A DNA stretch of 50,085 nucleotides, taken from a virus. The DNA is taken from positions 1 through 50,085 of IMG/VR virus record IMGVR_UViG_3300034760_000061. One strand, given 5' to 3'. Both the position numbers and the translations under genes were made by a program. Of this stretch, positions 1-50,085 are shown in pieces (the first letter of the stretch is position 1; each line of letters opens with the position of its first letter). The notes beneath the pieces are model-generated. The model ran no database searches. It was not told the DNA's origin and saw nothing but the letters and a program-made list of their open reading frames with translations.

Positions 1-303
1 ACCTGCCCGCGAAACGGCGGCGTTGATGTACTCCCGGGTGATGTACAGCAGGTCGTCCAGCGGCAAATAGAGCGACTGGCGCAGTGACAGCACGATGGCT
101 TCCTGGGACGCGCTCAGCGTCGTATGCAGCGTGTGGGCGCGGTGAGAACGGTCTTGTACATCGTCTCGCTTGAGCCACTTGGCGGCCGTGGCACGGGTGA
201 TATTGAAGACTTTGGCGGCCTCGCGATCGCACAGGCCGGAGTCCTTGATTTCCTGCCGGATCTTAGGCGTCGTGCGGGCTTGGGGATGAATGCGTGTGCT
301 GAT
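1..303 (-). mobile_element. IS481-family transposase, N-terminal part, cut by window edge
   Basis: Reading leftward, the minus strand is open from about 303 to base 1 (about 101 codons). It encodes a helix-turn-helix start (motifs TTPKIRQEI, REAAKVFNITRATAAKWLKR) followed by DVQDRSHRAHTL and LPLDDLLYITREYIN, the N-terminal layout of IS481-type DDE transposases. The catalytic DDE core lies outside the window. I see no ATG/GTG/TTG where the family protein normally begins; the frame continues upstream through ATC/ATT codons to a TGA. The start codon may therefore be lost, or a rare start is used. Family assignment is from recalled similarity. Confidence 0.7.
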
Positions 304-469
304 AGACTGAAGTTTATGCGATGTGCTGCAACCGATGGGACGACCGCGGTGGCAAATCGGCGATCAAGTCGTCAAGCACGACCCTGGCGCGGAACAAAGC
401 CATGCTGCGACGAGGAATATGATCACACGAAACTAAACAGCTAGTTGAGTCCAGGGGCGAATCAGGTAG
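304..469. other. no gene recognised
   Basis: This stretch lies between the transposase start and the first integrase remnant. The minus strand has a short open frame (about 313-400, beginning MALFRARVVLDD) with no family I recognise. It may be the broken end of an older gene cut by the insertion events. I see no convincing promoter or RNA here. Confidence 0.4.
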
Positions 470-720
470 GATGGAGATAGGTTATCGGTATTGCAAGGGC
501 GTCAACTTCAGACCGACCGCCGCATCGAGTGCGGTCAACTCGGCCTCCCAGCAACTGGGAACATCCTTCGATTTCATCGACCGCAGCCAGAACGATGCCC
601 TGCTTGGCGGCGAAGTGCGCCGAACACTACCTTCAACACGATTATGCCGCTGAGAAGGGCGACGCACGGGATCGCTTCGTCAAATATCTGGCAATGGTCC
701 TAGCTTACTCACGGTCAAGA
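470..720 (+). pseudogene. tyrosine integrase 3'-end remnant (copy 1, frameshifted)
   Basis: Two overlapping frames together resemble the last 60 or so residues of the integrase at 10190-11707. The first frame gives QQLGTSFDFIDRSQNDALLGGEVRR, aligning with the box that reads LGVSLDIIDRCQN in the intact gene. The second frame continues with HYLQHDYAAEKGDARDRF, aligning with the nucleophile segment HYLHHDYADEK. The change of frame near 630 and many substitutions show a decayed remnant. It is the most diverged of the four copies in the window and has the same orientation as the others. Confidence 0.75.
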
Positions 721-825
721 AATTTATGTGAGCAGTCGTTACATTTGGATAGAATCGGCACGTTTCTTCTAAGTATGATTCGTCCGCGGGACGGCACGCC
801 AACATGCCGAGTTAAGAGGAAGCGT

Positions 826-1215
826 ATGTCATTAATTGCCTGTAGCAGCTGCGGGGAAAAAATTTCGAAAAAAGCCGCGGCGTGTCCGAAGTGTGGGCAC
901 CCGAATCCGACGGCGAACCACCTATCTGGTGGGTCCGTACTTGGCGGCCTATTTATCGCCGGCCTGGCCATCTGGTGGATGGCAAGTGGTCACGAGTCCG
1001 CCACTAACCGTGAGCTGGACAAGGCATATGGGAAAGTGGCAAGCGACTCCGTTGAGCAGTATCAGATAGCCAAACGTGGCGGCGACAAGATGCAGGCATG
1101 CGTTCACGCCGGCCTGGTTGCCGCAAGCTACTTACAGGCGAAGGATGAGTCGAAGTATCGCGAGTGGCAGAGCGTCGAACGCACGGACTGCAAAAGAGCC
1201 GGCGTGCCAAAATAG
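826..1215 (+). CDS. zinc-ribbon membrane protein (129 aa)
   Basis: The start at 826 is chosen because AAGAGGAAG sits just upstream and the zinc ribbon follows at once. Residues 6-25 hold two CxxC knuckles (CSSCG and CPKCGHP), the short zinc-ribbon fold found at the N-terminus of many bacterial membrane proteins. One hydrophobic segment follows at about residues 37-53 (GGLFIAGLAIWW). The C-terminal 75 residues look soluble and contain two Cys. The protein is probably anchored in the inner membrane with the ribbon in the cytoplasm. Function is unknown. It is followed by a second zinc-ribbon/TM gene and lies between two integrase remnants. Confidence 0.75.
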   Translation: MSLIACSSCGEKISKKAAACPKCGHPNPTANHLSGGSVLGGLFIAGLAIWWMASGHESATNRELDKAYGKVASDSVEQYQIAKRGGDKMQACVHAGLVAASYLQAKDESKYREWQSVERTDCKRAGVPK

Positions 1216-1263
1216 TTTTTAGTAAGGCGCAACAGCGCGCCAATATACCCCTTGAAAGTATGT

Positions 1264-1752
1264 ATGGCCTTAGTCAAATGCAAGGAATGCGGTTCGGAGA
1301 TGAGCACTACTGCGAAATCGTGCCCGAAGTGCGGTGCCGCGCCAGCGAAGCGGACTTCGAAGACCACATGGATTATTGGCGGTTTCTTCGCCCTGATGTT
1401 TGTTGGCTACATTTCCAGCAAGAAAAATCACGACGCGGCAGAAGCCCAAAAAACACCTGAGGAGATTGCCGCCGCAGCGAAGAAGGAGCGTGCATTTCAG
1501 AAGACCGTTCTGATGGCAAAAGCCATCAAGGGCAACCTCAGGGATCCCTCATCCGTCGACTGGGAGGTCATTCGTGCCAATGATGACGCTAGCGTTATCT
1601 GCCTTCAATATCGTGCCAAGAATGGATTCGGAGGTTATGCCCGTGAGATTGCCGTTCTTGCGCAAGACAGGGCAAGCGCCGATAAGAAGGCATGGAATAA
1701 ACACTGCACAGGGCCACTGCGTGACCTGGCACATGCGCGTGTTGCAATTTAA
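1264..1752 (+). CDS. zinc-ribbon membrane protein with C-terminal globular domain (162 aa)
   Basis: An N-terminal zinc ribbon (CKECG, then CPKCG) is followed by one TM helix (about residues 36-52, WIIGGFFALMFVGYI), an Ala/Lys/Glu-rich coiled stretch, and a C-terminal domain with motifs LRDPSSVDWE and AKNGFGGYARE. That last domain recurs in other bacterial zinc-ribbon/TM proteins of unknown role. I chose the ATG at 1264; a TTG at 1252 is an in-frame alternative. The Shine-Dalgarno is weak. It lies 48 bases after the previous zinc-ribbon gene and is probably co-transcribed. I cannot assign a function; a link to the effector cargo is inference from position only. Confidence 0.75.
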   Translation: MALVKCKECGSEMSTTAKSCPKCGAAPAKRTSKTTWIIGGFFALMFVGYISSKKNHDAAEAQKTPEEIAAAAKKERAFQKTVLMAKAIKGNLRDPSSVDWEVIRANDDASVICLQYRAKNGFGGYAREIAVLAQDRASADKKAWNKHCTGPLRDLAHARVAI

Positions 1753-1864
1753 GGCTAGACAGCGCGAGCCGCACTGGCGCGTCCGGCGACCTAACGCGTG
1801 ATACAGCGGACCGACCAAGAGGAGTCGCACGCTCAGGCGATCGATCCAGCCTCTACTTGATCGG

Positions 1865-2335
1865 TCACAACCCTATCTCATTTGATGACCAGTAGCACCC
1901 GTTACCGCACGCCGGGTCGCCGTAATGGCCATCGGGGAACACGATATCAATGTGCCCCTGAGGATCGGTGCCACCGTGCAGGCCGAAAATGGAAATGAAC
2001 CCGGAGCGGCCACGAACAGCCACGAGTGCAGCGGCGCTGCTGCGATACTTCTCGGGCTCGCCCAGCATGGTTCGCTATGCCAGGTACTTCGACAGCTTGG
2101 CCTGGCCAGGCTGGAATCGCCTTCCCTTGTAGCGCCCGGCGTTCACCCTCATGTGCCCTGGCACAGGAACGCCGGAGGCGATCAGCGCAAGGCTCACCCG
2201 GACCGCGCATGTGTTATTCCAGTTCATGTCCTTTGCTAGATTCACGTGACCGATGGACCCGTACAACTCTTCTTTCGGCACAGTTCTGGTGGGTGGATAG
2301 TTGGCGCGCAGCGTTGAGAATGAAATTTTTATCAT
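1865..2335 (-). pseudogene. tae4: Tae4-type T6SS amidase effector, interrupted by an in-frame amber codon
   Basis: Tae4 effectors are type VI secretion amidases (DL-endopeptidases) that cut peptidoglycan peptides in the periplasm of a rival cell. The first part has FSTLRANYP and the catalytic-Cys block NNTCAVRVSLAL (Cys43). The second part has the His block GGTDPQGHIDIVFPDG and a Cys pair CGNGCYW. Both parts are in the same frame, separated only by a TAG at 2075-2077. The Cys and His of the active site therefore lie on opposite sides of the stop. A strong AGGAGG precedes the ATG at 2335. No Tai4-like immunity gene is seen beside it. Read-through or suppression is possible, but decay is simpler. 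Confidence 0.8.
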
Positions 2336-2498
2336 GGCCGCCTCCTATTTCTTGCCGGGGCAAGGGAGTAACGGGCTGAGAATTTCGACGACGAGCGGCG
2401 CCGCACCGCGCTCAAAGCTTGCTGGAGGAAGTTTTCGAAGGCCCCAGATGACCTTTTCGTTGACCGTATCACGCCTCCATCGCCCTTTGAGCACCAGC

Positions 2499-2891
2499 TT
2501 ATCCCCATGATTGCATCGAGCACCCATCGATATAGGTGGCGGCAAGCTTGTGGTTGTATTGTTCCCGTGCGCTGAACTGCGCCGTGCTCTTCACGCCTGG
2601 CGCTACTGCAAGCAGTTCCACAAGCTGCTGCCCGGTTACAGGAGGGCAGTAAGCTCGGCCCCCGAAGTGTGCAGGGATAAACTCTGCTGTGGCAATTAGT
2701 TCCTCGGCGATTTTGTTTCCCCAACAATATGTGTCAGTTCGCGTTCCGCAATCCCTATAACTCTCAAGGATTTGTCGCTGTCGCTCCGGCATCAAACCGA
2801 TGATAATCAGCCGGGCAGAGAACAACTCATCTTCGAGGCGCCGGATCTTCTCTTGCTCCGGAGTTTTGGTGGATACATACAATTTAGACAT
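2499..2891 (-). CDS. hypothetical protein, possibly frameshifted (130 aa)
   Basis: The ATG at 2889-2891 is chosen for its AGAGGCAA ribosome site. The N-terminus is charged and helical (PEQEKIRRLEDELFSARL). The middle section ESYRDCGTRTDTYCWG...GGRAYCP recalls a small phage protein family in which AYCPLCG begins a zinc-binding segment, but the match seems to stop after AYCP. A second open frame on the same strand (2345-2545) ends 9 bases before the tae4 start and looks protein-like, so a frameshift near 2530 may split one longer gene. It precedes tae4 on the same strand and may share its transcript. Its upstream end meets the truncated integrase at 2931. Function unknown. Confidence 0.5.
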   Translation of the reverse strand: MSKLYVSTKTPEQEKIRRLEDELFSARLIIIGLMPERQRQILESYRDCGTRTDTYCWGNKIAEELIATAEFIPAHFGGRAYCPPVTGQQLVELLAVAPGVKSTAQFSAREQYNHKLAATYIDGCSMQSWG

Positions 2892-2930
2892 TTGCCTCTC
2901 GTAAGCACGCATGCAAAGCACACGACAGAG

Positions 2931-3977
2931 AACCTATCTGTCGCCGCGATGTTCAATGCTTGGCTGCTCAATGGTGTGCGCCGCAAGGACGGCAACGCCG
3001 AACTGCGCCGCTCCTTCAGCGCGGACGTGCTGCCGGCGATAGGCGCGATTGCGATCAAGTATCTGACAGAGCATGACCTCCGCGGCGTGCTGCGGACCAT
3101 GGTCGCGCGCGGCGTAAACCGGGCGGCCGTGATGGTCCGGAACAGCTTGACGCAAATGTTCGCCTGGGCCGAGAAGCGGCAGCCGTGGCGCAAGCTGCTG
3201 ATCGATGGGAACCCGATGGAACTGATCGAAATCGAGAAGATCGTCGCGCCCGACTACGACATGAGCAACGAGCGGGATCGGATTCTTGCGGACGCAGAGA
3301 TCGCGGAGCTCCAGGCGGTGTTCGACAAGCTGCAAGCCGAGTACGATGCTGCGCCAGACAAGCGCTACGGCACGCAACCGGTCGCGGCCACCACGCAGCG
3401 CGCGATCTGGATTATGCTGTCGACGCTGTGCCGCGTCGGTGAGATCAGCATGGCCAGGTGGGAGCACATCGACATGAAAGCGGCGGAGTGGTTCATCCCG
3501 AAGGAGAACGTGAAGGACAACCTGGCCGATCTAACGGTGTACCTCTCCCCTTTCGCGCTCGATCAGTTCCGCCAGCTGCAGTCGGTCACGGGCGGCACGG
3601 CCTGGTGCTTCCCAGCGCGGAATAATGAGGGCCATGTTAATTCGAAGTCGATCAGCAAGCAGGTCGGCGATCGGCAATCAATGTTCAAAAAGGCTAACGA
3701 CGGCGGCCCCCGTGCGCCGATGAAGAACCGGCGCCATGACAACACCCTGTTGCTTGGCGCCTGCAAGACCGGTGCTTGGACGCCACACGACCTGCGCCGC
3801 ACTTGTGCCACCCTGATGCAGCGCCTCGGCGTCTCGCTCGACATCATCGATCGCTGCCAGAACCACGTTCTGCCTGGAAGCAAAGTGCGCCGCCACTATC
3901 TGCACCACGACTATGCCGATGAGAAGCGCGCCGCGTGGGATAAACTCGGCGCACACTTATCTACTGTTCTGAAATGA
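2931..3977 (+). pseudogene. tyrosine integrase, 5'-truncated (copy 2)
   Basis: From about 2931 the translation matches the intact integrase at 10190-11707 almost residue for residue (MFNAWLLNGVRRKDGNAELRR onward), including the catalytic residues: Arg in CRVGE, HDLRRTCAT, and Tyr in RRHYLHHDY. The N-terminal arm-binding domain is absent. The open frame continues upstream to an ATG at 2772, but that part is antisense to the 2499-2891 gene and unrelated to integrase. The C-terminus ends differently from copy 3 (LSTVLK). It is truncated rather than point-mutated, so the catalytic half is intact but probably inactive for site-specific integration. Confidence 0.85.
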
Positions 3978-4038
3978 ATGCCGTTTTTGTTGGGCCCTCT
4001 GCGGCGCTCTTAGCCTCCAGTTAACTATACGACTAGGC

Positions 4039-4392
4039 TCATACTTGGCGCAGGAACGACATCGCCAAACACTTCCCAACGACTGGAATGCCCAAGTTAT
4101 GCGATTCGTCTTCCATCCATGTGAGCTTCCTTTCCTTCGATTCGGGCGATCCGTAAATGTCTGCTCCAATCTTCGTTAGGGTCAGGATTAGTGATTGGAG
4201 GGCATCAGAACCTAAAGCGTATCGTATTTTCTCATCTCCTATTCCAATAATTTGGTATGGACAAAACCGGATATTTTTCTCGTACTTCCGTGGCTTGCCA
4301 ATTTTTATCCACACTGGGCAAATGCTTCCGTCCGCCGATACTAATTCCAACATCCTGGTCGCAAAAATTGCACCTAAAATCTCTACGTTCAT
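4039..4392 (-). CDS. DUF6968-like protein, candidate immunity protein (117 aa)
   Basis: The start at 4392 is set by AGGAG nine bases upstream. Motifs IFATRMLEL, VWIKIGKPRKY, CPYQIIGIGDEK and GADIYGSPESKERKLTW match what I recall of DUF6968, a family of small cytoplasmic proteins often found beside polymorphic toxins. There is no signal peptide or TM segment. It follows a short Cys-containing ORF (4407-4655) on the same strand by 14 bases, the spacing of a toxin-immunity pair. The immunity role is inference from position; the family name is from memory. Confidence 0.7.
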   Translation of the reverse strand: MNVEILGAIFATRMLELVSADGSICPVWIKIGKPRKYEKNIRFCPYQIIGIGDEKIRYALGSDALQSLILTLTKIGADIYGSPESKERKLTWMEDESHNLGIPVVGKCLAMSFLRQV

Positions 4393-4406
4393 CGGCCAAC
4401 TCCTAT

Positions 4407-4655
4407 TTATTTTGAACAATTAAGTTTCGGCAAATCTTTCCCTTCAGTACAGGCGCTGTAACGCAATGCTGCACTTGAATAGCATCTCGCCTGCACGCCG
4501 CCCCGCCAAGGCAGACGAGAACATTTTAATTCGCACAGTACATCAGCACATCTCGGGCGCGCACCCACCGCGCTGGACACAACTAATTCCCCTCCCGCAG
4601 CGCCGACTTGGCCTTCGTGCAGCGCGCATTTGTAATCTTTGATGATGCTGTACAT
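4407..4655 (-). CDS. possible orphan toxin C-terminal fragment (82 aa)
   Basis: The frame is short and contains a Cys-rich tail (CADVLCELKCSRLPW, CYSSAALRYSACTEGK) similar in style to the last residues of some Rhs/polymorphic toxin C-termini. A stop lies eight codons before its first ATG, so no long parent protein is attached. Its stop is 14 bases before the DUF6968-like gene, which has its own ribosome site. I read it as a displaced toxin tip next to its immunity gene, but the coding signal is weak. Confidence 0.35.
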   Translation of the reverse strand: MYSIIKDYKCALHEGQVGAAGGELVVSSAVGARPRCADVLCELKCSRLPWRGGVQARCYSSAALRYSACTEGKDLPKLNCSK

Positions 4656-4895
4656 GCATACGCTGTTTATAAAACTCTACGCCTTGGCATGTCATAACAA
4701 TTCATGGTTTTGCAATCTTCAAAAGTAAAGGACCGCGCACGCCTCCCACTGTAGCGTGCGCGCTCAACGGTTTAAGAGGTTCAGGAACGGTCTTCAATTA
4801 TTGTCACAAAACAATATGTCATATTTCTAAAACACTACTCTTGGTTTTCAAGCAGGCAATTGACGCCAGCTTCTCCCGCAAAGGACAAGAAGACC
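4656..4895 (+). promoter_or_regulatory. rhs upstream region with a 9-bp inverted repeat
   Basis: This AT-richer stretch precedes the Rhs gene. At 4734-4742 and 4754-4762 there is a perfect inverted repeat (CGCGCACGC / GCGTGCGCG) with an 11-base loop and no T-run, so it is not a typical terminator. It could be a regulator site or a transcript hairpin. I see no clear -35/-10 pair. No gene is apparent. Confidence 0.35.
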
Positions 4896-7800
4896 ATGAC
4901 CATGCCCAACGCAAGCCCGTTTCCGTCGCTGGTTCAGCTCATACGTTCCGCATTGATATTTCTACCGCTGGTTCACGGCAGTGTCCATGCAGAGAGCGCC
5001 CTGCCAGAAGGAGCACTGGGGTGGTGGTATTACACTGGCATGCTTAATCCGGATCGTTATGCGTCCGACCCGATTACTGCCTGTCAAAAATCGGCGTGGA
5101 ATCACGCGCGACAGCCGCTTGTCGCGATGCGGCCTCACGAATACCGCCGCGACATATTTAAATGCTACTATCGTTGGCCCACCTCAGAAAGCAGCGTTGC
5201 ATGGCTTGGACCAGCGATCCTGAACTGTAAAGCGGGATATACGCCTACTGCACAGGGCGTCTGTCGTAAAGATAGAGATAAGCCGGAACGTGCCGCCCCC
5301 TTGAAATGTGGAGAAGCAGCGGGGAATCCGGTTCAGTTTGCCAGCGGCGCTAAAGTCCAACATGAAACTGATCTTGGCGGGGGCGCCGACGACGCACTGG
5401 TTGTCCGACGCACGTACCGGAGCGCGCGTGATGGCGGAAGCGGACAATCAGCCGGTCTGGGCTGGTCGTTTTCCTTCGAACGGGCCTTTCTCGCGCCACC
5501 TTCACTGCTTGGCGGCATCAGACCGCAAATCATTGGCACGCTCAGCGACGGCAGCTTTTTCGAATTCCGGCGCGAGAAAGACGGCACATACAAGTCCCGC
5601 CGCGATAGAGGAATGACCCTGGAAGTGCAAGGCCCAGATGAAACTGTCTTTCTTCTGACAACGCCGGACGGCACGGTCGAACGTTTTCTTCGGGAGGGTG
5701 ACAACTTCAGACTCAGCAGTGTTCATACCCGCACCGGTATGGCCACGCAGTATTCCTACGACGAGAAAAACCAACTCAGCAAGATTGTCGACACCGGCGG
5801 TCGCAGCCTGGTGATCGCATGGGAGGGTGACGTCATCGCGTCGATCTCCAGCGCCACCGGTAGTGTCCGCTACGAATATGAGCACGCCACCATACCTGGC
5901 TACCCGGCCATCGAGGGAATGGACCGACTGATCGGTGTACACTTCCTCGATCGCTCCGGTGCCGGGATTTCAGCGCGTGCGTACCACTACGAAGACGCCA
6001 GGGATCGCTTCCTGCTCACGGGAATCACCGACGAACACGGCAAGCGCTTCGCCACGTACGCATACAACGACGACGCGCAGGCAGTGCTGACGGAGCACGC
6101 CGGCGGTGCGCAGCGCTATACATTCGCCTATCCCAGCCGGACCAGCCGGATTGTGACCGATCCGCTGGGCAGCAGCCGGAGTATCGGCATCGCGTACGAC
6201 GATAACAACAAGAGCCAGATTACCGCAGAAAGCCAGCCCGCGGGCGCCGGCTGCGCTGCAAGTGCCAAGGCAACCACGTACACCGACAAAGGCGACGTGG
6301 CCAGCCGTACCGACTTCAACGGAAACAAGACCTGCTTCATCAGCGACCCCATCCGTGGGGCCGAGCTGGCACGCACGAACGGACTGACCAAAGATGCAGC
6401 ATGCCCTGCGAGCATCGATAGCGCCATTCCAGCTGGCGCGCGCAAGATCAGCACGCGCTGGCATCCGGACTGGCCTCTGGCCATCGGTGTCGCCACGCCG
6501 GGACGCATCGACACGAAAGTCTATAACGGCCAGCGCGACGCCGCCGGTAAAGTCGTCGAATGCGCTGGCGGCGCAGTGCTGCCCAACGGGAAGCCGGTTG
6601 CCGTCGTATGCCGTGCAACCGTCCAGGCGACCAACGACAGTAACGGCGCACTCGGCTTTGCGGCGGCCCGAACCGGCCCTGCGCAGGAATGGCGCTACAC
6701 CTACAACCGTACGGGCCAGATGCTGACGAGCAGCGGTCGAGTCGATGCCAACGGCAAGGCCGAATCGTCCAGCATGGTCTATTACGCCGACACCAGTGCA
6801 AGCCACTCCCCGGGCGACCTGGCAAGCGTGCGCAACAGCGTTGGCGAGGTGACCAGTTACCTCGAATATAGCGAGGACGGATTACCGACCAAAATTCAGC
6901 GTCACACTGGCCAGATTATTGGGCTTGAATATGGCCCGCGCCAGCGCTTGGTGTCCAGCACCATCCGCGACGCCAGCGGACGCGCTGAAACGACCAGCTA
7001 CGAGTACGACCTCGTCGGACAACTAATCCGCATGACTGCGCCCGACGGATCGGCGCTGGAGTACACGTACGATGACGCGCACCGTATGACCGGCTTGCGC
7101 GACCGTGCCGGCAACAGTATCAGCTTCACGCTTGATGCCATGGGCAATATCGTGCGCCAGGAGGTGAAAGACCCGAGCGGCAAACTGGTGGCGCAGACGA
7201 CACGCGCTTTCGACGCGCTCAGCCGCTTGCAGCGGGAACAGCGCAGTGCCAAGGACCAGGGCGCGCGCTTTGAATACGATCCGGCCGGCAACCAGACATC
7301 GAGTTTCGATCCGATGGGCCGCGTCACAAAGGGAACTTACGACGCCTTCAACCGTCTAATACAGCAGGCACTTCCAGCCGCCGATGCTACGAGCAAGCCG
7401 GCTACGATCAATTATGCCTACACGCCGCAGGATCAGCTTGCATCGGTGCTCGATCCGCGCCGCTTGCAGACGCGCTACGTCGCCAATGGGCTGGGGCAGC
7501 AAACGGCGCTCATTAGCCCCGATACCGGTACAACGAACATGCAGTTCGACGGAGCCGGGAACATGATATCGAGCGTCGACGCGGCCGGGCGCAAGACCGC
7601 CTATCGCTACGACGCGGCGGGCCGCGTCACTGGCATCGGCACCAGCACGTTCGAATACGGGGCGGCCGGTAGCCCCGCAGCGGGACGCGTGACGACAATG
7701 ACTGATGAGTCTGGAAAAACGGTATACGCGTACGACGGCATGGGAAGGCTCTTGAGGAAAGAACAGACGAGCGCTCCGGCATCCAGGCGCTTCGTGACCG

Positions 7801-9425
7801 CCTATACCTATGGCAGCGAAGGGAGTGGCACAGGACACGCCACGTCGATGACCTACCCCAGCGGCAATCGCGTCGACGTCACCTATGACAGCAATGGAAA
7901 ACCGTCCGCTCTCGGCCTGACCCGCCCGAATGCTGTGCGCGTGACGATTTTGAGTCAGATAAGCTACCAGCCGTTTGGCGCTGTACGCTCATGGCTATGG
8001 GGAAACCACAACGCGGGCAGTCCCAACAAATACGAGCGCCAGTTCGACCTCGAAAACCGGCTGATCAGCTATCCACTTGGCCATCCAATGGTCGGCGGAT
8101 CGGTGCGCACACTCAGTTACGATGCCGCCGGACGGATCGTGGCGACTACACATGCGGGGAACGCCACGTCTAACAGGCTGGACCAGCGCTACAGTTACGA
8201 TGGACGGGATCGCTTGATCGGTTTTACCGGCGCGGCCGCCAGCCAGCGCTTCGAGTACGACGTCAACGGCAACCGGACCAAAGTTATTCTCGGAGCCAAT
8301 AGCTACCTCAACACGATTGATCCGAACAGCAACCGGCTGGCCGCCACTGCCGGGCCGGCGCCAGCGAAACGCAATACGTATGACGCCACGGGCAACCTCA
8401 CCAGTGACGGGACGATACGCTACGTCTACGGCAACAACGGGCGCCTGAGCAGCACCACAGGTATCGGTGGCGCGTCTGTTCAATACCGCTATAACGGACT
8501 TGGACAGCGGACTATCAAGTCTGATGCGGCCGGCGCATCGACTTACTTCGTCTACAACGAGGCCGGACAGATTGTGGGCGAGTACAACAGCACCGGGACG
8601 CCGATACAGGAAACGATTTACCTGGAGGGAATGCCGGTCGCCGTGCTTAAACCGCGTGCCAGCGGTGCAGAAGAAAATGCATACTACGTCTATGCGGACC
8701 ACCTGGCGACACCACGGGTCATCACGCGCGCCAGCGACAACAAGATGGTGTGGCGCTGGGATGGCGCAAATCCGTTCGGCGAGGATCCCCCGGATGAAAA
8801 CCCGAGCCGCTTGGGAAATTTTTCCTACAACCTGCGTTTCCCCGGACAATATTATGATCGGGAGACCAATTTACATTACAACTACTTCAGGGACTATGAT
8901 CCGCTACTGGGGCGCTATGTGCAGTCCGATCCGATTGGCCTTAAAGGTGGAATTAATACATTTGGGTATGTTGGGGGAAGTCCAATAACCCGCACAGATC
9001 CGTTAGGTCTAGCATGGAGTTGCACGACAGTGGGGCTGATAACTACTTGCCGCAACTCACCGGAGCCTGGTTCAGTCGATCCAGTAGATCAACCATTACC
9101 CGCCGCTTCAAGCATCAAGCTCCCATCGGCAAATTCGATATATCAGGCTTGGTGCGAGTCATCCCCTTTGTCATGCACTATGAATGTTGTTGCCAATGAC
9201 GCAGTATCTGGGATACTTGCGGCATGCAAGCGTGCCGACAAGGATGACGACAAGGATGACGAAAGTGAAAAAAATAGGTGTAAGAAAGTATGGGAGTCGT
9301 GCTCAGATGGGTGCACAGTAAGATACGTAAATGGAACCCTTCCTGGGAGCGGTCATGATATGGCGAGTCGAATACGAGTATGTATTCGCAACTGCATGCG
9401 CGCAAATGGTTGCAACAAGTACTAA
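4896..9425 (+). CDS. secreted Rhs/YD-repeat polymorphic toxin (1,509 aa)
   Basis: Start ATG 4896 gives a signal peptide (LIRSALIFLPLVHGSVHA, cleavage about residue 32); the frame is open back to a TTG at 4860. A DUF6531-like segment (GNPVQFASGAKVQHETDL) is at about residues 141-200. YD repeats such as YSYDEKNQL, YTYDDAHRM and YRYDAAGRV run to about 1300. The Rhs core (YDPLLGRYVQSDPIGL...TDPLGL) ends near 1372. Rhs proteins form a shell around a C-terminal toxin. Here the 137-residue tip has 11 Cys and ends with CIRNCMRANGC; I do not recognise its activity. The signal peptide argues for Sec export rather than classical T6SS loading; no VgrG, PAAR or Hcp is present nearby. Confidence 0.9.
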   Translation: MTMPNASPFPSLVQLIRSALIFLPLVHGSVHAESALPEGALGWWYYTGMLNPDRYASDPITACQKSAWNHARQPLVAMRPHEYRRDIFKCYYRWPTSESSVAWLGPAILNCKAGYTPTAQGVCRKDRDKPERAAPLKCGEAAGNPVQFASGAKVQHETDLGGGADDALVVRRTYRSARDGGSGQSAGLGWSFSFERAFLAPPSLLGGIRPQIIGTLSDGSFFEFRREKDGTYKSRRDRGMTLEVQGPDETVFLLTTPDGTVERFLREGDNFRLSSVHTRTGMATQYSYDEKNQLSKIVDTGGRSLVIAWEGDVIASISSATGSVRYEYEHATIPGYPAIEGMDRLIGVHFLDRSGAGISARAYHYEDARDRFLLTGITDEHGKRFATYAYNDDAQAVLTEHAGGAQRYTFAYPSRTSRIVTDPLGSSRSIGIAYDDNNKSQITAESQPAGAGCAASAKATTYTDKGDVASRTDFNGNKTCFISDPIRGAELARTNGLTKDAACPASIDSAIPAGARKISTRWHPDWPLAIGVATPGRIDTKVYNGQRDAAGKVVECAGGAVLPNGKPVAVVCRATVQATNDSNGALGFAAARTGPAQEWRYTYNRTGQMLTSSGRVDANGKAESSSMVYYADTSASHSPGDLASVRNSVGEVTSYLEYSEDGLPTKIQRHTGQIIGLEYGPRQRLVSSTIRDASGRAETTSYEYDLVGQLIRMTAPDGSALEYTYDDAHRMTGLRDRAGNSISFTLDAMGNIVRQEVKDPSGKLVAQTTRAFDALSRLQREQRSAKDQGARFEYDPAGNQTSSFDPMGRVTKGTYDAFNRLIQQALPAADATSKPATINYAYTPQDQLASVLDPRRLQTRYVANGLGQQTALISPDTGTTNMQFDGAGNMISSVDAAGRKTAYRYDAAGRVTGIGTSTFEYGAAGSPAAGRVTTMTDESGKTVYAYDGMGRLLRKEQTSAPASRRFVTAYTYGSEGSGTGHATSMTYPSGNRVDVTYDSNGKPSALGLTRPNAVRVTILSQISYQPFGAVRSWLWGNHNAGSPNKYERQFDLENRLISYPLGHPMVGGSVRTLSYDAAGRIVATTHAGNATSNRLDQRYSYDGRDRLIGFTGAAASQRFEYDVNGNRTKVILGANSYLNTIDPNSNRLAATAGPAPAKRNTYDATGNLTSDGTIRYVYGNNGRLSSTTGIGGASVQYRYNGLGQRTIKSDAAGASTYFVYNEAGQIVGEYNSTGTPIQETIYLEGMPVAVLKPRASGAEENAYYVYADHLATPRVITRASDNKMVWRWDGANPFGEDPPDENPSRLGNFSYNLRFPGQYYDRETNLHYNYFRDYDPLLGRYVQSDPIGLKGGINTFGYVGGSPITRTDPLGLAWSCTTVGLITTCRNSPEPGSVDPVDQPLPAASSIKLPSANSIYQAWCESSPLSCTMNVVANDAVSGILAACKRADKDDDKDDESEKNRCKKVWESCSDGCTVRYVNGTLPGSGHDMASRIRVCIRNCMRANGCNKY

Positions 9426-9441
9426 ATTTTCAAGGATATAT

Positions 9442-9675
9442 ATGAACATCGAAGAAGCAAAAGCTGTGATGCTTGCCTGCGGTGAGATAAATGCTCGCCT
9501 TAATAATGTCTCGCTAGTGGTAGATAAAATCAAAGATGAGTCAATCCAAAAGGCACTGCGGGCAGAGCTGGGAGGGGCAATGGTATCAATCTATGGCGGT
9601 CTTATGCGCCCGGTTATTGAAAATTTTCCTGAGTTGGATCCAGACGCGGAGGACGAATCCCTTATTTTTAAATAA
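9442..9675 (+). CDS. small candidate immunity protein for the Rhs tip (77 aa)
   Basis: The ATG at 9442 has AGGA six bases upstream and lies 16 bases after the rhs stop. The protein is helical, acidic and without signal peptide or TM segment (MNIEEAKAVMLACGEINARL, then MRPVIENFPELDPD). A similar fold of small helical proteins follows other Rhs-like toxin genes, so I infer cytoplasmic immunity to the Cys-rich tip. No biochemical role can be read from the sequence. An in-frame upstream ATG (9331) overlaps the rhs 3' end and lacks a good ribosome site. Confidence 0.6.
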   Translation: MNIEEAKAVMLACGEINARLNNVSLVVDKIKDESIQKALRAELGGAMVSIYGGLMRPVIENFPELDPDAEDESLIFK

Positions 9676-9782
9676 TCCGGGAGTAAAACCGATGGAACAT
9701 ATGGATAATCTATAACACTCGCGCCGGAAGTTGCGATCTCAGCTTTGGCAATCGGCGGTGCGGCTGCTCAATAGGAGATAAC

Positions 9783-9893
9783 ATGAACGATTCCCATGTA
9801 TATACGGAACCGATAGACGAAGGGCCGACTCCAACGCCGGCAGAAGGTGGCGCCGCCCAGCCTTCCGGCCCACATCCGGGCGCTCTCAGCTGA
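9783..9893 (+). CDS. 36-residue ORF, possible cassette remnant
   Basis: An ATG at 9783 with a good AGGAG (ATAGGAGATAAC) opens a 36-codon frame rich in Pro, Gly and Ala (GPTPTPAEGGAAQPSG). Just before it a frame ends with LAPEVAISALAIGGAAAQ and a TAG, resembling a toxin or membrane protein tail. Both look like leftovers of a lost toxin-immunity cassette. No function is assignable. Confidence 0.3.
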   Translation: MNDSHVYTEPIDEGPTPTPAEGGAAQPSGPHPGALS

Positions 9894-9991
9894 CGCAAAG
9901 TGCTTCCTCATGGTCCACTGAGCACCAGAGAAAGCCAATCTCGTCCAAGTGATCTGTAGGGGTAAATGTAGGGGTAATTTCTGCGGATAAG

Positions 9992-10017
9992 AAAAAGGCC
10001 AGCACGCCGGCTGACCT
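9992..10017 (-). terminator. rho-independent terminator beyond the tRNA-Pro fragment
   Basis: On the minus strand GGTCAGC, a short loop and GCTGGCC are followed by a T-run (plus-strand A-run 9992-9996). It begins 17 bases past the CCA end of the tRNA-Pro fragment, the position of a native tRNA terminator. This suggests that DNA immediately left of the fragment is the original downstream flank of the tRNA gene. Confidence 0.65.
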
Positions 10018-10033
10018 AAGTCATTGATTCTAT

Positions 10034-10079
10034 TGGTCGGGACGGAGTGATTCGAACACTCGACCCCTTGCACCCCATG
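10034..10079 (-). other. attachment site: 46-bp 3' fragment of tRNA-Pro(GGG)
   Basis: Read on the minus strand this is the anticodon loop (ATGGGGT, anticodon GGG), the 3' half of the anticodon stem, the variable loop, the T arm (GAGTG TTCGAAT CACTC) and the acceptor 3' strand CGTCCCG-A-CCA. The 5' half is missing: at 10080 the sequence changes to unrelated DNA. Tyrosine integrases commonly cross over in the anticodon loop and leave exactly such a fragment at the far end of the element. The truncated side faces the intact integrase at 10190, so the element should extend rightward to an intact tRNA-Pro outside the window. Confidence 0.75.
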
Positions 10080-10189
10080 TCAGTATTTGGTTGTCCAACA
10101 GTATCCAGTAAAATCCATTCTTAAATTAAATTCCCTTTATTTTCAAATGTTTAGCTCCGTATTAGTCTCGCAAGGTCGAACAAGGTAGA

Positions 10190-11707
10190 ATGCAATCCAC
10201 GGATTTTTTCTTACCAGTTTCTTACCAGACCTCCCCAATGGCAGCCTACAAACTCACAGCGACCAAGATTGAAAAACATAAGCCTTTAAGAGACGATGAA
10301 AGCTTCGCTGATGGGAACGGGCTGTACATTCGTTTCCGCCGGGGCCAAGCCGGCCAGCTGTCTCGGATTTGGATGTACGTCTACAAGACAGGCACAAAAT
10401 CAAATTATCTGACCCTGGGCGAGTACGGCGCCAGCCTACCCGACTTTGATCTCGCCATCTACAGGCTCAACGCTGAGACCCGACTGACCCTCGATACAGC
10501 ACGGCGTATAGCAATTGAAATTAGTGATTGGCGAAAACGCGGCACCGATCCGAAGGAATTCATCGTAGCCGAATCTGCTCGCCAACAAGCAGAATCCCAG
10601 GCCGCGGTGGAATCGGCGGAGCGTGCTGAAGCGGTGGCATCCGTCGACAAGCTCAGCGTAGCAAATATGTTCGATGCTTGGCTGCTCGACGGCGTGCGCC
10701 GCAAGGACGGCAACGCCGAACTCCGCCGGTCCTTTAGCGCGGACGTACTGCCGGCGATAGGCGCCATCGCGATCAAGGATCTGACAGAGCATGACTTGCG
10801 CGGCGTGCTGCGAACAATGGTCGCTCGTGGCGTCAATCGGGCGGCCGTGATGGTCAGGAACAGCCTGACGCAGATGTTCGCCTGGGCCGAAAAGCGGCAG
10901 CCATGGCGCAAGCTGCTGATCGATGGGAACCCGATGGAGCTGATCGAGATCGAGAAGATTGTGGCGCCCGACTACGACATGAGCAACGAGCGCGATCGCA
11001 TCCTTGCGGACGCTGAGATCGCGGAACTCCAGGCGGTATTCGACAAGCTGCAAGCCGAGTACGACGCAGCGCCGGACAAGCGGTACGGTACGCAGCCGGT
11101 GGCGGCCACGACGCAGCGCGCGATCTGGATCATGCTGTCCACGCTGTGCCGCGTCGGTGAGATGAGCATGGCCAGGTGGGAGCACGTCGACATGAAAGCG
11201 GCGGAGTGGTTCATCCCGAAGGAGAACGTGAAAGACAACCTGGCCGATCTGACGGTGTACCTCTCCCCTTTCGCGCTCGATCAGTTCCGCCAGCTGCAGC
11301 AGGTCACGGGACACACGAACTGGTGCTTCCCGGCGCGGAATAATGAGGGCCATGTCGATTCGAAGTCGATCAGCAAGCAAGTCGGTGATCGGCAATCGAT
11401 GTTCAAGAGGGCCAAGGACGGCGGCCCGCGCGCGCCGATGAAGAATCGGCGCCACGACAACACGCTGGTTCTCGGCGCCGGTAAGGCCGGGGCGTGGACG
11501 CCGCACGACCTGCGCCGGACTGGCGCTACCCTGATGCAGCGCTTGGGCGTTTCTCTCGACATCATCGACCGATGCCAGAACCACGTTCTGCCTGGCAGCA
11601 AAGTACGCCGGCACTATCTGCATCACGACTACGCGGACGAGAAGCGCGCCGCGTGGGATAAACTCGGCACACACTTGGTATCGATTCGGGCGCCGCAGGC
11701 GAGCTAG
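10190..11707 (+). CDS. int: P4-type tyrosine integrase (505 aa)
   Basis: It cuts and joins DNA at an attachment site through a phosphotyrosine intermediate. The N-terminal part (about residues 20-110, DDESFADGNGLYIRFRR) is a DUF4102-like arm-binding domain. A SAM-like core-binding domain follows (about 155-255). The catalytic domain shows Arg321 (CRVGE), His439 and Arg442 (HDLRRTGAT), His465 and Tyr476 (RRHYLHHDY), so all catalytic positions are present. I start at 10190 because AAGGTAGA precedes it; ATG 10238 (MAAYKLTATK) is a plausible alternative. It begins 111 bases after the tRNA-Pro fragment. Three broken copies of its 3' end occur elsewhere in the window. Confidence 0.9.
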   Translation: MQSTDFFLPVSYQTSPMAAYKLTATKIEKHKPLRDDESFADGNGLYIRFRRGQAGQLSRIWMYVYKTGTKSNYLTLGEYGASLPDFDLAIYRLNAETRLTLDTARRIAIEISDWRKRGTDPKEFIVAESARQQAESQAAVESAERAEAVASVDKLSVANMFDAWLLDGVRRKDGNAELRRSFSADVLPAIGAIAIKDLTEHDLRGVLRTMVARGVNRAAVMVRNSLTQMFAWAEKRQPWRKLLIDGNPMELIEIEKIVAPDYDMSNERDRILADAEIAELQAVFDKLQAEYDAAPDKRYGTQPVAATTQRAIWIMLSTLCRVGEMSMARWEHVDMKAAEWFIPKENVKDNLADLTVYLSPFALDQFRQLQQVTGHTNWCFPARNNEGHVDSKSISKQVGDRQSMFKRAKDGGPRAPMKNRRHDNTLVLGAGKAGAWTPHDLRRTGATLMQRLGVSLDIIDRCQNHVLPGSKVRRHYLHHDYADEKRAAWDKLGTHLVSIRAPQAS

Positions 11708-11871
11708 GAGCAAGCCGCCAAGCTCGCAAGAATGGAGTAGCTTGCGGATCGTAGAGGTATCAAGCACGATGTCGCCGCGCATCGCCAGAAATTGTTTCGT
11801 AACAAAACGCAAGGCAACGATTTCCTGGACCATTCCCCTACGCCGCCATCCAACGCGGACGGGAGAATGCG

Positions 11872-12285
11872 ATGCCGTATGTCTATCCGGAAGTTGATGA
11901 GCTTAGAAACAAACCAGTGGCAGGGTCAGGCACCTGCGTCGACATTATCAAGGAATACGTGCCGGGGTTGAAGGGGTTGCCAACGACGTCTTGGAAGGCT
12001 GGCGTGAACGTTATGGAGGCCGGAGCGAAGGTTGCGAAAGGTACGGCGATCGCCACCTTCGTGAACGGGCGATATCCCCGCATTAATACAGGCAATCATG
12101 CAGCCATTGTGATAAAAGTAATGCCGTCGGGCATATGGGTGATGGATCAATGGGCGAACGACAAACGTCCGACAATCCAGCTCCGGTTGATCACCATTCC
12201 GCCGCGAGCGCTTCAAAGAAATTCAGATGGCAGCTTCCGGAACCCAAGCAACAACGCCCTCGCCTTCTATGTGATCGAAAAATGA
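11872..12285 (+). CDS. BPSL0067-family amidase, probable T6SS effector (137 aa)
   Basis: BPSL0067-type proteins have an NlpC/P60-like papain fold and are used as peptidoglycan amidase effectors. The Cys block GSGTCVDIIKEY (Cys22) and the His block NTGNHAAIVIKV (His76), followed by IWVMDQWAND, are in the family order and spacing. There is no signal peptide, as expected for a T6SS-delivered protein made in the cytoplasm. Its stop overlaps the next start (ATGA), coupling it to an exported candidate immunity protein. It directly follows the intact integrase. No T6SS structural gene is in the window, so delivery by a system elsewhere is inferred. Confidence 0.8.
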   Translation: MPYVYPEVDELRNKPVAGSGTCVDIIKEYVPGLKGLPTTSWKAGVNVMEAGAKVAKGTAIATFVNGRYPRINTGNHAAIVIKVMPSGIWVMDQWANDKRPTIQLRLITIPPRALQRNSDGSFRNPSNNALAFYVIEK

Positions 12286-12749
12286 GCATTCGACATCTAA
12301 TTTTCATCAATTTCCTGTTGCTGTTCGGTGGCGCCACGATGTCCTGCATTACTGCCGCGCGGGGCGCAGAACCGCCCTTAACAGAACAGCGTACCGTGTG
12401 CCCTCTGTGGCTTGAGCCAGAAGTGTTTGCGGCCAAGAAATCGCCGCCAGGCTGGACAGTGCTGATGCCGCAGTCCGGCCGCCTGACTGGCCGTGGTCTA
12501 CTTCACGGTGCGCCGGACGGATCCGCATACCTCAAGCCGGACAGTGCGAAAATATCGAAGTCTGGCAGAACCGAGGTAAGCACTTCGACCTGGAATCTGA
12601 GTAAACCTCATGCATACGAAACGTGGCTGTATTGCGCATACGGACCACTTGAAATTTTCAAGCGCATCCCAACAACCGCGACTGCTTGCGTGGCCACTTC
12701 CAAGCATGAGCGCGACACATTCCTCGAAGCCGTGTTTGTGTGCAGGTGA
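12282..12749 (+). CDS. STY0301-family periplasmic immunity protein (155 aa)
   Basis: The ATG at 12282 overlaps the stop of the BPSL0067 gene. A signal peptide (residues 1-28, FINFLLLFGGATMSCITAARGAE) directs export. The mature part has the STY0301-like pattern: VCPLWLEPEVF, PGWTVLM, ETWLYCAYG and two later Cys. Proteins of this family commonly accompany BPSL0067 effectors, and a periplasmic location suits protection against a peptidoglycan amidase. Direct inhibition of the effector is inference from family and coupling. Confidence 0.75.
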   Translation: MSIRHLIFINFLLLFGGATMSCITAARGAEPPLTEQRTVCPLWLEPEVFAAKKSPPGWTVLMPQSGRLTGRGLLHGAPDGSAYLKPDSAKISKSGRTEVSTSTWNLSKPHAYETWLYCAYGPLEIFKRIPTTATACVATSKHERDTFLEAVFVCR

Positions 12750-13087
12750 TCCGCAGGCAGCTGCGGTGATGCGGTCCCGGGCCGATCCAGCCTTGGGGGG
12801 GGCACAAGCAGCTGCGGTACAACCACCGCGCCAGCCGCGCGCCACTCTACCCGGGCGATCGTCAGTTCGGTGTTGATGCCGGGTTTAAGGTGCCCAGCGA
12901 TTGCCGATGGTTACAGCAGAGGCCAAGAGCGGGCGCACTGCCAGTTGGTGAGATTTGCGGCGGCAATCGGGCATCGGCCAAAGTACGAAGGCCAGCGGCG
13001 GAGCATGCTCGTTTGATCTAGCGCAAACTTCGGGCCGCCTCCATGAGTAAAGTCGCGCCAGACAAACATTTTTCTCACTGAGGTAGC
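12750..13087. other. no gene recognised
   Basis: This GC-rich stretch includes a run of eight G near 12794. Open frames here lack ribosome sites and plausible composition. It may be decayed cargo. A candidate ribosome site TGAGG at its right end belongs to the next gene. Confidence 0.4.
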
Positions 13088-13309
13088 ATGAAACTCAGCA
13101 CCTATAATTTTTGGCGCGACGTAGCTTTGATCATTGCGGTAGCGGCTGTCGTGAACGGTGCATTTTCGGTGTTGCTGCATACCTATTATAGCGATGAGAT
13201 ACCAGTCGTCGTACAGGACTGGGCGCCGGTTGGCTTGTTCGTGATCGGCGTATGGTTCCTGATTGACCATCGCATAAAGAACCCTCCGAAGCAAGACGGG
13301 GAGCCTTGA
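13088..13309 (+). CDS. small two-TM membrane protein (73 aa)
   Basis: The ATG at 13088 follows TGAGGTAGC. Two hydrophobic helices are predicted (about residues 11-31, VALIIAVAAVVNGAFSVLL, and 43-59, WAPVGLFVIGVWFLI), with a charged tail KNPPKQDGEP. I recognise no family. Its stop lies just before the fourth integrase 3'-end remnant, so it is the last cargo gene of that interval. A role in immunity is possible but unsupported. Confidence 0.6.
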   Translation: MKLSTYNFWRDVALIIAVAAVVNGAFSVLLHTYYSDEIPVVVQDWAPVGLFVIGVWFLIDHRIKNPPKQDGEP

Positions 13310-13329
13310 GCGCGATCAGCTCGGCATCA

Positions 13330-13499
13330 CTTCGACGTTTGACTCGACATCACCGACCGATGTCAGAACCACGTTCTGCCGGGGAGTAAGGTACGCCGGC
13401 ACTACCTGCACCACGACTATGCGGCGGAGAAGCGCGCTGCATGGGCAAGCGTAGAGTCGCATCTCTCGTCGTTGCTTTCTCCTCCTAGAGGCGAGACGC
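13330..13499 (+). pseudogene. tyrosine integrase 3'-end remnant (copy 4)
   Basis: The stretch translates as DITDRCQNHVLPGSKVRRHY then LHHDYAAEKRAAW, nearly identical to the nucleophile region of the intact integrase. After AAEKRAAW it diverges (ASVESHLSSLL). Upstream of about 13340 the homology fades with a frame change. It contains no start codon and less than a tenth of the gene. Orientation is the same as the other three copies. Confidence 0.85.
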
Positions 13500-13639
13500 A
13501 ATTGGCCCTCCGATGGACGGCGAAGAAGCTGATGAATAGAAGTTTATTCCACGATTTTAGTAATACAATACAAGTAACTAAAGGTTAATCGTATTGTCTA
13601 TCGGTTAATTTATTTAGAACAACTATTGGAGGCATACCT

Positions 13640-13780
13640 ATGGTAACTAGAAGAGTTGGACGCGACGCTGGTGATGGCCGCTTTATCCCTGTCAAGGAAG
13701 CACAGAAGGACAAGGAAGGATCTGTAGTGGAGAAGATCAAATACCCGGACCCGCCAAAGCCACCGCCCAAGAAGAAATGA
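13640..13780 (+). CDS. small basic hypothetical protein (46 aa)
   Basis: A strong ribosome site (TTGGAGG) lies eight bases before the ATG at 13640. The protein begins VGRDAGDGRFIPVKEAQ and ends with a Pro/Lys tail (PDPPKPPPKKK). The segment GRDA-x-x-G-x-F-x-x-V is a pattern I have seen in a widespread family of very small bacterial proteins of unknown role. It is too short for further inference. Confidence 0.6.
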   Translation: MVTRRVGRDAGDGRFIPVKEAQKDKEGSVVEKIKYPDPPKPPPKKK

Positions 13781-14042
13781 CCGAGGTGGCAGTGCGGCAT
13801 GGAGCAGCACTGCCACTATAACTAGGCCTCACCACCTGTGCATTGACGCTGAAACCTGTAGCGCGTCGCAAACCCTTTGCCGATTGAGCGCTATATGTTT
13901 TGGGTGGGGTCAGCGCTCAAGAACTCCGCCGCTCACGTCTAGGCACGCTGAAGACCTCACTAGCAGGTTGGTAAACCCACCAGAGGAATCACGCCCGCAG
14001 AAGCCGCAAAATGGAAGCTCACATCAACTGGAGCATCCAACT

Positions 14043-14309
14043 ATGAAAACCTACCCCATCAGCATTCCGATGCACCGCCTCTGGGCCGCACGCAAAAATA
14101 TCGCCGAGCTCAGCAGGATCGCTCCGCTTGTCGAGACATACATCAACGCGATGGTGGAGCGCTCTGATGATACTTGCGTTGTCATACACTCGCGTACTGT
14201 AGCAAAGGCCATCGGCGAGGATAGCGCTCTGGTGCATGAAATGATTATGCAGATTGATGGCGGGCACAACGGCCTCACAGTGCAGAAGACCACTTATCAC
14301 AAAATGTAA
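14043..14309 (+). CDS. hypothetical protein (88 aa)
   Basis: I chose the ATG at 14043 (MKTYPISIPMHRLW) because the frame upstream of it has a composition unlike protein. The Shine-Dalgarno is weak. The protein looks globular, with a C-terminal half (VVIHSRTVAKAIGEDSALVHEMI) that could form helix-turn-helix-like helices. No family recognised. It lies just upstream of the structured leader of the KilA-N gene. Confidence 0.55.
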   Translation: MKTYPISIPMHRLWAARKNIAELSRIAPLVETYINAMVERSDDTCVVIHSRTVAKAIGEDSALVHEMIMQIDGGHNGLTVQKTTYHKM

Positions 14310-14394
14310 CAATTAGCAATACCAACATTTCCCCAGGGTCATGAAAGTTAACTGGCAATCACAATTCATGAGTGCTAAGATCTCTTTCGCTGAA

Positions 14395-14600
14395 AAAAGA
14401 AAAACCCATGCCGACTGCAATCGGCATGGGTTCGAATTCTCAGCATTTTTGCGTTTCAGCACCTCTTCAACGGTTGCGCTGTCACGCTTTACTCATAGTG
14501 CGACCGCGATTATATGGTGACAGGACCTTTTTGTAAAGGTCGATTTGCAAGATGGCTTGTCACCAAAATTTCGGTTGCAATGGCACAACGAAAGGAATTT
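14395..14600 (+). ncRNA. structured leader of the KilA-N gene, C4-antisense-RNA-like candidate
   Basis: Three structured parts are visible. First, a perfect 10-bp hairpin CCCATGCCGA/TCGGCATGGG (14405-14414, 14421-14430). Second, a single-stranded-looking segment with TGTCAC (14480-14485) and ACTCATAGTGCGACC. Third, TGGTGACA (14515-14522) that can pair with TGTCACCA (14558-14565), enclosing a second hairpin GACCTTT/AAAGGTC (14524-14530, 14535-14541). The middle GTGACA can alternatively pair with the upstream TGTCAC. This layout before an antirepressor-type gene resembles phage P1/P7 C4 RNA control. The name is a suggestion from recalled consensus, not a search result. Confidence 0.45.
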
Positions 14601-14601
14601 C

Positions 14602-15405
14602 ATGCCAAAGCAACAAATGCCCCTCGATCTCATCCACCACGAATCTGACGGTACCGTCATCGATCAACGAACCGGTGACGGGTACATAAATGCCACCGCG
14701 CTTTGCAAAGCATCAGGGAAGCTGTGGAGCGACTACCGTCGAAATGGCAATACGACAGCATTCCTTGCAGAACTGGAGTCCGATATGGGAATTCCCATAT
14801 CGACCCTCGTTCACTCCATCAAGGGAGGCGAATCGTCACTGCAAGGAACGTGGGTGCACCCTCAAGTGGCGGTAAATCTCGCCGTATGGCTGTCGCCAAA
14901 ATTCGCCGTCCAAGTCTCAAAATGGGTCTCCGAATGGATGAGTGGGAAGGGCGCGCCTCAGCCAAAGCCAGTTCTTCCAGTGCATCTTCAACGCTACATG
15001 GCAAATGACCACAAAGTTCCGCCTGGCTACTTTTCGATCTTGCAAGAAACCGGAGTTAGCCTGTTCGGGCCCCTGCACCTGCTCGGTTTCGACGTACCCA
15101 AAGGATGGGTACCGGATATATCCGTTGGGAAACTTTTTTGCAGTTGGCTACGAAAATCAAAAGGGATAAATACTGATTCATTTCCAAAGTACTCCCACGA
15201 CTATCTTGACGGACGGCCACTCGTTTTCCCGAACGCGTACCCTGACGAGTATCTGGCAACCTATAGGACATGGTTCCGGACAATCTGGCTTCCAGAAAAT
15301 GGGCGAAACTATTTTAAGGGTAAGGATCCAAAAAGCCTAACATATTTGGACAAAATGCCCGCGCTCGCTGCCCCCAAGGCAATGGTACCCCTCCCTAAGA
15401 AATAA
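14602..15405 (+). CDS. KilA-N domain protein, phage antirepressor type (267 aa)
   Basis: The ATG at 14602 follows AAAGGAATTT. Residues about 15-110 are a KilA-N DNA-binding domain: DGYINATALCKASGK, WSDYRRN, GTWVHPQVAVNLAVWLSP. The C-terminal half (about 130-267) is a separate domain rich in aromatic residues, of unknown role (VPPGYFSIL, FSIL followed by FGPLHLLG). In phages such proteins act as antirepressors or DNA-binding regulators in the cytoplasm. The long structured leader suggests RNA-level control. Its orientation is opposite to the late genes of the neighbouring prophage, so it may be a moron or belong to a second element. Confidence 0.8.
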   Translation: MPKQQMPLDLIHHESDGTVIDQRTGDGYINATALCKASGKLWSDYRRNGNTTAFLAELESDMGIPISTLVHSIKGGESSLQGTWVHPQVAVNLAVWLSPKFAVQVSKWVSEWMSGKGAPQPKPVLPVHLQRYMANDHKVPPGYFSILQETGVSLFGPLHLLGFDVPKGWVPDISVGKLFCSWLRKSKGINTDSFPKYSHDYLDGRPLVFPNAYPDEYLATYRTWFRTIWLPENGRNYFKGKDPKSLTYLDKMPALAAPKAMVPLPKK

Positions 15406-15410
15406 AACGC

Positions 15411-15433
15411 AAGCTCGCTTCTGCGGGCTTTTT
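15411..15433 (+). terminator. rho-independent terminator of the KilA-N gene
   Basis: AAGCTCGC (15411-15418), loop TTCT and GCGGGCTT (15423-15430) form an 8-bp stem with one T-G wobble, followed by a T-run. It starts five bases after the KilA-N stop. Confidence 0.75.
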
Positions 15434-15754
15434 CTTTGCTATATACGCACCGCTGTTCTATCCACTTGCGGTAGCTTGCACATCATCGCATGCCCTTAGG
15501 GAAGACGGCGCATGGGAATTGGGGCCTCCGAGTCCGCAACAGCAATTTTGCGCACCGGCTGTAGCCTCAATTTTTAGCCTAATTAGTTCGGCCTCGAAGC
15601 GTCGGTAGCGCCGGAGAGTCATCTGAAGCTGGGTGTAGTCCGCTCAGTTCCAATGCTGAATCTTATTGTTTTTACATCGCAACGTCTAATTGCGCTGTGA
15701 TATCGATACCTGCTCAGTATTAGCGCCATTTGAGACACTCTTCTAAAAATATTT
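15434..15754. other. intergenic, no gene seen
   Basis: The stretch becomes AT-rich toward 15755 and probably carries the promoter of the next gene. I see no clear RNA or protein gene. Confidence 0.4.
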
Positions 15755-16540
15755 ATGGGATATATAGTGAGCATTGTTGATAGTCACCAATTTATAAAAT
15801 CAGTCAAATCAAATCCAGAAAACTTTTATATTATTCATTACTCTTGTCAAAATCTCAATGATGAAAATGAAGCGCTGTCGCCACGCATAACTTCTATTGC
15901 CATAAATCACTACGCTACTGGCCAATCAGTTAGCTATTCGACGCACTCAATCGCAGAGGAATTGCGGATTCCACGCGATGAAGTGATTCAGAGATTTGAC
16001 GAAGTCGAACTCGCGTTGTTATCTCATTTCTACAGGTTTATACGAGACCGCCGCGACAAATACTGGGTACATTGGAATATGCGAAATCTTACTTTTGGAT
16101 TCGAGCACCTGGATCACCGCTATCGCGCCTTGGGCGGCACGGATGCGTGCGTAATCGCCGTAGAGCGCAGGTTGAACTTGAACGACCTCATAGCTGACCG
16201 TTATGGAGCAGACTATGCAAAGCATCCCAAAATGGTGTCACTGATGGAACAAAATGGCGGGCGGCACAGAGACTTCCTAGACGGAAAAGAAGAAGCAGCG
16301 GCCTTTGCAAATAAAGAATTCATGCGCATGCACGCGTCTACACTCTCAAAAATTGGGTTCTTTAGCTCCGCGATTCGAAAGATTATAAATGGCAAGCTTA
16401 ACACCGCGTCAAAAGGATTAGGCGTAAAACTTGAGAAACTCTTTGAAAGCCGAATTGCAAAAGCGGTTGGACTATTCGCAACGATACTTACCATTTTTGT
16501 GGGCATTTGGCAGTTAATTCTCTGGCTAACGGAAAAATAG
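15755..16540 (+). CDS. membrane-anchored protein of unknown function (261 aa)
   Basis: The protein has a soluble N-terminal domain of about 230 residues and a single C-terminal TM helix (about 239-257, AVGLFATILTIFVGIWQLILWL). Recognisable blocks are NFYIIHYSCQNLND, SPRITSIAINHYATGQ, YWVHWNMRNLTFGFEHLDHRY and LNLNDLIADRYG. The order hints at a degenerate RNase H/DEDD-exonuclease-like layout (a strand with acidic end, then an HxN-x-x-x-F-x-F-x-x-L-x-x-R block), but the expected acidic catalytic set is not clear. I recall homologues in other bacterial accessory regions but no function. Lower GC than its neighbours suggests recent transfer. Confidence 0.6.
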   Translation: MGYIVSIVDSHQFIKSVKSNPENFYIIHYSCQNLNDENEALSPRITSIAINHYATGQSVSYSTHSIAEELRIPRDEVIQRFDEVELALLSHFYRFIRDRRDKYWVHWNMRNLTFGFEHLDHRYRALGGTDACVIAVERRLNLNDLIADRYGADYAKHPKMVSLMEQNGGRHRDFLDGKEEAAAFANKEFMRMHASTLSKIGFFSSAIRKIINGKLNTASKGLGVKLEKLFESRIAKAVGLFATILTIFVGIWQLILWLTEK

Positions 16541-16744
16541 ATCCAATTTTGCAACGACTTTTCCTGTAAAAAGAAAACGGTTGTGAGCGCTCGCTGCTGC
16601 GATGGCTGTGGCCGTGTCCAAATACATTATTAAAATGGCACTCCAACAAAAGTGGAGCCTATCGACGCCAAATGTGCCTGATTAATACATTTCGGGTCAT
16701 CTGGCTATTTAGAAAGTCATCGCTCGGCGGCGAAGTGGGGGGAG

Positions 16745-16993
16745 TCAGAAGCACCCTGCGATGACAGCTTCCAGCTGCGCCTCGTACTTGAGATGCACGG
16801 GCAGGTCGCGCGCCAGGGCCAGGATCTTCTCGCCGTTGCTGGCATCCGGCGCCAGGGTGCGCGTGGCAAACGTCGGCTTGGCCGGCGCCGCCGTTACGCA
16901 CGACCGGTACACCGGTATCTTGACCTCTTGCACGACCGGCGCGGCACCGCATGCGGTGAGCAGCAGCAAGGCCGTCAGCAGTAGGTATTTCAT
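16745..16993 (-). CDS. outer-membrane spanin subunit, Rz1-like lipoprotein (82 aa)
   Basis: The ATG at 16993 gives a lipoprotein signal (KYLLLTALLLLTAC, lipobox LTAC, Cys15). The mature part starts with a Pro/Val-rich stretch. Rz1 subunits sit in the outer membrane and pair with the inner-membrane spanin to fuse the membranes at lysis. The start overlaps the stop of the 16990-17385 gene (ATGA), the usual spanin arrangement. It is the last gene at this end of the prophage. Confidence 0.75.
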   Translation of the reverse strand: MKYLLLTALLLLTACGAAPVVQEVKIPVYRSCVTAAPAKPTFATRTLAPDASNGEKILALARDLPVHLKYEAQLEAVIAGCF

Positions 16994-17385
16994 CGGGTAG
17001 CCTCCAGGATCAGGTCCACGGTGGGCATGGCCTCGTCGCACGTGGTGGCGCGCGCCTCGGCAACTTTCGCCAGCACGGCGTCGAAGCGCTTGCCGGCGGC
17101 GGCGGCCACCTGCTGGGCGGCCTGGCCGCGCGCCTCGGCAACCAGCTTGGCGGTGCCGGCTGCTTCCACCATGCTGTTCTGCAACGCGATACCGGCGCGC
17201 AGTTCAGCGTTCGCGCTGCGCTCCGCGACCAGGTCGGACCGGACGGCGTCACGGTCGCGCGCGGCCAGGAACCAGCCGCCGCCGGCCCAGGCGCCCACCA
17301 CCAGCAGGGACGCCAGCAGCACCACGGCGATGATCTTCCAGATTCCACCTGTGACGCCGGCGGCCAGCGTGCCCAGGGCGCTCAT
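16990..17385 (-). CDS. inner-membrane spanin subunit, Rz-like (131 aa)
   Basis: One N-terminal TM helix (about residues 15-36, IIAVVLLASLLVVGAWAGGGWF) is followed by a long Ala/Glu-rich coiled-coil periplasmic region (RDRDAVRSDLVAERSANAEL). This is the form of Rz. The start at 17385 overlaps the endolysin stop (ATGA), and its own stop overlaps the Rz1-like start. It acts in the last step of lysis by disrupting the outer membrane. Confidence 0.75.
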   Translation of the reverse strand: MSALGTLAAGVTGGIWKIIAVVLLASLLVVGAWAGGGWFLAARDRDAVRSDLVAERSANAELRAGIALQNSMVEAAGTAKLVAEARGQAAQQVAAAAGKRFDAVLAKVAEARATTCDEAMPTVDLILEATR

Positions 17386-17840
17386 TGGGCACCTACCAGG
17401 CACATGTTCCGCTCGGCCTGGCGCCGTTTCACCAGGCCCGGCAGGCGGATACCTTTGGCGAGCGTCCAGCGCAGCAGCTCATCGCAGCCGCCTTCCACGT
17501 CGCCCGCGTTCAGCTTGCGCGCCAGCGTGGAGCCGCACAGGTTGCCCTGGCCGACGTTGTAGGCGAAGCTGACCAGCGCGGCGCGCCGGTAGTCGGGCAG
17601 CGGCGCCCGGATGCAGTCGTCGACCGCGTGGTTCGCCAGTTGCAGCGACGCGGCCAGCATGCCGTTGCACTGCTCGAGCGTCGCGCGCTGGCCCAGGCGC
17701 ACGCCCTTGGTCTCGCCGAAGCAGATCGTCGGGATGCCGACCGGATCGCTGTACGCGGCCAGGCGCAACCCTTCGAAGCCGCCAACGAGCGTGACGGCAA
17801 TGGCCGCCCAGCCCGCGCGCTGTTTATTTGTCAGTGCCAT
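17382..17840 (-). CDS. phage lysozyme (GH24), SAR endolysin (152 aa)
   Basis: Glycosidase that cuts the GlcNAc-MurNAc backbone. The T4/P21-type catalytic triad E-x8-D-x5-T is visible as Glu23, Asp32 and Thr38 (FEGLRLAAYSDPVGIPT). The N-terminus (GWAAIAVTLVGG) is a weakly hydrophobic signal-arrest-release segment, allowing Sec export and later release into the periplasm. Length and the NVGQGNLCGSTL motif fit the family. Its start overlaps the holin gene by 17 bases. Confidence 0.9.
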   Translation of the reverse strand: MALTNKQRAGWAAIAVTLVGGFEGLRLAAYSDPVGIPTICFGETKGVRLGQRATLEQCNGMLAASLQLANHAVDDCIRAPLPDYRRAALVSFAYNVGQGNLCGSTLARKLNAGDVEGGCDELLRWTLAKGIRLPGLVKRRQAERNMCLVGAQ

Positions 17841-18045
17841 GCAATTCCTTCTGCGCCATCAAGCGCGCGCCGAACGCCAGCGTCGAGACCACAGCCGCGA
17901 TACCAGCGAATACACCATTGGGGATGCCGGCAGGCTGCACCAGCGCGATATACACCTCGGCGGCGCCCAGCAGGCCCGCAGCGGCGTTGAATTTCAGGCT
18001 CCATGCCTTGGCGAGCACGGCGCGCCAGTCTTCGATCAGGATCAT
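17824..18045 (-). CDS. holin (73 aa)
   Basis: A small protein with a charged N-terminus, a hydrophobic middle (about residues 20-60; AAAGLLGAAEVYIAL and GVFAGIAAVVSTLAFGA) and a charged tail (QKELHGTDK). It lies immediately upstream of and overlaps the endolysin gene. It probably depolarises or perforates the inner membrane to trigger the SAR endolysin. Its start overlaps the stop of the collagen-like gene. Confidence 0.8.
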   Translation of the reverse strand: MILIEDWRAVLAKAWSLKFNAAAGLLGAAEVYIALVQPAGIPNGVFAGIAAVVSTLAFGARLMAQKELHGTDK

Positions 18046-18356
18046 TTGCCACTCCAGAATCCACTACCTTTTGCCCCGGTTGCGCCGGTGTCGCCCTGCT
18101 TGCCTTTGCTGCCAGCCTCGCCGCGCTTGCCGGCATCACCGTTGCTGCCAGCGCGCCCACGGTCGCCGGTCTCGCCCTTCTCGCCCACGCCGTCAGCGCC
18201 GGCCGGGCCTTCGATGCCCTGCGCGCCCGTCTTGCCGGGCGGCCCTTGGATCACACGCGTCGGATAAAGCACCGCTACGAGGATCAGCGCAGCCGCGACG
18301 CCCATGAAAATTCGAAGCACCCAGTAAAATGAGGTCGACCACTTTTTCGCATTCAT
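18042..18356 (-). CDS. membrane-anchored collagen-like protein (104 aa)
   Basis: One N-terminal TM helix (about residues 12-31, VLRIFMGVAAALILVAVLYP) precedes about 20 G-X-Y triplets, starting GPPGKTGAQGIEG and broken once by GV, then GEKGETGDRGRAGSNG. Only a short tail (GFWSGK) follows. Collagen-like repeats form triple helices; phages usually carry them in tail fibres, not in the lysis cassette. The start at 18356 overlaps the preceding stop (ATGA), so it is fully embedded in the lysis operon between a coiled-coil TM protein and the holin. It may trimerise in the periplasm; role unknown. Confidence 0.75.
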   Translation of the reverse strand: MNAKKWSTSFYWVLRIFMGVAAALILVAVLYPTRVIQGPPGKTGAQGIEGPAGADGVGEKGETGDRGRAGSNGDAGKRGEAGSKGKQGDTGATGAKGSGFWSGK

Positions 18357-18601
18357 CGAATGTGCCCTCCCGCGATTTTGTCGATGATCCAATAGGCCAT
18401 TCCGAGAACCGCACTGCCCAGCGTCATAACGCCCCACTTAAGCGCCTTGTTGCGCTCGTCCTCAAGTGCCGCGATCTGCTTGGTCGCCGCGCTCAGCTTC
18501 ATATCCGCCTCCTCCTTGTTCTCGTCAACTGCGCGCTGCATTGCAGCCAGCCCGACCGTGAGCAGGGCAATTTGTGTTTCGGTCGATATCGTTTGCGTCA
18601 T
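18353..18601 (-). CDS. coiled-coil protein with C-terminal TM helix (82 aa)
   Basis: ATG 18601 begins a helical protein with a charged coiled coil (about residues 23-55, QRAVDENKEEADMKLSAATK) and a C-terminal TM helix (WGVMTLGSAVLGMAYWII). The arrangement resembles small membrane proteins of phage lysis cassettes, possibly an antiholin or pinholin partner. Its stop overlaps the start of the collagen-like gene. Confidence 0.6.
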   Translation of the reverse strand: MTQTISTETQIALLTVGLAAMQRAVDENKEEADMKLSAATKQIAALEDERNKALKWGVMTLGSAVLGMAYWIIDKIAGGHIR

Positions 18602-18667
18602 TGGATTCTCTGAATGGCCTTGCGCGACGGACCGGTGCACAGCGCGTTGATGCCGGCGGACCGGCAA

Positions 18668-18691
18668 TAAAAAAGCCACCCGAAGGTGGCC
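18668..18691 (-). terminator. rho-independent terminator between tail and lysis genes
   Basis: GCCACC (18675-18680), loop CGAA and GGTGGC (18685-18690) form a strong hairpin. On the minus strand it is followed by a run of six T. It lies 20 bases after the stop at 18712. Confidence 0.8.
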
Positions 18692-18711
18692 TGTGGTGGA
18701 GTGCGCGGCAA

Positions 18712-19074
18712 TCAGCCGTACGCAGTAGAAGCAATAAACAGTTCGTCGATTTCGGCGTGAGTTTTGTCGAGCGCCACCCGGAAACCTTCGACCATCCAGT
18801 GGTCCCGCCGCACGTTCAGCGCGTATTCAAGAAACGCACGCGCCTGCTCGCCCTCGACACCTGTCATCGTGTCCGTGTAGGTCTTCACCGCCGTCATCCA
18901 GCCAGCAGCGATGAGGGCGAGGCGCGCATTCAGCATCGGAATTTGCGTCGGCACCACCAGCACGGCGGCCTGCGCAAGATCGAGCTCGCGCTGGGCAATC
19001 TCGTCTACGGTCATATCGCGCTGCTTCTGGCAATTTTCCTCGACGTCCCAATAATCTACTTTCAAGGTTTCCAT
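18712..19074 (-). CDS. tail fibre-associated hypothetical protein (120 aa)
   Basis: I start at ATG 19074 (METLKVDYWD) because AAGGA precedes it; ATG 19089 is an overlapping alternative. The protein is acidic and helical, with MTVDEIAQRELDLAQAA and a C-terminal segment on HAEIDELF. Position directly after the tail fibre gene is that of a fibre assembly or accessory protein, but I recognise no such domain. Confidence 0.55.
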   Translation of the reverse strand: METLKVDYWDVEENCQKQRDMTVDEIAQRELDLAQAAVLVVPTQIPMLNARLALIAAGWMTAVKTYTDTMTGVEGEQARAFLEYALNVRRDHWMVEGFRVALDKTHAEIDELFIASTAYG

Positions 19075-19081
19075 ATCGTCC

Positions 19082-20044
19082 TTATGCATTTTTCCAGCCG
19101 TAGACCCGGACCGAACCAGAAGCTGCGAAATTGGAGCCGCCAGCCCAAAATAAGCGGAAGCCTGATGCGGCATTTGCTGCCGTATATACGCCAAAGTGCT
19201 GCAGAACCTGATAGCTCGTGCTTGGCAATGTATTGCCTATGAATCTGATAAGAACCGTTTTCGATCCGGTCGCAGAATTTGCATTGCGAATTTGAATCTC
19301 GATATTCCCGGTCTGGACATCCTGTCCACGAATAAGAGGCCCGCTAATCGAGCTTGCCAGCGAACCGGCGCCACTGCCGACGGCAGCGCTGGCATAAAGA
19401 GTTCCAGCATCGACCGTGCCGGCATTTACAAAGCGCAAACAAAGGGTATCGGCGGTACTGGCAAGCAACGGCTGGACGCGATTGATGATGATGTCGTAGT
19501 TGTCGAACCCACCTGAAGCGAATAGCGTGAGGAAGTCGATATATGGAGCCGCAGTGGGTACGAGTGGGCCGCCAACAAGTGCCGAGCCCATATCGCTCGT
19601 CAGGGCCATGACCCCATTTTTATCGGGGAGCTGATAATCGCGAATGGTGGCGGCGGTAATCAGGTCGGCCTTGAATCGACCCTGCTTCGTATTGACCGTG
19701 GCGTTTTTCACCATCGGATTCGCATCCGAGAAGGCCGCAGTGGTGCCGATGGTTGTGGCACTTGCTGCAGCGGCGTCTGCTGAGTTTTTTGCTTGATCTC
19801 TATAACTTTGAGCCGCATCAGCAGCCTGTTGCGACAAGCCTTTATTCGTCAATGCCGAAGTAGCAGACGTCGCGGCGTCGACTGCATTGTTATAGACATT
19901 CGTAGCAACTGCCCCGAACTGCGTAACTGCGGCGATAAGCCAAGTTACGAATGCATCGACCCGGTTCGAGAAAGTCGTTCGATCATTGCGCTGGATTGCG
20001 GGTGTCGGGACAGGCGTGATTGTTGGAGGAATTTGGGTAGCCAT
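19082..20044 (-). CDS. tail fibre protein (320 aa)
   Basis: The N-terminus (TPVPTPAIQRNDRTTFSNRVDAFVTWL) is the short attachment segment common in phage tail fibres. It is followed by an Ala/Ser-rich repetitive region (about 50-110, NNAVDAATSATSAL) typical of trimeric fibre shafts, then a beta-rich tip ending GSVRVYGWKNA. It probably binds the host receptor. The gene abuts the next upstream one at 20044. Confidence 0.8.
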   Translation of the reverse strand: MATQIPPTITPVPTPAIQRNDRTTFSNRVDAFVTWLIAAVTQFGAVATNVYNNAVDAATSATSALTNKGLSQQAADAAQSYRDQAKNSADAAAASATTIGTTAAFSDANPMVKNATVNTKQGRFKADLITAATIRDYQLPDKNGVMALTSDMGSALVGGPLVPTAAPYIDFLTLFASGGFDNYDIIINRVQPLLASTADTLCLRFVNAGTVDAGTLYASAAVGSGAGSLASSISGPLIRGQDVQTGNIEIQIRNANSATGSKTVLIRFIGNTLPSTSYQVLQHFGVYTAANAASGFRLFWAGGSNFAASGSVRVYGWKNA

Positions 20045-20970
20045 CAGATAAAGCCTTTCACATCAAGGGTTACAGTACATTCGTCAGGGCCGTCGTAGGA
20101 CAGCGCGGGAGTGCCAAGCCCGAACACCCTGAGTGCGGAGTAGTCGGTAAGGTCTGTGGCGATGTACACGCACGGGACCGCCTGAACGCTTTTCAATGTG
20201 GCGTAGACCGTGTTTGCCTCGGCTATCCCGAGCTTCGCTGTCAAGGCCATGTCGGTCGTGTTTGCACCGGGCGTGATTGTGGTGCGCCCGAATCGATCGA
20301 CGTCGATAAAGCTGTAGCTGTTCGGTGTCACCTTGGCGCCGTACTCAGTCAGCCCGATCGGCTTCATGTCTCCCAGGGCGATCAGCCCGCACTTCACTGG
20401 CCCGGTCACCTTCGTAAGCGTGATCGTGATCTGCGCGTTGTTGAAGGCGTCCAGGCCCGTTGCGATAAAGTCGGTCTGCGGCTTGAACCGGTCGAAAAAA
20501 TACTCGTAATAGTCGGCTGGCTGGGATGCCTCAAGCGCGCCTATGTGGCTATAAATTACACTGCCGCCGGGAGCATCCTCAACGGTGATGCTCAGCGTGT
20601 CCGAATCAAGGCCAAACAGGGCGACGCCATTGAAGCTCCCAGGCCTCAGCACTATCGTCAGCGGCGACGCGATCACGCATTGCGTCGACACAAACGCGTC
20701 AAACAAAGCCCACCGATTCGTTGGGCCCTGATCAACCCACCAAGGCACCGCGCCGAACTGGTTGATCAGATCAGTCGGATCGTGCCCCACGTTGGCCGCA
20801 GCTGATACGCTCTCGTATATCCGGTGCGTCACGGTGCTAATACACCGCTGCCCGAGCGAGTACGAGGTCGCTGCGTTGTACGCGGCGTAGTCGGTCTCGG
20901 GCACCGTAGTGCTGACGATCATGGCGCCGGTAATTGCTACCGGTGCCAAAACGCTACAGGGTTGGCTCAT
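20044..20970 (-). CDS. tail tip/baseplate protein with a carbohydrate-binding-like segment (308 aa)
   Basis: Residues about 28-75 (DYAAYNAATSYSLGQRCIS, then HRIYESV) resemble the short CBM5/12-type binding module often found in tail proteins of siphoviruses. The rest is beta-rich. It lies between tape measure and tail fibre, where tail-tip and receptor-binding proteins are encoded. The gene starts four bases into the end of the tape measure gene (ATGA type overlap). Exact tail position is inferred. Confidence 0.65.
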   Translation of the reverse strand: MSQPCSVLAPVAITGAMIVSTTVPETDYAAYNAATSYSLGQRCISTVTHRIYESVSAAANVGHDPTDLINQFGAVPWWVDQGPTNRWALFDAFVSTQCVIASPLTIVLRPGSFNGVALFGLDSDTLSITVEDAPGGSVIYSHIGALEASQPADYYEYFFDRFKPQTDFIATGLDAFNNAQITITLTKVTGPVKCGLIALGDMKPIGLTEYGAKVTPNSYSFIDVDRFGRTTITPGANTTDMALTAKLGIAEANTVYATLKSVQAVPCVYIATDLTDYSALRVFGLGTPALSYDGPDECTVTLDVKGFI

Positions 20971-23900
20971 ACATTTGCTTTCACACGTACTACGTTCCCA
21001 CCGGAACTGACGTTGTTGAACTCCTTTGCCATCTGGCCGGTGCTCCCAGCAGTTTTTCCAGTGTTGGTCGAGATCGCGCCCAAGGCGTCGGCCTGCGCCT
21101 GAACCACCAGACGCAGTTCACGAATTTCAGCGGCCAAGTCAGCGCTGTCGCCACCGTTCATCAGCGAGCGGGTTTGGTCAGCGTTGAAGATCCGCGACGG
21201 GCCAGTTGCCTCAATCTCCGGGCCGTTCTCGCCGACCAGACGCAAGCCGCCGCCGAAGTCGCCACCGGTGGCATACCCGGGCACACCGTGCTTGCGCAAG
21301 AACTGAGCCAAAGTGCCTTCACGCTTCGCATCCAACTCAGGCTTGGCCGCCTTGATGAAGTCCTGCATTTCGGCGTTGTCGACGGACTCGCCGTACGCCT
21401 TCTTCCAGAACTCCAATCCCTTTACGTCCCCCTGGCGGCCAAGCACGGACTCGTACAGCCCTTCTACCGATAGTGGTGCGGGATTGTCCTTCACCATCTG
21501 TACGGCGATCCCGAAGGCCTTGAGAGCCTCCGCAATGGAGAGGATGCCGGTGTTCAGGCCGCGAGCAAGATCGATCTCGGTCTGAGCATCCTCGATGATC
21601 TTGTCTTGCGCCGCCATATCATCCTTGTGCTGGGCCGCCAAAAGTTTAAGGTTGGCTTCACTCCCGGCCTGGGCTGCGCCTGCTGCCTTATTGATTGCGT
21701 CTACCGTCAATGATGCAAAGTTGATTTCGTCCTTTGCGTTTTCCTTCAGCGCGGCGATAGTGCTACCCGTTCGTGCCTGATCGCGGGCCCACTCTTCGAA
21801 CGTGCCGAACAGCTGCTGCGATGGTTTGGCGATAACGGAGAGCGCGTCTTCGAGACCCTTGATGTCGGCCGTACCCCCGCCGCGCGTTGTAATGGCTGCA
21901 CGTGCCAGCAACTCCTGGGCCGAACGGCGCTGGGCGGCGTCGAAGTAGTCCACTTGAATTACCGTCGAGGCAAGGGCAGAGTTCAGTTTGTCAAACACGG
22001 CCTGCACCGCGTCCGCGCGAGACTTGACATCGCTGATCTGGCTCTTCGTCTGCTCAGACAATGCCTTGAGGTCATCCACGTTTTGCTTATACGCGTCCTC
22101 AAGACTTGCCTTATTTCGCTCAACGGCAGTTTTGACGTTCTCCAGCGCGGTGTTCGCTCCGGTTACTGCGTTCGCTGCCGCCGTCGCTTGATCTTGCAGA
22201 GCGTTTCTGTTCTTGATCAGCGCCACCGTTGATGCCTCAAGGCCAACAACCTCCAGCGCTCGCGTCGCCGCCAGTGCGCCTGCCTTGTTGCCTTGGAGTT
22301 CCATCACCTGGATTTCGATGCCACGATTTTTCGTCACCAGGGCAGCCGCGGCGCTCTCGTCCTCCAGCGCGTGGCGGCGCTTGACGATCTGAGCAGTGGA
22401 CGCGTCCAAGCCGACGATCTCATCGCTACGCCGTGCAGCCAGGGCGCCGAGCTTGTCACCGGCAAGCTCAAGATTCTGGATTTCCAGCACACGGTTCTTG
22501 TTGGACAGATCAAGTTTGGCCACCTCGTCGTAGACATCCCAGTTGGACTCGTCGACCTTCTTCCGGCGCTTGGTCGCCAGGTCCTCCGGGCGCATCTTGA
22601 GTTCGTCACGTCGATCAATCAGACTTTCGCGTTCGCTCAGCTTCTCCGCCGCCGTCTTCGTCTTCTCCAGCGAAGGCGCAACCGCAGCAAACGCGGACTC
22701 AAGCGCCATCAGCCCGGTGAACAGCTCGGCCCCGGCCGTCGTGGCCAGCTTGCCGCCTTCGGACAGGCCCAGTACCGCAGCCTTGAAGTCGTCGCGGGTC
22801 TTGATGCCGGTCTGGCCCAGGCGCGCCAGCTCCTCATTCACATACTTCTGTACCGGCGCCAGACGCTCGGCATCGGTCAAGAAGTTTTCGGCGAAACTGC
22901 TGGCGTGTTCAGCGAACTTATCGATGCCGCCCGCTGCCGCGATCAGGCCCTCGCGTGCGGCGAGGCTGCCGACGCCGGCAGCGCCGAAGGTCATGCCAAG
23001 CGACGACAGCGATTGATCCAGCGAGGCATAGTTCGAGGCCAGACGCACAATCGTTTCGGTGTAGCCCTCACCGACCTGGCGGAACCCGTCCATATCTGGA
23101 AACACCGCTTCGGACATGTCGTCCATCGTCTTCGACAGCACAGCGTTGAGCGCCGCCGTCAGCTCATCACCCTTCAGCCCCTTGAGGGAAATTTTAGTGA
23201 CGTCGATGGTCAATGCATCGAGCGACTTCGTGACGTGATCAGCGCCGATGCCGAGCACCGATGCCGCCTCGGACAGGGCGCTTTCGACACCCTTGAACAA
23301 GAGTCCGAATTGCGCTGGAAGCTCGCCTTCCAACCCAGCCTTTTGCACAGCGTTGGTAGTGTTTTTGCTCAGTCCAAAAAAGCTCGACTTGGTGGTGTCA
23401 ACACTGGCGTACTGGTCGAAGCCCTTGCCGCCTTGCAGATCCCGCACGCTGCCGCCGAACTGGATGCCAGAATCGACAATGTTCTGTTTGGTCTTTCCCC
23501 ACAGATTGATCAATGCCTTCGAGACTTTGTCGCCCAGGGCGCCTGGCGCAATTACGTTAAAAATCTTATCGGTAAGTCGGCCAACGAAGTCGACCGGCTT
23601 TCCTGCATTTAGCTGACCCGTCTCGATACCGAAGTTAGTGCCATCGGTCACGCCAGGCGCGCGCACGACCAGGTTCGTCAGCCCCTTCATGGATGCCTCG
23701 ATCGAGCGCAGGGCGGCGAGCATGCCCCGGTTGATCGGGACCAGGTTGCCACTGTGCTCTTCCAGCATTTTCAGAGACTGCGCGATCGAATCTGACTGCG
23801 CGTCGTCATCGCCAAACACGCCACCGGCGCCCTGTTTCTTCTGTACGTCTGCTGCTGACATGCCGCCGCCGGAACCGCCGCCAGAAAACGCGGTGCCAAG

Positions 23901-26891
23901 CACTGCCGCGATCGCCACGCCGGCTGCTGCCGCCCCCCATGGACCCATGGAGCTCATGAACGACATGAAGACTCCCGGAATCTTGAGCAGGTTTCGCGCA
24001 TTCTCGCCAGCGGTAACTGCGCCAGTTTCAACGCTCTGCCCAACGACAACGGCCGTTGTTTTAGCGGTGGTGGCAAACAGACTCGTCGCAAGAGATTTGA
24101 GCGCCATCGCCATCTCCAACGCACGGAAGGTTTTCTGTGCGCCCTCCATGACTCTGTAGCCAGTCGTGTTCTCTTTGAAAAATCCTTTCGCCGCGCCGGC
24201 CATGTCGCCATACGAGCGCATTTGAAGCTGCGCGGATTGTTGAGCCGCAAGCGCGTTGGCCTGCTGAATTTTGGCTTGATCGCCCCCAGCGTCCTTTTTG
24301 GATTTCGCCAGTTCGGCGTCGATTGCCGCTTGAGCGCGCCCGTAGCCAGAAAAAGCCGTTGTGAGCCCGCCGATTGCCTTGCCCATGCGGCCAAACGATT
24401 CCTCCATGCCGGCCGCAGCTGACTTTGTCACCTCGTCGATAGCCGTCATGATTTCGAGCAAATCTTTCGCCGCGCCGACGCTGCCACCGCCGAGTTCAAG
24501 CGCCATCTTCTTGCCCGTCAGTTCCCTGATCTTTTCCAGCTTGGTGATCTGCTCCGTCAGCGCGAACATCTCGGCGTACGTCGCCGGCCCGGCGTCGAGC
24601 GCGGCCTGGGCCTTGGCCATCGCCAGATCGACCACCGCCACCTCGGTCAGGCCGTACGTGTCGACCTGCTGCTGTAGCGCCTTGGTCTGGTCGTCGAGCG
24701 CCTTCTTTTCGGCCTGGAGACGATCGAACATCTCGTCGTCCGTTTTAGCCGACGCCTTTGCAACGCTCTCTTTCAGCGCCAGGGACTGCGCCTGTGCGGC
24801 AGCCATATCTTCCTGCTGCGCCATGATGGCGATCTGCGCGCGCGCGCTGGCAATCGAAGCGGCGGACAGCTTATTTTTGCCAGTGCCGATTTCAGCGTCC
24901 AGCTTGATCGTCGCCTTCTGCGATTCCAACAGCTTGTCATAGCCGGCCAGCTCAAGTTTGTTTGCCGCGATCTTTTCGGCGATCGACGTCATCAGATTTT
25001 GGTAGGCGGTCGCCTCTGCCTTGATCGCTGCGGCGCCGGCCTTGTCGACGTATTTGGCCTTTACCCAAGCCTCCTGGGCCGGCGTCAATTCGCCAAACTC
25101 TTTTTTAAGATTGGCAATCTCGTACGCCATTTTCTGAGCCGCAGTGCCATTCTCGCCCACCCACTTCGCAATTTTTGCGTCCCGGCCGCGATTTGCAGCG
25201 TGCGTAGTCTCGTCTTGCGCTTGAGCGACACGCTTGAGCGCAGTCTCGTAGTTATGAAGAACCGTGACTTCGTCCAAGTACCGCATCGACTGGCTCACCC
25301 CTGCCCACTTCCCAGTTCCGGCACGAACGGCCTCCAGGTCACCCTTGGCGCGCGCAAGACCGTCCTTGTCGACATCGCTCAGTTCGTTCAAACCTTTAAG
25401 ACGTGGCTCCGTGTCCTGCAGGCGGTTCCGCTCCCTCAACTTCTCGATTTGCTTATCCAGCCGGGAGATCATTTCGTCCGTAGATTCCTCGACAGCGGCC
25501 GTCGCTTTTTCACTGGCCTCCTTCGATTTATCGCCCCACACCATCCAGGCTGTCGCTGCCAACCCGAGCAAAGTGATAACTGCACCAATGGGCCCACCAA
25601 GGAACATCATGGCGGTACGCAGCACCCCCATTGCGCGCGCGGCGATACCGCCTGCTACCGCCTGCGCGGTGATTGCAGAGGTCGACGCAAGTGACGCGGT
25701 CGTGGCTACGTTAGCGGCAACAGCTTGCGCGGCCAGCGCGACGGCGTTTGCTTCAGCAAGGGCGGCGGCCCGGGCTTGCGCCGGGATCAGGCCGTTTTGT
25801 GCGATAGCCAGTTGCACGGCGCCGCTTGCGCCGAGCACTGCCGCACGCAATTCCACAACACGGGCGGCAGCAAGGGCAGCAGCAGACGCGGTAACCTGAA
25901 CGTTCGCTTGCGCCTCCGTCAGCTTGGCCGCAGCGATAGCCGACGCTGCACCGGTTGAGACAACAGCAGCTTCCAGGGTTGATGCCGCCAGGGCGCGATT
26001 AGCAACCGCTGCGGTGTAGGCGCTAGTGCCCATATTTACAAGCCAAGTCACCAATTTCGCAGTTGTCAACGTAACTACGGCACCAGCAATCATGGTCAGG
26101 TTTGACGACAGGAAGCCGATCGCGCCGGTCAGGGCCGACACCGCTCCGCTGGCGTTTGCCTGCACGCCGACGAACTCCATGAGGTTGTTCTTGAGGACTG
26201 TGAAGGCGCCCGAAATGGTCTGGACTTCCTTCGCCTCTTCGCGCAGCCTGACCAACGCGTTCGGCAGGGTGTCCGCCATAATTTTGGACGTGATTGCGCC
26301 TTCTTCCGCCATCTTCTTGAGCGCTCCGACTGGCACGCCAATGCCATCGGCCAGGGCAAGCATCAACCGCGGCGCTGCCTCATTCACAGCGTTAAATTCT
26401 TCACCCCGCAGCGTGCCAGAGGCAAATGCCTGGGACAGCTGCAGCTGCGCCGATGCGGCCTCGGATGCTGTGGCGCCAGAGACCAGCAGTGACAGGTTGA
26501 CCGTTTCCGTGATCGCCGCCACCTGCTTCTGCGCTGTGCCGAGTTCGCGCGTGCCATTGGCAATTCGGGCGTAGAGCACGCCTGTTTCTTGCAGACCTTG
26601 CGTGGACTGCGCAGCAATTCGCTTCACGTCAGCATAGGCCAGCCCATACTCGCGCGCGGAGAGCGACGCCAGCTTTAGCTGTGCCGTAAACTTGCCGTAG
26701 GCATCCGACATTTGTACAAGCTGCCCCAGGCCGATGCCAGCAGCGATGCCGGCAAGCGCGGCCTTCGCCATGTCAGCGGCGCGACTCATGCTGGCGGTGG
26801 CGTCGCCGACCACCCGGCGCGCGCTGTCCATGCCGCTCTGCAGCCTGGCGATATCTGCGCTCAGCCGGATTTCCATATCGCCGATGATCAT
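20967..26891 (-). CDS. tape measure protein (1,974 aa)
   Basis: It sets tail length and is ejected with the DNA. Evidence: very large size, N-terminal DIARLQSGMDSARRVVGDA, the tape-measure core (TLRGEEFNAVNEAAPRLM about residues 160-180), hydrophobic membrane-active stretches (about 250-460), long Ala-rich coiled coils, and a C-terminal VGENGPEIEATGPSRI motif seen in many tape measures. A segment near residue 1880 (LYESVLGRQGDVKGLEFW) resembles a DUF4214-like repeat. AGGAAAAGC precedes the start. At about 0.15 nm per residue the tail would be long (roughly 250-300 nm, by the general rule for these proteins). Confidence 0.95.
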   Translation of the reverse strand: MIIGDMEIRLSADIARLQSGMDSARRVVGDATASMSRAADMAKAALAGIAAGIGLGQLVQMSDAYGKFTAQLKLASLSAREYGLAYADVKRIAAQSTQGLQETGVLYARIANGTRELGTAQKQVAAITETVNLSLLVSGATASEAASAQLQLSQAFASGTLRGEEFNAVNEAAPRLMLALADGIGVPVGALKKMAEEGAITSKIMADTLPNALVRLREEAKEVQTISGAFTVLKNNLMEFVGVQANASGAVSALTGAIGFLSSNLTMIAGAVVTLTTAKLVTWLVNMGTSAYTAAVANRALAASTLEAAVVSTGAASAIAAAKLTEAQANVQVTASAAALAAARVVELRAAVLGASGAVQLAIAQNGLIPAQARAAALAEANAVALAAQAVAANVATTASLASTSAITAQAVAGGIAARAMGVLRTAMMFLGGPIGAVITLLGLAATAWMVWGDKSKEASEKATAAVEESTDEMISRLDKQIEKLRERNRLQDTEPRLKGLNELSDVDKDGLARAKGDLEAVRAGTGKWAGVSQSMRYLDEVTVLHNYETALKRVAQAQDETTHAANRGRDAKIAKWVGENGTAAQKMAYEIANLKKEFGELTPAQEAWVKAKYVDKAGAAAIKAEATAYQNLMTSIAEKIAANKLELAGYDKLLESQKATIKLDAEIGTGKNKLSAASIASARAQIAIMAQQEDMAAAQAQSLALKESVAKASAKTDDEMFDRLQAEKKALDDQTKALQQQVDTYGLTEVAVVDLAMAKAQAALDAGPATYAEMFALTEQITKLEKIRELTGKKMALELGGGSVGAAKDLLEIMTAIDEVTKSAAAGMEESFGRMGKAIGGLTTAFSGYGRAQAAIDAELAKSKKDAGGDQAKIQQANALAAQQSAQLQMRSYGDMAGAAKGFFKENTTGYRVMEGAQKTFRALEMAMALKSLATSLFATTAKTTAVVVGQSVETGAVTAGENARNLLKIPGVFMSFMSSMGPWGAAAAGVAIAAVLGTAFSGGGSGGGMSAADVQKKQGAGGVFGDDDAQSDSIAQSLKMLEEHSGNLVPINRGMLAALRSIEASMKGLTNLVVRAPGVTDGTNFGIETGQLNAGKPVDFVGRLTDKIFNVIAPGALGDKVSKALINLWGKTKQNIVDSGIQFGGSVRDLQGGKGFDQYASVDTTKSSFFGLSKNTTNAVQKAGLEGELPAQFGLLFKGVESALSEAASVLGIGADHVTKSLDALTIDVTKISLKGLKGDELTAALNAVLSKTMDDMSEAVFPDMDGFRQVGEGYTETIVRLASNYASLDQSLSSLGMTFGAAGVGSLAAREGLIAAAGGIDKFAEHASSFAENFLTDAERLAPVQKYVNEELARLGQTGIKTRDDFKAAVLGLSEGGKLATTAGAELFTGLMALESAFAAVAPSLEKTKTAAEKLSERESLIDRRDELKMRPEDLATKRRKKVDESNWDVYDEVAKLDLSNKNRVLEIQNLELAGDKLGALAARRSDEIVGLDASTAQIVKRRHALEDESAAAALVTKNRGIEIQVMELQGNKAGALAATRALEVVGLEASTVALIKNRNALQDQATAAANAVTGANTALENVKTAVERNKASLEDAYKQNVDDLKALSEQTKSQISDVKSRADAVQAVFDKLNSALASTVIQVDYFDAAQRRSAQELLARAAITTRGGGTADIKGLEDALSVIAKPSQQLFGTFEEWARDQARTGSTIAALKENAKDEINFASLTVDAINKAAGAAQAGSEANLKLLAAQHKDDMAAQDKIIEDAQTEIDLARGLNTGILSIAEALKAFGIAVQMVKDNPAPLSVEGLYESVLGRQGDVKGLEFWKKAYGESVDNAEMQDFIKAAKPELDAKREGTLAQFLRKHGVPGYATGGDFGGGLRLVGENGPEIEATGPSRIFNADQTRSLMNGGDSADLAAEIRELRLVVQAQADALGAISTNTGKTAGSTGQMAKEFNNVSSGGNVVRVKANV

Positions 26892-26918
26892 GCTTTTCCT
26901 TTAATTTGATCGCCCAAA

Positions 26919-26942
26919 GAAAAGGCCAGCGCATGGCTGGCC
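26919..26942 (-). terminator. hairpin terminator after the tail chaperone genes
   Basis: GGCCAGC (26924-26930), loop GCATG and GCTGGCC (26936-26942) form a 7-bp GC-rich stem. On the minus strand TTTTCTTT follows. It lies directly after the frameshift product's stop and before the tape measure start. Confidence 0.7.
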
Positions 26943-27403
26943 TATCCATCGAGGAAACTTCTGATTTTCCGCTGAAGCTCAGCGCGTTTTACCTGCTCAC
27001 CTTCCGTTGACTCGGCGAACGGTGGTTTGCAGTCACGCTTCGTCGCGCGATGAGACTCGCCGAGATACTCGCGCGACAATCTGATGAGCGTTTCAGCCTC
27101 CCACGCAGATAGCTCGATGCCAGTGTTCGCCTGGCAGTAGCTGAGTTCCTGATGAGTCAGCGGGGAGTCGCCCATGCTGGTGCACATGGTCGGCCCCCAA
27201 TTCCACAGCAAGCCAACCAGGTGCTCGCCGCAATCAAGTGGCGGCATCGCCGGCTGGAAGTCTTCGCCGAACCTCCCCCGCAGCAGTTGCAATCGGGACT
27301 TGGTCGGCTCCTTCGATTTGTCGCCGTCTTCCCGTTCCAGCACAGCGCCGAGCCAAGCGCTGTGCCGAACGTACAGACTTAGGCAGTCGGCGACGCCTTG
27401 GTA
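26942..27403 (-). CDS. tail assembly chaperone C-terminal extension (GT-like), read by -1 frameshift
   Basis: This frame has no good start of its own but joins the upstream chaperone frame at the slippery site (27403-27409). After the slip it reads YQGVADCLSLYVRHSAWLGA, then LEREDGDKSKEPTK, a coherent protein of 153 residues. The fusion would total about 289 residues. In lambda the G and GT proteins made this way fold the tape measure during tail assembly; the order (before the tape measure, after the tail tube) is the same here. Confidence 0.75.
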   Translation of the reverse strand, partial: YQGVADCLSLYVRHSAWLGAVLEREDGDKSKEPTKSRLQLLRGRFGEDFQPAMPPLDCGEHLVGLLWNWGPTMCTSMGDSPLTHQELSYCQANTGIELSAWEAETLIRLSREYLGESHRATKRDCKPPFAESTEGEQVKRAELQRKIRSFLDG

Positions 27404-27810
27404 AAATTTGCGGTGTCGCTCAGCAGCTTATCGAGCTGCGCCGGAATAAAGCACACTTCCAGGTTGCTGTAGACGTCCATGAACAGAGCCTTGTCGGTCA
27501 GATCGCCGACTTCGATGTTTTCGAAACGGTCGGTGCAGGCAGCCAGGAACTCGGCGGTGTCCTTGGTCTGTTCGTCAGCCGACAGATCGGACTTGCCCTT
27601 TTTCTTGTAGCGGTCCATGTTGCGGTTTGCCTGAGCCGCCTTGGCGGCGGCGAACTTCTTCGTACCTGGGCCGAACATGTGAGCGATCATCGGCTTCGAT
27701 TCATCAGGCTTGCCGTCCGGGCCGTCAGCGAACATCGGCTCGTCGTTGCCGTCGCGCAGTTGGTGAGCAACAGTAGCAACGAGGGCAAATTTTTTCAGGT
27801 TGGTATTCAT
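27379..27810 (-). CDS. tail assembly chaperone (G-like, 143 aa)
   Basis: ATG 27810 has AAGGAAATACC upstream. The protein is soluble and Lys/Asp-rich (FALVATVAHQLRDGND, KGKSDLSADEQTKDTAEFL). It lies between the major tail protein and the tape measure, the conserved place of the lambda gpG equivalent. A -1 slippery heptamer lies nine codons before its stop, giving a second, longer product. Confidence 0.75.
   Translation of the reverse strand: MNTNLKKFALVATVAHQLRDGNDEPMFADGPDGKPDESKPMIAHMFGPGTKKFAAAKAAQANRNMDRYKKKGKSDLSADEQTKDTAEFLAACTDRFENIEVGDLTDKALFMDVYSNLEVCFIPAQLDKLLSDTANFTKASPTA
27403..27409 (-). promoter_or_regulatory. programmed -1 frameshift site (A AAT TTT)
   Basis: On the minus strand the zero-frame codons are GCA AAT TTT ACC, so the heptamer A-AAT-TTT fits the X-XXY-YYZ rule. 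After slipping, reading continues in the open -1 frame (TAC CAA GGC) for 153 codons. The zero frame stops 24 bases past the heptamer. Confidence 0.75.
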
Positions 27811-27942
27811 GGTATTTCCTTTTCGTGGGTAATTTTTAACTGCCGGGATTCCGGTAGTTTCTAAAATGCCCGTGCCAGCGACCGCTCCCACGAAGGAGAC
27901 AGTCGCCGGCCGGTGCTGGTTGTGTCCAGATGGCCGTGATAG

Positions 27943-28404
27943 TTAAACGGTGACGGTGTCGGTCTGGCGCAGCAAGGTCATGTTTCCCTTGACGGCGTCG
28001 TTACTGGTGCCGCCGCTTTTCGTGTACTTCGAAACCTGCGCGGTGAAGTAATCGATCGTCGTGTCCTGGTTCACGCACTTGAAGGACGGAACGCTGTGAT
28101 TCTTGGACGCAGCCTTGATCAAAATTTGGCCAGCGTCATCCGCCGCCCAGGCGCACTCGAAATCGGCGTTGGGCAGCTTGAACGAGCCCTTCTTTTCGCG
28201 GTCCTGGCCGTCGCCAACGGTCGAGAGCGTGGACGTCGAATACTCGCGCCCTTCAACGCTGCCCACGTTGGTGATCTGGCCAACCTCTACCCAGGTGAGC
28301 AGGGCAAATGCCGCCGCTGCGCCAGCGCCCTCGGCCACGGTTGGGGCTGAGGTCGAGATGTAGAGTTTCGTCCCGGCGATGGTGTCAAAATCGATTCCTG
28401 CCAT
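27943..28404 (-). CDS. major tail tube protein (153 aa)
   Basis: The protein starts GIDFDTIAGTKLYIS and has the tail-tube features WVEVGQITNVGSVEGREYS and GSFKLPNADFECAW, seen in lambda-V-like tail proteins. Size and position (after tail terminator, before chaperones) fit. It forms the hexameric rings of the tail tube. A GC-rich imperfect hairpin lies in the gap that follows (27860-27910) and may limit read-through to the chaperone genes. Confidence 0.85.
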   Translation of the reverse strand: MAGIDFDTIAGTKLYISTSAPTVAEGAGAAAAFALLTWVEVGQITNVGSVEGREYSTSTLSTVGDGQDREKKGSFKLPNADFECAWAADDAGQILIKAASKNHSVPSFKCVNQDTTIDYFTAQVSKYTKSGGTSNDAVKGNMTLLRQTDTVTV

Positions 28405-28423
28405 GATGTAGTACCTTTCAATG

Positions 28424-28500
28424 AAAAAAGCCCGCTCGCTGGATTGCGAAACGGGCGGGCTGATAAAGCTTTGGATGAAAAAAACCGCTCGATGGCGGCG
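28424..28500 (-). terminator. two tandem hairpin terminators
   Basis: AGCCCGC (28429-28435) pairs with GCGGGCT (28455-28461), and on the minus strand is followed by a T-run. A second smaller hairpin, CCGC/GCGG at 28485-28498, is also followed by a run of T. Both lie between the tail terminator and tail tube genes. Confidence 0.65.
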
Positions 28501-28517
28501 GTGTGAGACTTGGCTGG

Positions 28518-28919
28518 TCAGGCCGGCTCGATGTAGGTCACCATGAAGTCACGGCTTTGTTCGAACGTTGGGACCGTGCTGTCGCCCATGTCCGGGCCGA
28601 CCAGGTCGCGCAGCACGCTGCGCACCTCGTAGCCAGCGATAAGCCCTGTATGCACGCCGGCGCCGAGCTTCGCCGCCCTGAGAACCGCCTTCTGCTGCGG
28701 GTAGGACGACGCGTAGACCGTGACCTGAACTCGCGCCGTGACCAGGCTGTTTCCAGCGCGCGCCACGGTGTCCTGTTCATTGCCGCTGATTTCTGTGATG
28801 CCGATCGCCGGCAAAGCACCGGCCGGGATCGTGCCGGCGGCGACGCGAGTGGCAGGCACCAGGGCGATAAGGGGCGCATGCGCGACCAGCAGCGCACGAA
28901 CGATTGCAACCGAACTCAT
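28518..28919 (-). CDS. tail terminator / tail completion protein, DUF3168-like (133 aa)
   Basis: The pattern SVAIVRALLVAHAPL...RVAAGTIPAGALPAIGITEI, VQVTVYASSY and a C-terminal VTYIEP is that of DUF3168-type tail terminators, which cap the tail tube and join it to the head. Position before the tail tube agrees. Its start overlaps the stop of the 68-aa gene upstream. Confidence 0.8.
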   Translation of the reverse strand: MSSVAIVRALLVAHAPLIALVPATRVAAGTIPAGALPAIGITEISGNEQDTVARAGNSLVTARVQVTVYASSYPQQKAVLRAAKLGAGVHTGLIAGYEVRSVLRDLVGPDMGDSTVPTFEQSRDFMVTYIEPA

Positions 28920-29122
28920 TTCCTGCGCGCTCGAGGTTTTGCAGTCGGTGCCGGAACAGCGCGCGCATCAACTGCGGTCGCAACGCCCTGCTTAATGTGG
29001 TACAGGGCTAGGCGCTGCCCACGCGGGCTGTCGACCGTGTCGTACTCGGTGGCCTCTTCCAGCTCACGCACGGTCTCGCCATCGAGCGAGCCTTGCACGG
29101 TCTGCGTCATCAAAATTTTCAT
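28916..29122 (-). CDS. small hypothetical head-tail protein (68 aa)
   Basis: The ATG at 29122 starts KILMTQTVQGSLDGETVREL, a segment common in small phage proteins found next to gp10-like genes. The C-terminus is basic and Ala/Pro-rich. Two bases separate its start from the stop of the gp10-like gene, and its stop overlaps the tail terminator start. Function unknown. Confidence 0.65.
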   Translation of the reverse strand: MKILMTQTVQGSLDGETVRELEEATEYDTVDSPRGQRLALYHIKQGVATAVDARAVPAPTAKPRARRK

Positions 29123-29124
29123 GA

Positions 29125-29601
29125 TTACCCTGGGTCTGGTAGGTTGATGCCCTCGGCCGTCAGCCGTGAGCGGATTTTTGCGCCGACAGCGGTCGCTGCG
29201 CGCGCTGCCCTGGCGTCGAATGCTGGCCGAGCGAACGGGCGCGGCCGTGCGCCGGGGTGGTCGGCGTCGGCAACGACATAGCCCGCGATCCGGAGCGCCC
29301 CGGCGCCGCGCGGCGTGATTTTGTGCGCGCGCGTGCCAAACTCGACCATGCGCGCGTACCAAGCCTTCTTGTTGCCGATCTTGACCGACGCGGTCACGCG
29401 CCCGCCCTTGGCCTTTGTCGTGATCCTGACGCTGCGCCGCAGCGCGCCGCTGTCGACCGGAATGTTGGCCTTGATTTCTTCCTTGAACTCGTTCGCGCCG
29501 GCGCGCAGTGCGCTACGCATGACGTTCTTTTCGAACTTGGCCGAGAATTGCTGCAAAAATGCATCTAACTCCCGGCCGCCAGTGATGTTCGGATCAGCCA
29601 T
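29125..29601 (-). CDS. HK97 gp10-like head-tail protein (158 aa)
   Basis: Start 29601 (MADPNITGGRELDAFL). Motifs IPVDSGALRRSVRI, WYARMVEFGT and RPFARPAFDA are the signature of the HK97 gp10 family, which joins head and tail. The segment after GTRAHKITP is longer than usual. The gene overlaps the upstream head-closure gene by eight bases. Confidence 0.88.
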   Translation of the reverse strand: MADPNITGGRELDAFLQQFSAKFEKNVMRSALRAGANEFKEEIKANIPVDSGALRRSVRITTKAKGGRVTASVKIGNKKAWYARMVEFGTRAHKITPRGAGALRIAGYVVADADHPGARPRPFARPAFDARAARAATAVGAKIRSRLTAEGINLPDPG

Positions 29602-29941
29602 TTGAATAACCCTCCAGTTGGAACTCCGTGTGAACCCGGTCATCCAGCTGCGCCGGCCCGGCGATGATCTGCATGACCCGATCGCCGCGGCTGTGCAAGA
29701 TGACGCGCATGTCGGCAGTGACCGCCTGGGCGCCCTGCATGCGTAGCCTGGCACGCTGAACCGCCTTGCCAAGGCCGTTTTTTGTGGTTTCCGCGCGGCT
29801 CGGCAGCACGTCCTGAACGTTGGCCCAGTAGCGCACCAGCACCGGTACCCATGTTTTTGTTTCGGTGCCGTACACCGGGTCAGGCTCTCCAACAAGCTGC
29901 TCGATCGTGACCTTCTCGTCGCACTTGAAAGGGGTGGCCAT
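29594..29941 (-). CDS. head closure protein (SPP1 gp16-like, 115 aa)
   Basis: Short beta-rich protein with KVTIEQLVGEPD, KTWVPVLVRYWANV and MRVILHSRGDRVMQI, typical of head-tail adaptor proteins that close the connector after packaging. Gene order (connector, head closure, gp10-like) supports this. Confidence 0.82.
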   Translation of the reverse strand: MATPFKCDEKVTIEQLVGEPDPVYGTETKTWVPVLVRYWANVQDVLPSRAETTKNGLGKAVQRARLRMQGAQAVTADMRVILHSRGDRVMQIIAGPAQLDDRVHTEFQLEGYSNG

Positions 29942-30486
29942 CAGCTATGCACCTTCAAGCAGTCGAGCCCTCGGATAAGGTGCGGCGATTCCGGCGTCCC
30001 GGCCGGCGCGAAATACTCACGCACTTTGGCCAGGATGTAGCCCTTGAACGCCGGCGGCGTCGCGGTCTCGTCATCGCCGTAGCCACAAATCACCGTCAGA
30101 GTCACCGCCTCCGGGCTTTGCTTCGTGGCCGGCCAGGTGGCGCCCGCCGCGAGCGTCACGAACCCAGGCTCGATTGAGCGGTCGACCACATAGGCGTTTT
30201 CGCTCAGCGTCTGCACGGCACCGTCGACGTCCAGGTATTTCAGGCTGACCACTTCAACCAGCGGCGAGGAAGGCAGCGGAATCACTCCCGTAAAACTTGG
30301 CACCGTCACCTCGTACGTGCGATTGATGATCGAGCGGCCGGTGATGTGCTCAGCCTCGGCGGTCAGTGCGCGCACGCGAATTTCAATTTCCGAGTCTTGG
30401 TCGGTGCCGTTCGCACGTGCACTTGCGCGCGCATCGGCCATGGAAACCGCCAGCGGAGATAGCGGGCTGATTAGACGCGCGGCCAT
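29941..30486 (-). CDS. head-tail connector protein (gp6-like, 181 aa)
   Basis: Helical N-terminus (LSPLAVSMADARASA) and the block AEAEHITGRSIINRTYEV then VEVVSLKYLDVDG match HK97 gp6-like connectors that sit on the portal. It shares single bases with both neighbours (start/stop touching at 30486 and 29941). Confidence 0.82.
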   Translation of the reverse strand: MAARLISPLSPLAVSMADARASARANGTDQDSEIEIRVRALTAEAEHITGRSIINRTYEVTVPSFTGVIPLPSSPLVEVVSLKYLDVDGAVQTLSENAYVVDRSIEPGFVTLAAGATWPATKQSPEAVTLTVICGYGDDETATPPAFKGYILAKVREYFAPAGTPESPHLIRGLDCLKVHS

Positions 30487-31952
30487 CAGGTCACCCGAAC
30501 AAAACGCGCGTTGGCGAAATCGACCTGCGCGACGGCGCCTGGTGAGGTGCGAATATTGATGAAGGCGTAGGCTCCGACGACGCCCGCATTCACGACGACG
30601 CGCAGAGTTTGGAGCACGCCCTTGTAGACTTTCGTGCCAATGGCCAGCGTTTCGGTCGAGCTCGGCATGTAGTTTGCCGCGCCGCTGACGACTACGCCGC
30701 CGGTGGTGGCAAAAACCACACTGATTTCGTTGATGGTGCCGACCGACGCCGACGCCATTACCTCCACCTCCATGATCACCGTCGTACCTGCGGTCGGCGC
30801 CACCATCAGCGGGGAAAAACGGAACGTTTCAGTCGGCGCGCCCGAGCCCGAGATAGCCACACGCTGAACCTTGCCGGGGAAATCATCATTGAAACTGGCC
30901 GACCTATCCACAATCGAGCAATTGCCCGCGATGGCACCGGCAACTGCCGCGGCGGTCCAGTTCTGCGCGACCGTTCCCGTAGCGTTCAGCCCCAGCACTC
31001 CGGGCGTACCAGGCATAAACATACCGTTGCGAATCAGGTTCGTGCTGTCGCCGTTGATGCCGTTGTTGTTGAGCTGCAGGCGACGCGGCAGTTTAGGAAT
31101 TACCGCGTCGAGCTGGCGCGCGATCGCATATCCCATCTGCACGGCGCCAGCGGCGGTCGGGTGCAGCTTGGCGCCGTCGAACCAAGCCGCTACCGGCTCG
31201 CCTTGGCTGGTCGTGTTGATGTCGGTGTAGTCGAGCATGGAACGGTACAGCTCAACCAGGAAAACCCCAGGCGCGCGGGCAGCGTACGCCTGCAACCACG
31301 TGTTGCTCTCCATCATGCTGAGTAACCGCGCCTGGGTCATACCCGAAAACCCGCGCGGCGTCATGGTCCCGATAATCGGCACGATGCCAGCCCCTTGAAG
31401 TTTCGCCAAGATTGATGCGTAATTGGCTACCGTCGTGGCGCTCGGCACGTCCTGCCCAGCATCGTTCGTCCCGGCAAGGAGGAAGCAATATTGCGGGCGA
31501 TGCGCGATAACGTCCGCATCAATGCGGGCGAGGATCTGCGCCGTGGTGTTGCCGGAAACCCCAGCGTTATTGAGTAGCTCGAAACGCTGCTCCATGAAAA
31601 ATTGCGCTTGCGCCCAATAGCCCTTCGCCAGGTGCGCAGCGAACGTCGCCGAGGTCTGCGTGTTCTGGTTGGTGATCGAATCGCCGAGGATCACGATCGT
31701 TGGCGCCGGCCGCTGCAGAGGAAAAGCGCCGCCGTCGCCGTACAGACCCATGGTCCCATCTGGGTTCTTTTGAATGCGTGCCGGATAAAGCGGCGGCTGC
31801 ACCGCTGGGGCGACGTAGACAGTCCCGCCAGTAAGATCAGTGGTTGCATTAATTCCGCCGGCCAACAGCGCGGTTCCTGTCGCGTCGTCCACTGTGATAA
31901 TGGTCTGCGGGCGATGGCCCATGTACGTTGAAAGCAGGCGGATGGTCTTCAT
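30486..31952 (-). CDS. SGNH/GDSL hydrolase in the head operon (488 aa)
   Basis: The four SGNH blocks are in order: GDSIT (Ser92), the Gly block NAGVSGNTT (about 130), GTND (Asn163) and DGAKLHPT (Asp259, His264). The Ser-Asp-His triad of an esterase or acetylxylan-esterase-like enzyme is therefore complete. Residues 1-60 are a beta-rich leader seen in decoration-type proteins, and residues 280-488 form a beta-rich C-terminal module. It lies between the small capsid-associated gene and the connector, with single-base overlaps, so it is likely a virion protein. It may deacetylate host surface polysaccharide or peptidoglycan. Confidence 0.85.
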   Translation of the reverse strand: MKTIRLLSTYMGHRPQTIITVDDATGTALLAGGINATTDLTGGTVYVAPAVQPPLYPARIQKNPDGTMGLYGDGGAFPLQRPAPTIVILGDSITNQNTQTSATFAAHLAKGYWAQAQFFMEQRFELLNNAGVSGNTTAQILARIDADVIAHRPQYCFLLAGTNDAGQDVPSATTVANYASILAKLQGAGIVPIIGTMTPRGFSGMTQARLLSMMESNTWLQAYAARAPGVFLVELYRSMLDYTDINTTSQGEPVAAWFDGAKLHPTAAGAVQMGYAIARQLDAVIPKLPRRLQLNNNGINGDSTNLIRNGMFMPGTPGVLGLNATGTVAQNWTAAAVAGAIAGNCSIVDRSASFNDDFPGKVQRVAISGSGAPTETFRFSPLMVAPTAGTTVIMEVEVMASASVGTINEISVVFATTGGVVVSGAANYMPSSTETLAIGTKVYKGVLQTLRVVVNAGVVGAYAFINIRTSPGAVAQVDFANARFVRVT

Positions 31953-32236
31953 TATTTGGCCTTCGATTTGCTGGTTTTGTTCATCGGCGCATCGGCCATC
32001 TTGTTTTCATGCTCGTCGGTCATCTTGGTGCCGCGCTCGATCGTTTCGGTGTCGCCGGCGGCCAGCGCAGTCGCGACTTCCGGCGCCAGGAGCGGGGTGT
32101 CTTCGACGATCTCGACCAGGCCCGCTTTCTCCAGATCGCGCGCCTCGACCAGCTCGATCGTTTCGGTGTCGCCGGCGGCCATGCTCAGGCGCCCATGCGA
32201 GAACTGATCGCGCGCCAGGATTTTCGTTGTTGCCAT
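31952..32236 (-). CDS. small capsid-associated hypothetical protein (94 aa)
   Basis: It follows the capsid gene at the position of head decoration or completion proteins. The segment AAGDTETIE occurs twice (about residues 20 and 59), so an internal duplication is present. The C-terminus is Lys-rich (NKTSKSKAK). An 8-bp hairpin CCGGCGGC/GCCGCCGG precedes it at 32253-32276. No family recognised. Confidence 0.6.
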   Translation of the reverse strand: MATTKILARDQFSHGRLSMAAGDTETIELVEARDLEKAGLVEIVEDTPLLAPEVATALAAGDTETIERGTKMTDEHENKMADAPMNKTSKSKAK

Positions 32237-32285
32237 GTCGTTCTCCAGGTGTCCGGCGGCCGTGTGGCGCCGCCGGCGGGGTTGA

Positions 32286-33452
32286 TTACGCCAGCGCGCC
32301 TTTGACGAACGCTTCGGGACGGTTGACCACCAGGGCCAGGCGCTCCTCGATCAGGATCGTGATGAGGTTGTTGACGAAGTCGTCTTCGTTCTCGGTGGCG
32401 ATTGCAACCGAGGCGAGCAGGCGGTCGAAGATCTGCGCACCCATGCGGAAGGCGCCGGCCAGGAAGGTGGCGATGGACATGGCCTGCGTGGTCACGACAG
32501 GGCGGCCCCACAGCGTCGGCGAGAGCGTGCCTTGCGGGTTGCCGATGATGTACCGGCTCGTGGCGTCCTTCAGCAGCTCGATAGCCGCCCAGTTCGACGG
32601 ATGCAGCACCAGGCCATCCGATGGGTATTCAGCCAACTCCGCTTGCAACAGCGCCAGACGCAGGATGTCGATGTGAGTGGCGTTGGCGATGGTGATCGGG
32701 GCGACATAGGCAGACGCCTGGGTGTAAAGACCGTTCAGGTTATTGCCGACGCCCGAGCCCTTGAGCAGCTGGTTTTCTTCGATCAAGCGCAGGCCGTAAG
32801 TCAGGCGCTCGTCGATGTACGATTGCAGTGCCGGGAAGTCGTCCAGAATTTCGGTTGATGCCTTCATGAAATGTGCCAGCTTCACCACAGGCGCGGTGGA
32901 TTGTGCCAATACGAGGCTCGATTCCGGCTTGCGCGCGCCCTCGGCCACCGGCGCCGCGTTGTTGGTAAAGCCAGTTTCCTTCATGTAGGTGAGCATGTTG
33001 GAGGCTGTGCGACCAGGCGCAACCAGGTCGCGGACCGTCAGACGGCGCTGCGGCTGGGTGAGGACGCCTGGCTGACGGTCGGCGAGCACGCCGGCGCCGG
33101 TGCTGGTGGTGGTGATCGCCTTGGCTTCGATATCCACGCTGATGCGGCCACCTTTGCGGCCCAGTTCACCAGCTGCATGCGCCTTCTTGAACGCGTCGTT
33201 TTCCACGAACTGCGCGCCCAGCGACTTGACACCTTGCGCCTGTTCGGTCTGACGGCGTGCGGCCTTCTGTTCCAGATCGGCCACCTGAGTGATCAGATCG
33301 CCTTGCTTGACCAGCATTTCGTCGACGGTCTGCTTGACGCCTTCGGTCATGGCGATGCCTCGCTGTGCTTCGGTCAAGGCTTTCTGGCCATGCTCCTTGA
33401 GCTGGTCGCTAATTTTTGCCAGTTCCTGCTTTACTTCGGTTTCGGTAGCCAT
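32286..33452 (-). CDS. major capsid protein, HK97 fold (388 aa)
   Basis: An N-terminal coiled-coil scaffold-like delta domain (about residues 1-75, VKQELAKISDQLKEHG) is followed by the HK97 capsid core: GVLADRQPGVL, RLTVRDLVAPG, ASTEILDDFPALQSYIDERL and ENQLLKGSGVGNNLNGL. The neighbouring prohead protease would remove the delta domain after assembly. Length is normal. Confidence 0.95.
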   Translation of the reverse strand: MATETEVKQELAKISDQLKEHGQKALTEAQRGIAMTEGVKQTVDEMLVKQGDLITQVADLEQKAARRQTEQAQGVKSLGAQFVENDAFKKAHAAGELGRKGGRISVDIEAKAITTTSTGAGVLADRQPGVLTQPQRRLTVRDLVAPGRTASNMLTYMKETGFTNNAAPVAEGARKPESSLVLAQSTAPVVKLAHFMKASTEILDDFPALQSYIDERLTYGLRLIEENQLLKGSGVGNNLNGLYTQASAYVAPITIANATHIDILRLALLQAELAEYPSDGLVLHPSNWAAIELLKDATSRYIIGNPQGTLSPTLWGRPVVTTQAMSIATFLAGAFRMGAQIFDRLLASVAIATENEDDFVNNLITILIEERLALVVNRPEAFVKGALA

Positions 33453-33472
33453 TTTTTGTTCCTAAAATAGAA

Positions 33473-33495
33473 AAGGCCCGCGAGTGGCGGGCCTT
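33473..33495 (-). terminator. hairpin between prohead protease and capsid genes
   Basis: AAGGCCCGC (33473-33481), loop GAGTG and GCGGGCCTT (33487-33495) form a perfect 9-bp stem, with TTTTCTATT following on the minus strand. It could tune capsid against protease or mark an internal promoter unit. Confidence 0.7.
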
Positions 33496-33518
33496 ATTGA
33501 GGGAGGGTGAAACGGGGA

Positions 33519-34178
33519 TTACGGAATGCTGAAACCCTTCAACAGGGCCAGCGTGTCGCCAAGATCGCCCTCGGCCTCACACCGAGCAAGCAGTTTCGAC
33601 AGGCCACTGCCGGCGATGGCCTTGGCCTGCGTTCGGGAAAAGCCACCTGCATCGCACAGGAACTTTTCGAATTCGGGGAGGGTCGGCATGCGGCCGGCTT
33701 CGAGCAGGCTCTTGACGTCGGCCACGCGCGCGTCGTCATTCATCGGGTTCGTGACCACGCTGATTTCGACCAAGTCGAGCTTCTGCAGGGTGTAGACGCC
33801 GGTGTCTTTGTTGACGCTGTAGTCTTTAACGCGGTACCCGATCGACAGGCCGGTGATCGTCTTCGTGCTCATGCCCTTGTGAGCCAAGCGTGCGTACGGC
33901 GCATCATCCAGCCACAGGGAGGCTTCTCCAAGCAGGCCGTGGTCGTCCTCTTTCAAGTCCTCCCACGCGCCGATCGGCTGATCGGGCTGGTGCTGCCACA
34001 GCACCGGAACCGTGCGGCCCGACTTCTGCCACTTGCCCAGGCTTTCCGCGAACGCGCCGGGGGCAACGATATCGCCACCCTTGTCGACGACGTTGAACAC
34101 CGAGCCGTAGCCGGAAAAGCTGCCCTTATCGGTCAGGCTTTTCAGCTCCAGATCAATCGATTTGTGGAGGATTTGCAT
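33519..34178 (-). CDS. HK97-family prohead protease (219 aa)
   Basis: Start 34178 (MQILHKSIDLELKSL). The S78 prohead protease pattern is present: GSFSGYGSVFNVVDKGGDI, VLWQHQPDQPIG (catalytic His) and TKTITGLSIGYRV (catalytic Ser), then LVEISVVTNPMN. It cleaves the capsid delta domain and itself. It overlaps the portal 3' end by 26 bases in another frame. Confidence 0.9.
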   Translation of the reverse strand: MQILHKSIDLELKSLTDKGSFSGYGSVFNVVDKGGDIVAPGAFAESLGKWQKSGRTVPVLWQHQPDQPIGAWEDLKEDDHGLLGEASLWLDDAPYARLAHKGMSTKTITGLSIGYRVKDYSVNKDTGVYTLQKLDLVEISVVTNPMNDDARVADVKSLLEAGRMPTLPEFEKFLCDAGGFSRTQAKAIAGSGLSKLLARCEAEGDLGDTLALLKGFSIP

Positions 34179-35493
34179 CGTCGTTTTCCTTGATTCCAAG
34201 CCAGGTCAACATGGCTGATTTCGCCGCCTGCGCGGTGGTTGTGATTTTTCCGAGCATTGTGAGCGGCACTAAATTGCTCTGAATGACGAGCACGTCTCCG
34301 CCTTCCAGTGGCGGATCGTTCTCTAGTGCGCGGCACTCGTTCGGGGTCTTGATGCTGTTCTGGATCGCGTGCGCATACACTTGGAACCGGGTCACGCTGT
34401 CGCCGCGCAGCAGCCCCTCGACGCTGTATTCCGAGAAGTAGCGCGCGCGCTCGGCCGGCTTCATCAGCGATTTCTTGATGCCTTGCTCGATCCGGACCAT
34501 GTACGCACGCAGCACGTACTGGATCAGGTTCAGATTGATCTGCTCTCGCCCGGTGCCCCAGTTCGATACGGCGGTGCCATGGCCGATCATCGACGGCGGC
34601 ATGCCGAACCAGCGGCACAGGTCTTCCACGCTGAACGAGCGTGTCTCAAGCATCTGCGCGTCGGCTGGGTGCATCGACAGCTGCGTGAACTCTGTCGCCC
34701 CCTCGAGCAGCATCATGTTGCCGGTGCGGTCATCGCCGAACACCGCCCCCATTACCTTTCCCTTCGCCTGCTCGCGCTGGGCCGGGTCAAGATAGTCCTT
34801 CATCGTGAGCACGCCGGACAAGCGCATGCCCTTACCAAACGTGTTGGCTGATGCAGTTTCGGCCGCCGTGGCGCCGCACATCGACCGCCAGCCAGCCGTA
34901 ATCGGGGAAATGCCCATCAGGCCATCGGTGCCGAAGCCCTTGATGTGCCAGATTTCACCCTCGGTGAATTCCTGCGCGCCACGAGGGTCTGCGTAGCGGT
35001 AGCTCACCGCACCATCGAGACCGCGGCGAACGGTCATCAGGGCCGGGTTCAGCGGGTCCAGCGCCACGATGCGGCCGGCGGCGCCGTAGCTTTTCAGGCA
35101 GTACGCATTCCCCCACAGGCAAATCTGCGATACCACCGCTTCCCAGAACTCGACCGCCGTCATGTCAGCGTTCGGCGAATCGTGCAGCAGGTAGTACAGC
35201 GGGTGCTCGCGCGCCACTACTCGGATTTCGCGCCCATTCACAACCTTGCGCTCGTAAGTAATCAGCGGCAGCGTGGCGATCGTTTCCGCGATCAGGCGCA
35301 CGCACGACCAGACCACCGACAGTTGCAGCGCCGCGTTCACGCCTGGCGTGCCGTTGCGCACGTCGCCGTGGTTGATCGAGATGTCCTTGTTTGCGTCGCG
35401 CACGCCACGATAGGCGACCGCGTCCCGGATCGAGAAGTACACGCTTTTGAGCACCACGCCACCGGCCGCCGCTGCCTTGCTGAATAATTTCAT
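34153..35493 (-). CDS. portal protein, HK97 family (446 aa)
   Basis: Forms the dodecameric ring through which DNA enters. Motifs LQLSVVWSCVRLIAETIATLP, PLYYLLHDSPN, QICLWGNAYCLK, FSVEDLCRWFGMPPSMIGH and LIQYVLRAYMVRIEQ are classic for phage_portal. Length is normal. It follows the large terminase by three bases and overlaps the protease start. Confidence 0.93.
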   Translation of the reverse strand: MKLFSKAAAAGGVVLKSVYFSIRDAVAYRGVRDANKDISINHGDVRNGTPGVNAALQLSVVWSCVRLIAETIATLPLITYERKVVNGREIRVVAREHPLYYLLHDSPNADMTAVEFWEAVVSQICLWGNAYCLKSYGAAGRIVALDPLNPALMTVRRGLDGAVSYRYADPRGAQEFTEGEIWHIKGFGTDGLMGISPITAGWRSMCGATAAETASANTFGKGMRLSGVLTMKDYLDPAQREQAKGKVMGAVFGDDRTGNMMLLEGATEFTQLSMHPADAQMLETRSFSVEDLCRWFGMPPSMIGHGTAVSNWGTGREQINLNLIQYVLRAYMVRIEQGIKKSLMKPAERARYFSEYSVEGLLRGDSVTRFQVYAHAIQNSIKTPNECRALENDPPLEGGDVLVIQSNLVPLTMLGKITTTAQAAKSAMLTWLGIKENDDANPPQID

Positions 35494-35496
35494 GCG

Positions 35497-37083
35497 CTAT
35501 TGGTCCAAAAGATAGTCGTCAAGGGATCCTCCCTGCTGGGTTTCGGCCTGGGGCATGACGCCCACCGCCATGGCCAGCGCCACCATGCCGTCGATCCGGC
35601 CGCGCGCCGTGCGCTTGTCGAACTTTCTCGCGCCGCTGTCGCCCACCACCTTGGCATTCGCGCAGCACATGTTGAGTACCGGGTGTGAGCCGTGGCGCAG
35701 TTGCGCATTCAGCAAGCGCACTTCCAAGTCGCGCAGCGCCGGCGTCATGCTGGCCGTACCCTGGCCGAACTCGACAAACCGCTCCAGTTCCGCCTCAGAA
35801 AACCCAGCTTTCACCAGCCAGGGCTTCAAAAATTTCATGTTGTAGCGATCAAAGCCCATCGCCTGCACGTCGAACCGGTCGAAGAAGCCGCGCAAATACT
35901 CGGCCAAAAACTCGTATTCGATCGCCTTGCCTGGCGTCGTATTGAGGAATCCCTGCTTCTCCCACAGGTCGTAAGGCACCTTGTCCTTGCGGGACTTCTC
36001 CACCAGCCCATGTTTCGGCAGCCAGAACGACGGATGCACGCCCCCCGACTCGTCTACGCCTACAAGCGCGGTTAAATCGTTGACGCTCGACAGGTCGAGG
36101 CCGGCCCACACCTTCATACCGGCCGCATCGCCCGGCGCCGCGCTGTTCGATTCCCAAGTCGACCGCGCGACGAAGGGCGCTACCGCCTCGACGCGCTGGT
36201 TCAGGATCAGGTTCCGAAATTCCGGCTCGTTGGCCGGCATGTCCATCGCCTGCTTGCACTGCTTGGCCACGTCCGCAAGCGACCGGAAGATGCCGAGCGC
36301 CGGGTTCGCCGCGGCCCAGGCCTTCCGATCGTCAAGCTGGCAATCAGCCGGCGCCGCGTAGACGTGGCACACCACGCGGGGGTCAGGCGCGCTCGTCTGC
36401 GCATCGATCCAAGTCGAGAACAGGTCAGCGTCGGTCGGCGCCTGCGTGCTGATCGCAATCAGCAGCGGGTTGCTGTACGCGCCCTGGGCCGACGTGATGG
36501 CCGACACGAACTTGTCGGTAGGCCCGATGATCTGCCCGACCTCATCGAGGATGGCCAGGATCGGCGACAGGCCGTGCGCCGTCTTGCCTTCTGCGGACAG
36601 CGCCCGGTACAGGACGTTGCGCGCCAGGCCGATCAGACGCTTGCCGCTGGGCTGAACACGAACCAGCTTCGACAGAACCTCGCTCATTTCGATCATCTTG
36701 CGGGCCAGCTCGAACACCACTGCCGCCTGCTCCTTCGACTGGGCGCCGCTGATGATCTGCGAATTGCGCACCGCTTCGGGTCCGACCAGGTGCGCCAGAA
36801 GGATCGCGCCGATCAGCGCCGTCTTGCCGTTTTTCCGCGCAATCGACAGGTAGGCGCTATGCGTGCCGACCGGGTTGTCGTAAATTTCAAGGATGAACTT
36901 ACGCTGGAAGTGCTCAAGCCGAATCGGCTTGCCGATGTGGTCACCCTCGGGCGCCAGGCAATACCGTTCGATGAATGCACAGACCTTTTCGCCACGGGTC
37001 AGCGGCTTCTTGGTGCAGTATTTGTCGTCCGTGTCGATCGCTGGAGGCTTTGCCGCTGCTGCCTTACGTGGCGAGGAGGCCAT
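35497..37083 (-). CDS. terminase large subunit (528 aa)
   Basis: Packaging motor with ATPase and nuclease. The ATPase shows a Walker A-like RKNGKT (about residues 83-88) and Walker B LAILDE (Asp180, Glu181). The nuclease half shows GLDLSSVNDLTAL and the late acidic motif RGRIDGMVALAMA. EHFQRKFILEIYDN precedes Walker A as in the terminase_1 family. The start overlaps the small subunit gene by 20 bases. Confidence 0.94.
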   Translation of the reverse strand: MASSPRKAAAAKPPAIDTDDKYCTKKPLTRGEKVCAFIERYCLAPEGDHIGKPIRLEHFQRKFILEIYDNPVGTHSAYLSIARKNGKTALIGAILLAHLVGPEAVRNSQIISGAQSKEQAAVVFELARKMIEMSEVLSKLVRVQPSGKRLIGLARNVLYRALSAEGKTAHGLSPILAILDEVGQIIGPTDKFVSAITSAQGAYSNPLLIAISTQAPTDADLFSTWIDAQTSAPDPRVVCHVYAAPADCQLDDRKAWAAANPALGIFRSLADVAKQCKQAMDMPANEPEFRNLILNQRVEAVAPFVARSTWESNSAAPGDAAGMKVWAGLDLSSVNDLTALVGVDESGGVHPSFWLPKHGLVEKSRKDKVPYDLWEKQGFLNTTPGKAIEYEFLAEYLRGFFDRFDVQAMGFDRYNMKFLKPWLVKAGFSEAELERFVEFGQGTASMTPALRDLEVRLLNAQLRHGSHPVLNMCCANAKVVGDSGARKFDKRTARGRIDGMVALAMAVGVMPQAETQQGGSLDDYLLDQ

Positions 37084-37540
37084 CGCCTTCCTCTTCCAAT
37101 TCCTCTCGCAGCTTGCGCGACTGCCGCTCGACTTTGCGCTTGCCCATCAGATCGCGGGTATCGCCAGCGACCCGGCCGCCCAGGCGCAGTGTCCGCATCA
37201 GCGCCATCTCGCGCCGGGCCAGCTGCTCCATCACCGTCGTGCGCGGATTCATCACCGGCGTGCCGCGATCGTTCTTGATCACGCGCCCCTCGCAGCGCAA
37301 CGCGTCGTCTTCCTCTGCGATGTCGGCCTGGCACTGCGCCAGCTGCGCGGCCACCACTAAATCCACATCAGTCCACTCGTCTCGCGTACGCGCGCGCACA
37401 ACGCCGGCCCAAAATGGTACCGCCGATGCGGTCAGCGTCACGTAATCGGGCACTGCGAGGTCGGGCTGTGCCGCGTCGACCATGGCCTTGACGGCGCTGG
37501 CGGCAGAATCGGCCCTTGTCCGTTTGGTCTTGGTCGTCAT
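37064..37540 (-). CDS. terminase small subunit (158 aa)
   Basis: It precedes the large subunit, begins basic, and has the P27-like pattern FWAGVVRARTRDEWTDVDL and AAQLAQCQADIAEED, then RTTVMEQLARREMALMRTLRL. It binds DNA at the packaging site and delivers it to the large subunit. GGGGAAAC precedes the ATG at 37540. Confidence 0.82.
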   Translation of the reverse strand: MTTKTKRTRADSAASAVKAMVDAAQPDLAVPDYVTLTASAVPFWAGVVRARTRDEWTDVDLVVAAQLAQCQADIAEEDDALRCEGRVIKNDRGTPVMNPRTTVMEQLARREMALMRTLRLGGRVAGDTRDLMGKRKVERQSRKLREELEEEGDGLLAT

Positions 37541-37615
37541 GTTTCCCCGGCGTTTTGTGGGTTAGCGTTAAATCGAAGGGTGAGCGCGGTCCCGTAAGGG
37601 GCATTCCCCCGAGGT

Positions 37616-37673
37616 TTTAACCCGCCCTCCCCTGCTACAATATTGCATTTAAATCAATTAAAGGAGGATGTAA
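37616..37673 (+). promoter_or_regulatory. probable promoter and ribosome site of the 37674 gene
   Basis: A good -10-like TACAAT (37635-37640) has a weak -35-like GGTTTT about 17 bases upstream. AAAGGAGGATGT lies just before the ATG. This gives the plus-strand gene its own transcription inside a minus-strand late region. Confidence 0.5.
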
Positions 37674-38228
37674 ATGACTAGCTCGCCTGGCCCTGAATCC
37701 AGTACGCGCGCTGCAATGCGTCGTATCGGAAAAGACCCGCTCTTTTGGTATGTGTACGGCATTTTCGGCATTGGACTTACCGCGCTTCTTTTTGCCATTT
37801 ACGCTTACGTAGAGCACTTTGGCTCGGTGTTTGATTCCGATCAGGAAGGATGGGGACAGTTCGGTGACTACCTCGGGGGCACGCTGAACCCATTGCTATC
37901 GTTCCTGTCGCTGGTCCTGTTCGTGATCAGCCTGCTGAGTCAACGCCTTGAACTGAAAGAGGCCCGTGAACAAATGGCAGAGCAGGCAAAGGAAAACGCA
38001 ACCTCGGCCCACTTGAACGCGCTGTCGACCGCACTCGACGCAACAAACGCAATGATTGCTACGCCATTTAGCATGACTGCCGGCCGTGATCGTTTTATGC
38101 ACGAGACTGCGGTACTGCGCCGCGAGGCGATCTTGAAAGAAATTCTGACTACAGTTGATGTCAGCGTCCCGCTCTATACAGAAGAAGTCGAGGAATCAGA
38201 GGCGGGAGCGGAAGGCCAGCCGTCCTGA
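37674..38228 (+). CDS. two-TM coiled-coil protein, putative AbiC-like exclusion protein (184 aa)
   Basis: It has two TM helices (about residues 28-46, IFGIGLTALLFAIYAYV, and 68-85, LLSFLSLVLFVISLL). The linker FGDYLGGTLNPLLSFLS is nearly the pattern I recall for the putative phage abortive infection family (PF16872). A coiled coil follows (about 86-108, ELKEAREQMAEQAKE), then a helical cytoplasmic tail. It runs against the late genes with its own promoter, as prophage morons do, and its 3' end overlaps the HNH gene by 55 bases. A role in excluding other phages is inference. Confidence 0.65.
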   Translation: MTSSPGPESSTRAAMRRIGKDPLFWYVYGIFGIGLTALLFAIYAYVEHFGSVFDSDQEGWGQFGDYLGGTLNPLLSFLSLVLFVISLLSQRLELKEAREQMAEQAKENATSAHLNALSTALDATNAMIATPFSMTAGRDRFMHETAVLRREAILKEILTTVDVSVPLYTEEVEESEAGAEGQPS

Positions 38229-38527
38229 CCAAAGGCGACCCTCTCCCTTTTTGTCTTCCCCTGCTCTGCTTCGGTCTTCACCTCGTGGCACGGTGCGCAG
38301 ATCGCCTGAAGGTTGCTGGGGTCGTCTGTGCGTGCGTCAGACCACCGCAGCGCCGCGCACTTGGCCTTGCTGATGATGTGGTCGACCGCGTAAGCGATGA
38401 CGCCGTAGCGGCCCGCCTTGAGGCAGACTTGGCACAGGCCGCCGTCCCGCTCCATCACTACCTTGCGGACTCGGTCCCATGCTGCGCCGTAGCCGCGCTC
38501 TTGGCGGGATAACTTAGACCAAGCCAT
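38174..38527 (-). CDS. HNH endonuclease (117 aa)
   Basis: The HNH fold is complete: CQVC zinc knuckle (Cys32, Cys35), VDHI (Asp49, His50), NLQAIC (Asn72, Cys77) and CAPCH (Cys80, His81). HNH genes beside terminase genes in HK97-type phages help cut DNA at the cos site. It is just upstream of the small terminase in the late direction, separated by the plus-strand gene. Confidence 0.9.
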   Translation of the reverse strand: MAWSKLSRQERGYGAAWDRVRKVVMERDGGLCQVCLKAGRYGVIAYAVDHIISKAKCAALRWSDARTDDPSNLQAICAPCHEVKTEAEQGKTKRERVAFGQDGWPSAPASDSSTSSV

Positions 38528-38603
38528 GCGGGGAACCTCTCAAACAGAATAATCTTCGTCGCAGACCCGCGGATATTTTTTAATAATTCCGCAATGAACC
38601 GAG

Positions 38604-38864
38604 TCAGACGGAACAATCAATGGTCGCTCCATCAGTCACCACCCGACTTGGAGGCGGAAGAGGCGCAGGGGGGTGCATGCCTGCGCGCGGCCCAGTTGGC
38701 GACCATATCGTCTGCTGCCGACTTACCCCGCGCGGCCACACAACCGCTGGGATGTGCGCGCCGCACGGGCAATTCCTCTCTGCTGTGACGTCAGCAGGAT
38801 GGGCGCCAAGCCCTACCATCCAACGGTGGCCGAAGATGGCACACTTGATGCGGCGCCAGTTCAT
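38604..38864 (-). CDS. small early/late-junction phage protein (86 aa)
   Basis: Start ATG 38864 overlaps the preceding stop (ATGA). The N-terminus NWRRIKCAIFGHRW and later CPCG suggest a small zinc-binding protein (Cys, His, CxC). The C-terminus is Pro-rich. No function known. Confidence 0.55.
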   Translation of the reverse strand: MNWRRIKCAIFGHRWMVGLGAHPADVTAERNCPCGAHIPAVVWPRGVSRQQTIWSPTGPRAGMHPPAPLPPPSRVVTDGATIDCSV

Positions 38865-39133
38865 CGCGCACCGAAGCAGGTCAGGCACACCAGCGGAAAG
38901 GATGCCGATTGCAGCACGCCGGCGCTTATCCACTGGCACAAGGCGTCGCCATTCGACAGCGTGTCGCATACCGTCATCTCAGACCCACCAGAGCGCAGCA
39001 TCACCCGGTTGCCTGGCATTACCGAATGCAGGTTAGGTGGTGCGTAACACTTGACCAAGTCAGCCGCGTTGAAGGTGCCCGTAGACACCCGGTCGTTCCA
39101 CGGCTTGCCGCTGTTGTTGGGCGCCTGGTTCAT
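38861..39133 (-). CDS. YodC-like (DUF2158) protein (90 aa)
   Basis: The core MPGNRVMLRSGGSEMTVCDT then ALCQWI and FPLVCL follows the DUF2158 pattern of small beta-barrel proteins. Start ATG 39133 overlaps the upstream stop. Biochemical role unknown; common in phage and host genomes. Confidence 0.65.
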   Translation of the reverse strand: MNQAPNNSGKPWNDRVSTGTFNAADLVKCYAPPNLHSVMPGNRVMLRSGGSEMTVCDTLSNGDALCQWISAGVLQSASFPLVCLTCFGAR

Positions 39134-39327
39134 TCGCGGCCCATCATGTGCGGCACCTGGGCGGCGACTGCTGCAACGCCCTGCCCCTGCGCGCCGTATC
39201 CCTTGGCCTGCAGGATCTGCTTGGCCTGCTCGCACTCGGCGAGGTGCTGGGCCAGGGAGTTGATCGTTGTCTCGTCCTTGGCCTCTACGGCGCGAACGAT
39301 TAGGTCGTGCCAGTGGTGCTGCTTCAT
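39130..39327 (-). CDS. small hypothetical phage protein (65 aa)
   Basis: Helical, with HHWHDLIVRAVEAKDE and AECEQAKQILQAKGYG. Part of a chain of ATGA-coupled genes (overlaps at both ends). The coupling, not homology, is the evidence that it is real. Confidence 0.55.
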   Translation of the reverse strand: MKQHHWHDLIVRAVEAKDETTINSLAQHLAECEQAKQILQAKGYGAQGQGVAAVAAQVPHMMGRE

Positions 39328-39536
39328 GGGGATGTACCTGTTGTGCGGCGCTTGCCGGGCGCCTTGTCGATATGGTCAGTCAGCGGGATAAACTCGAATC
39401 GCATACCCTTTTTGAGCCAATACTCGACGCGCTCCATGTTCGGCTCGCAGTCCAGAAGGTGGCGGAGGGCATTCAGCGTGAACAGATAGACTTGCAGCCA
39501 CCACGCGGGCCGCATCCGAATACTGCCTATTCTCAT
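39324..39536 (-). CDS. small hypothetical phage protein (70 aa)
   Basis: ATG 39536 (MRIGSIRMRPAWWLQVYLF) is chosen since it follows the upstream stop by two bases. Contains YWLKKGMRFEFIPLTDHI. Basic C-terminus. No family recognised. Confidence 0.5.
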   Translation of the reverse strand: MRIGSIRMRPAWWLQVYLFTLNALRHLLDCEPNMERVEYWLKKGMRFEFIPLTDHIDKAPGKRRTTGTSP

Positions 39537-39538
39537 GG

Positions 39539-39784
39539 TCAGCCCAGTAGCGTATGGCAGCGGCCACACTGATGGCGCAGCTTCATTGGGCGCTCGTCAT
39601 GAATGCCGAAGATGCCGCGCCGCTCGCCTTCCTCGGTCTGGAACCCGTAGCAGTGACCTTTGGCGCTCTGCCGCGTCTCGCGCTTGTGATACCCAAGCAG
39701 GCACTGCACGCGTCGCCAGATCGGCAGTTCGTCTGGGAACTGCGGCATACTCTCGTTGTGCCGCGTGATGTCGTCGCCGTCCAT
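39539..39784 (-). CDS. small zinc-binding-like phage protein (81 aa)
   Basis: Start 39784 (MDGDDITRHNESMPQF). The C-terminal HQCGRCHTLLG and internal YHKRETRQSAKGHCYG provide Cys/His pairs like a small zinc ribbon. First gene of the coupled string on this side. Confidence 0.5.
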   Translation of the reverse strand: MDGDDITRHNESMPQFPDELPIWRRVQCLLGYHKRETRQSAKGHCYGFQTEEGERRGIFGIHDERPMKLRHQCGRCHTLLG

Positions 39785-39991
39785 ATAGGCCTTGAATGAG
39801 AAGAGCCGCGCGCGTTGGCGTCCAGCGGCGAAAGAGCGCGGGTAACGCCCTGAGGGAGATGTCTTCGGCAAACGTCACACAAGCGGCCCGCCTTAAGTGA
39901 GTCTATTGGTTAGATTTGAGACGACATCTGTCGTTAGAATGAGGAGCCTGCATCCGACCCGGACAGGAACACTTGCCCAACGAAAGAGAAA

Positions 39992-40273
39992 ATGGAACAC
40001 TGCTACGTCAAATTAAACTTCCCAAGCGATCTGGCTGAACTCGGTGTTGTCGGAGAACTGCCAGACAAACTGCCCGAACCGTATTACTGCATCCCGTGCT
40101 TCCGAGACCAAATATGCTTTCCAGGCATCCTCATCTGGCCTGACGGTTCGCCAGCAGCATTTGCTGTTGCAAACCGTCTTTTTGTAGCTGGACCAGCTGG
40201 TACTGTGCGATGCGATCTGGAGCTCGCATTGTTAGTTGATAAAGAGCTGCGGCGTTGGAAAACGGCGGAGTGA
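39992..40273 (+). CDS. hypothetical protein on the opposite strand (93 aa)
   Basis: GAGAAAA precedes the ATG at 39992. The protein is globular, with CYVKLNFPSDLAELG, YYCIPCFRDQICFPG and AAFAVANRLFVAGP. It lies opposite to the surrounding prophage genes, between the small minus-strand gene string and a terminator-bounded moron. No family recognised; possible moron. Confidence 0.5.
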   Translation: MEHCYVKLNFPSDLAELGVVGELPDKLPEPYYCIPCFRDQICFPGILIWPDGSPAAFAVANRLFVAGPAGTVRCDLELALLVDKELRRWKTAE

Positions 40274-40488
40274 TTCGTTCACGTTGCCGCAATTTGTTCG
40301 CGTAATTTGTTAGCGTCGACTGCCCCCCCAGTTTCCAGGAATTTTCTACTATTACCTCGGGCACCAGAGCCCAAGGCGGCAGCAGTTGACCGGCCTAGTC
40401 ATTGCGGTAAGGCGCGATAGGAAACGGGAGGGCCTCAGGTTGATCGGCGCTGACATATGGCCTTACGAAATAAGGCACACATCAACGC

Positions 40489-40511
40489 AAAAAGCCGCTC
40501 TAGGCGGCTTT
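40489..40511. terminator. bidirectional terminator
   Basis: AAAGCCGC (40491-40498), loop TCTAG and GCGGCTTT (40504-40511) form a perfect 8-bp stem with A/T flanks usable in either direction. It lies after the 40549-41169 gene. Confidence 0.8.
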
Positions 40512-40548
40512 ACACGGTTCGTTTAACAACTAAAGATGAGCCTACGCT

Positions 40549-41169
40549 CTATTTTTTTTCAGTAATCGCAGTAATGCCTTTAATGTTGAACCATTTCCGA
40601 TCTGGCAGAAGAGGCGATCGATATCGATTCCCACTTACATGAACAAGTGATGCCATTAAATTTCGCATGGCCACGTCTATGCCACTGTCCAGGTACGCTA
40701 TGGATGGACTACCATCAGTCGTGCAAACTACCGTAGGATGCCCAATTTTTTCAAGGTATTCATCAAACGTCTTGCGCACAACAACCATACCGTAAATACG
40801 CCACGCGTATTTTTTACCGAGATGTTTCCCAGTGCCACGATGAATAACCCGGCTGTCGGATTTCGCTGTGTTAATTGGCGCGTTCTGCGCACCTAATTGA
40901 ACAGCCACGTAATAACTTACTGCAGGATCGACGTTGTCCGCTTTGGCGGTCGCAGCCATATCAACAATGTTTGCGCCGTTTTCGACCCTATACCCTATAT
41001 TGTACCGAGCACCTTCTGACAACACTCGTTCAGCATTCCCATCAAACTGATAAAGTGTACTAGTGGACTGAGGAGTGAATTGATGACGATACTTCCCGTT
41101 TGGAAGCGATGTCAAAGTGTAACCCGTCACAATAACAACAGGCGTAGTTAGTAGGTCTCTGGATTTCAT
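40549..41169 (-). CDS. hypothetical protein in a terminator-bounded unit, likely moron (206 aa)
   Basis: GGAGAGGACACT precedes the ATG at 41169. The protein looks soluble and globular (VVIVTGYTLTSLPNGKYRH, YYVAVQLGAQNAP, WFNIKGITAI). No signal peptide. It is visibly AT-richer than neighbours and bounded by bidirectional terminators at 40489-40511 and 41288-41316, the structure of a lysogenic conversion gene. Function unknown. Confidence 0.6.
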   Translation of the reverse strand: MKSRDLLTTPVVIVTGYTLTSLPNGKYRHQFTPQSTSTLYQFDGNAERVLSEGARYNIGYRVENGANIVDMAATAKADNVDPAVSYYVAVQLGAQNAPINTAKSDSRVIHRGTGKHLGKKYAWRIYGMVVVRKTFDEYLEKIGHPTVVCTTDGSPSIAYLDSGIDVAMRNLMASLVHVSGNRYRSPLLPDRKWFNIKGITAITEKK

Positions 41170-41283
41170 AGTGTCCTCTCCATATCGAGAGTCACATACT
41201 ACCGGTATTTTTGCCGTGAATTCTCATCAACATTCACAATATTTTGCTGAACTCAAAATTTTCGCTTACTCGCCCTTTAGCGC

Positions 41284-41321
41284 AAAAAAAGCCCGCTACC
41301 TTTCGGTGCGGGCTTTCTTTT
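41284..41321. terminator. bidirectional terminator
   Basis: AAAGCCCGC (41288-41296) and GCGGGCTTT (41308-41316), extended by ACC/GGT with one bulged T, with A- and T-runs on both sides. It isolates the 40549-41169 gene from the antiterminator gene upstream. Confidence 0.8.
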
Positions 41322-41385
41322 TCACTCATTTCATTTCGTACAGATGAGCAAGCGTAGCACAATATAACCCGAACCCTAAAGGCGG

Positions 41386-41796
41386 TCAAGCAACTCTTTT
41401 CGTCTTATTTCGCGCAGCCTCAGCCCGGTCCTGCGCTTCGATCTCGATATCGTGCAGCGCATCCATCACCGCCAGGTGCAGCGCATGCAGCCGGTTGTAC
41501 ACCGTGACCTCACTGCAGCGCAATTCGCCGGCGATCCGCTTCACCGTCAATGAGCCGGCAAGGTAGAACCACTTCGCCACGTCGTACTGAGCCGGCGCAC
41601 TTTTTCTGATGGCAATGATAATCGTCTCGATTTCCATCGCAGCAGCCGCTTCGGTGATCGGACCAGCGCTGCCGGCGGCGTGGATCTGGACCAGACTGCA
41701 ATAATTCGATTTCGATGGATAACCCAGTCCGCCATCCTCGCGACGCTTGCACCAGGTCGACCATTCGATCAGGCGCTTGTTGATGTATTCGATCAT
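41386..41796 (-). CDS. Q-like antitermination protein (136 aa)
   Basis: The start WSTWCKRREDGGLGYPSKS matches the N-terminal motif W-x-x-W-C-x-x-x-x-x-x-G-L-G-Y-P of the phage antiterminator Q family. A C-terminal helix-turn-helix-like part follows (IAGELRCSEVTVYNRLHAL). It would modify RNA polymerase to read through late terminators. It lies at the right place, at the border between early and late genes. Confidence 0.72.
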   Translation of the reverse strand: MIEYINKRLIEWSTWCKRREDGGLGYPSKSNYCSLVQIHAAGSAGPITEAAAAMEIETIIIAIRKSAPAQYDVAKWFYLAGSLTVKRIAGELRCSEVTVYNRLHALHLAVMDALHDIEIEAQDRAEAARNKTKRVA

Positions 41797-41931
41797 TCCG
41801 TCCTCGTGTTAAATTTGCGTTGAGTGCTCTTACGTTCTTGACTTGGCCTTTGGTGTGGCCGTTGTTCTTGGTTTTGAATCTTGTTCCTGGTACTCGGGGG
41901 CGATTGTTATTGCGCGTGAAGCGTCGCAATA

Positions 41932-41959
41932 TCTGTTCTGTTCTGTTCTGTTCTGTTCT
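41932..41959. repeat. pentanucleotide tandem repeat (TTCTG), about 5.6 copies
   Basis: A pure run of TTCTG units (GAACA-type on the other strand) of 28 bases lies in the 200-bp gap between the replication gene and the antiterminator gene. The gap otherwise has no convincing gene. Confidence 0.9.
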
Positions 41960-41994
41960 AGGGCGTTACAAAACCGTTTCTGTAACGTTTCAAG

Positions 41995-42333
41995 TCAATT
42001 CGGCTTGGGCTTCGCGGCCGTTTTCTTTGCGGCGCGATGCCTCGCTACCCTGGCTGTACTGGTGTCGGAGATAAATTGACGCTTCTCCCAATTCAGTAGC
42101 CTCCAGTGCTCATCGATGAAGCCCTTTGCCAAGAAAACCGTCTTCGTTTCGGCCAATGCAACTGCATCTATACGCAGCGAAAACGCGATCTCAGTTTCAT
42201 GTAACGTTTCAAGGTCGTTACTGCAACGGAGGCACATCAGCATTACGTACCGGCGTTGCATGACCTCCGAGAGCATCTGCACTTTCGGGTCGTGGGCAAA
42301 CTCGGCGTACAGGCGAAGCCATGGGTTCGCCAT
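41995..42333 (-). CDS. replisome-organiser-like replication protein (112 aa)
   Basis: Start 42333 (MANPWLRLYAEFAHDPKVQML) matches a phage family of winged-helix replication proteins with RRYVMLMCLRCSND and KGFIDEHWRLLNWEKRQF. The C-terminus is a basic Ala/Lys tail. Overlap with the primase stop (TAATG) shows coupling. It may load the replication machinery at the phage origin. Confidence 0.7.
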   Translation of the reverse strand: MANPWLRLYAEFAHDPKVQMLSEVMQRRYVMLMCLRCSNDLETLHETEIAFSLRIDAVALAETKTVFLAKGFIDEHWRLLNWEKRQFISDTSTARVARHRAAKKTAAKPKPN

Positions 42334-43304
42334 TATCCTGACCTCCTTCTGACGTCGATGATCAGCCGGCAAAGCTCGACGACGCCGGCGCGCTGCAGCA
42401 GATCGTTCGCGTCTTCGCCGACGACGTCGCTCATGCAGTACGCAAGGCCGGTTTTCTTGGCGGCGCTTTCTCCTGCGAGCGAGACGTCGTTGTCAGCGAA
42501 GACGAAAGCGCGCCCCTTTTCCAGTGATGCGACATGGGCGAGGTTCCAGTCGTTGAAGCAAACCACCACTGACGCGTTTAAACGCAGCCTGCGCAGCGCT
42601 AGCTCGATGGATAGCCCAGTCGCCAGCCCCTCACAAAAAAACGTCTCCTGCGCCCTCTGATTGCCCAGTCTGAGCGCCGCACCTTTCACGCGCATCCCCC
42701 ACGCCATTTGCTTGGCCCATCGCTGCTCGTCCGCAAGCCAGTCGATCCGCTGAGTACCGACAAGCTCACTGGTCAGGAAATCGTACATGGGTACAATCAG
42801 CGTCAGCCCGCGGACTAGACCGATCGAATTGGGCAGCCCCTTCGATACCAGGTACGGATGCGTTTTGGGTTGGCACTGCGCCAAATACTTTGTGGCGGAC
42901 GCTGCGGCAGCGCGCGCGGCGCGGGTCTTGCGCACATCGCATGCAACGTCACCCTCGGGTTGGGTCTGTGAATGGGGTGCAGCTTCTGCACCCCATTGCA
43001 ATAGTCGCTCCCCCTTGACCCTAGTGATTGGCTGGACGCGATGATCTTCGGCATATCGCCACCCGTTAGCTGCGGCTTCTCGGTACAAGGTGCCGATTCG
43101 GACGTGGCCGGCAGAGCCAATGCTTCGCCACACGGCCAGGGCGGATTTTCGACAATACGATTCCGCGCTTTTGCTCCAGCTATTCCACGCGTCGAACGCA
43201 TCGTCGCCAAACTCAGACTTGAGGGCCATTGCCATGCGTACCCAAGTCGCACGCTCATTCGGCGCGATCGAATGAAGCGCGCTTGCTGCCTTCTCATGTA
43301 GCAT
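42333..43304 (-). CDS. phage primase, PriCT-2 plus Toprim (323 aa)
   Basis: Start ATG 43304 (MLHEKAASALHSI). Residues about 8-75 are a PriCT_2-like domain (MAMALKSEFGDDAFDAWNSW). Residues about 218-300 are a Toprim domain with Glu225 (FFCEG) and the DxD pair Asp271/Asp273 (FVFADND). It makes RNA primers on phage DNA. No helicase domain is fused, so a host helicase is probably used. It overlaps the next upstream gene by 11 bases. Confidence 0.85.
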   Translation of the reverse strand: MLHEKAASALHSIAPNERATWVRMAMALKSEFGDDAFDAWNSWSKSAESYCRKSALAVWRSIGSAGHVRIGTLYREAAANGWRYAEDHRVQPITRVKGERLLQWGAEAAPHSQTQPEGDVACDVRKTRAARAAAASATKYLAQCQPKTHPYLVSKGLPNSIGLVRGLTLIVPMYDFLTSELVGTQRIDWLADEQRWAKQMAWGMRVKGAALRLGNQRAQETFFCEGLATGLSIELALRRLRLNASVVVCFNDWNLAHVASLEKGRAFVFADNDVSLAGESAAKKTGLAYCMSDVVGEDANDLLQRAGVVELCRLIIDVRRRSG

Positions 43305-44313
43305 GGGTTCCTCCTTCAGGACGTGTGTTCGCCGGCCCACCGATCAGGTTTAGCAAAATTTCATCACCCCCAATACGGTCCATTCGCCCCTTGTTAGCAA
43401 GGTGCCTAAACACGGCAACTGCCTCAGCCGGGTTGCGCGCACGAATGGTGGATAGTCGTAGGAAAAGAAAGTCATCACGCGCTTGCACCTCGATAGCCGG
43501 ATCGCAGCCGGTATCGAAGGCGTATCGAAGCGAGGATAGGGAGTACCAATACCCCAACTCGTGGAGGCAATCCGACAGCGTGTGCGGGAGCAGGTGTGGG
43601 TGTTGTTCGAAGGCAGAAACAACCTGTTTCAAATCCAATTTCCAATCGTGCTCGCCACGGTCAACGCCTCGCATAACATCCATGCAAAATTGCTCAGCTG
43701 GAGTTTCGACATAAATGCTGTCCCCAAATCGGGCTCGCGCCTCCCGCCGGAGAGCTGCCTTTTCTACCGCCCTTTCGCCCAATTTCGCCAGGTCCGCAAA
43801 TCCAAACGATGCGAATACGGCGCCGAAATTTCCGGGGAATGTTCTATGCAGGTAGGCCGAGTACCGCTTCTCGATCTCCTCCAATGGCGACTTCAATCGG
43901 GCCGCTGCTTGCATTGCCTTCTCGATCAGTGAGGCCTGACCGGTCCCGATGACCTCGCGCAGCCAGAGAACGGCATCTATTTCCTTATCACCAGTCACGA
44001 CCTGCTGAGGTGGCAGTTCTGGAACTGAAACCCCTGTGTTCAAACTCACCTTCATCGGGGGCAACGTGAACAGCGAGCGATGATGCAAGTTGTCACGGAA
44101 GGATCCTGAACGCGAACAGATCGTTTTCACCGTGCCCAGCGGCAGACCGGCCAACTCGGCCACTTGACGCAGAGAGTGGGTGCGGCGCAGATCAAGAACG
44201 CGCCGCTTTACCTCGTGCGAATGCTGGCGCGGGGAAGTCGCGTTTGAAACGCGAGTGTCGGACGTACTTGAAACAGGGGGATTCGCCCCCTCCAGTACGT
44301 TTTGCTCGTTCAT
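43294..44313 (-). CDS. DNA-binding replication-region protein with helix-turn-helix (339 aa)
   Basis: A helix-turn-helix at about residues 34-66 (HEVKRRVLDLRRTHS, then QVAELAGLPLGTVKT) is clear. The C-terminal 200 residues are helical, without recognised catalytic motifs. Coupled to the ORF6N gene (overlap of four bases) and the primase. Possibly an origin-binding or regulatory protein. Confidence 0.65.
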   Translation of the reverse strand: MNEQNVLEGANPPVSSTSDTRVSNATSPRQHSHEVKRRVLDLRRTHSLRQVAELAGLPLGTVKTICSRSGSFRDNLHHRSLFTLPPMKVSLNTGVSVPELPPQQVVTGDKEIDAVLWLREVIGTGQASLIEKAMQAAARLKSPLEEIEKRYSAYLHRTFPGNFGAVFASFGFADLAKLGERAVEKAALRREARARFGDSIYVETPAEQFCMDVMRGVDRGEHDWKLDLKQVVSAFEQHPHLLPHTLSDCLHELGYWYSLSSLRYAFDTGCDPAIEVQARDDFLFLRLSTIRARNPAEAVAVFRHLANKGRMDRIGGDEILLNLIGGPANTRPEGGTHAT

Positions 44314-45068
44314 TTCGAAATCGCCTCCAGAGCCTCGTCGAGCATCGTAATGTGGTAGCTGTTGACGTGTCCGTAACGGCTGTCGCCGACCTGGTCAATG
44401 GTAATGCCCCGCTTCTTGCTAATCGCGGCAGCCTTACGCCCGAGCCTCGTCAACTCGAGCTTGCTCAGTTGCAGGTCGCGGTAGTTCGAATATCCCATGG
44501 CAGTAAATGACTGGACGCTTGCCACTGCAGCGATCTGGTTGCACTCGATGCGCTTGATGGCATCCGCTTGCACAGCAAGGGCTGCGGCTTGGGCGGCCTG
44601 CTCGGCCTTGATTGCGGAACTCTCGAACAACAGGGCAACCAGTGCGCGATGCTCGGGCGATAAGCTGGCCATCGGATCGAAGAGGGATGCCGGCTTTGTG
44701 AAGTACGACTTCACCAGCTGCCGCTGAACATGCCAGGCGAGATCGTCAGTGAAGGCCTTCACGATCATTGAATACCCGGTTTCAGTGAGCAGGACCAGGC
44801 CGTTCGGCGCGATCACACCCATGTCGCGGGCTTCGGACGAATTTCGTACGAAGTAATCTTCGCCCTCGATCAAGCGATTCTTGTGCTCGTTAAAATTTCG
44901 ACGAGCGGTACCGTCGGGGCGTTGATGCACTTGGTCGATCATCGCGAGCGTCATTACTCGCTGCGATTGGTGGTCGATTGGCGTCAGAGCGACCCCTTTG
45001 ATTTTCAAAGCGCAGGCGAGCAGAGCCCCTGCTGCAGGCTGCGAGCCTGCGGCTGTTTGAGTAGTCAT
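44310..45068 (-). CDS. ORF6N-domain protein (252 aa)
   Basis: Residues about 30-115 carry the ORF6N-type pattern: VMTLAMIDQVHQRPDGTARRNF, EGEDYFVRN and LTETGYSMIVKAF. This DNA-binding domain is frequent in phage antirepressors and Rha-like proteins. The C-terminal half contains an Ala-rich coiled coil (AEQAAQAAALAVQADA). Likely a regulator of early genes. Confidence 0.78.
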   Translation of the reverse strand: MTTQTAAGSQPAAGALLACALKIKGVALTPIDHQSQRVMTLAMIDQVHQRPDGTARRNFNEHKNRLIEGEDYFVRNSSEARDMGVIAPNGLVLLTETGYSMIVKAFTDDLAWHVQRQLVKSYFTKPASLFDPMASLSPEHRALVALLFESSAIKAEQAAQAAALAVQADAIKRIECNQIAAVASVQSFTAMGYSNYRDLQLSKLELTRLGRKAAAISKKRGITIDQVGDSRYGHVNSYHITMLDEALEAISK

Positions 45069-45077
45069 GGATGTTCC

Positions 45078-45299
45078 TTAAGCGGGGTTCAGAATAGCGC
45101 GGATATCTTCGACTCGATAAAACGAGCCGCGACCGTCACCAATGCGAACCGGCTTGGGAAATCGAGGATTGGGACCTTTTTGCCCAGCAAACCAGGTGGC
45201 TTTGCAGACTGGGATAATTGCGGGAATGGGAGGGTTCGCCTTGGGGTTGCCAAGGATGTGGGAAAGTTTGAGGTATCCGTTTGCGGGAAGGTGGTTCAT
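45078..45299 (-). CDS. AlpA-type transcriptional regulator (73 aa)
   Basis: Short winged-helix protein with CKATWFAGQKGPNPRFPKPV and a FYRVEDIRAIL end, the AlpA/Xis-like fold. First gene of the replication operon on the minus strand, nine bases from the ORF6N gene. It could activate the operon or aid excision. Confidence 0.75.
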   Translation of the reverse strand: MNHLPANGYLKLSHILGNPKANPPIPAIIPVCKATWFAGQKGPNPRFPKPVRIGDGRGSFYRVEDIRAILNPA

Positions 45300-45720
45300 T
45301 CGGTAGTGCTCCTATGCAGGGCGCCTACCTGTCGCATCAGCGCAGGAAGAACGCCCAATTAAAGTAACGGCCATACGCCGTAAATTTGATCGGGTCATGT
45401 CAGGTTCCTGTACTTCGGACTACACGGAAAAGGTGACGCGGGTGATGCTGGTCGGCATTGCAGCTGATTCGCAAGCGCCAAACAAACTGTAGCACGTTTA
45501 GATAGACCGATCTAGCCCGCACGAAATATCTTTCGGCGTCAATGCTGATATGAGATTTGTTGATGCTCGTCTGCTTGTCCATTCTGGGATACTTCCATCT
45601 GTTTGAGGCCGATCAAGGCCGATGGATGAATCGTATGCTTAGGACCGCGCTAAAGAAATACGTCACGAACGGATACTATACGGTGTCGGCCGGAGACTAT
45701 ATAGCCTCCGGCCGGACGCG
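45300..45720. other. intergenic region with a 9-bp inverted repeat
   Basis: This 420-base gap holds the upstream region of the AlpA operon. At 45687-45695 and 45706-45714 CGGCCGGAG/CTCCGGCCG form a perfect hairpin next to the stop of the 45721 gene; there is no T-run after it on the minus strand, so it may be a processing or protein site. Short frames here look non-coding. Confidence 0.45.
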
Positions 45721-46599
45721 CTACCGGAGCTTTACTCCCTTTAACTTTGCATGCTTTCGAATCCAACTCGCAATAGTGCTTGGTTCGTACGTTTTACGCC
45801 CCTGTTGCTGCAACCATTGTGAAAAGTGATTGGCAGCTTTGGGGGCGCTTGAAAACTTACTTCGGGTCTCAAACCATGCGGTTGTCACTAACTCTTCGAT
45901 CTCATATTTCTCCGCGTGTTTTGCCTCGTTAAGCGCTCGCGACTTAGTTTCCTTCCTATCAAAGTCAATTACAGCACGATCATGCCCCCTCTTCAGCCGC
46001 TCAGCATAATTTACAGCCTCGACCGCCTTTAGGGCATATGCTGCCGATCCCCGAATCGCCATCATGGAAACCTCGTGCTCTATTTCAGCTTCGGTCCGAT
46101 CACCTATCGCCTCCTTAAATCGTTCCATTAATTTAGGTGGCACCCCTGGCTCGAGATCGTCCAAACTTGCATCATATATTTGGATCGCCTGAGCCAGGAG
46201 AAGCAGCGTCAAGACAGCAAATAGCTCCGACGGATGCCAACTCCCGCTAATCCAGTCGCGCAAGTCGAAGACGACCATCGGATCAATGTCACCGAATCGT
46301 TCATGTAAACTTTGCTTAAGCGCGCGGTTCTCACTTATTTGGCTCGCCTCTGTTGTGTACTCGTCATTTTCGCGACCATCCGCAACATCAAGCAGCGCTT
46401 CACCGTGATCGATATCACGCAACACTTGCTCGATCAGAAAACATACGAAAGCTGCACACTCATGGATTTGTACGGACGTTTTTGGGTCAAGAATTTCCCT
46501 GGCCCGACTCGCCACGTCAGCAAAGTACGGGAGATAATAGTTGTCGGGTATTTCATCGTTCACCGCATCAAGCGCGTCTCTGCTGCAATAGATACTCAA
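45721..46599 (-). CDS. hypothetical prophage protein, TTG start (292 aa)
   Basis: I choose the TTG at 46597-46599 because CAGGAGACACT lies directly upstream and coding character starts there (SIYCSRDALDAVNDEIPDNY). An ATG further upstream (46767) would add 56 residues unlike the rest and overlap the 46649 gene. The body is helical and acidic. The basic end (APKAANHFSQWLQQQ then TIASWIRKHAKLKG) looks like a helix-turn-helix. Unknown function, AT-richer than neighbours. Confidence 0.55.
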   Translation of the reverse strand: MSIYCSRDALDAVNDEIPDNYYLPYFADVASRAREILDPKTSVQIHECAAFVCFLIEQVLRDIDHGEALLDVADGRENDEYTTEASQISENRALKQSLHERFGDIDPMVVFDLRDWISGSWHPSELFAVLTLLLLAQAIQIYDASLDDLEPGVPPKLMERFKEAIGDRTEAEIEHEVSMMAIRGSAAYALKAVEAVNYAERLKRGHDRAVIDFDRKETKSRALNEAKHAEKYEIEELVTTAWFETRSKFSSAPKAANHFSQWLQQQGRKTYEPSTIASWIRKHAKLKGVKLR

Positions 46600-46648
46600 A
46601 GTGTCTCCTGAATGAAAATTGCGATTAATAAAACCATGTTGCGGTAAG

Positions 46649-46864
46649 TCATGACTCTGAAGTCTGGCGACCGATACAAGAGTAATCGCCCGTCGGTGCC
46701 AGCACGAGCCGCAAGTGCGGTGCCTGCCGTTGCGGCCATTTATCCCGATACTGCTTGGCAGTATCAAAAAGCATACTTTGTGCCCAAGGTTTCATGCCCC
46801 GATAGTCTGCCAGCAAGTTCACCTCATCGGGTGTCAGTTCGTGCGACGGCGGCCCTGTGCTCAT
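46649..46864 (-). CDS. small hypothetical protein (71 aa)
   Basis: Pattern LTPDEVNLLADYRGMKPWAQ...LRLVLAP is shared with the 48111-48392 protein (LTEKEMRLILLYRGT, LRLVDG), so the two appear to be distant paralogs. ATGA-coupled to the next upstream gene. Confidence 0.5.
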   Translation of the reverse strand: MSTGPPSHELTPDEVNLLADYRGMKPWAQSMLFDTAKQYRDKWPQRQAPHLRLVLAPTGDYSCIGRQTSES

Positions 46865-47046
46865 GACATCTCTCCAATTAGTTTGTCAAGATCGTCGGCC
46901 ACGTCAGCCGCCATGCTGGCGCAGGTTTGCAAGGCATCCATCTGGGTCTCAGGCGCCAGGATAGGGATCGCGGCCAGCAGCGCGCTGATCACGTTGGCAA
47001 GGCCCGCCAGGCGGCGAATAGCTACTTCGTCGACGCCGGAACTCAT
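46861..47046 (-). CDS. small helical hypothetical protein (61 aa)
   Basis: Helical protein (VDEVAIRRLAGLANVISALL). Start and stop overlap both neighbours by four bases, which is the main evidence for expression. Function unknown. Confidence 0.5.
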   Translation of the reverse strand: MSSGVDEVAIRRLAGLANVISALLAAIPILAPETQMDALQTCASMAADVADDLDKLIGEMS

Positions 47047-47216
47047 GCGCCACCGCTTGGCATTGGGCGCGGCGCTGGCCAGTCTTCAGCCATATAAAGG
47101 GCCAGCTCCAAGATCGTTTCCCGACCCCGAGTATCCGAAAGGCAATACGCCGCCAACAGTGCGGCCTCGGGATCCAGCATCTCCCGCGGGATTTGCCGTG
47201 TGGTAGCGGCAGTCAT
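47043..47216 (-). CDS. small hypothetical protein (57 aa)
   Basis: Start ATG 47216 (MTAATTRQIPREMLDPEAAL) overlaps the stop of the 47213 gene. Contains LSDTRGRETILELALYMA, a helical pattern seen in small phage regulators of unknown role. Coupled to both neighbours. Confidence 0.5.
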   Translation of the reverse strand: MTAATTRQIPREMLDPEAALLAAYCLSDTRGRETILELALYMAEDWPAPRPMPSGGA

Positions 47217-47692
47217 CGCGCACGACCGGAAAAAATTTTGGCTTTGTCCACGCTGACTTCGGCCAACGGGAAGCCAGACATTACCGCATCGCGGAAATCC
47301 AGGTAGCTTTCGTTGGCTAACGCAGCCTTGGCTTCGCGGCTTGCCCAAATCTTACTGCGAAGATAGCAGGACTCGATCACGAAAACATAGTGCCCAGCCT
47401 GATCTGGATAGACAGTGCCCCGCAGCGCGCCAGGATATACGAATCGCCCCGAACTCAGCTTGGCAGAAACGCCTTTCGGGAACGTCTTGGTCGCCCGGAA
47501 CTGTTCAGCAGTTCCGCGCCATGTAATGCGATGCTGCACTTCATCATCTAAGCCAAGTTTGCGCTTGCACACTTCGATCTGTACGGACAGGCCGACGCTG
47601 GCAGCGTCGATTGATGCATAGCGTGCGGGAAGCGGCTGTGCCCACCATAACTTACCGAACATTTTGCTGTCAGCTGGGGTGAGGATGCTCAT
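47213..47692 (-). CDS. hypothetical prophage protein (159 aa)
   Basis: Soluble, basic protein (VQIEVCKRKLGLDDEVQHR, GRFVYPGALRGTVYPDQAGH). No recognised domain. Coupled at both ends with ATGA overlaps in the rightmost minus-strand operon. Confidence 0.55.
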   Translation of the reverse strand: MSILTPADSKMFGKLWWAQPLPARYASIDAASVGLSVQIEVCKRKLGLDDEVQHRITWRGTAEQFRATKTFPKGVSAKLSSGRFVYPGALRGTVYPDQAGHYVFVIESCYLRSKIWASREAKAALANESYLDFRDAVMSGFPLAEVSVDKAKIFSGRAR

Positions 47693-48114
47693 ACAGCACC
47701 TGCATTCTTCGCCGAACTAGCCTTGGACTCAGCTTTATTTCGCATTGGAGACGTCGCGGCCCTTCTGTCGTCCGTGTCCAGAATTGCCTGCAGATTTCCA
47801 TGCTGCTCTTGAAGAAATTGAGCCTCCACCGCGAGGTGCTTTATTAGCCCGGCAATACCTTCCAGAACGATAGTCGCCGGAGGAAAATCACTGTTGTTCG
47901 CCGCACCGAACAGCAAGTGCCCGATCGCCTCCAGACCATTCATCAAGGACCAATTGGCATTGGAGGCGTGGCTTATAGCTGCTTCGATTTGCTGACGCTC
48001 ATCGCTCGACATCACGTGTGCGGCCGGGAAATCGGCCGGCAACTTCATGATGAGATGCCCGAATTCGTATGGCGCGCGCTCGATGTGGTTGAAGTGAGGG
48101 TTCGGGGCGTTCAT
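47689..48114 (-). CDS. hypothetical prophage protein (141 aa)
   Basis: Helical protein with SSDERQQIEAAISHASNAN and LEGIAGLIKHLAVEAQFLQ and a Lys/Ala tail. Not recognised. Coupled to both neighbours by four-base overlaps. Confidence 0.5.
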   Translation of the reverse strand: MNAPNPHFNHIERAPYEFGHLIMKLPADFPAAHVMSSDERQQIEAAISHASNANWSLMNGLEAIGHLLFGAANNSDFPPATIVLEGIAGLIKHLAVEAQFLQEQHGNLQAILDTDDRRAATSPMRNKAESKASSAKNAGAV

Positions 48115-48392
48115 GCTGCACCTCCATCGACGAGGCGCAATACTGGGCGGACGCGACGCGGAAAATTCTCAGCATATTTTTCAGACATCGACAAGCTCAA
48201 ATCCTGAAACCGATCGATCGTTCCGCGGTAGAGCAATATCAAACGCATCTCTTTTTCCGTCAGCTTTAACGGCGTCTCAGCCGCTACTGGAGTCTGACGC
48301 CGTGCTGCGCGCAGTGTTGCCGCCGCAGGCGTGACAATAAGTAAAGGTTGCATTTCGCGGAAATTCACGTTACTATCATTTTCGTTAGTCAT
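48111..48392 (-). CDS. first gene of the small-gene operon, hypothetical (93 aa)
   Basis: Begins MTNENDSNVNFREMQPLL; the second half (EMRLILLYRGTIDRFQDLSL, ending LRLVDGGAA) resembles the 46649 protein. TCTTGAAAGAAGA precedes the start. It probably opens the operon 48392-45721, close to the palindrome at 48430. Confidence 0.5.
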   Translation of the reverse strand: MTNENDSNVNFREMQPLLIVTPAAATLRAARRQTPVAAETPLKLTEKEMRLILLYRGTIDRFQDLSLSMSEKYAENFPRRVRPVLRLVDGGAA

Positions 48393-48429
48393 ATTCTTCT
48401 TTCAAGAGGACGAGTTGATTCACAACGAC

Positions 48430-48451
48430 CTTAAATGCTCTAACATTTAAG
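48430..48451. promoter_or_regulatory. operator-like palindrome
   Basis: CTTAAATG, six bases, CATTTAAG: a perfect 8-bp inverted repeat lying 38 bases upstream of the leftward operon start and left of a plus-strand terminator. It fits a repressor operator overlapping a promoter. Confidence 0.55.
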
Positions 48452-48530
48452 ATCGAAACTAGCCTGATTACGCTCAGGTGGTTGAGTAAAATGATTCCGA
48501 AGGGCGCCTTGCAGGGCGCCCTTTTTCACA
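48452..48530 (+). ncRNA. possible small RNA ending in a strong terminator
   Basis: AGGGCGCC (48501-48508), a six-base loop and GGCGCCCT (48515-48522) form a perfect hairpin followed by T5 on the plus strand. No plus-strand gene precedes it: the nearest genes to the left run leftward. A short rightward transcript from near the palindrome at 48430 would end here. It could equally end leftward-unrelated read-through, so confidence is low. Confidence 0.35.
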
Positions 48531-48589
48531 TTTGAACTGCTCTATACGTTTCTCATAACCCTCCTATCACTCGTTCATTGTCATTCGGC

Positions 48590-48751
48590 TTACTCGCCGG
48601 CGCTTGTGCCGCCGCGTCGCGCTTGAACTTCCATGAGACAACGCACTATTTCGCTGTTCAGCGAACGCCCCGCCTGCTTCGCAGCTGCCTCAAACCACTC
48701 GCGCAATTCGGCCGGCATCCGTAATGGATAGGCTGGTATCTGGGCGCTCAT
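48590..48751 (-). CDS. Arc-type ribbon-helix-helix regulator (53 aa)
   Basis: ATG 48751 (MSAQIPAYPLRMPAELREWF). The pattern YPLRMPAELREWFEAAAKQ then SLNSEIVRCLMEV is that of Arc/Mnt repressors, which bind DNA as dimers of dimers through a beta-ribbon. Divergent from a second Arc-like gene across a palindrome-rich region. Confidence 0.85.
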   Translation of the reverse strand: MSAQIPAYPLRMPAELREWFEAAAKQAGRSLNSEIVRCLMEVQARRGGTSAGE

Positions 48752-48855
48752 TTTTGATCCTGTAGGAAATTGACTTTGATTCAATATAGAATCTATTTGA
48801 CTCAGAGTCAAGAAGACTCTTTGCTCGTTCAGACAGCGTAGAGGAAAATCGAGCG
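48752..48855. promoter_or_regulatory. divergent promoter/operator region of two Arc-like genes
   Basis: TTGACTC-A-GAGTCAA (48797-48811) is a perfect 15-bp palindrome. GATTC (48778-48782) and GAATC (48789-48793) form a second inverted repeat over AATATA. TTGACT, AAT-rich spacers and the two starts on either side suggest overlapping divergent promoters controlled by the flanking repressors. Confidence 0.6.
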
Positions 48856-49143
48856 ATGACGACTCCAACTCCGACTCAGCCCACCCCATTTCCTCTGCGG
48901 ATGCCCCCAGAGCTGCGCGAACGACTTGAGGCCCGCGCCAAAAAGAACGGCCGCAGCGCAAACGCTGAAATTGTTTCAATGGTGAAAGCCGCGCTGGAGG
49001 GCGCGTCAGGCTTGGCCGCAGCTACGTCAGGCGAGCTCCTCGATGAGGTGGTGAATCGATATGGCGCGAAGGTACAAATCGTGGTGACACCCGAAGTCGC
49101 CGCCCAGGCCAGTATCAAGCCGAAGCGCAAGAAGGCGAAGTAG
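48856..49143 (+). CDS. Arc-type ribbon-helix-helix regulator with C-terminal extension (95 aa)
   Basis: FPLRMPPELRERLEARAKK then SANAEIVSMVKAALEG is the Arc fold (about residues 12-50). A 45-residue extension follows (ELLDEVVNRYGAKVQIV, basic tail RKKAK). AGAGGAAA precedes the ATG. It starts a rightward operon leading to the excisionase-like genes. It may be the prophage repressor or its antagonist. Confidence 0.85.
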   Translation: MTTPTPTQPTPFPLRMPPELRERLEARAKKNGRSANAEIVSMVKAALEGASGLAAATSGELLDEVVNRYGAKVQIVVTPEVAAQASIKPKRKKAK

Positions 49144-49653
49144 GTGGTCATCCTGCTGCAGCGTGACGAACTGTATGCGGATGTGTGGCAACACCCGATC
49201 GGGCATCTAGCGCGCCGCATGAGCGTGACGTCAGCAAAGCTGCGCGAGGCCTGCAAAGCGATGGCTGTGCCATTGCCAGCGGTTGGCCATTGGGCGGCGG
49301 CTCGCGCCGGCACCGCGCCGGGCAGAACTCCCCTGCCCCCTCATGCTGGACTCGACACATACACGATCGGCACTGTGCCGCGCGAGTCCTTGGTAGAGTG
49401 GGTTACGGCAGCGAGGCCAAAGCAAACGAGCGGGCCGACGCAATCACCCCCTCAATTTGAGGAAGTGCCAAATCAGAGCCCTGGGCCACGCTATGTCCCG
49501 CTGCAGGAATGGGCGGCCGCAGTCTTCGGCGAGCGCGCGCCCCATCAAAATACTTTGCTACGATGGATCCACGACGGGCGAATCCAGCCGCCGGCGCGCA
49601 AGATCGGTAGGCGCTGGTGGGTGGTGTCAGGCGCAGAATACGTTGAGGACTGA
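49144..49653 (+). CDS. excisionase-like protein with N-terminal extra domain (169 aa)
   Basis: A GTG start at 49144 directly follows the previous stop. The N-terminal domain (LLQRDELYADVWQHPIGHLA) occurs in other bacterial DNA-associated proteins. After a Pro-rich linker (about 60-115) the C-terminal 55 residues (VPLQEWAAAVFGERAPHQNT, then IHDGRIQPPARKIGRRWW) are an Xis/MerR-like winged helix. The winged-helix part points to a role in excision, but the fusion is unusual. Confidence 0.7.
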   Translation: MVILLQRDELYADVWQHPIGHLARRMSVTSAKLREACKAMAVPLPAVGHWAAARAGTAPGRTPLPPHAGLDTYTIGTVPRESLVEWVTAARPKQTSGPTQSPPQFEEVPNQSPGPRYVPLQEWAAAVFGERAPHQNTLLRWIHDGRIQPPARKIGRRWWVVSGAEYVED

Positions 49654-49657
49654 ACAA

Positions 49658-49870
49658 ATGTGCCATCCGATCGCATGGGTCAAACTTGAAAAGTACGCAG
49701 AGCTGACTGGGGACAGTGTCGACTCGGTAATGGCCCGGCGGAAGCTCGGGAAATGGCTTGATGGCGTCGAATGCAAAAGCGTCGATGGGCGGCTTTGGGT
49801 CAACCTGCCAGCCGTAGAAGCTTGGATCGAGAACTGGGGCGCACACGGACCCGGAAAGCGGAGCGAATGA
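49658..49870 (+). CDS. small excisionase-like DNA-binding protein (70 aa)
   Basis: ATG 49658, four bases after the previous stop. HPIAWVKLEKYAELTGDSVD then ARRKLGKWLDG...GRLWVNLPAVEAW has the layout of a short winged helix found in phage excisionase-like proteins. Its stop overlaps the next start (ATGA). Confidence 0.65.
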   Translation: MCHPIAWVKLEKYAELTGDSVDSVMARRKLGKWLDGVECKSVDGRLWVNLPAVEAWIENWGAHGPGKRSE

Positions 49871-50085
49871 ACGACCATACCTCTGCGCTACCCCACGGAG
49901 CGATACACGTTACATGGGTGCTTATCCCGCTGTTTTGCACGCTGACCGGGTACTCAGACAAGGCGGTCCGCCGTAAGATCGAGGATGGAATTTGGCTTCA
50001 GGGCAAGCACTTTAGGAAAGCGCCAGACGGCCGCATCACGATGAGCATGCCAGCGTACTACCAGTGGGTGGAAACGCCAGGGTGA
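49867..50085 (+). CDS. xis: excisionase (72 aa)
   Basis: The pattern LIPLFCTLTGYSDKAVRRKI then GIWLQGKHFRKAPDGRITM...YYQWVE is that of phage excisionases placed immediately before the integrase. It bends DNA at the attachment site to favour excision. The stop codon is the last codon of the window, so the prophage integrase is expected right after 50085. Confidence 0.8.
   Translation: MNDHTSALPHGAIHVTWVLIPLFCTLTGYSDKAVRRKIEDGIWLQGKHFRKAPDGRITMSMPAYYQWVETPG

Follow-up and report, generated by a model that had tools for sequence, protein, structure and literature searches.

A putative phage-defence cargo gene encoding a short two-TM protein beside the inferred cos site of a temperate HK97-type phage

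AbiP, known from Lactococcus, and PdpSau, encoded by S. aureus prophages, are membrane-anchored anti-phage proteins that are regarded as structural analogues, and a nucleic-acid-binding domain has been reported for both (PMC10127798). The only TM helix of PdpSau is N-terminal (residues 5-27), and membrane-integrity staining of PdpSau-positive cells revealed dead cells within 10 min of infection (PMC10127798). Many proteins carry the annotation "putative phage abortive infection protein". The papers searched contained no experimentally tested member of the two-TM family described here, and a literature search for PF16872 or putAbiC returned no papers. With respect to location, the closest precedent is the cos-side region of P2-like phages, which has been reported as a defence hotspot (PMC9122126).

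The window, i.e., the whole stretch of viral DNA analysed here, comprises 50,085 nucleotides (IMG/VR record IMGVR_UViG_3300034760_000061). On its plus strand, an ATG open reading frame at 37674-38228 encodes a protein of 184 aa, hereafter P0001; the start at 37616 given in an earlier, sequence-only reading includes the region upstream of the ATG at 37674. Like AbiP and PdpSau, P0001 is predicted to combine a membrane anchor with a cytoplasmic part, and PdpSau is also prophage-borne. It differs in having two predicted TM helices instead of the one of PdpSau, with respect to the nucleic-acid-binding domain reported for the other two, and in matching neither the AbiP nor the AbiC model of PADLOC. 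AbiP and PdpSau are its nearest tested analogues.

The sequence-only reading had assigned P0001 to the AbiC-like family PF16872, with the block FGDYLGGTLNP as the family hallmark. This assignment did not hold. The family is defined by a match above 22 bits to an 80-position C-terminal domain, and PF16872 is absent from the entire window at E<=10, although this search did detect it in three relatives (L007, L099 and L134). An hmmscan of the window protein likewise gave no PF16872, and no PADLOC model matched it; membership in PF16872, AbiC or AbiP was thus rejected for lack of a profile match. The block is not part of PF16872 either, since in relatives this domain sits further downstream (residues 224-301 of 334 or 168-260 of 284). 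What P0001 has in common with the PF16872 proteins is their N-terminal two-TM module with an invariant GQFGD..GG..NP, and it entirely lacks their C-terminal PF16872 domain. The proposed kinship of the block to proteins annotated as putative phage abortive infection proteins was nevertheless borne out. FGDYLGGTLNP belongs to the N-terminal two-helix membrane module of a large family. The "AbiC-like block" is, from sequence comparison, a shared membrane module, whereas the named family is defined by another domain.

Eighty viral loci were retained from a search based on an 18-sequence alignment, and P0001 is related to them via this module. The invariant columns in 76 relatives are G61, Q62, F63, G64, D65, G68, G69 and P73, and the signature WGQFGDYLGGTLNP (residues 60-73; 37851..37892, plus strand) spans the loop and the start of the second TM helix. 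The window protein has both the signature and the TM hairpin of this unnamed superfamily, which is partly covered by phrog_8999, a profile of unknown function. Residues 32-107 match the latter at E=1e-15 and cover positions 14-89 of 270, the remainder of the profile being absent. The N-terminal 100 aa of P0001 retrieve 93 relatives, and the C-terminal 72 aa retrieve the ortholog and, weakly, L178, L152, L108, L179 and L184. PF16872 follows further downstream in 29 of the 76 phage-encoded relatives, and P0001 ends short of it; 16 relatives match the PADLOC model of AbiP and 14 that of AbiC. The 79 complete relatives range from 172 to 371 aa, most having 222-371 aa. The window protein and its 172-aa copy from Massilia rubra are the shortest, and further short forms have 188-202 aa. 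One family member (L020:5953-7251) bears a C-terminal extension that, read from its sequence only, resembles a P-loop kinase-like domain.

The two TM helices proposed earlier are supported by hydropathy peaks at residues 22-47 and 66-92 and by an AF2 model (76 sequences, mean pLDDT 79, pTM 0.54) with helices at residues 22-49, 57-129 and 137-164. TM helix 1 is placed at about residues 25-46 (37746..37811) and TM helix 2 at about residues 67-89 (37872..37940). Residues 90-164 (37941..38165) form a predicted cytoplasmic helical hairpin at the place where relatives have PF16872, and its pLDDT values are mostly 85-90, dipping to 70. Since the N-terminus carries a charge of +2 and the loop one of -5, the protein fits an N-in/C-in topology. 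Structure searches of PDB and BFVD with P0001 gave no match at E<=0.001.

The open reading frame is confirmed as a real gene. When the region was simulated 5000 times with a first-order Markov model, 13 runs gave an ATG frame of at least 172 aa on that strand; the homology to 80 phage-encoded relatives and to the Massilia rubra protein is stronger evidence of a gene than such simulations. The excellent ribosome site noted earlier is indeed present, as a perfect Shine-Dalgarno sequence, AAAGGAGG (37660-37667, plus strand), lies 6 nt 5' of the ATG, and its AAGGAGG is unchanged in the Massilia copy. The claim of an own promoter fared less evenly. A probable extended -10 element, TGCTACAAT (37633-37641, plus strand), is expected about 0.007 times per 133 bp per strand and is intact in the Massilia copy, but a strict -35/-10 sigma-70 scan revealed neither a promoter for the gene nor a -35 match. 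No terminator-like site was detected 3' of the gene by a terminator scan.

At its 3' end, the gene converges with the HNH gene and overlaps it by 55 bases, in agreement with the earlier coordinates. Both genes terminate at a single CTAG in the Massilia copy, where their products have 172 aa and 112 aa and the overlap is 4 bp. The window has CTCG at this position, so that both the cargo protein and the HNH protein are longer; on the cargo strand, the single base replaces TAG by GAG (38190..38192). Because this one change sets both stops, the last 12 cargo residues and the large overlap look incidental, and the overlap may be recent. Judging by gene order, late transcription would run antisense through the cargo gene.

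A Massilia rubra prophage has this gene at the corresponding position (97% aa and 99% nt identity). Nucleotide identity between the two is 99% in the cargo reading frame and 97% in the 133-bp upstream region, compared with 93% for HNH, 89% for TerS and 90% for TerL in the flanks. In a related phage with an empty site (L022; HNH 91%, TerS 89%), the HNH and TerS matches are 157 bp apart, as opposed to 673 bp in the Massilia phage, and L025-L027 likewise lack an insert at this place. This absence, together with the conserved cassette, supports the earlier description of the gene as an opposite-strand moron. As the site is empty in these phages and the cargo identity exceeds that of the flanks, the gene is a mobile cassette inserted between HNH and TerS. 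The window and Massilia copies differ at five codons, three of them synonymously, and two such near-identical copies are too few to measure selection. Of 343 Massilia-family genomes, 24 contain a relative, and the only close one is that of M. rubra. A DNA similarity search against known phages gave no match.

The insertion site is bordered by the HNH endonuclease gene (38174..38527, minus strand; PF01844, E=4e-8; phrog_144) and the gene of the terminase small subunit, TerS (37064..37540, minus strand; phrog_5601, E=7e-43). Upstream of TerS lies a conserved element (37549..37592, minus strand), also conserved in the empty-site phages, with a putative cos terminus and a cut near 37579/37580. Thirteen TerS contigs share their starting base, 12 nt ahead of the place that CGCTAACCC occupies in this element. 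Since packaged DNA should have such a common left end, cos probably lies near 37579, in which case the cargo would sit at the extreme right of the virion genome. The right ends of the contigs starting there are fragments in which no HNH gene was found.

The interval from HNH to the putative cos is a variable cargo spot. Of the 36 related HNH-TerS intervals compared, 11 are longer than 350 bp and contain differing genes, several of them on the opposite strand: the two-TM gene, a zinc-ribbon and one-TM ORF, an ORF of 148 aa, and additional HNH-like genes with a zinc ribbon. The ORF with a zinc ribbon and one TM helix has about 57 aa and lies on the opposite strand in L212, L213, L215 and L219; the 148-aa ORF, of unknown family and likewise on the opposite strand, occurs in L216 and L221. 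The site resembles the P2-like hotspot, which itself holds two-TM relatives, in that its variable cargo adjoins packaging genes and a putative cos and is encoded opposite to the packaging operon. It differs in its HK97-like portal, its HNH and TerS flanks and its smaller single-gene inserts. The literature searched yielded no description of a cos-side cargo hotspot in HK97-type phages, and the HNH-cos interval of Massilia-type phages is a place to seek more cargo genes.

By crude gene calls, opposite-strand flanking in the whole family did not stand out from the background (22/77 vs 123/486), because false ORFs of high-GC DNA swamp such calls. This test was replaced by homology mapping of P2 portal and terminase genes, by which 25 of the 80 relatives have a P2-type portal gene within 1.7 kb on the opposite strand, and thus lie in the hotspot region of P2-like phages (PMC9122126). 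The two-TM gene recurs in cassettes with a partner, which is either an ASCH-domain protein of about 125 aa or a DUF7946-like protein of about 271 aa. In RefSeq, the genes of one E. coli cassette located beside a "phage portal protein" are named "putative phage abortive infection protein" and "ASCH domain-containing protein", and a relative in P2-EC45 bears the label "putative lysogenic conversion protein". In L099 and L134, both HK97-type phages, AbiC-like members with PF16872 lie on the opposite strand, flanked by a Q-like gene on one side and HNH/terminase genes on the other. Plasmids hold further relatives, as does a Vibrio array that also contains DUF3265 cassettes and a toxin-antitoxin pair, and a short bacterial relative (L198) adjoins housekeeping genes with no obvious defence context.

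The ASCH and two-TM cassette is a candidate defence system. It stands beside a P2-type portal gene in L137:2441-3621 as well as in L117, L130, L140-L147, L149, L153, L156, L172 and L174, and 8 of 5426 E. coli genomes (H11-H18) share it at 99% identity. In L004:5136-6654, the DUF7946-like gene of about 271 aa is immediately followed by a two-TM gene of about 240 aa. This arrangement was also observed in P2-like phages (L124, L158-L161, L163, L165-L168, L176) and on Oxalobacteraceae chromosomes (L180-L183).

The window gene is probably cargo with a putative role in phage defence, and its location and kin make exclusion of phages in the lysogen plausible. Tentatively, it is read as a lysogenic-conversion gene of a temperate HK97-type phage, whose product may act as an infection-triggered inner-membrane effector. 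The host would be Massilia or its kin, with the cargo gene between HNH and cos. The N-terminus would lie inside, followed by two TM helices joined by a periplasmic loop that is short and acidic and carries the invariant GQFGD..GG..NP, and after TM helix 2 a long cytoplasmic helix would fold back as a helical hairpin. P0001 would most likely be a minimal form of the two-TM effector of AbiC/AbiP-like proteins. Its own extended -10 promoter would drive expression in the lysogen, where the protein would respond to a superinfecting phage and stop the infection at the inner membrane. As the membrane hairpin is constant and the fused or separate partners are exchangeable, the family suggests a membrane effector under sensor control, the trigger in relatives probably being either a PF16872 domain within the same protein or an ASCH or DUF7946-like partner encoded separately. 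Counting against a defence effector is the absence of both the family-naming domain and a recognisable sensor or partner gene, which leaves the hairpin itself as sensor or a constitutive block of entry. For an effector, the helical hairpin of P0001 would itself have to sense or oligomerise.

Entry exclusion is the main rival to the membrane-effector reading. A constitutive small membrane protein would block DNA injection of related phages, and the cell would survive. A small single-gene two-TM protein with neither sensor domain nor partner, its putative own promoter and ribosome-binding site, and its cargo location would all suit such a role. The AbiC/AbiP-like domains or ASCH/DUF7946-like partners of relatives suggest an intracellular trigger instead, and entry exclusion is considered unlikely. 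Loss of the C-terminal domain from a longer AbiC-like gene, leaving a non-functional remnant, is quite unlikely. The shortness of the protein among the 79 complete relatives, the different lengths of the C-terminus in the window and Massilia copies, and the stop codon that interrupts the related Oxalobacteraceae copy L178 would agree with decay, whereas both copies retain the putative promoter and the Shine-Dalgarno sequence, the cassette spread intact between two phages, other short forms of 188-202 aa exist, and the AF2 model shows a confident, closed helical hairpin.

A membrane protein expressed in the lysogen for another role, e.g., host physiology or lysis modulation, is improbable; certain short bacterial relatives such as L198 would accommodate it, but relatives recur in defence-rich places, including the P2 cos-side hotspot, the Vibrio array and plasmids. 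A chance or non-coding antisense ORF can be dismissed, for although long spurious ORFs are frequent in high-GC DNA opposite a late operon, the significant protein homology to independently placed genes, the Shine-Dalgarno sequence and putative promoter, and the absence of the insertion from the empty-site phage make it extremely improbable.

For the membrane-effector reading, the family comparison, with its constant membrane hairpin and variable sensor domain or partner, provides a testable model in which P0001 is the smallest natural version. A wider proposal, in which the GQFGD..GG..NP hairpin is a general membrane effector that both phages and bacteria combine with interchangeable triggers, and the window gene a stand-alone minimal effector lacking a separate trigger in an HK97-type cos-side hotspot, is doubtful.

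Elsewhere in the window, the first 10 kb or so look bacterial. Two integrase genes (phrog_1; 2772-3977 and 10190-11707) flank a gene for an RHS-repeat protein of 1521 aa (4860-9425), and a GDSL lipase/esterase gene (30486-31952) is located on the late strand within the block of structural genes.
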